Shown: positions 1 to 24,327 of the stretch, piece after piece
Layout: the number at the start of each line of letters is the position of its first letter
Position numbering within the stretch: position 1 is the stretch's first letter
DNA from: a virus
Length of the DNA: 24,327 nt
IMG/VR virus record: IMGVR_UViG_3300022912_000044
Coordinates: 1 to 24,327 of that record
Reading direction: 5' to 3' (one strand)
The notes under the pieces: model-generated
The model's database searches: none
What the model was told of the DNA's origin: nothing
Seen by the model: the letters and a program-made list of their open reading frames with translations, nothing else
Made by a program: the position numbers and the translations under genes

Positions 1-1075
1 TAGTTGGTTCAATATTACCTTGATAAGCTTTATACTTATAGTCTGTTGGTTCAATAACAGTTGCTTTGTTTTTCTTTAACCATTCCTGTTGTAGGTCTAC
101 AGCCTTAGAGGTCATTTGAGTCTTTTGTTTAGTTCTTCTAACTATTACCATTGAAAGTGATTCTTTAGGTGTTACCTTGGGCATAGATTCAGCTTTAAAC
201 ATAGGAACTTCTATCTTTTTAGGTTGAGGTACTACTTTAGGTTTACTCTTTACTGTTACTTTCTCTTTTATAGTCTTAACTACTAGTTTCTTCTTTGTAG
301 TAGTCTTCTTAGGTTTAGGTATTACTGCTCTATCTTCTTTAAGAGTATGACCTCTCTTCTTTGCTCCTAGTTTACCATTACAACTATATGAACAAGTAAC
401 TGTCTTTATATTGTGAGCAATAAAAGGAGTATTACACTGTACACATATCCTATCTATATTGATAGTTGGTCTAACTCTTTCTCTTTGTTTAATAGTATTA
501 ACTATCTTTCTACATTCATCTGAACAAGTCTTCTTTCTACCACCTTTAGGTATGTTAAACGTAACTGTACAATCTGGAGCTTCACAAGTTCTATCTTCTC
601 TCTTGTTTCCTGATCTAAGTCTATTTTTGTAATGAAACTTATCTCTACAACTCTTACTACAGAATTGTTTGGTTCTAACTTCAGGCATAAACACTTCTTT
701 ACATTCTAAACATCTCTTTTCTTTCTGTACTACTTTTTTCTTTTCATTGTTGAAAGATTGTTGACACTTTCTTGAACAGAATACTGTAGTTGAATTAACT
801 AATCCCATATCACCATTACAATGCTTACAAAACTTATGTTCTTTAGGTTTAGATTGAGTACATCTCTTAGAACAAAATCTAGTACCTAGCTTAGTATGAT
901 TGATGTCTGCATTACATACAATACATCTTCTATCTCCTAATCTTTTAAGTTCTTCTTGTCTTTTCTCTTCTCTTTTATACTTTTGATTGCATACAGAATT
1001 ACAGAAATGTTTAACTAAAGTCTTACCTCTAGTTTCTGTTACTGCTCCACATTGTTTACAGTTACCCTTTGCCAT
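1..1075 (-). CDS. Six-fold tandem Cys4 zinc-finger protein (3' end outside window)
   Basis: The frame is open for 358 codons from the ATG at 1073-1075 to the left edge, so the C-terminus is missing. The first ~235 residues hold six tandem Cys4 units: C6/C9-C25/C29, C51/C54-C68/C72, C83/C86-C100/C104, C122/C125-C139/C143, C164/C169-C184/C188 and C211/C214-C228/C232. The second Cys pair of most units reads FCSxxC followed by basic residues, as in small bacterial and phage zinc ribbons. Between and after the fingers the protein is rich in Lys and Arg. Residues ~240-305 form a Lys/Pro/Thr-rich linker, and a less basic segment follows up to the edge. AAGGA lies just upstream of the ATG, inside the end of the preceding gene. 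The family is not recognised. Nucleic-acid binding is inferred from charge and zinc ligands. It could equally be a protein-protein scaffold or an inhibitor of a host enzyme. The gene lies in a segment almost free of CpG. Confidence 0.85.
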   Translation of the reverse strand, partial: MAKGNCKQCGAVTETRGKTLVKHFCNSVCNQKYKREEKRQEELKRLGDRRCIVCNADINHTKLGTRFCSKRCTQSKPKEHKFCKHCNGDMGLVNSTTVFCSRKCQQSFNNEKKKVVQKEKRCLECKEVFMPEVRTKQFCSKSCRDKFHYKNRLRSGNKREDRTCEAPDCTVTFNIPKGGRKKTCSDECRKIVNTIKQRERVRPTINIDRICVQCNTPFIAHNIKTVTCSYSCNGKLGAKKRGHTLKEDRAVIPKPKKTTTKKKLVVKTIKEKVTVKSKPKVVPQPKKIEVPMFKAESMPKVTPKESLSMVIVRRTKQKTQMTSKAVDLQQEWLKKNKATVIEPTDYKYKAYQGNIEPT

Positions 1076-1078
1076 TAC

Positions 1079-1501
1079 TTATCCTTGATAATATTCTTTT
1101 CTGTTTATTCTGTCTAATTGATCCATGATATTATTAGTGGTTTTAAACTCACTACTAGTGCCTATATTCTTCTCTAAATCAAAGTATAGGGTATTAGCTA
1201 ACCTTAGACATTTCATCCCTGCTGAGCCTTTAAATACATCTTCTTCAGCTAAGTATAGACAAGATGATACACCTAATAATAAAGCATTACCATCTACATC
1301 TTCACCATTTGTTATTGTTTCTAGCTTATTATATGCAGATGTTACATATTCTACAGCTCCATTCTCAGTCTTAATTCCATGGTTCTTTTGAACCAGTTGT
1401 AATAATTCTTTAACTTCTGGATGTTTACCTTTAGCATCATCTAAAAATTGAGTTAAGAAACTCATTGCTAAAGCACTATATTCTTTATGATATTCTTTCA
1501 T
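1079..1501 (-). CDS. Hypothetical protein, 140 aa
   Basis: This ORF starts at the ATG at 1499-1501, with GAAGGA about 7 bases upstream inside the end of the preceding 46-aa ORF. It ends 3 bases before the zinc-finger gene, so the two are probably cotranslated. The protein looks soluble and mostly helical, with a hydrophobic stretch near residues 70-85 (NALLLGVSSCLYLAEED) that is too short and polar to be a convincing membrane segment. No catalytic motif or known family is recognised. Arginine is encoded only by AGA/AGG-type codons and the whole gene contains no CpG, like its two neighbours. The opposite-strand reading frame over the same bases has no ribosome binding site and is a shadow. Confidence 0.75.
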   Translation of the reverse strand: MKEYHKEYSALAMSFLTQFLDDAKGKHPEVKELLQLVQKNHGIKTENGAVEYVTSAYNKLETITNGEDVDGNALLLGVSSCLYLAEEDVFKGSAGMKCLRLANTLYFDLEKNIGTSSEFKTTNNIMDQLDRINRKEYYQG

Positions 1502-1505
1502 TTAC

Positions 1506-1646
1506 TTATCCTTCCACTTTACTTAATATTAATCTTATTAAACAATGTTCTCCATATGTCTTAGCATGATTATCATCTATATCTTTAAGTAACTTAATTA
1601 GTTTCTTTGGATCTATTAGCTGTTGTGGTTCTGTGTATATGTTCAT
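1506..1646 (-). CDS. Small hypothetical protein, 46 aa
   Basis: The reading frame runs from the ATG at 1644-1646 to the TAA at 1506-1508 and encodes a peptide beginning MNIYTEPQQLIDPKKLIKLL. AAAGGA lies 6 bases upstream of the ATG. The stop is only 4 bases before the ATG of the next gene, and the next gene's Shine-Dalgarno sits inside this ORF's last codons, which supports real translation. The peptide is charged and probably helical, without membrane segment or Cys motif. Function unknown. It belongs to the CpG-free segment. Confidence 0.6.
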   Translation of the reverse strand: MNIYTEPQQLIDPKKLIKLLKDIDDNHAKTYGEHCLIRLILSKVEG

Positions 1647-1679
1647 TTATAATCCTTTATAGTTCATATTCTTTACTAA

Positions 1680-1847
1680 TCATATTTGGTCCCCTAAGTC
1701 TATTTTATATCTGCACGCTTTTATTTTAGACTCCGCTTCAGCCAACTTTAGTTGAAGCCATTTATAATCAGCGTCCTCACCTTTTTGAAGTCTTTTAAAC
1801 ATCATCCAGTCTTCTCTTGCTATTTTTAATTCTTCTTCAAATGACAT
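1680..1847 (-). CDS. Small hypothetical protein, 55 aa, helical
   Basis: The frame starts with ATG at 1845-1847, one base after the stop of the HTH gene (TAAtATG), and ends with TGA at 1680-1682. The peptide starts MSFEEELKIAREDWMMFKRL and is strongly charged and probably a two-helix hairpin. The upstream Shine-Dalgarno is weak, so translation probably relies on coupling to the HTH gene. The gene contains ordinary CpG dinucleotides in its first half, and the CpG-poor region begins within it, at about 1716. Function unknown. Confidence 0.55.
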   Translation of the reverse strand: MSFEEELKIAREDWMMFKRLQKGEDADYKWLQLKLAEAESKIKACRYKIDLGDQI

Positions 1848-1848
1848 A

Positions 1849-2088
1849 TTAATCTAACGCCATTAGTGATTGTTCTGCAGAGCGGTCTAGCTCTTCTTTG
1901 TAGTACGGAAAAGTTACTATGCCGTAGTTGTCGTAGATCTTTTTACAAGTTGCAAAACCAGGTGATTTTACTTTACCTTTAAGATAGTTATCTATCATTA
2001 TCGGCTGAACCCCTAAAGTCTTTGCTATTCCGTACTTCTTCACCCCTGAGTCTAGGACAGACTGTAAAGCCTCTCTAACTGTTATCAT
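1849..2088 (-). CDS. Small HTH DNA-binding protein, possible repressor
   Basis: This 79-aa protein has a central helix-turn-helix of Cro/CI type at about residues 17-45: 'YGIAKTLGVQPIMIDNYLKG' gives helix, turn and recognition helix. It is a single compact domain with no dimerisation or ligand domain, as in small phage Cro-like regulators. The start ATG (2086-2088) has AGAAAGGA upstream and follows the palindromic promoter-like site at 2110-2128, which it could autoregulate. The HTH assignment rests on pattern recognition. The operator is inferred. Confidence 0.7.
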   Translation of the reverse strand: MITVREALQSVLDSGVKKYGIAKTLGVQPIMIDNYLKGKVKSPGFATCKKIYDNYGIVTFPYYKEELDRSAEQSLMALD

Positions 2089-2109
2089 TTTATTCCTTTC
2101 TCTTTATAT

Positions 2110-2128
2110 AGTATAATTATATTATACT
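2110..2128 (-). promoter_or_regulatory. Palindromic -10 region / candidate operator upstream of HTH gene
   Basis: The 19-base sequence agtataattatattatact is an inverted repeat with 8-base arms around TAT. Read on the minus strand it supplies TATAAT- and TATACT-like -10 hexamers ahead of the HTH gene. It differs at only two positions from the site at 10593-10611, and shares the AGTATA-N7-TATACT frame with 7375-7393. No good -35 box is apparent. Confidence 0.5.
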
Positions 2129-2143
2129 AAACTTAGTTTAACG

Positions 2144-2428
2144 TTAAATCTTATCGATTAAGTCTAAAACATCTTCAATTTGCTCGTTTGACCAAGCCAC
2201 ACAGCTAAAACCAGAGGCGGCCTGTATCTTTTGTAAATTCAAATCCTGTAGCTTAGTAGTATTTTTTTTCTTTTCCGGCACTTTAACTTCTACACCTACA
2301 AAAACACCTTTATAGCAAACAAGCAAGTCAGGCACACCTTTTTTAGTGGCTGCTACTACTTTGACAACATAGGCACCTTGTTTTTCCAGGTACTTAACTA
2401 TCTTAGATTGTATCTGTTGTTCTTTCAT
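2144..2428 (-). CDS. VRR-NUC family nuclease
   Basis: This 94-aa protein matches the minimal phage VRR-NUC fold, a PD-(D/E)xK nuclease related to Holliday junction resolvases. The core is visible as GVPD34LL followed by GVE47VK49, the metal-binding and catalytic residues. A KLQ..NLQ segment and the closing 'VAWSNEQIEDVL' helix are also typical. Its ATG overlaps the stop of the SF2 helicase (ATGA), so the two are translationally coupled and probably act together. Known homologues cut branched or flap DNA. Here it most likely serves replication or recombination intermediates. Substrate specificity cannot be read from the sequence. Confidence 0.85.
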   Translation of the reverse strand: MKEQQIQSKIVKYLEKQGAYVVKVVAATKKGVPDLLVCYKGVFVGVEVKVPEKKKNTTKLQDLNLQKIQAASGFSCVAWSNEQIEDVLDLIDKI

Positions 2429-3609
2429 ATTAAACCTTTTTCGTAATAACTATTAACAAAATTCTTTTTGTTAATTGCAACGGTTGTATATACTTGATGA
2501 GATATACCTTCTTTAACTAATAAATAGTGTACGTTAATAGGTTCGTCTCTTTTCATATTACATTGTCTAGCTCTTCTTTGAGAGTATCGGGCCGTACTAA
2601 AATCCATAGAGTAAATAACTAAAGTTTTATACATGGAAAGATCTACTCCCTCCGCGAACGACGTAGCTTGTAGTATTCTAGCTTCAGCAAAAGACTCTTT
2701 AAGTAGCGCCTCCTCGTTTTTGTAATGGTAAAAGATAACAACCGAAGCCTCGTCCCCGAAGTGTTGCTTGATGTACTGCACTTTCTCTCTATTTCGTAGC
2801 CGAATATTAGAGTCTTCATTTTTTAATGTCCCCCCTTCTATTTGATGTAAGCCAACTAATTTTTTCATAGGTGTATCAGCTGCGTATTCAAACTCTGTTA
2901 TGTAGTCTTCTTTCTCTAGCTCCCGGTATAAATCCCTTGTCTCCTCGTTAAGATCAACCCAATGTAGTATATCGTTAGGTTCATAGGTAAAACCTAGTTC
3001 TTTCCTTGTATAACTCAGGAATAAATGGGCTATAGCGTCCCAAATAAGATCCTTTTTTACTTTATCGTACTTTTTGATCTGTCTTCCGCCTAACCACATC
3101 ATATCTGGAATACCGTAATGCTCGAACCACCTGTAAAAACTACTGTATTTATTAAACGGTGAGTACTGTGTCATCGATAATTGATGAAACAACTGAGCGT
3201 AAGTTTGAGCGGAGGGCGTAGCCGATAAGAATATAACAGGTAATTTATGCGTAATACTTTTAACCATTTTAGCTACTTTACCTAATTTAGGGTAAGCGCT
3301 TAGGTTTGCGTGAGCTTCATCTATAATAACCAAGTCAAAATCTTTTTTAGTTAATTTATGAAGGGATTCGTAATTAACTGCTGTGTAAGATTTAGTTATG
3401 CTGTATGCGCTCATTGTATCATCCCAGCCCTCCAAAGCTTTCTTTTTAGTAATAATCAGAATATTTTGAGCTTTGGTCATTTCACACACAAGTATAGATG
3501 TTAATGTTTTACCTGTTCTCTCTTCCATAGATAAATAAACAAGCCCATGAGATTTTAAAATCTCACAGGCTTTGTTGCTTATCTCTTCTTGGTGTTTATA
3601 GGGTTTCAC
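2425..3609 (-). CDS. SF2 DEAD/SNF2-like DNA helicase
   Basis: This 394-aa protein has the two RecA lobes of superfamily 2. Visible motifs are a Walker A variant EERTGKT at 29-35, the DEAH box at 97-100, motif III LSATP at 128-132, and motif VI QRRARQ at 344-349 with its arginine finger. The organisation resembles phage SNF2-like helicases often found beside a VRR-NUC gene. The start is a GTG at 3607-3609 within TAGTG, overlapping the stop of folE; the codon is not ATG. The stop overlaps the VRR-NUC ATG. The likely role is ATP-driven remodelling or branch migration of DNA with the nuclease. No target-recognition domain of a restriction system is visible. Confidence 0.88.
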   Translation of the reverse strand: MKPYKHQEEISNKACEILKSHGLVYLSMEERTGKTLTSILVCEMTKAQNILIITKKKALEGWDDTMSAYSITKSYTAVNYESLHKLTKKDFDLVIIDEAHANLSAYPKLGKVAKMVKSITHKLPVIFLSATPSAQTYAQLFHQLSMTQYSPFNKYSSFYRWFEHYGIPDMMWLGGRQIKKYDKVKKDLIWDAIAHLFLSYTRKELGFTYEPNDILHWVDLNEETRDLYRELEKEDYITEFEYAADTPMKKLVGLHQIEGGTLKNEDSNIRLRNREKVQYIKQHFGDEASVVIFYHYKNEEALLKESFAEARILQATSFAEGVDLSMYKTLVIYSMDFSTARYSQRRARQCNMKRDEPINVHYLLVKEGISHQVYTTVAINKKNFVNSYYEKGLI

Positions 3610-4184
3610 TATCGAATTAACCGCATAAATTCGCTTCTTACAGCTTGTTTATCTTTGAATACACCCTTCAGAGAGCTTGTAATAGTTTCGGAGTCTTGTT
3701 CTTGAACGCCCCTACTTGACATACATAAGTGCTCAGCTTCTATTACAACAGCTACACCTAAAGGTTCTAACTCTGCCATTAAAGCATTTGCAATATCTGT
3801 AGTTAATCTTTCTTGTACTTGTAGTCTTCTTGCGAATACGTTGGCTAGCCGGGCTAATTTAGATAAGCCGATTATTTTACCGTTAGGAATGTAAGCAATA
3901 TGAGCTTTACCTATAATCGGGGCTATATGGTGCTCACAGTGGGAATAGATTTTAATATCTTTTACAATAACCATTTCATCGTAATCTTCTCCCCCGTCTT
4001 CAAATACTTTCATAACAGCAGACGCTTCTTGAGAATGACCAACACCCCAATAATTCTTCCAAGCTTTTAAGAATCTCATTGGTGTCTCCTGGAGCCCTTC
4101 TCTCTCCGGGTCATCGCCTATAAATTCAATTATTGTTTTAACCGCGTCTATATATTTCCTATCAAATTCTTCTACTTTTTTCAT
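3609..4184 (-). CDS. folE: GTP cyclohydrolase I (FolE)
   Basis: The 191-aa product converts GTP to 7,8-dihydroneopterin triphosphate, the first step of both folate and 7-deazaguanine synthesis. It has the N-terminal [12 protein letters not shown] signature (~24-35), zinc-binding SHCEHH (81-86; C83 and H86), GLSKLAR (106-112), QERLT (124-128) and [11 protein letters not shown] (149-159) with the third zinc ligand C154. Length and motifs are those of a complete type I enzyme. It sits with queC, dpdA, queE and queD, so its product very probably feeds preQ0 for DNA. Its ATG overlaps the stop of the MazG-like gene (TAATG). Confidence 0.96.
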
Positions 4185-4426
4185 TATTTTACCTTTTCTA
4201 TTAAAAATGCTAAGTAATTAGCTACATCAGCAGCCTCACTTATTATATGTTCTGTGTCGTTACCCGCTTCAACGGCGTCTTCCAACTCCACGACTTCTCT
4301 TTTTAGTTCTACTAGTAAAGTATCTACGCTTTTATGCTCCCAAGATCCTTTATTTCTGTGTCTCATTAGCTTGAACTGCATAGCCACACCTAAGTCAGCT
4401 ATGATAGCTTTTTCTCTACGCTTCAT
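4184..4426 (-). CDS. MazG-like nucleotide pyrophosphohydrolase
   Basis: This 80-aa protein carries the all-alpha NTP-PPase pattern: an EVVELE helix (44-49) and EAADVANY (64-71), matching the E..E and E..D metal-binding motifs of MazG-type enzymes. Such proteins hydrolyse (d)NTPs, or in some phages are proposed to lower alarmone signalling. It overlaps queC by 11 bases and folE by one base, so it is part of the modification operon. It might limit unwanted nucleotides during base replacement or the host stringent response. The substrate is unknown. The opposite-strand frame at 4254-4439 is a shadow. Confidence 0.75.
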
Positions 4427-5045
4427 CCCTAAGTCCTAAGGCCCAATCTCTTTCTCTACAAGTGGAACACTCACCACACTGAACTTCTCCGCCTTCATAA
4501 CAAGAGTATGTAAAGTCTGGGTCCATACCAGCTTTGATACCTTCTTGAGCAAGTTCTTTTTTATCTAATTGTTCAAAAGGGGCTACTAACGCTACTTGAT
4601 TATAAGTACCGAACTTCATTGCATCAGCTTGAGCTTTATTAAACTCGGGCCTGCAATCTGGATAAACAGCGTTGTCTCCTTTATGAGAAGCAAGCATAAC
4701 ACAGTTTAATTCATTACTCTCAGCTATACCCGTTAAAATACTAAGCATAATGCCGTTTCTAAAGGGTACAACTGTAGATTTCATTGTTTCATCTTCATAA
4801 TGACCGTGGGGTATATCCCCGTCACCTAGTAAAGAGGATGTCATATCTTTAAACACTTCCCTAGCATCAATTACTTTATGAGCTATGCCTAACTTATCAC
4901 AGTTATATTTAGCCATTTTAATTTCTTGTTCGTTGTGGTTTGAACCATAGTTAAAACTCACGGCCATTGCTATCCTATCTTTATTTACGTATAAAGCAGA
5001 AGTAGAATCTAACCCTCCGCTGTACGAAAGTAGTGTGTCTTTCAT
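4416..5045 (-). CDS. queC: 7-cyano-7-deazaguanine (preQ0) synthase QueC
   Basis: QueC uses ATP and ammonia to turn 7-carboxy-7-deazaguanine into preQ0. The 209-aa product has the PP-loop SGGLDST at 9-15, VVPFRNG at 91-97, YPDCRPEF at 127-134, and a C-terminal zinc site formed by C181, C189, C192 and C195 in SCYEGGEVQCGECSTC. There is no N-terminal glutamine amidotransferase domain as in Gat-QueC, so the product should stop at the nitrile base. The ATG overlaps the dpdA stop as ATGA. Confidence 0.96.
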   Translation of the reverse strand: MKDTLLSYSGGLDSTSALYVNKDRIAMAVSFNYGSNHNEQEIKMAKYNCDKLGIAHKVIDAREVFKDMTSSLLGDGDIPHGHYEDETMKSTVVPFRNGIMLSILTGIAESNELNCVMLASHKGDNAVYPDCRPEFNKAQADAMKFGTYNQVALVAPFEQLDKKELAQEGIKAGMDPDFTYSCYEGGEVQCGECSTCRERDWALGLRDEA

Positions 5046-5725
5046 TTTGTTAGTTCCTTTATAAAATTAATGTTGTCCGTACATAAGTTATTCCAAGCCA
5101 ACTCTGTATCAAAATCTACTGCTAAAGGGTTTTTAGTTGTCTGAGTTCTCAAGTCAACATTATTAAGTCCCCCCCATACAGCAGCGCTACTATCCCAAGA
5201 ACCGACCCATTGTTTACATAAAGCTATTTCATACATAGAATCTGTAGCTCCCAACATATGAATCTTTTTCGTATCCATACCCTCTTCGAAATAAGCTCTT
5301 AGAAAGTTGTATCTAGATGCAGGGTTGTTCTTATCGCTACCTATTAGTTGTTCAACGTGGAAGAAACTTAAACCTACTTTGTCTATCTCATCAGAGTACA
5401 TAGCGTCTTTAAATTCTTTCACCGTAGTAGGTATATACATCACTTCATAACCTTCTCTCTTATAAACACCAATACTGTCTGTTGTACCGTCAGACATAAT
5501 AACACAATCTGCTTTTACGGCTTTAGCTGCTTTAAGCATTGTTGCTTCACACAAACAATATCTTAGCTCATAGAATGAGTTATCTAAGAAAGTGTATTTA
5601 TCAGATGAAGCGAAAGAATTTGCGTATCTTTCGTCTTCACATAAATGAGCCAAAGCCATATTAACATCAGAATGTTCAATAGCTTTGTTAGTGTACTTAG
5701 TAGGAGCTATAAAAGCTAGTTCCAT
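5042..5725 (-). CDS. dpdA: DpdA-like DNA 7-deazaguanine transglycosylase
   Basis: The protein resembles short phage DpdA enzymes, DNA-acting relatives of tRNA-guanine transglycosylase that swap guanine for a 7-deazaguanine. Visible elements are MELAFIAPT at the N-terminus, YTFLDNSFYEL (44-54), ADCVIMSDG (72-80), KVGLSF (116-121), KIHMLGAT (154-161) and GSWDSSAAVWGG (175-186). D178 is the likely nucleophile and D48 a possible second acid, by analogy with TGT. I chose the ATG at 5723-5725 (TAATG overlap with queE, 227 aa). An in-frame ATG 15 bases upstream would add five residues, MGCKI. No zinc site of bacterial TGT is present, as expected for phage DpdA. Context of four preQ0 synthesis genes strongly supports the call. 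Confidence 0.85.
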   Translation of the reverse strand: MELAFIAPTKYTNKAIEHSDVNMALAHLCEDERYANSFASSDKYTFLDNSFYELRYCLCEATMLKAAKAVKADCVIMSDGTTDSIGVYKREGYEVMYIPTTVKEFKDAMYSDEIDKVGLSFFHVEQLIGSDKNNPASRYNFLRAYFEEGMDTKKIHMLGATDSMYEIALCKQWVGSWDSSAAVWGGLNNVDLRTQTTKNPLAVDFDTELAWNNLCTDNINFIKELTK

Positions 5726-6303
5726 TATCTTACACCCCAAACTTTGTGAGCTTGGATATTTAATTTTGCAGGGTTTAGTAATTTAATAGCTACATCTGTA
5801 TTAGCTAAGTTTAAACTCTTTTCGTTATTAATAGGTGTTAACCAAACATTATCATACCTAGCTGTGTAATAGCCGATATACGCTTCTTCAGTAGTCTCGT
5901 CTACAGGTATTTTAATTTCGTTTATTCTATCGTTATCAATTAAGTCGCCAAACTTAGGCGATACAGTAATCCAATCAGCGGCTTGAACATTGTACAGTTT
6001 ATTACCGTTGGTTTCTACCTGAACATAAGCCCCCATACCTTTTAAAGCTCCGATTAAAGAGTTTAGGTTTTGAAGTGTGGGTTCTCCGCCTGTTATAACA
6101 ACGTGAGATACGCCGGACTCTGCATATAGTTTAACCAGATCTTCTATACTATACTCTGTTATATTTTTAGGTTCACTATGTAATGACTCATCACAGAAGT
6201 CGCAAGTGTAGTTGCAACCGAAGAATCTAACGAATAAAGATAATTTACCTAAGTGAGCAGCTTCCCCTTGAGGAGCTACGAAAGTTTCTACTAATTTATA
6301 CAT
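5725..6303 (-). CDS. queE: 7-carboxy-7-deazaguanine synthase QueE (radical SAM)
   Basis: QueE is a radical SAM enzyme that contracts 6-carboxytetrahydropterin to 7-carboxy-7-deazaguanine. The 192-aa product has the [4Fe-4S] motif C30-x3-C34-x2-C37 in GCNYTCDFC and the SAM-binding TGGEPT at 71-76. An APQGE motif near the N-terminus (10-14) is typical of QueE. The length is near the shorter members of the family, and nothing essential seems lost. The ATG overlaps the end of queD by 8 bases, with GAAGAAG upstream. Confidence 0.95.
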   Translation of the reverse strand: MYKLVETFVAPQGEAAHLGKLSLFVRFFGCNYTCDFCDESLHSEPKNITEYSIEDLVKLYAESGVSHVVITGGEPTLQNLNSLIGALKGMGAYVQVETNGNKLYNVQAADWITVSPKFGDLIDNDRINEIKIPVDETTEEAYIGYYTARYDNVWLTPINNEKSLNLANTDVAIKLLNPAKLNIQAHKVWGVR

Positions 6304-6763
6304 CTGAAGCTTCTTCGATATTTATATAGTGCGCTGTCATTTCTTGGTTTCCTCTGCCTTTAGCATAAGCCCAGCCTGTTAATGTTTCCTGCACTCTTAC
6401 TACTTCAACAGGAAAACCTCTATCTTCTAGCACTTGATACATATGATAAGCCATTTGCTCAGCTGTTGGGTTGTAATCAACAGTGATAAACCTAGCGTTT
6501 ATTTCTTTACATATTTCTTTCATTCTATCGTGTGTAGGGTCTTGATCCCACAACATTAGACTATGGTCCCAAGCATCAATCATCCAACTAAACCTATCTT
6601 TTAACTCACCGAAATCCATCAACATACCCGTATGGTCTAATTGATCTCCTTTTAGAGTAACCTCTGCTAAGTAACTATGGCCGTGAAAGCTTTGACATTT
6701 TTTACTGTAACTATCTACTAATCTGTGAGCAAGCTCGAATTTAAATTTTTTTGTTATTTCCAT
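6296..6763 (-). CDS. queD: 6-carboxy-5,6,7,8-tetrahydropterin synthase QueD
   Basis: QueD converts dihydroneopterin triphosphate from FolE to 6-carboxytetrahydropterin. Numbering from the chosen ATG (6761-6763, 155 aa), the zinc ligands H13, H27 and H29 lie in FELAH and FHGHS, and the catalytic C23 lies in C-x3-HGH. LMDFGELK and WDHSLML follow as in the PTPS fold. This start has GGGAG 7 bases upstream and lies right after the stop of the phosphoribosyltransferase. A start 18 bases upstream would overlap that gene and lacks a better site. Confidence 0.95.
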   Translation of the reverse strand: MEITKKFKFELAHRLVDSYSKKCQSFHGHSYLAEVTLKGDQLDHTGMLMDFGELKDRFSWMIDAWDHSLMLWDQDPTHDRMKEICKEINARFITVDYNPTAEQMAYHMYQVLEDRGFPVEVVRVQETLTGWAYAKGRGNQEMTAHYINIEEASDV

Positions 6764-6764
6764 T

Positions 6765-7148
6765 TTATTTCTCCCAATCAAATGTGATCCAATTGTTGTG
6801 AGTTATAGGCTGCCCTACGTAATCACACCTAAACGACGTAGTAATTCTTTCATATAAAACAGCTGTTTTATATGGTATACTTATGTGTTTTACCATTTCC
6901 GTTAGCGTATCTCCCGTATCAGAGATGTCATCCACTATTAAAACCTTGTTACCTAAGCCGTTTGTTCTAAATGTCTCAGGAGGCACCGTATTTCCCGTCG
7001 GTAAGTGGTGCACGGTTTTAATACCTAGGGCGTGAGCTAAGTAAGCAGAAGGTACCAGACCCCCTCTACCGCAACACAAGATTGAAGTAAACTTTTCATC
7101 GCCTATTAAACTTAGAATCTCTTTTACAAGTCTTTTTTCCTCAACCAT
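6765..7148 (-). CDS. Gpt-like xanthine/guanine phosphoribosyltransferase
   Basis: This 127-aa type I phosphoribosyltransferase couples a purine base with PRPP. It shows the PRPP-binding loop VLIVDDISDTGDT at 69-81. The segment GRGGLVPSAYLAHALGI (27-43) and the C-terminal DYVGQPITHNNWITFDWE closely follow the layout of E. coli Gpt (RGGLVPGALLARELGI and the final DxWIxxxWD region), which acts on guanine and xanthine. It is one base from queD and overlaps DUF3310, so it is within the modification operon. It could salvage guanine to GMP and so feed GTP to FolE. Substrate choice is inferred from the Gpt-like motifs, not proven. Confidence 0.85.
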   Translation of the reverse strand: MVEEKRLVKEILSLIGDEKFTSILCCGRGGLVPSAYLAHALGIKTVHHLPTGNTVPPETFRTNGLGNKVLIVDDISDTGDTLTEMVKHISIPYKTAVLYERITTSFRCDYVGQPITHNNWITFDWEK

Positions 7149-7353
7149 TGTACAACGCCCTGTAATTAATTTTCATATAAGTTAGGTAGTCGATTGCTTT
7201 TTGAATATCTTCTACGCCGTTTTTACTTTTATGCCTCGTTGTGTATTTAATAACATTACCTTCAAAGAAATCTAACTCATTCGCTTTTATATACGCGAAC
7301 GGTTGAATACTCTTTTCTTCGTAATGCGTTCCGCCTGTTTGCTTAGTTTCCAT
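7141..7353 (-). CDS. DUF3310 protein
   Basis: This 70-aa protein is essentially one DUF3310 domain: GGTHY near the N-terminus, IQPFAYIKANEL, FFEGNVIKYTTRH, and EDIQKAIDYL. The domain is common in phage nucleotide-metabolism modules and is related to part of the T7 gp1.7 nucleotide kinase, but catalytic function for a stand-alone domain is uncertain. It is the first gene after the promoter-like site at 7375-7393, with GAAAGGA upstream, and its stop overlaps the ATG of the phosphoribosyltransferase. Confidence 0.88.
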   Translation of the reverse strand: METKQTGGTHYEEKSIQPFAYIKANELDFFEGNVIKYTTRHKSKNGVEDIQKAIDYLTYMKINYRALYNG

Positions 7354-7374
7354 ATTTTTCCTTTCACGTCCGTT

Positions 7375-7393
7375 AGTATACTATTATTATACT
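7375..7393 (-). promoter_or_regulatory. Promoter-like palindrome ahead of the modification operon
   Basis: The sequence agtatactattattatact has AGTATA and TATACT arms separated by 7 bases, the same frame as the 2110-2128 site. On the minus strand it gives TATAAT and TATACT -10 candidates 22-40 bases upstream of the DUF3310 ATG. It overlaps the last codons of the 5' nuclease gene, so it could separately control the operon from DUF3310 to VRR-NUC. Confidence 0.5.
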
Positions 7394-8184
7394 GAAGGTC
7401 TCCATAAATTAACTGTTTTTCCGTCAAACTGATGCATATTTACTAGTTGCATAGTCAAAATAGCTTCTTCTTCGCCTAAATCTTTAAACTTATACGCTTC
7501 AACAACACCCTCCCACAGTTCGTCGTCACTCATTGACTTATCAATGAATTTTTCTGCTTTTTTAGGTCCTAAGCCTGGTACGCCTTTAATTCCATCTCCT
7601 GAGTCGCCTATTATACACTGATAAAAAGGCCAATAAGAAGCGGTAATTCTAGATGTCTCTATAAAAGAGTCTTTATTGTAGTTGTAATGTCTTCCAGGTG
7701 TTGCGTTTAAAACATCTTTATCGATTGCAGCTAGCATATACTTATCAGGGTCTTTTTCTTTTAAATAAACAACCTCATCATCAGCTTCCCAACCCGTACA
7801 CATAAAAGCATTTCCGTATTTTTCTACAAAAAGATCTTTTAATTCGTGTAAACCAGACGGATGCCTTACTTTTTTTCTTCCTTTTTTATACTCCGGAAAG
7901 ATTTCATACCTAAAATTGCTTCTGCCTGTGAAGTATAAGGCTATTTCTGAGCAACCTGTTCTCTCTTTCATATAATTCAGCTTAGAAATTACTACTTCCT
8001 CAGCCGCTTCTAGATCTAAAGTATAAAAAGGCTCCTCATAATTCTCATTAGGCCAATTAGGATGAAGCTGTTCTTCCTCGTGAACTGAAGCCGTAGCATA
8101 AATTATAGTATCGGCATCAACCAGAAGTATTTTATCGTTGGGCGCTTCGTTACCGTTTACTTGTTCTTCTTGAAACAAAGACAT
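7387..8184 (-). CDS. 5'-3' exonuclease / FEN-type nuclease
   Basis: The 265-aa protein matches the 5' nuclease family of Pol I N-domains and phage flap endonucleases. Metal-binding acids appear in LLVDADT (D23, D25), GWEADDEVV (E133, D135, D136), AIDKDVL (D155, D157) and IIGDSGDGIKGVPGLGPKKA (191-210), the last also being the helix-hairpin-helix DNA-binding signature. EYKKGRK (98-104) is the conserved basic arch. It is coupled to the polymerase by a TAATG overlap; both would act in primer removal. The N-terminus MSLFQEE resembles that of two neighbouring replication proteins. Confidence 0.94.
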   Translation of the reverse strand: MSLFQEEQVNGNEAPNDKILLVDADTIIYATASVHEEEQLHPNWPNENYEEPFYTLDLEAAEEVVISKLNYMKERTGCSEIALYFTGRSNFRYEIFPEYKKGRKKVRHPSGLHELKDLFVEKYGNAFMCTGWEADDEVVYLKEKDPDKYMLAAIDKDVLNATPGRHYNYNKDSFIETSRITASYWPFYQCIIGDSGDGIKGVPGLGPKKAEKFIDKSMSDDELWEGVVEAYKFKDLGEEEAILTMQLVNMHQFDGKTVNLWRPSV

Positions 8185-9908
8185 TACGCTTCTCCTTTAT
8201 TTGTATATTCGTATTCAAAGATACCTTTACCGTCAATGTCTCCAAAGTTTTTACCTACTAATGCCGTAGTTGGCATGGGTAAATCAGATACACTAGCGTT
8301 TTTAGTACATTCAAACCAAGCTTCTACCATAGAATCGGCTAAATTCTTAGCAATTCTCTTACCTTCTTCTAAACCAGCTGCTTCAACCACATATGAATCG
8401 TGAATGAATACAAGCATCTTAGCTCCAGGCTCTTTTTTAAAGAAGTAATGCATTGCAAGCTTAGCTACCTCGGCGCCTAAACCCTGATTTTGAACACCTG
8501 CTAAATCTGTAATAAGTTTAGCTCTATAATTTCTACCGTTCAGCGTACTACCAAACATAGTTTTCTTAGAACCAAAACCGCCGCTCTCCGCAGCTACTTT
8601 TTTATGCCAAGCGGCAATACCAGGGTAAAGTTTTCTCCATTTAGCCACGGTCTTTTCAACATCTCTATCACTAGGAGCGCTACCGGCTAATTTAATTAGA
8701 ATATTTTTAAATGTCTTCCACCCCGATAGATAAAGTAATGAGAAGTTGCACATCTTTGCTATGAACCTTTCATCCTTTGTGATATCTTCTGTTTCTTTAT
8801 TGAATATTTGAGTAGCTGCATAAATATGAAGATCGTTATCTTCTTTAAATAGCTTCTCTAATACTTTATCCCCCGTATCAGCACAAACAGTTCTGAGCTC
8901 TAGCTGAGCAAAATCAGCGTAAACCATATAACGTTCATCTGTAAAACCAAATAGATATTTTAATTCTCTAGGGATTTGCATAAGATTATCTGTCCCGTCG
9001 TGAGGCTTAACACCACTTCCTTGACACCTAGCTCTTCCTGATACGGCAGTGGGCGTAAAATGCCCTTTTACCCTATCAAAACTATAACGATCTAAGAAAT
9101 TCATTCTTTTAACCATCTTACGCTTTTCTCTAACTGATTTAGCTATTTCATTCCCTTCTGCAGATAAAAGGGCTAAGGCTAAATCATCACTAGAATCAGA
9201 GCCCACTGCCTCTCTTACTTGTTTATAGGAATTAATATTTAAACCAGGAGGAAGTAAAAGCGTTTGCCTATCAATAACTTCTTGGGTTTCTATTTTCATT
9301 TGAGCTAGCCTATCCTGATCAACAGGTAAACCGTTTTGCTGCCATACAACACTAGAACGTAAAAATGTTTTATCTAATTGATAGATAAAATCATTTGTTT
9401 TACCTTTAACCATATGAAATAGTTTTGGTAAGTAATAAACATCCGCCGCTGCATAAGCTAATTGGTCGTCAGTCAGCTCCATTGTAGACATATCTTTTGT
9501 TTTAGTAGATACAAAACTTTTTTGCATTACTTTTTTCTCTAAATCATCAGCGCCGTAAACATCATAACCGTGTACATATTCTAAACATTTGTCAAGCGAA
9601 AAACTTTCTAAGTGTTTATATAATGACAGTCTTGAGAGTATTAGGGTGTCTTCAAAAAACGGGAACGGGTTTTCTTTGATGCCTAAGTCGTTACAAAAAC
9701 AAGCTGCGTCATACGAATAGTTATGCCAAACAGTCGTGCATTTTTTCATCTCAGAGTAAAGTTTTTTAAGTGAGGCGTCTCGTACATCGAATAGTTGTGG
9801 CTCATCCCAATGTTCTTGGAAGACTTGTACCAATCTTATCTTTGAAAAGAATTGGTTTGTTTCTGTATCACAGTACAGAGGTTCTGTAGTTTTTAAATTC
9901 GCGATCAT
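8184..9908 (-). CDS. Family A DNA polymerase with 3'-5' exonuclease
   Basis: This 574-aa replicative polymerase lacks a 5' nuclease domain, which is the next gene. The proofreading domain has DTET (D14, E16), HNYSYD (62-67) and YAAADVYYL (152-160). The polymerase domain has motif A YADFAQLELR (330-339, D332), motif B R381-x3-K385-x3-F389-x3-Y393, the GVQNQGLGAE helix (471-480), and motif C FIHDSYVVE (501-509, D504). Two departures stand out: motif C reads HDS rather than the usual HDE, and YG of motif B is replaced by YLSG. The ATG has AAAAGGA upstream. It must accept or copy templates carrying dPreQ0. Confidence 0.96.
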   Translation of the reverse strand: MIANLKTTEPLYCDTETNQFFSKIRLVQVFQEHWDEPQLFDVRDASLKKLYSEMKKCTTVWHNYSYDAACFCNDLGIKENPFPFFEDTLILSRLSLYKHLESFSLDKCLEYVHGYDVYGADDLEKKVMQKSFVSTKTKDMSTMELTDDQLAYAAADVYYLPKLFHMVKGKTNDFIYQLDKTFLRSSVVWQQNGLPVDQDRLAQMKIETQEVIDRQTLLLPPGLNINSYKQVREAVGSDSSDDLALALLSAEGNEIAKSVREKRKMVKRMNFLDRYSFDRVKGHFTPTAVSGRARCQGSGVKPHDGTDNLMQIPRELKYLFGFTDERYMVYADFAQLELRTVCADTGDKVLEKLFKEDNDLHIYAATQIFNKETEDITKDERFIAKMCNFSLLYLSGWKTFKNILIKLAGSAPSDRDVEKTVAKWRKLYPGIAAWHKKVAAESGGFGSKKTMFGSTLNGRNYRAKLITDLAGVQNQGLGAEVAKLAMHYFFKKEPGAKMLVFIHDSYVVEAAGLEEGKRIAKNLADSMVEAWFECTKNASVSDLPMPTTALVGKNFGDIDGKGIFEYEYTNKGEA

Positions 9909-9937
9909 ATTATTCCTTTTAATCAGTTGGGGTTGTA

Positions 9938-9951
9938 AGGCCGAGAGGCCT
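9938..9951 (-). other. Short GC-rich hairpin between SSB-like and polymerase genes
   Basis: AGGCC and GGCCT form a 5-bp stem with a 4-base loop in an otherwise AT-rich 49-base gap. No T-run follows on either strand, so it is a poor intrinsic terminator. It may stabilise or punctuate the mRNA. Confidence 0.4.
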
Positions 9952-9957
9952 CACGTC

Positions 9958-10434
9958 TTATAAATTTGGTTTGCTTGTTTCTTCTGAACTTTCTTCACCC
10001 ATATTGTTAGGGTTGATTTTAGCTCTGTATGCAGAAGCTAATTTGTTTAATAAAGATTCCGGAGCTTTGATTCTGTAAGTGTTGTAGCCATAACCTTTAG
10101 CTTTACCTGTTTTAAATTTTTCACCTTTATCCCAAGCTTTCTCAAGTCTGTATAAATCACCTCTAACCATCCCACCTTGATCAATATTGTTTTGTAGCAT
10201 AGTATTCGGCACTGTTGAAATAGCTTTAGCGCTTTCAAGAATAGCTTCTTCACTATCTGCAGTTAGATCTACTTGTAGACCCTCCATAACATTAAAATCA
10301 CCGTACTCATCTGATGTAGCCGTTCTCATATTTACCCAGTAAAAACCTAAGCTCTCACCTTTTTCTAGGTCTTGTAATTTGAACTGCTCGTGCGGGTTCT
10401 GTAAATCAATTTTTTCTTCTTGTAATAAACTCAT
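9958..10434 (-). CDS. Putative single-stranded DNA-binding protein
   Basis: The 158-aa protein is not a clear family match. I place it as SSB-like from context (between primase/helicase and polymerase), its beta-rich core of about residues 28-125, and a polar, partly acidic C-terminal tail (GEESSEETSKPNL). The ATG at 10432-10434 has AAAAGGA 8 bases upstream and gives the N-terminus MSLLQEEKID. A longer frame beginning at a TTG at 10486-10488 exists but has no ribosome binding site and crosses this one, so I reject it. An alternative is another replication accessory protein. Confidence 0.5.
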   Translation of the reverse strand: MSLLQEEKIDLQNPHEQFKLQDLEKGESLGFYWVNMRTATSDEYGDFNVMEGLQVDLTADSEEAILESAKAISTVPNTMLQNNIDQGGMVRGDLYRLEKAWDKGEKFKTGKAKGYGYNTYRIKAPESLLNKLASAYRAKINPNNMGEESSEETSKPNL

Positions 10435-10494
10435 AGTTTGTTCCTTTTGTTTATATTGCGTCGCTTGTTTGAACTGTATCAGGGACAACAGGTT

Positions 10495-10566
10495 TTATAG
10501 TAACCAGTCTGAAACCTTGTAAACCAGGTTATCTATATAAGTAAGTATTTCTTCTATCTTTTGCAT
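10495..10566 (-). CDS. Leader-like 23-aa ORF
   Basis: ATG at 10564-10566 opens a short frame, MQKIEEILTYIDNLVYKVSD plus three residues, ending in TAA at 10495-10497. AAAAGGA lies 7 bases upstream, as good as in neighbouring genes. It lies between the promoter-like site at 10593-10611 and the SSB-like gene. Inverted repeats AGGTTT/AAACCT (10490-10495 and 10512-10517) fall within it. It may be a small protein or a leader peptide controlling the SSB-like gene, but the evidence is only the ribosome binding site and position. Confidence 0.4.
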   Translation of the reverse strand: MQKIEEILTYIDNLVYKVSDWLL

Positions 10567-10592
10567 CTTTTGTTCCTTTTATCTCTTTAACT

Positions 10593-10611
10593 ATTATAAT
10601 TATATTATACC
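10593..10611 (-). promoter_or_regulatory. Promoter-like site ahead of the SSB-like gene
   Basis: The plus-strand sequence attataattatattatacc matches 17 of 19 positions of the palindrome at 2110-2128. On the minus strand it gives TATAAT-type -10 hexamers about 27 bases upstream of the 23-aa ORF. It overlaps the final codons of the small HTH gene at 10605-10889. Confidence 0.5.
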
Positions 10612-10889
10612 TTTGGTTCATTCTTCCTTAATTTATAGATATATGCCTTAGAAAAGCCGTATTTCTTTACAATTTCGCTAATTGGCAATGTAGAATCTCT
10701 AATTTCCTGCTTTATCTGCTCTTTATCGTCTAAAACCTGCCTAGTCTCTTCATCTGGCTCAACCAATTTGGCTTGTTCGTACCTAAACAAGTGTAAATAC
10801 TCAGAGGGGTTAAGCTCTGATTTTCTTTTTTTACTTAAAGCTTCTAACTGCTCTGTAGTGTATTTTTTGCCTCCCTCAAATAAACTCAT
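10605..10889 (-). CDS. Small protein with C-terminal helix-turn-helix
   Basis: This 94-aa protein begins MSLFEGGKKYT and ends with a recognisable HTH at about residues 71-90 (ISEIVKKYGFSKAYIYKLR), of the type seen in phage small terminase-like or regulator proteins. The middle is charged and helical. Its ATG overlaps the primase stop as ATGA. Role unknown: transcription regulation or loading of the primase/helicase on origin DNA are both possible. The N-terminal MSLF matches that of the 5' nuclease. Confidence 0.65.
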   Translation of the reverse strand: MSLFEGGKKYTTEQLEALSKKRKSELNPSEYLHLFRYEQAKLVEPDEETRQVLDDKEQIKQEIRDSTLPISEIVKKYGFSKAYIYKLRKNEPKV

Positions 10890-13087
10890 AATTTAGGCTC
10901 CTCTTTTAATTGTAGCTCTTCTAGTTTAGTTCCTTCAGGGTTAATTATACAAGCTGAAGTTGTTCTCTTTTCTCTAGGTATGTTATGAGGACTTACGTCT
11001 ACACCTTTTATTCTAAAGTAGTCTGTTATTTGTTTTCGTTGTTTGGGGAAGAAATCTTTTAATTTAGAAACTGTTATGTAACTAATATTTCTATCTATAA
11101 TCTCACTCCTATAGAACTCAACAAAATCATCTTCACATTCTTCTTCTAATGTTACTAAATCTTTACTTAACATCGCGTGAGCTATTTTAGCTGTTGAAGG
11201 GGTACTTTTACTAACTAAATTACGGAATAAATCTGTTTCTATGTGTTTGTCATAAAGAGATGCATCTGTTTCTATGTAAGCTAAGTACTCCATAAATTGG
11301 TATATCTCTTGAGCTATGAATGAATCAATCGCCTTTTTACCAGCCGGCCAATCTCCATAAGCATCTTTTATTTTAGAATCTTTTGTAGGGAAAAAATTAA
11401 TCCTTCTGTTATCATTATCCCCGTCAACTCTAAAAGGCCTAGCCTCATTTGTTGCCAATACTACAAATGCGTAGTTATTATGCGTAGCTTTTTCTACTCC
11501 TTTAGAATGAATAGCTACAGTATCTTCACCTACTATGTTCTTTATTTTAGTATATACTTTTTGAGGGGCGTTTGGATTAGCCTCATCTATCTCATTACCA
11601 AATATAACTAACTTATTTTTTAGCTCGCCATTAAACGACCCACTGAAAGTATCTGTCTCAACTTTTATATAATACTCGCCGTAAATAAGACTAAGTATCT
11701 GATTATATAAAACACCTTTACCTGTACCACCAGCTGTACCGCTCATAATGAAGGAAGCCGAACCAACTAGATGCCTAAGGTGAAAAGCCAAGTTATGTAA
11801 AAACAATGTTCTTTGTTCTTCATCTGGAAATACGTGTGTTAATAACTGATTAATATGATAGGGTATTTCAGCTCTTGGTTCACATTCTTTGAAATAACTC
11901 ATCAGCTCTGTTCTTTGGAATAAATTATAATATTCCTCACCTGCTTCACCTTTGAAAAACTCTGCATCAATAGTAGGGTCAAAAACACTGTATATTTTAG
12001 GTACTTCTGCTACATCAATATCATTACCTGTGTAACGTTTATAATCATCGGTGAAAGCCCCTTTTGTATACGTATCTTTCTTTTTCGTTTTTAAATCATA
12101 AAGCCTGTATTTATCTTGTTCTGGGTCATACCATACTTTAATGTCCGCTTGGGCTGACACAGCTTGTATCGACCCTTGCTGCTCATACTTCTCGTGCCAT
12201 TTAGGGTTGTAATCAAATCTTGAATCAAATACATAATCAAAACCCCCTACTTTATTCAACTCATCGTGCGATCTTGTTGTCTTAATTGTCCTAGTTGAGA
12301 AATCATAAAGGAATTTATAGTACAGTTTCTCATCTACTGTTGGATCAACCGCACATATACTAGCTACATAAACAGAGAAATCGTGTTTCCTTCCTGGCTT
12401 AGACGCTTCTTCTAAAGTTAACCCCGCATAATCATTAGTACAGAATCTTCTTTCTAATTTAGCTTTTAACTTTTTAGCTACACGAGCTGTTGCTATATAG
12501 TCTTCTAAAATATGCGCTAAAGGATTTTTATATGTTAATTGATTCTCTTCTTGCATAGAACCCAAAAATGACTTAGTTATTCTCGTGTTTTCTTCTTTGA
12601 ACAACGCTTTTAATTTATCAGGCATTGCTTTTGGCTTGTCTTGCTTTACCACCGTATAACCGTCGTTAGTTGGATCAGCAAACGTTTGTCTTCCGTCATT
12701 TAATAAATCTACGAAATCTCTAATACCAATCTTAGCTTTGATAGTTGGTTCGTAACTATAAAATAACTGGTAACCTTTTGATGTCTTTATGATATACTCG
12801 GCTAACTCTTCAATAGATAGATTAGTAGTGTCCTCTAGCGATTTTAATGCTTCTTTTGAATCGATATCTACAATAGTCAGATTACTAATCTTCCCAGTGA
12901 TGATTGCTAAGTTATCTGACTTGTAAGGCCAATTGTCGAAGTTATACCTCTCCCCTCTGTACTTAGTGTAATCATTCTCAAACTTAACTATTTTTTTACC
13001 TTCATCATCTCGCATTAGAGATAGCATAGGTATGACATTGAAACCATAGGTCTCACTTAGAAATCTTGCTTGTTGTACTGCGCTCAT
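10886..13087 (-). CDS. Primase-polymerase / SF3 D5-like helicase
   Basis: The 733-aa protein joins an N-terminal archaeo-eukaryotic primase-like domain to a C-terminal superfamily 3 helicase. In the primase part, LTIVDID (70-76; D74, D76) is the probable metal site, and TSKGYQLFY (102-110) and FADPTNDGYTVV (136-147) follow the prim-pol pattern. The helicase has Walker A SGTAGGTGKG (449-458), Walker B KLVIFGNEIDEAN (492-504), and FVVLATNEARPF...NDNRRINFF (541-566), the sensor/arginine region. Such proteins unwind and prime phage replication. The ATG has AAAAAGGA upstream and it is the first gene left of the divergent region. Confidence 0.92.
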   Translation of the reverse strand: MSAVQQARFLSETYGFNVIPMLSLMRDDEGKKIVKFENDYTKYRGERYNFDNWPYKSDNLAIITGKISNLTIVDIDSKEALKSLEDTTNLSIEELAEYIIKTSKGYQLFYSYEPTIKAKIGIRDFVDLLNDGRQTFADPTNDGYTVVKQDKPKAMPDKLKALFKEENTRITKSFLGSMQEENQLTYKNPLAHILEDYIATARVAKKLKAKLERRFCTNDYAGLTLEEASKPGRKHDFSVYVASICAVDPTVDEKLYYKFLYDFSTRTIKTTRSHDELNKVGGFDYVFDSRFDYNPKWHEKYEQQGSIQAVSAQADIKVWYDPEQDKYRLYDLKTKKKDTYTKGAFTDDYKRYTGNDIDVAEVPKIYSVFDPTIDAEFFKGEAGEEYYNLFQRTELMSYFKECEPRAEIPYHINQLLTHVFPDEEQRTLFLHNLAFHLRHLVGSASFIMSGTAGGTGKGVLYNQILSLIYGEYYIKVETDTFSGSFNGELKNKLVIFGNEIDEANPNAPQKVYTKIKNIVGEDTVAIHSKGVEKATHNNYAFVVLATNEARPFRVDGDNDNRRINFFPTKDSKIKDAYGDWPAGKKAIDSFIAQEIYQFMEYLAYIETDASLYDKHIETDLFRNLVSKSTPSTAKIAHAMLSKDLVTLEEECEDDFVEFYRSEIIDRNISYITVSKLKDFFPKQRKQITDYFRIKGVDVSPHNIPREKRTTSACIINPEGTKLEELQLKEEPKL

Positions 13088-13120
13088 TCTTATCCTTTTT
13101 ATTGAATTTTAGGAGAAGAT

Positions 13121-13137
13121 TAGCTATAATATAACCA
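13121..13137 (-). promoter_or_regulatory. Candidate promoter of the primase operon
   Basis: On the minus strand this reads TGGTTATATTATAGCTA, a TGn-extended -10-like element about 35 bases upstream of the primase ATG, followed by AAAAAGGA. A -35 box is not clear. The 8-bp inverted repeat beginning at 13137 lies immediately upstream and could be an operator. Confidence 0.45.
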
Positions 13138-13171
13138 GAAGAGGTTGCGGTCTAGACAGTCTCCCTCTTCT
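13137..13171. repeat. Inverted repeat AGAAGAGG/CCTCTTCT
   Basis: Eight-base arms at 13137-13144 and 13164-13171 enclose 19 bases that contain the palindrome GTCTAGAC. No T-run follows on either strand, so this is more likely a protein-binding or structural element than a terminator. Confidence 0.5.
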
Positions 13172-13387
13172 CCCTTAAAGTAATTATAATCAACTAAAGC
13201 TTAAATTAAAGTAAATAAATGAATAGATTTCTATTAAGTTATTAATTATTCATTTTATATATATTCTCGATAAAAATATTAAAATAACAAAAATACATAG
13301 TAATAGTGTTAAATACTTATATATAAGCGGACCAACCCCAAAACGAATAAAGAATAAATGAATGAGCGACCCGCCGGAGACTTTTTT

Positions 13388-13405
13388 GTGTTATTATATT
13401 ATAAT
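13388..13405 (+). promoter_or_regulatory. Late promoter candidate for terminase
   Basis: A TTTTTTG tract at 13382-13388 precedes TATAAT at 13400-13405. The predicted transcription start, about 7 bases after the hexamer, falls on the terminase small subunit ATG at 13411, which would make the transcript nearly leaderless. Confidence 0.5.
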
Positions 13406-13410
13406 AGAAT

Positions 13411-13761
13411 ATGAAAAAATTTAGTGCAAGATTCCGGGCCGATTGGAACAACGATGAAATACTGGGAGAGATCCTAGAAGAATACTTCAGTGACGACGAA
13501 ATAATAAAGACGAAAGCTTCACTTTGTTATTGGTTAAATATCTCAGAGCGAGAGTTCGAAGTGCGCAGAAGAACAGATATGTTCAAAGAACTGCTAGACA
13601 ACGCTGATTTATATGTGAGATGTTTAATAGAGCAGAGTGGTATGCTGAACGATAGAACATTCTCAAGATTCTTATTAGAGACGCAATATGGTTATGCTAA
13701 ACCAGTTGCTCAAGAAGAAGAGAAGGCTGGGCAGTATGTGTTTAACTTTGTGGACGCTTAA
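13411..13761 (+). CDS. terS: Putative terminase small subunit
   Basis: The 116-aa protein lies directly upstream of the large terminase with a TAATG overlap, the standard place for the small subunit that recognises packaging DNA. Residues 25-55 (YFSDDEIIKTKASLCYWLNISEREFEVRRR) look like a helical DNA-binding segment and the rest is helical. No sequence motif alone identifies it; the call is from position and size. The ATG lacks a Shine-Dalgarno and is only 5 bases after a TATAAT hexamer. Confidence 0.65.
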   Translation: MKKFSARFRADWNNDEILGEILEEYFSDDEIIKTKASLCYWLNISEREFEVRRRTDMFKELLDNADLYVRCLIEQSGMLNDRTFSRFLLETQYGYAKPVAQEEEKAGQYVFNFVDA

Positions 13762-14987
13762 TGGACATTAAGACTTTACCTCACCAGAAAGAGTTTCTAA
13801 AAGATATTGATAGGTCTAAGTACCACGGAACTATCTTAGTCGGTGGTTTCGGGTCGGGTAAATCAGAAGCGGGCGTATTTAAAACTTTTATGATGAAGTT
13901 AAGATACCCTAAACATAAGGTTGCCTACTATTTACCCACATACGGGCTGGTAAGAGATATCGCGTTTGATAAGTTCACATCATTCCTAGAAAGCATTGAC
14001 GTACCTTATCGGTTAAACAAATCAGATAAAGAACTACTTATCCCTGGTTATAGCTCTATCATATTTAGAACTATGAGTGAGCCGGAGAATATAATCGGTT
14101 ACGAAACAGCTTATTCATTAATAGATGAAGCAGATATACTTCCTAAAGATAAAATGGAATTAGTGTATAATAAGATAGTAGGTAGAAATAGATCAATAGA
14201 TGATGCAGAAGTAGATATGGTATCAACACCTGAAGGGTTTAAATTCTTATATGATAAGGTTAACAGCGGACAGTTTAAAGTTATCCGAGCTAAGACATCA
14301 GACAATAAGTTCGTACCAGACTCCTATGTTAAATCATTAGAAGATCAATATACACCAGAACTTTTAAAAGCCTACCTAGAAGGAGAGTTCGTTAACTTAA
14401 CATCAGGATCAGTATATAACTACTTCGATAGAGATATACATACGTCCAATAGAGAAGGCTATAACTTTGGAATGACATTACATATCGGACAGGATTTCAA
14501 CGTTGGTGGTTGTTGTTCAGTTGTTTGCGGCGTTGAAGGTAATGCAGCTTATGTAATTGACGAGTTTACTTCTAAAGACACGTATCAGATTGTAGAAAAT
14601 ATTAAAGAGAAGTACCCTGGTCATCATATCGTAGTGTACCCAGATGCCTCAGGTAGCGCTAATAAGACATCGTCAAGTATGTCCGATATTGATATACTAT
14701 ATAAAGCAGGGTTTGAAATTAACGTACCAAGAAAGAACGGCGCGGTTAAAGATAGAATCAACGCTGTACAAAACAAACTAAGTAAAAATACTCTATACAT
14801 AGACCGCAAATGCCTTAGTGTTACTAAAGCTTTAGAGCAACAAGCTTATGACAAGAACGGAGTGCCAGAGAAGTCTGGCGGAGCGGCAACTGTTGATGAT
14901 TGGAACGATGCTTTAGGTTACTTCATAGTTAGAAAGTTCGGTATAGAACAGACGGGCTTACAAGCTACAGGTGTCAGTTATGCGTAA
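13761..14987 (+). CDS. terL: Terminase large subunit
   Basis: The 408-aa packaging motor has Walker A GGFGSGKS (28-35), Walker B SLIDEAD (119-125) and the coupling motif STPEG (155-159). The C-terminal RNase H-like nuclease is marked by GQDFNVGG (D245), YVIDEF (D267), VVYPDAS (D295) and DDWNDALGYF (D379, D380, D383). It uses ATP to pull DNA into the prohead and cuts the concatemer. Length is typical. No intein or insertion is visible. Confidence 0.95.
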   Translation: MDIKTLPHQKEFLKDIDRSKYHGTILVGGFGSGKSEAGVFKTFMMKLRYPKHKVAYYLPTYGLVRDIAFDKFTSFLESIDVPYRLNKSDKELLIPGYSSIIFRTMSEPENIIGYETAYSLIDEADILPKDKMELVYNKIVGRNRSIDDAEVDMVSTPEGFKFLYDKVNSGQFKVIRAKTSDNKFVPDSYVKSLEDQYTPELLKAYLEGEFVNLTSGSVYNYFDRDIHTSNREGYNFGMTLHIGQDFNVGGCCSVVCGVEGNAAYVIDEFTSKDTYQIVENIKEKYPGHHIVVYPDASGSANKTSSSMSDIDILYKAGFEINVPRKNGAVKDRINAVQNKLSKNTLYIDRKCLSVTKALEQQAYDKNGVPEKSGGAATVDDWNDALGYFIVRKFGIEQTGLQATGVSYA

Positions 14988-14991
14988 ATTA

Positions 14992-15000
14992 TGCTATAAT
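14992..15000 (+). promoter_or_regulatory. Extended -10 promoter for portal gene
   Basis: TGCTATAAT is a full match to the TGnTATAAT extended -10 and begins 5 bases after the terminase stop codon. The portal ATG at 15033 follows with GGGGAAATAA as ribosome binding site. The -35 region is weak, as expected for extended -10 promoters. Confidence 0.6.
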
Positions 15001-15032
15001 AGACTTAATGATAAATAAATACGGGGAAATAA

Positions 15033-16358
15033 ATGAAAACAACGAACAGACTGAATAAGTTTTCTAGGCGTTATGATATGTATAACGATAACTTTGAGGG
15101 GCAAGTAAAGACACACCTAAGTGCTATCTATACAAAAGCAAGCACACTTAGGTTAGATAAACAGCTGGACTTAACTAATAATATCTTTAAAACTATTGTA
15201 TGCAAAATATCAAGAGCTTATTCTTTTGGTATTACGCGAGAGTTCACGGATGAAAACAACGAACAAGTGTATAAAGACTTATCAATTAATAAGACTATGA
15301 AAGAAGCAAATAGGTACTTAAATGCTTTTAACGACGTACTATTACAAGTTAGCTGGGATTACAGTACTAATAAACCAAGACTAATATTCAGATTGCCTCA
15401 TAAAACTAAAGTAGAGTTAGATGAGTATGATAGACCAAAAGAAGTAGAATACTTTATATCTAAATGTGGGGACGGTGATAAGAAAGAGAAGTGGGCCTAC
15501 TGGTCAGCTACCGAACATTATTATAAAATCTACGACGGCGAAGAAGTTAGTGTTGAATACCCTGAAGGTAATGAAGAAGGTACTAATCCTTATAAAGTTC
15601 TACCTTTTGTATTTATGCAAAACGGCTTTAGAGACGGTGTTTTCTTCGATGAATACTCAGGAGATGATTTAGCTTATATTACTTTAGATAACTCGGTATA
15701 CAGCACGTTCAAAAACTATTTAATTAAGTGGCAATCGTTTAAACAGTTAGTAGTTACAGGTAGTAATCTTGGAGAGCTTAAAGGCCAAGTGATGGACCCT
15801 AGTACAGCATTAACGGCTTCAGGTCAAGATGTTGATATTAGTTTATTAGACTTACAAGCAGACTTAAAACAATTAGACGAGACATTACAAAGCGCAGCTA
15901 ATAACGTAGCTATTAACTATAATATTAGCCCTTCACAGTTTAGGCTAACAGGTAATGTATCTAGCGGTTTTGCTATGAAGATGGAAAATAAGCCTTTAGA
16001 TGAGTTTACAGAAGAGCAACAAGACGACTTTAGAAACTATGAGTTAGCGCTATTTAAACTATTGCAAATAGTATCGGAAGTAAATAAATCAAAGATTAAC
16101 GGCGGGTTAGTTGTTACGTTTAATAAACCAAGTTACGCAGAAGCTAAAACTGATAAGCTCGAGGCAAATACTACAGAGATTGATTTAGGTTTAAAATCAG
16201 CGTCAGAGATTATCGCTGAAGAAAGAAACATAACTATAGGTGAAGCTAAAGGTATTTTAACAGCTAACTTGGCAGAAAGAAACACAGTTTATAATAAAGT
16301 AGAAGTAAACTCAGGTTTAAATCTCAACACAACAGCGGACGACTTAGGGCTTAACTAA
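15033..16358 (+). CDS. Portal protein (SPP1 gp6-like)
   Basis: The 441-aa protein follows terminase and precedes a MuF-like gene, the canonical SPP1-type order. The sequence fits the family: an N-terminal helical start, the beta-rich segment with KPRLIFRLPHKTKVELDEY (~110-128), NPYKVLPFVFMQNG, and a long helical crown with NISPSQFRLTGNVSSGFA, typical of portal proteins of this group. Twelve copies would form the DNA channel at the head vertex. Confidence 0.88.
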   Translation: MKTTNRLNKFSRRYDMYNDNFEGQVKTHLSAIYTKASTLRLDKQLDLTNNIFKTIVCKISRAYSFGITREFTDENNEQVYKDLSINKTMKEANRYLNAFNDVLLQVSWDYSTNKPRLIFRLPHKTKVELDEYDRPKEVEYFISKCGDGDKKEKWAYWSATEHYYKIYDGEEVSVEYPEGNEEGTNPYKVLPFVFMQNGFRDGVFFDEYSGDDLAYITLDNSVYSTFKNYLIKWQSFKQLVVTGSNLGELKGQVMDPSTALTASGQDVDISLLDLQADLKQLDETLQSAANNVAINYNISPSQFRLTGNVSSGFAMKMENKPLDEFTEEQQDDFRNYELALFKLLQIVSEVNKSKINGGLVVTFNKPSYAEAKTDKLEANTTEIDLGLKSASEIIAEERNITIGEAKGILTANLAERNTVYNKVEVNSGLNLNTTADDLGLN

Positions 16359-17119
16359 TGGCAATAGATGCTATAATCAACGCTATTGATACTAAATTAG
16401 ATAGAGAGGTACATCTATTTAATTTAGAGATCGAGAAGATATTAGCAGAAGCAAGCACTCTAATAGCCGCAGAAGCTACGCACTCTATATCAGATCCTCT
16501 TACATTCGATTTTAAAGTTCAAAAGATTCTACAAGAAGTAGGTTATTATGAACTTATTAATAAATATGTAGATGAAAGTTATGACAAGAGTTATAGCGAA
16601 ATCTTAGCCTTATTTAAAGAAGGCGGGTTAGATGTTGTATTTACTGAAGCTGATCTAGCTATTATTAAGAACATAAAAGAACTTGAGATACAGGCATTTA
16701 TTGATATAGGTAATAACGCAGCACAACAGCTTAAAAGAGATTTATACAAATACTCGTTATCTGATATGAATAAGAAAGATATTATTACAAACATATCAAA
16801 CTCATTAGCAGGCACTGACTTAGCAAAACACTCTACTACATACGCAAATACCGCAATTAGTAATTACAACCAATCTATAATAGATATAAAATCAGCGGGC
16901 GTTACAGGTGAGGTTTATATTTACAGGGGCGTAACAGACAAGAAGACTAGGAAGTTCTGTAGTTGTGTTGTAAAACAAAAGAAGTATTATGATAAGTCTG
17001 ATGCAAACTCGTTAAGAAACGATAAAAGAAGGCAATGGAATTGCAGGCACGTAATAGTTGCTGTATCTAAAGAATGGGCGGAAGCTAGAGGGTTTGAAGA
17101 GGGAGACTTTACTTGTTAA
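16358..17119 (+). CDS. MuF-like minor capsid / head morphogenesis protein
   Basis: The 253-aa protein has a long helical N-terminal part and a C-terminal MuF-like domain: EVYIYRGVTDKKTRKFCSCVV, then a Trp/Cys/Arg/His cluster (QWNCRHVIVAV) near residues 228-239, the usual Cys/His pattern of these domains. MuF proteins bind the portal and enter the head. The ATG overlaps the portal stop (TAATG). No toxin domain is fused. Confidence 0.85.
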   Translation: MAIDAIINAIDTKLDREVHLFNLEIEKILAEASTLIAAEATHSISDPLTFDFKVQKILQEVGYYELINKYVDESYDKSYSEILALFKEGGLDVVFTEADLAIIKNIKELEIQAFIDIGNNAAQQLKRDLYKYSLSDMNKKDIITNISNSLAGTDLAKHSTTYANTAISNYNQSIIDIKSAGVTGEVYIYRGVTDKKTRKFCSCVVKQKKYYDKSDANSLRNDKRRQWNCRHVIVAVSKEWAEARGFEEGDFTC

Positions 17120-17508
17120 AGAAAAAACCTAACTTTAAAAAGTGGCAAGAGCACATAAAAGTTGAGAAACAACTGCCCCTTGTTGCTAATGAAATAATCT
17201 CAGATATAGTACTTAGAACTCAATCAGGTAGAGACGTAAATAATAAAGCATTTAAAAAGTATTCTGAAGACTACGCAAATAAAAAAGGGTCTACTAAAGT
17301 TAACCTTACCGCTAGTAACGATATGCTTAATTCTATTACGTGGACTACACTTAAAGGTAACAAGAAGGGTATTAAGCTCTACTTTAGTTCTACAAACCAA
17401 CACAATAAAGCTAAAGGTAATCAGAAGACTAGAAAGTTCTTTGGGTTATCTACTCAACAAAGAAAACAACTTATTAAAGACTTACAAAAAGCTATGCAAT
17501 ACAAATAA
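17113..17508 (+). CDS. Mu gpG-like virion morphogenesis protein
   Basis: The 131-aa protein begins with a TTG at 17113-17115 that overlaps the MuF stop; AGAGGGAG lies 8 bases upstream and there is no better ATG. Features of the virion morphogenesis family are the basic N-terminus, AFKKYSEDYAN, L..S..MLNSITW, and the C-terminal RKFFGLSTQQRKQLIKDL. Members take part in head completion or tail joining. Its place before the scaffold gene rather than after the capsid is seen in some SPP1-like phages. Confidence 0.7.
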   Translation: MLKKKPNFKKWQEHIKVEKQLPLVANEIISDIVLRTQSGRDVNNKAFKKYSEDYANKKGSTKVNLTASNDMLNSITWTTLKGNKKGIKLYFSSTNQHNKAKGNQKTRKFFGLSTQQRKQLIKDLQKAMQYK

Positions 17509-17513
17509 CCCCC

Positions 17514-17541
17514 GGGGATACAACAGGTCTTGCCTTTCCCC
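17514..17541 (+). other. GC-rich imperfect hairpin after the gpG-like gene
   Basis: GGGGA and TCCCC arms, with inner AGG/CCT, lie 6 bases after the stop. It overlaps the TTGCCT -35-like box of the scaffold promoter and lacks a T-run, so termination here would be weak at best. Confidence 0.35.
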
Positions 17542-17559
17542 TCGTTATTATGTTATAAT
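17530..17559 (+). promoter_or_regulatory. Promoter for scaffold and capsid genes
   Basis: TTGCCT (17530-17535) is spaced 18 bases from TATAAT (17554-17559), which has an upstream TGT giving TGTTATAAT, an extended -10. This is the best sigma70-type promoter in the window and would drive the abundant scaffold and capsid proteins, whose first ATG is at 17603. Confidence 0.65.
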
Positions 17560-17602
17560 ACTAATAGCTGAAAAGCTAAGATACTTTATATAAGGAAATC
17601 CA

Positions 17603-18229
17603 ATGTCAACTGAAACATCAAATTCAGGTAACGAGAACACTGCAACTCAGCAACAAGCAGGAAATGAGAACACTTCTACTCAAACAGAGGGTCAGACAAA
17701 CGTAACAATGACTCAAGAGGATTTAAACACTCTAATCAATGCTAAGTTTGCAAAAGGTGCTGAAAAGTCTAAGAACGAACTACTTAGTAGTTTAGGTATT
17801 GACAGTGTAGATAGTTTGAAAGAACTTGTCGACGCTAAGAAAACTGCTGATGAGGCTAGCAAGACAGAACTAGAGAAGATGACAGAACAGTTAGATTCTT
17901 TAAGGGCTGATAATGAAAAGCTTACGACTCAGCAGCAAGCAGCACAAAAGAAAGCAGCAATCTCTGGATTGGCTGCCGCTAACGGTGTAGCAGATGTAGA
18001 ATACTTTGAATATGAGTATAGTAGAGCTGCAAAGACTGAAGGCTTTAACGCAGATGAATTTGTTAATGGTTTAAGAGACGCGAAACCTTATGTTTTCGGA
18101 CAAAGCGTTACGCCCCCTAGAACCGACAGTTCTTCTAATGGCGGTCAACAACCAGCCGACTTTAGCGGTAGAGTTAAAGCGGCTAAGACTAAAAAAGAAT
18201 TAGATGCATTATATGCAGAAATAAAATAA
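17603..18229 (+). CDS. Capsid scaffold protein
   Basis: The 208-aa product is acidic and rich in Gln, Asn and Thr at its N-terminus, with a long charged helix or coiled coil from about residue 75 to 120 (ADEASKTELEKMTEQLDSLR onward). Its C-terminus is short and basic (VKAAKTKKELDALYAEIK). This build and its place just before the major capsid gene match the DUF4355-type scaffolds of SPP1-like phages, which direct prohead assembly and leave. AAGGA lies 8 bases upstream of the ATG. No protease gene is seen nearby. Confidence 0.82.
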   Translation: MSTETSNSGNENTATQQQAGNENTSTQTEGQTNVTMTQEDLNTLINAKFAKGAEKSKNELLSSLGIDSVDSLKELVDAKKTADEASKTELEKMTEQLDSLRADNEKLTTQQQAAQKKAAISGLAAANGVADVEYFEYEYSRAAKTEGFNADEFVNGLRDAKPYVFGQSVTPPRTDSSSNGGQQPADFSGRVKAAKTKKELDALYAEIK

Positions 18230-18245
18230 AAAGAGGTAAATAAAT

Positions 18246-19070
18246 ATGGCTGACGTATTAACAACAGGAGCAGTATTAGACGATTCATTAGTAGAATTAA
18301 TGGATCAAGAGGTAATTGTATCAGGAGCCGGTATAAATAAAATTGATGCTTTCGTAGAGTATCCAACGGACATCGACGGTAAATCAATGACATTTACAAT
18401 CTATTCTAAGTTAGCAGTAGCAACTACGGCTTTAACTGATGGTACAGATGTAGATGCAGTAGCAATGGCAGATACTTCAGTAGTAGTAACTCCGTCTGAA
18501 TACGGTAATGCAATTACTGTTACTAAACTAGCTGACTTACAAACTGGTGGTAAAGGTTCAAGAGCCGCAGGTAAATTAACAGGTATTAACGTTTCTGAAA
18601 CTACAAACGCTTTAGGTGTTGCTGCTTTAGAAGGTGGTACTAATACTACAGCTGCTGCAACTCCTGGAACTACAGCTAAAGCTGATTTAAGAGCGGCATA
18701 CACTAGATTAGCAGATAAAAAGATTCCTAAGATTAACGGTTACTATGTAGCTTATATGAACCCTGCACAGGTTTCAGATATTAAAGACGACTATATTTCA
18801 ATCGCACAGAATACTAACTTAGATTTAGCTACTAATGGTGTTGTAGCAACTTATGAAGGTTTCTTAGTTGTTGAAGATGCTGATGCAACAGCTGGTAAAG
18901 TATCTTGTTTTGGTATGGGCGCAATCGGTAGAGGAGCTTCTGCAGAACCAGAATTAAAAATTACTGGTCCTTTTGATAAACTTGGTAGAAACCTTAATAT
19001 CGGTTGGCACGGTGTATTAGACTACGTTCTAGTGGACGATTCAGCAGTAGAAATTATTACTGGCGCATAG
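18246..19070 (+). CDS. Major capsid protein
   Basis: The 274-aa protein follows the scaffold and has the composition of a coat protein: many Ala, Thr, Val and Gly, few Cys. The pattern DGKSMTFTIYSKLAVATTAL, then LTDGTDVD and VTPSEYGNAITVTKLADLQ (~45-100), resembles N4-gp56 or SPP1 gp13-like HK97-fold capsids. AGAGG lies 9 bases before the ATG, 16 bases after the scaffold stop. The fold class is inferred from these patterns and position. Confidence 0.87.
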   Translation: MADVLTTGAVLDDSLVELMDQEVIVSGAGINKIDAFVEYPTDIDGKSMTFTIYSKLAVATTALTDGTDVDAVAMADTSVVVTPSEYGNAITVTKLADLQTGGKGSRAAGKLTGINVSETTNALGVAALEGGTNTTAAATPGTTAKADLRAAYTRLADKKIPKINGYYVAYMNPAQVSDIKDDYISIAQNTNLDLATNGVVATYEGFLVVEDADATAGKVSCFGMGAIGRGASAEPELKITGPFDKLGRNLNIGWHGVLDYVLVDDSAVEIITGA

Positions 19071-19072
19071 TA

Positions 19073-19255
19073 ATGAAAGCGCTTAAGTCTTGTACTTGGA
19101 ACTGTAACGGAAATAAGTACGCGCTTGAGCAAGGTCAAAAGGTAGACATTAAGTCTGCCGATCTTGCACAGGCAAAAGCAAGTGGTTTATTTGATGTTTC
19201 TACATTAGTAGAAAAAGTAAAGAAATCAGTATCAAGAAGTAAAAAGGCAGAATAA
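19073..19255 (+). CDS. Small basic head protein, 60 aa
   Basis: The ATG at 19073-19075 lies 2 bases after the capsid stop and gives MKALKSCTWNCNGNKYALEQ; a longer upstream frame overlaps the capsid gene and is rejected. The C-terminus is lysine- and serine-rich. Small proteins of this kind between capsid and connector may be head decoration or joining factors. No strong Shine-Dalgarno, so it is likely coupled to the capsid gene. Function unknown. Confidence 0.65.
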   Translation: MKALKSCTWNCNGNKYALEQGQKVDIKSADLAQAKASGLFDVSTLVEKVKKSVSRSKKAE

Positions 19256-19863
19256 TGGCATTACCAAATCTAACTAACGCAGACGTTGTACTAGGGTCTC
19301 CTTTATTATTAGCGGATTATGTTGCAAAAGCAAATAGCGGAAGTGCAACAACGGTAGTTTCGAGAGCTTTAAAAGGGTTAGATGAGGACGATGTTGAAGG
19401 TTCTTACATTTGTTTTATTAGCGGGCCTAATGCAGGTACGGATAGAATTATCACTGATTACGAGTCAACTAACGACGGAACATTTACCTTCGATGCTTTA
19501 GATAATACTGTGGATAACACAACAACTTTTGCACTTGTGTCTTTAGACTATTCAGGTGGTGTAGATAGAGCAAAAACAATAATAGAAAACGACTTGAGAA
19601 AGCAAGGTTATGACATAAATAACTTTCTAACTGAAGCACATCTACGAGAGTTATTACTCCTAAAAACGCTATCACACATTTGTCGTGTTAAGAGACAAGA
19701 CGCAGATACGGATGATTCTTATCACGTTAGTTATTTAGAATTTGAAGAAGCTTATAATCAGGAACTAACAAACTTAGTTGCTGATTATGATTCTGATGAA
19801 GACGATACAATCGACGAGAATGAAGAAGGTGTGAACTTAGGGCAACCGGTATTCATAAGATGA
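19255..19863 (+). CDS. Head-tail connector with N-terminal beta domain
   Basis: The 202-aa protein has two parts. Residues ~12-98 form a beta-rich segment (SGSATTVVSRALKGLDEDD, GSYICFISGPNAGTDRIITD) of a kind often seen in phage structural proteins. Residues ~100-190 are helical (RAKTIIENDLRKQGYDINNF, LRELLLLKTLSHICR) and match the fold expected of gp6/gp15-type head-tail adaptors. The C-terminus is very acidic (YDSDEDDTIDENEEG). TAATG couples it to the previous gene. The connector role is inferred from position and helical part. Confidence 0.7.
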   Translation: MALPNLTNADVVLGSPLLLADYVAKANSGSATTVVSRALKGLDEDDVEGSYICFISGPNAGTDRIITDYESTNDGTFTFDALDNTVDNTTTFALVSLDYSGGVDRAKTIIENDLRKQGYDINNFLTEAHLRELLLLKTLSHICRVKRQDADTDDSYHVSYLEFEEAYNQELTNLVADYDSDEDDTIDENEEGVNLGQPVFIR

Positions 19864-20168
19864 TCGCGTATTTAAAAGGCTTGGGGTTTAAGTATACAGT
19901 TAAAGATACTTTAAACGGTAAAGAGTTTAGATTAGTAGAAGAGTCTGTAGCGATAAGTGAAGAATTAACTACACTTGGGAATACAGTAACTGAGTCTACA
20001 AAAGTTTATGAATTATTTTTACCTACTAGTGGCTATTCTGTAGCTAAAATAGAGGGTATTGTAAGTGGTTCAAATAACAATGGTGATATAATCGTTTCTG
20101 CTACAGCTGATGTTGAAAAGCAAGAACGAGGTTATTTAATTACACTTACTTTTGTTATAGGAGATTAA
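19860..20168 (+). CDS. Neck or tail-terminator candidate, 102 aa
   Basis: This small beta-rich protein sits between the connector and the tail tube, the usual place of the tail terminator or tail completion protein. The ATG overlaps the connector stop as ATGA. The C-terminus (RGYLITLTFVIGD) looks like a closing beta strand. No family motif is recognised, so the call is positional. Confidence 0.5.
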   Translation: MIAYLKGLGFKYTVKDTLNGKEFRLVEESVAISEELTTLGNTVTESTKVYELFLPTSGYSVAKIEGIVSGSNNNGDIIVSATADVEKQERGYLITLTFVIGD

Positions 20169-20169
20169 T

Positions 20170-20577
20170 ATGGCAATTAAAGGTTATTCAGGAAGTTGTA
20201 CTGTCGGGGGTACTGCTGTTGGTGAAGCTAAAGCTTGGTCTTTAGATGTATCACAAGAAACAGTAGATACTACTAACTTTGGTTCAGCTGGTTGGAAAGA
20301 GTCAGAAGCAACTTTAAAAAGCTGGTCTGGTTCAATTACAGTTTTATTTGACGGTGGGGCTGATGCAGGTCAAGCAGCACTAATCACAGGTGTTACAAGT
20401 GGTTCATCGGTTGCGGTTGTATTAAGTACAGCGGCTACAGGCGCAGGTACATCTGAGAAATTTAGTGGCGATGTTTTAGTTACAAGTATGCCTATTACTA
20501 ATGATGTAAATGGAATTATTGAAGTTTCATTTTCATTCGAAGGTACAGGTGCTTTAACTCAAGCGGCAATAGCTTAA
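20170..20577 (+). CDS. Tail tube protein
   Basis: The 135-aa protein has the beta-sandwich pattern of siphophage tube proteins: the start MAIKGYSGSCTVGGTAVGEA, then WSLDVSQETVDTTNFGSAGW (~27-46) and KSWSGSITVLFDGG (~54-67). Members polymerise into the hollow tail. A C-terminal SFSFEGTGALTQ is typical. It is followed by an intrinsic terminator, consistent with high expression. Confidence 0.85.
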   Translation: MAIKGYSGSCTVGGTAVGEAKAWSLDVSQETVDTTNFGSAGWKESEATLKSWSGSITVLFDGGADAGQAALITGVTSGSSVAVVLSTAATGAGTSEKFSGDVLVTSMPITNDVNGIIEVSFSFEGTGALTQAAIA

Positions 20578-20584
20578 TTTATAG

Positions 20585-20616
20585 AAAAGCCATAGTTTTA
20601 TTATTATGGCTTTTTT
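20585..20616 (+). terminator. Intrinsic terminator after the tail tube gene
   Basis: AAAAGCCATA (20585-20594) pairs with TATGGCTTTT (20605-20614) around a 10-base AT-rich loop and runs into a T-tract (20611-20616). It lies 8 bases after the tube stop. Partial termination would reduce expression of the tape measure relative to the tube. Confidence 0.8.
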
Positions 20617-20640
20617 CTTAAGTTAAAGGATATATATAAT

Positions 20641-21033
20641 ATGACAGATTTACTACTACAAGAGATTTTAAAAGCAAAAGACTCTTTACAAGACATAAAG
20701 TTTCCTATCAATGATACAGAGTTTCATTTTTATTATAACTACTTAACATTACTAGAAAAATCTAGAATTGAACAGATGTGTGTTAAAGCTATAACAACTG
20801 TGCACGACAACGGAACTAAAACAATCAGTCATGAAAAGCAAGAACACTTATACCCTGTTCATTTAATACTGGAGAAAGCTCTTGACAAAAACGGGAAGAG
20901 ACTATTCACTCACACAAACCCACAACATTTTGATATAATAAGTAAGTTACCCGCGCAGTTAGCGACTTACATTGCTACTGTCATGAATACAGATGTAATG
21001 AATAACCTAGAAAAGGATAATGATGACGAATAA
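20641..21033 (+). CDS. Tail assembly chaperone candidate
   Basis: This 130-aa protein lies between the tail tube and tape measure, where siphophages encode chaperones that coat the tape measure. It is helical and charged (MTDLLLQEILKAKDSLQD at the N-terminus, NNLEKDNDDE at the end). The usual -1 frameshift to a second product is not evident: no XXXYYYZ slippery sequence is seen near the end. The ribosome binding site AAAGGA is 10 bases from the ATG, longer than usual. Confidence 0.6.
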   Translation: MTDLLLQEILKAKDSLQDIKFPINDTEFHFYYNYLTLLEKSRIEQMCVKAITTVHDNGTKTISHEKQEHLYPVHLILEKALDKNGKRLFTHTNPQHFDIISKLPAQLATYIATVMNTDVMNNLEKDNDDE

Positions 21034-22609
21034 TGAAGACTTAGTAATTGAAGTTGTAGTCAATGGTAAAAAAGCCAAGGTAGAATTAGGCAAAGTAGAG
21101 AAAGCAACTGAAGATGTAGGCTCAACAACTGAAGCTACATCTTCAAGAATGAAAGCGGGTTGGTTAGCTGTTGGTGGTGCTATAACAAGTGCTGTCGCAA
21201 TTATGGGAGTCGCTATAAATAAAGCTGGAGACTTAACTAAAGCTACATTCGGAATGTCTGATGGTATGAAGTCTTATATACAGGCAACATCTAATGCGAC
21301 AGGAATGACGCAAGAAATGATTGCAGGATTTGTCCAGTCAGGTAAAACTGCTGGTTTATCTTCAGGAGAAATTAAAAAGCTAACAGAACAATCTATCGCA
21401 TTGGGGAGAGCTTATCCTCACGAGAGCGCTGAAACTTTAAATGACAATCTTATTATGCTAAACAAGACAGGCGAAGCACAAGGCTTTATTGTTGATGTGT
21501 TAGAGCAGAAGTATGGAAAGATAGACTTAACATCTATTTCTTTAGCTGATAAATTAAGAGCAGTAGAAGAGGCAACTAAGGGTGTTAATGAGAAGTTTCA
21601 AGATACAGCAGGGGCAAAGCTAGACCAAACGCTTACTAGGTCAAATAATGCTTTGGTTATACTAGGGGCAACAGCTTTAGATGCTATTAATAAATGGGGC
21701 TGGATTGATGCTGTAAATACTGGGCTAAGTAAGATTATCAGAAGTATGAAAACAATGACTGCTTTAGATATGAAAGAGCTTACTATAGAAATACAAGAAC
21801 AGTCAGAAGCAGTTAAAAAGCTTAGGGCTGAGGAAGCAGAAGCACCATTAAAATCTTGGAATCCTTTAGAAAGAACTAAAGGGCAAATAAGAGCATCAAG
21901 AAGATTAGCAGAACAAAACTTACTTCAATTAGAAAAAAGAAAAGCAATGCTAACAGAAGAAGTAGCTGTCGAAGATGCAAAAACATCCAAAATAATTGCT
22001 AATAAAGAAAAAGAATTAAGGGCAACTGAAGAGGCAGAAAAGAATAAGCAAGAAGCATTAAAGCAGTCGGAAGCATTTCACGATAGCACTATTAATAGTA
22101 TGGCTGACTCTATTACTAAATTTGTAATGACAGGGAAGCTAGCTTTTGAAGACTTTGCTAAAGGTGTGATTGCACAGCTGGTTAAAATAAGAGTACAGCA
22201 GGCCTTAGTAGGAGCATTTACAGGTACAAATATAGGCTCGTTCTTTGGTCTTCATACAGGAACATCTGAAGTAAAGCATACAGGTGGTTTTATAGGTATG
22301 CCTAGTCACCACGACGGTTCAATTAGAAGTGATGAAAGAATTGCTAAACTACAAGTTGGTGAAGCAGTTGTAAATAGAGCAGGAGCAACTAAAAATCAAG
22401 AAGCAATTAAAGCTATGAATGCAGGGCAGTCTGTTGGTGGAGATAGTGGGAGTGTTACTACTGCTGAGATTAATTTTAATGTTACGGCTATTGATAGTGC
22501 ATCATTTAATAATTATCTAGTAGGGAATAAAAACACTATTGAGGGAATTATCAACAGAAGTTTACAGACTAATGGAAGTGTAAGAAAAACAATTAAGCAG
22601 GTAGTGTAA
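21020..22609 (+). CDS. Tape measure protein
   Basis: The 529-aa protein sets tail length. Residues ~45-70 form a hydrophobic segment (AVGGAITSAVAIMGVAI) and residues ~240-360 a charged coiled coil. The segment MADSITKFVMTGKLAFEDFA to QQALVGAF (~360-395) matches the C-terminal tape-measure motif of lambda-like phages. At about 0.15 nm per residue a tail near 80 nm is expected, short for a siphophage. Its ATG overlaps the previous gene by 14 bases with AAGGA 6 bases upstream. Confidence 0.88.
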   Translation: MMTNNEDLVIEVVVNGKKAKVELGKVEKATEDVGSTTEATSSRMKAGWLAVGGAITSAVAIMGVAINKAGDLTKATFGMSDGMKSYIQATSNATGMTQEMIAGFVQSGKTAGLSSGEIKKLTEQSIALGRAYPHESAETLNDNLIMLNKTGEAQGFIVDVLEQKYGKIDLTSISLADKLRAVEEATKGVNEKFQDTAGAKLDQTLTRSNNALVILGATALDAINKWGWIDAVNTGLSKIIRSMKTMTALDMKELTIEIQEQSEAVKKLRAEEAEAPLKSWNPLERTKGQIRASRRLAEQNLLQLEKRKAMLTEEVAVEDAKTSKIIANKEKELRATEEAEKNKQEALKQSEAFHDSTINSMADSITKFVMTGKLAFEDFAKGVIAQLVKIRVQQALVGAFTGTNIGSFFGLHTGTSEVKHTGGFIGMPSHHDGSIRSDERIAKLQVGEAVVNRAGATKNQEAIKAMNAGQSVGGDSGSVTTAEINFNVTAIDSASFNNYLVGNKNTIEGIINRSLQTNGSVRKTIKQVV

Positions 22610-23457
22610 TGAATGATTTAAGCTCTATACTGCTTGATAAGCACAGTCATTACGAGGTAGAGGAATATGTTAAGAGCGGTCAGGCTTTAACTTTTGATAG
22701 TGGAAAAGAGCAACGAATAGTAGGCGGTTCTATTCCCTCTTTTGAGATATCCCTTACATATAGTAATATATCTTTAGCTAAGTTTGAATTTCTCAAGAAT
22801 GCTTATGAGAGTAATTATGCCAACACTTTCAAATGTCTATTTAGTAACGACATAGACAAAAGAAGTCAGTTAATGACTAATGAGGCTGAAGTATATATGT
22901 TTAAAGACTTTGAGTTCTCAGCGATTGCTGGCAAGTCAAATGTCTTGTCAGGGAGGATAACACTATTAAGTAGTGTATTCTTTAACTTCACAGAGTATCA
23001 AAGCTTGTTTACTGAGTCTAGTACATATACTCCGACAGCTTCTACTAATCAAGACTTTATGAGTGTTTTAGATGATGCCCAGCCTTATCAAGTTATATAT
23101 AAATACTTTAATCAGTCAATAGCGAGCAATATTGGGGTATCAGGAAGACATATTAAAGATAAAGGACTAAAGAAAGCTTGGGGCTTATCTTGGGTGTTAG
23201 GTGAGTCTGATTTTCTAAAGCTACTTACATTCTATAGAAAAAAGTCTGGATTGATGGGCGAATTTGGTATGCCTTCATTTGGGTTTGCTCTACCGTACAT
23301 AGAAGAGAGCTATTTAGAAAACCAAGATGATTATATTTTGTTTGATGGAAGCCTAGAGGGAGCAACAAATGCTAGATTTTCACAAGATAGTTTTCAATAC
23401 AGTAAGAGAATAGATGGGCTATACCAATGTACGGCAGACTTTATGGAGGTTAATTAA
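22609..23457 (+). CDS. Distal tail protein-like, DUF2460-related candidate
   Basis: This 282-aa protein follows the tape measure, the place of the distal tail protein. It seems two-lobed: EQRIVGGSIPSFEISLTYSN (~39-58) and LKKAWGLSWVLGESDFLKLL (~189-208) look like two copies of a DUF2460-like strand-helix motif, the second followed by FYRKKSGLMGEFGMPSF. A hub role connecting tube to tail tip is inferred. The family call is weak. TAATG couples it to the tape measure. Confidence 0.5.
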   Translation: MNDLSSILLDKHSHYEVEEYVKSGQALTFDSGKEQRIVGGSIPSFEISLTYSNISLAKFEFLKNAYESNYANTFKCLFSNDIDKRSQLMTNEAEVYMFKDFEFSAIAGKSNVLSGRITLLSSVFFNFTEYQSLFTESSTYTPTASTNQDFMSVLDDAQPYQVIYKYFNQSIASNIGVSGRHIKDKGLKKAWGLSWVLGESDFLKLLTFYRKKSGLMGEFGMPSFGFALPYIEESYLENQDDYILFDGSLEGATNARFSQDSFQYSKRIDGLYQCTADFMEVN

Positions 23458-24065
23458 TGAGTAAAACGATAACTAACAATGCAAGAAACAATGATGCTAT
23501 AGCAATACTTCACTTGTTTGAATTTGATATGTGTAATCTTGATGGAACTCTTAAAGAAACATTGAGATTTACAGACCACGATATATTCGTAAATGATGGG
23601 GGAGTAGAATACACTCCACTAGCTATTACTTTTGATAAACTTTCAGAGGACGGCTCAATGCAGTCGGACTCAATAAATGTTTCAATAGATAATGTAAGTG
23701 GGGCTTTAACTTCTGAAGCTTTTGCAAGTGAGTGGAGAAATAACAGATGCAAAATCGAAAGAATTATTTACACGCCAGCAAGTGATGTAATAGATGGTGA
23801 AGCCTATGAGTATGGGTATGGTGACAGCTTAGATGGGTATCCCAAGCTAGACATATTAGGATTAACTAAAGACCAATACATATTATTCGAGGGGATTATT
23901 GATACTTTTAATGCTACAGAGCAGTCGTTAAATGCTACACTAACTTCACTATTTACAAATTGGTCGAAAGCATACCCAGATAGAACATTTAACCAAAACG
24001 AGTTTACTTCAGTAGTAGATGCCATTACTGAAGAAGTTTATTGGGGTAGAGAGAAAGTTGTTTAA
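23457..24065 (+). CDS. DUF2163-like tail protein
   Basis: The 202-aa protein has the pattern of phage DUF2163/BR0599 family tail proteins: RFTDHD early, VEYTPLAITFDKLSEDGSMQ (~43-62), and EYGYGDSLDGYP (~117-128), with a closing region NWSKAYPDRTFNQNEF. These proteins sit in the tail tip of siphophages, between a DUF2460-like protein and a peptidase-like protein, as here. TAATG overlaps join it to both neighbours. Confidence 0.8.
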   Translation: MSKTITNNARNNDAIAILHLFEFDMCNLDGTLKETLRFTDHDIFVNDGGVEYTPLAITFDKLSEDGSMQSDSINVSIDNVSGALTSEAFASEWRNNRCKIERIIYTPASDVIDGEAYEYGYGDSLDGYPKLDILGLTKDQYILFEGIIDTFNATEQSLNATLTSLFTNWSKAYPDRTFNQNEFTSVVDAITEEVYWGREKVV

Positions 24066-24327
24066 TGAAGCATAACTGTTTTAGCTACTCTTATGAGCGA
24101 CTAAAGTCTGTTTATGGGGATAGAATACCTAAGGAATGGAGATGTTACAGCGAGGCTGACTTTGAACATTTCAGCATAAACGCAAGCAAGTATTTGGCTA
24201 GAAAAATACACTACAGCTATTTTGAGAGCTTTTGTGATACTGTGCCTTTTGCACGGGAAAACGATATAATATTAACTAAAGATAGTATAGGAATTGCTAT
24301 TAATCAATACAAGTATATGACTTTAAG
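24065..24327 (+). CDS. Tail protein start, cut by right edge
   Basis: The ATG at 24065-24067 overlaps the previous stop (TAATG) and 87 codons are open to the edge. The fragment MKHNCFSYSYERLKSVYGDR to DTVPFARENDIILTKDSIGI resembles DUF6950-type proteins that follow DUF2163 genes, where a 'ARxxDIIL...GIAI' core is seen. NlpC/P60 peptidase residues cannot be confirmed because the rest is missing. The identity is uncertain. Confidence 0.55.
   Translation, partial: MKHNCFSYSYERLKSVYGDRIPKEWRCYSEADFEHFSINASKYLARKIHYSYFESFCDTVPFARENDIILTKDSIGIAINQYKYMTL

Follow-up and report, generated by a model that had tools for sequence, protein, structure and literature searches.

The window, that is, the whole 24,327-nt stretch of DNA analysed here (IMG/VR virus record IMGVR_UViG_3300022912_000044), begins with a minus-strand gene for a protein with six zinc-finger-like units, which starts at an ATG at position 1075 and encodes 358 amino acids inside the window. 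As had been noted in a sequence-only reading of this DNA, the gene has no stop in the window: the open reading frame runs off the edge, and its 3' end was recovered from near-identical viral contigs, in which the full-length gene encodes 387 aa (L002, positions 583-1746, and L003) or 385 aa (L004-L006). The start codon lies 3 nt past the stop codon of an upstream 140-aa gene without a known family match, and an AAGGA motif is located within the 3' end of that upstream gene. Given this spacing and the presence of the motif, the finger gene reads as a translated gene coupled to its neighbour. The features of the region are as follows:

1..1658, minus strand: exchanged cassette, 98-99.8% nucleotide identity to L002-L006
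2..1075, minus strand: six-finger protein gene, from the ORF call and the Cys4 pattern, 358 of 387 aa in the window
989..1060, minus strand: finger 1 (aa 6-29), Cys4 pattern, CKQCGAVTETRGKTLVKHFCNSVC
860..925, minus strand: finger 2 (aa 51-72), Cys4 pattern, CIVCNADINHTKLGTRFCSKRC
764..829, minus strand: finger 3 (aa 83-104), Cys4 pattern, within the best Pfam DUF2116 stretch (aa 79-118)
647..712, minus strand: finger 4 (aa 122-143), Cys4 pattern, with a sub-threshold zf-FCS match at aa 127-147
512..586, minus strand: finger 5 (aa 164-188), Cys4 pattern with the variant first pair CEAPDC
380..445, minus strand: finger 6 (aa 211-232), Cys4 pattern
2..355, minus strand: Lys/Pro-rich tail (aa 241-358 of 387), predicted disordered, no family match
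1082..1086, minus strand: AAGGA Shine-Dalgarno-like motif of the finger gene, seen in the sequence
1079..1501, minus strand: 140-aa gene upstream of the finger gene, which it accompanies in related contigs with 99-100% conservation

By pattern count, the six Cys4 units account for all 24 cysteines of the in-window protein. Among 20,000 composition shuffles of the same protein, three units occurred in a single shuffle and more than three in none, which rules out a chance cysteine pattern. Cysteine spacing is 2-13-3 in four of the six units, 2-15-3 in unit 1, and 4-14-3 in unit 5, and the units align mutually as CxxC-x13-15-CSxxC followed by a basic stretch. The linkers between fingers are 10-22 aa long, each with a net charge of +2 to +5, and the whole finger region has a net charge of about +35. 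The six regularly spaced Cys4 units with basic linkers described previously are thus borne out, while the CSxxC form of the second pair applies to units 2-6 but not to unit 1, which reads CNSVC.

Putative family membership was assessed with profile and structure searches. Pfam DUF2116, a probable treble clef, matches the protein in three stretches (27.7 bits vs a cutoff of 26.8), while zf-FCS falls short of its cutoff (15.7 vs 22.4), and the four-cysteine motif along with the family profile places the protein in the zf-FCS/DUF2116 superfamily. The fingers are also matched by PHROG families 15471 and 1271 (HNH endonuclease) and 2308, at 8e-13 to 6e-12, and the first two (phrog_15471, 8e-13; phrog_1271, 3e-12) show that the finger array of phage HNH/homing endonucleases is present. 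The match to PHROG 1271 spans profile positions 114-246, ahead of the HNH part, whereas that of L012, another phage array protein, extends up to 323. The profile search proposed earlier therefore leads into a characterised family only in part, since HNH-endonuclease families match the finger block, yet the protein lacks their nuclease domain.

In a finger-pair alignment of 45 rows drawn from many contigs, the eight cysteine columns are invariant. An AlphaFold2 model of fingers 3-4 built from this alignment (mean pLDDT 84) shows a strand region and then a helix (25-35, 64-74) after each second cysteine pair. The nearest solved structures are YacG, the L3MBTL2 FCS finger, and ribosomal chains, with Z scores all below 3, including a weak superposition on the L3MBTL2 finger (2w0t; Z 2.6, 2.5 Å over 38 residues, 29% identity), and a Foldseek search of the PDB with the model gave no match at E<=0.001, as expected for units of about 35 residues. 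A single-sequence search of the PDB likewise gave no match, and profile matches to C2H2 proteins were set aside as reflecting cysteine composition. The full-length model is of low confidence (mean pLDDT 57, pTM 0.22), well-predicted stretches being limited to portions of the finger region; its 26 BFVD matches at E<=0.001 include many phage HNH proteins, among them one from phage Gaia, as well as zinc-finger proteins. Taken together, the profiles and the predicted fold suggest that the fingers are probably of zf-FCS/DUF2116 type and treble-clef-like. They share with the fingers of L3MBTL2, PHC1, ZMYM5, and eL24 the CxxC-x13-15-(F)CSxxC motif, a DUF2116 score above cutoff, and the strand-then-helix prediction, but differ in forming six tandem units in a phage and in remaining below the Pfam cutoff for zf-FCS. 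Fingers of the zf-FCS class bind RNA and DNA in Polyhomeotic/Rae28, form tandem clusters with as many as 10 members, and can also mediate protein-protein contacts (PMC4047054).

Beyond the fingers, the complete protein ends in a Lys/Pro-rich tail of 155 aa, modelled with pLDDT <50 from about residue 236 except for a short helix near aa 323-335. No nuclease was detected outside the fingers, either in Pfam and NCBIfam (358 in-window aa) or in PHROGs (complete protein, and tail alone), and the protein thus displays none of the nuclease domains of phage homing endonucleases (HNH, Vsr/DUF559, PD-(D/E)XK, GIY-YIG). A nuclease hidden in the tail was rejected, as the tail has no family match and finds relatives only within the same gene. 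A nuclease split into the next gene was rejected as well: in L002-L004, the gene directly downstream, about 70 nt on, encodes an N6/N4-type DNA methyltransferase. The next gene in L007 encodes a 229-aa protein without a Pfam match, and a methyltransferase lies further downstream.

We gathered other finger arrays by scanning viral contigs with artificial consensus arrays, from one bacterial-genome scan, and from phage-record loci. Merging near-identical copies by hand left 25 distinct proteins of three or more units, a query-biased sample that gives no frequency. These include arrays of nine (L079), seven (L049), and six units (L012, L017). Within this query-biased sample, a recognisable nuclease is found in 18 of the 25 proteins, covering HNH, DUF559, TnsA-like, resolvase-like, and phage-endonuclease-I-like domains. 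HNH was assigned by Pfam in L012, L013, L014, L018, L025, L026, L032 (second ORF), L056, L069, L078, L081, and L085, and in L034 by a PHROG alignment reaching into the HNH part; the others are DUF559 (L067), DUF1064/resolvase-like (L029), TnsA-like (L017), resolvase-like (L079), and a phage-endonuclease-I-like match in L077 that is below cutoff but counted among the 18. L053 appears Vsr-like by eye only, its Pfam match being DUF7487, and no domain was assigned to the C-terminal part of L099. Stand-alone arrays in which no nuclease was found make up three of the 25, namely the window family, L049, and L068. The expectation that phage proteins of this type usually carry one or two units does not hold, as arrays of three to nine are readily found, usually beside a nuclease domain, in this query-biased sample. 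Likewise, the six-unit array had been called unusual, which is true of its lack of a nuclease but not of its length, arrays of four to nine units being present in other phage proteins: long finger arrays are already known in phages, and the missing nuclease is the odd feature.

The closest parallels are the HNH endonucleases of PHROG 1271/15471, such as Mycobacterium phage Gaia gp136 with five fingers and an HNH, which have tandem Cys4 units of the same type and a profile match across the finger block, but carry an HNH where the window protein has its disordered Lys/Pro tail. L079, L049, and L068 (four fingers) present long arrays of the same module, the latter two also without a detectable nuclease; the C-terminus of L079 is resolvase-like, the C-terminal domain of L049 is unassigned, and by eye these tails are unrelated to that of the window protein. 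In isolated phages, relatives of the protein gave only sub-significant matches (E 0.08 and above, none at E<=0.01), and bacterial genomes gave no match for the protein itself and six weak array relatives with the consensus query. We found no published work on phage FCS arrays in the mainly open-access literature.

Fingers of the same type also occur in other contexts. L011 has two fingers under the search pattern and matches homing endonucleases of the F-LimIII type. In L021 (2386-4419), three such fingers lie in an ORF that also encodes a head maturation protease, and in the large ORF of L032/L071 three lie, by eye, inside a very long tail-type protein; the fingers in these long structural-type ORFs are perhaps inteins or inserted endonucleases. 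The L059 gene at 1207-1701 and similar Mycobacterium phage genes, annotated as WhiB, encode a WhiB domain and then two fingers of this type.

We next consider how the finger gene is maintained. Between L002 and L004, the finger region shows 12.5 synonymous vs 8.5 non-synonymous changes on 137 and 583 sites, respectively, i.e., a pN/pS of 0.16 (binomial p about 1e-4, with changes treated as independent), and the comparison of L002 with L003 gives 0.09 (p about 0.004, on the same treatment). Changes in the tail were too few to judge selection, and some shorter, tail-dominated pairwise comparisons gave higher pN/pS. Every near-full copy retains all 24 cysteines and an open frame. Judged from these sequence comparisons, the fingers are under purifying selection, and the gene is real, intact, and under selection.

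The surroundings of the gene are less stable. Identity between the window and L003/L004 is 98-99% over a common 1.66-kb block that includes the finger gene, the 140-aa gene, and a 46-aa gene, and drops sharply at about window 1660-1690, beyond which an HTH-type protein and a helicase display only 56% and 38% protein identity, respectively. On the opposite side, the finger gene is followed immediately by a different gene in L007 than in L002, in which the methyltransferase comes next. A block about 98% identical next to neighbours at 38-56% protein identity indicates a cassette recently exchanged between divergent phages. Several contigs end inside the block (the window, L007-L010, and L134), which may be an assembler effect of sequence common to co-occurring phages. 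In L009, about 0.9 kb of extra sequence with two ORFs of 195 and 112 aa (3641-4574) lies between the 46-aa and 140-aa genes and is absent from the other contigs compared. In L129 (1-330), a SecY-like host fragment runs into the terminal portion of the finger gene, the junction being a short motif common to both. This contig was rejected as a fingerless version of the gene, its first 165 bases reading by eye as a frameshifted SecY-like host gene; it is probably a chimeric contig end, and the fragment possibly a host clue. A search for the fragment in one Campylobacteraceae genome gave no match and was uninformative.

Overall, we lean towards the interpretation that the stand-alone six-finger array is the DNA grip of a homing-type nuclease, retained to bind nucleic acid without cutting it. 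The finger module is common to phage homing-type nucleases of HNH, Vsr/DUF559-like, and PD-(D/E)XK-like types, and nucleic-acid binding, as suggested by the sequence-only reading, is the best-supported role given the treble-clef-type fingers, the basic linkers, and the same modules in phage nucleases. An extended basic surface of the array would contact the nucleic acid, for which double-stranded DNA is the likeliest candidate. The protein would work through site occupancy instead of cutting, whether to repress, to occlude a site, or to recruit other factors, and its disordered basic tail would contribute non-specific affinity or contacts with partners. Descent would probably be from the portion of a free-standing endonuclease that recognises DNA, as judged from common modules and not from a tree. 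The phage homing enzyme I-TevI is both an endonuclease and a transcriptional autorepressor (PMC2988022).

Sequence alone does not separate DNA from RNA binding, and the profile and structure matches include eL24 chains as well as FCS fingers that bind RNA (Polyhomeotic-like PHC1). These matches and the basic linkers and tail would also fit an eL24-like or regulatory RNA-binding protein acting on phage or host RNA, yet most long-array phage relatives bear DNA nuclease domains, and we consider this alternative unlikely. Long arrays are usually fused to nucleases and the cassette sits in a block swapped between phages, as could be expected of a decaying homing-endonuclease remnant that lost its nuclease domain and whose finger array is drifting to extinction. 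Such decay is still less likely, given the excess of synonymous change in the finger region (pN/pS 0.09-0.16, p about 1e-4 and 4e-3), the 24 cysteines and open frame of every near-full copy, the ribosome-binding motif, and the coupling to the upstream gene.

Two further alternatives would instead make the protein a partner of other proteins, and both appear improbable. The sequence-only reading had also proposed a host partner, for which the analysis gave evidence neither way. Phage gyrase inhibitors exist (PMC10886550), and the weak structural and profile matches include the DNA gyrase inhibitor YacG, whose small Cys4 finger is similar, so that the protein could be a scaffold or host-takeover factor binding host proteins via its fingers, such as a YacG-like inhibitor. 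However, the protein has no YacG match in Pfam, and its single tryptophan, W332, lies far out in the tail and not beside any finger, whereas in YacG a key tryptophan inserts into GyrB (PMC10886550); neither the family profile nor the GyrB-inserting tryptophan of YacG is thus present, and one finger is enough for YacG, which leaves six unexplained. The protein could instead assist the neighbouring DNA methyltransferase, or another DNA-modification protein, by lending it specificity or recruiting it. This would be consistent with the methyltransferase gene directly next to the finger gene in L002-L004, with a methyltransferase further downstream in L007, and with a two-finger Streptococcus phage protein whose gene overlaps that of an adenine methyltransferase. 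Nevertheless, L002 and L007 differ in the downstream gene although both keep the finger gene, which argues against an obligate finger-methyltransferase pair.

In a natural nuclease-free array under selection, DNA recognition by fingers alone, the site length of six units, and a regulator role become directly testable. Phage nucleases with very different catalytic domains reuse tandem fingers of this class, and the family could give a compact modular DNA-binding scaffold should its fingers prove to read sequence. A broader and more tentative proposal is that DNA grips of homing nucleases have been domesticated as long-array DNA-binding proteins, serving as regulators, site protectors, or methyltransferase guides and cassette-borne between phages; if true, these would be a phage counterpart of eukaryotic multi-finger factors.

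Elsewhere in the window, a small Hjc-type resolvase-like gene (2144-2428, minus strand) adjoins a SNF2-like helicase gene (2425-3609). A 7-deazaguanine (preQ0) set at 3609-6781 (minus strand) comprises GTP cyclohydrolase I, QueC, a QueE-like radical-SAM protein, and a QueD/PTPS protein, which suggests that the phage modifies its DNA. A 232-aa ORF without a Pfam match (5042-5740) reads by eye like a putative phage DpdA-type transglycosylase.
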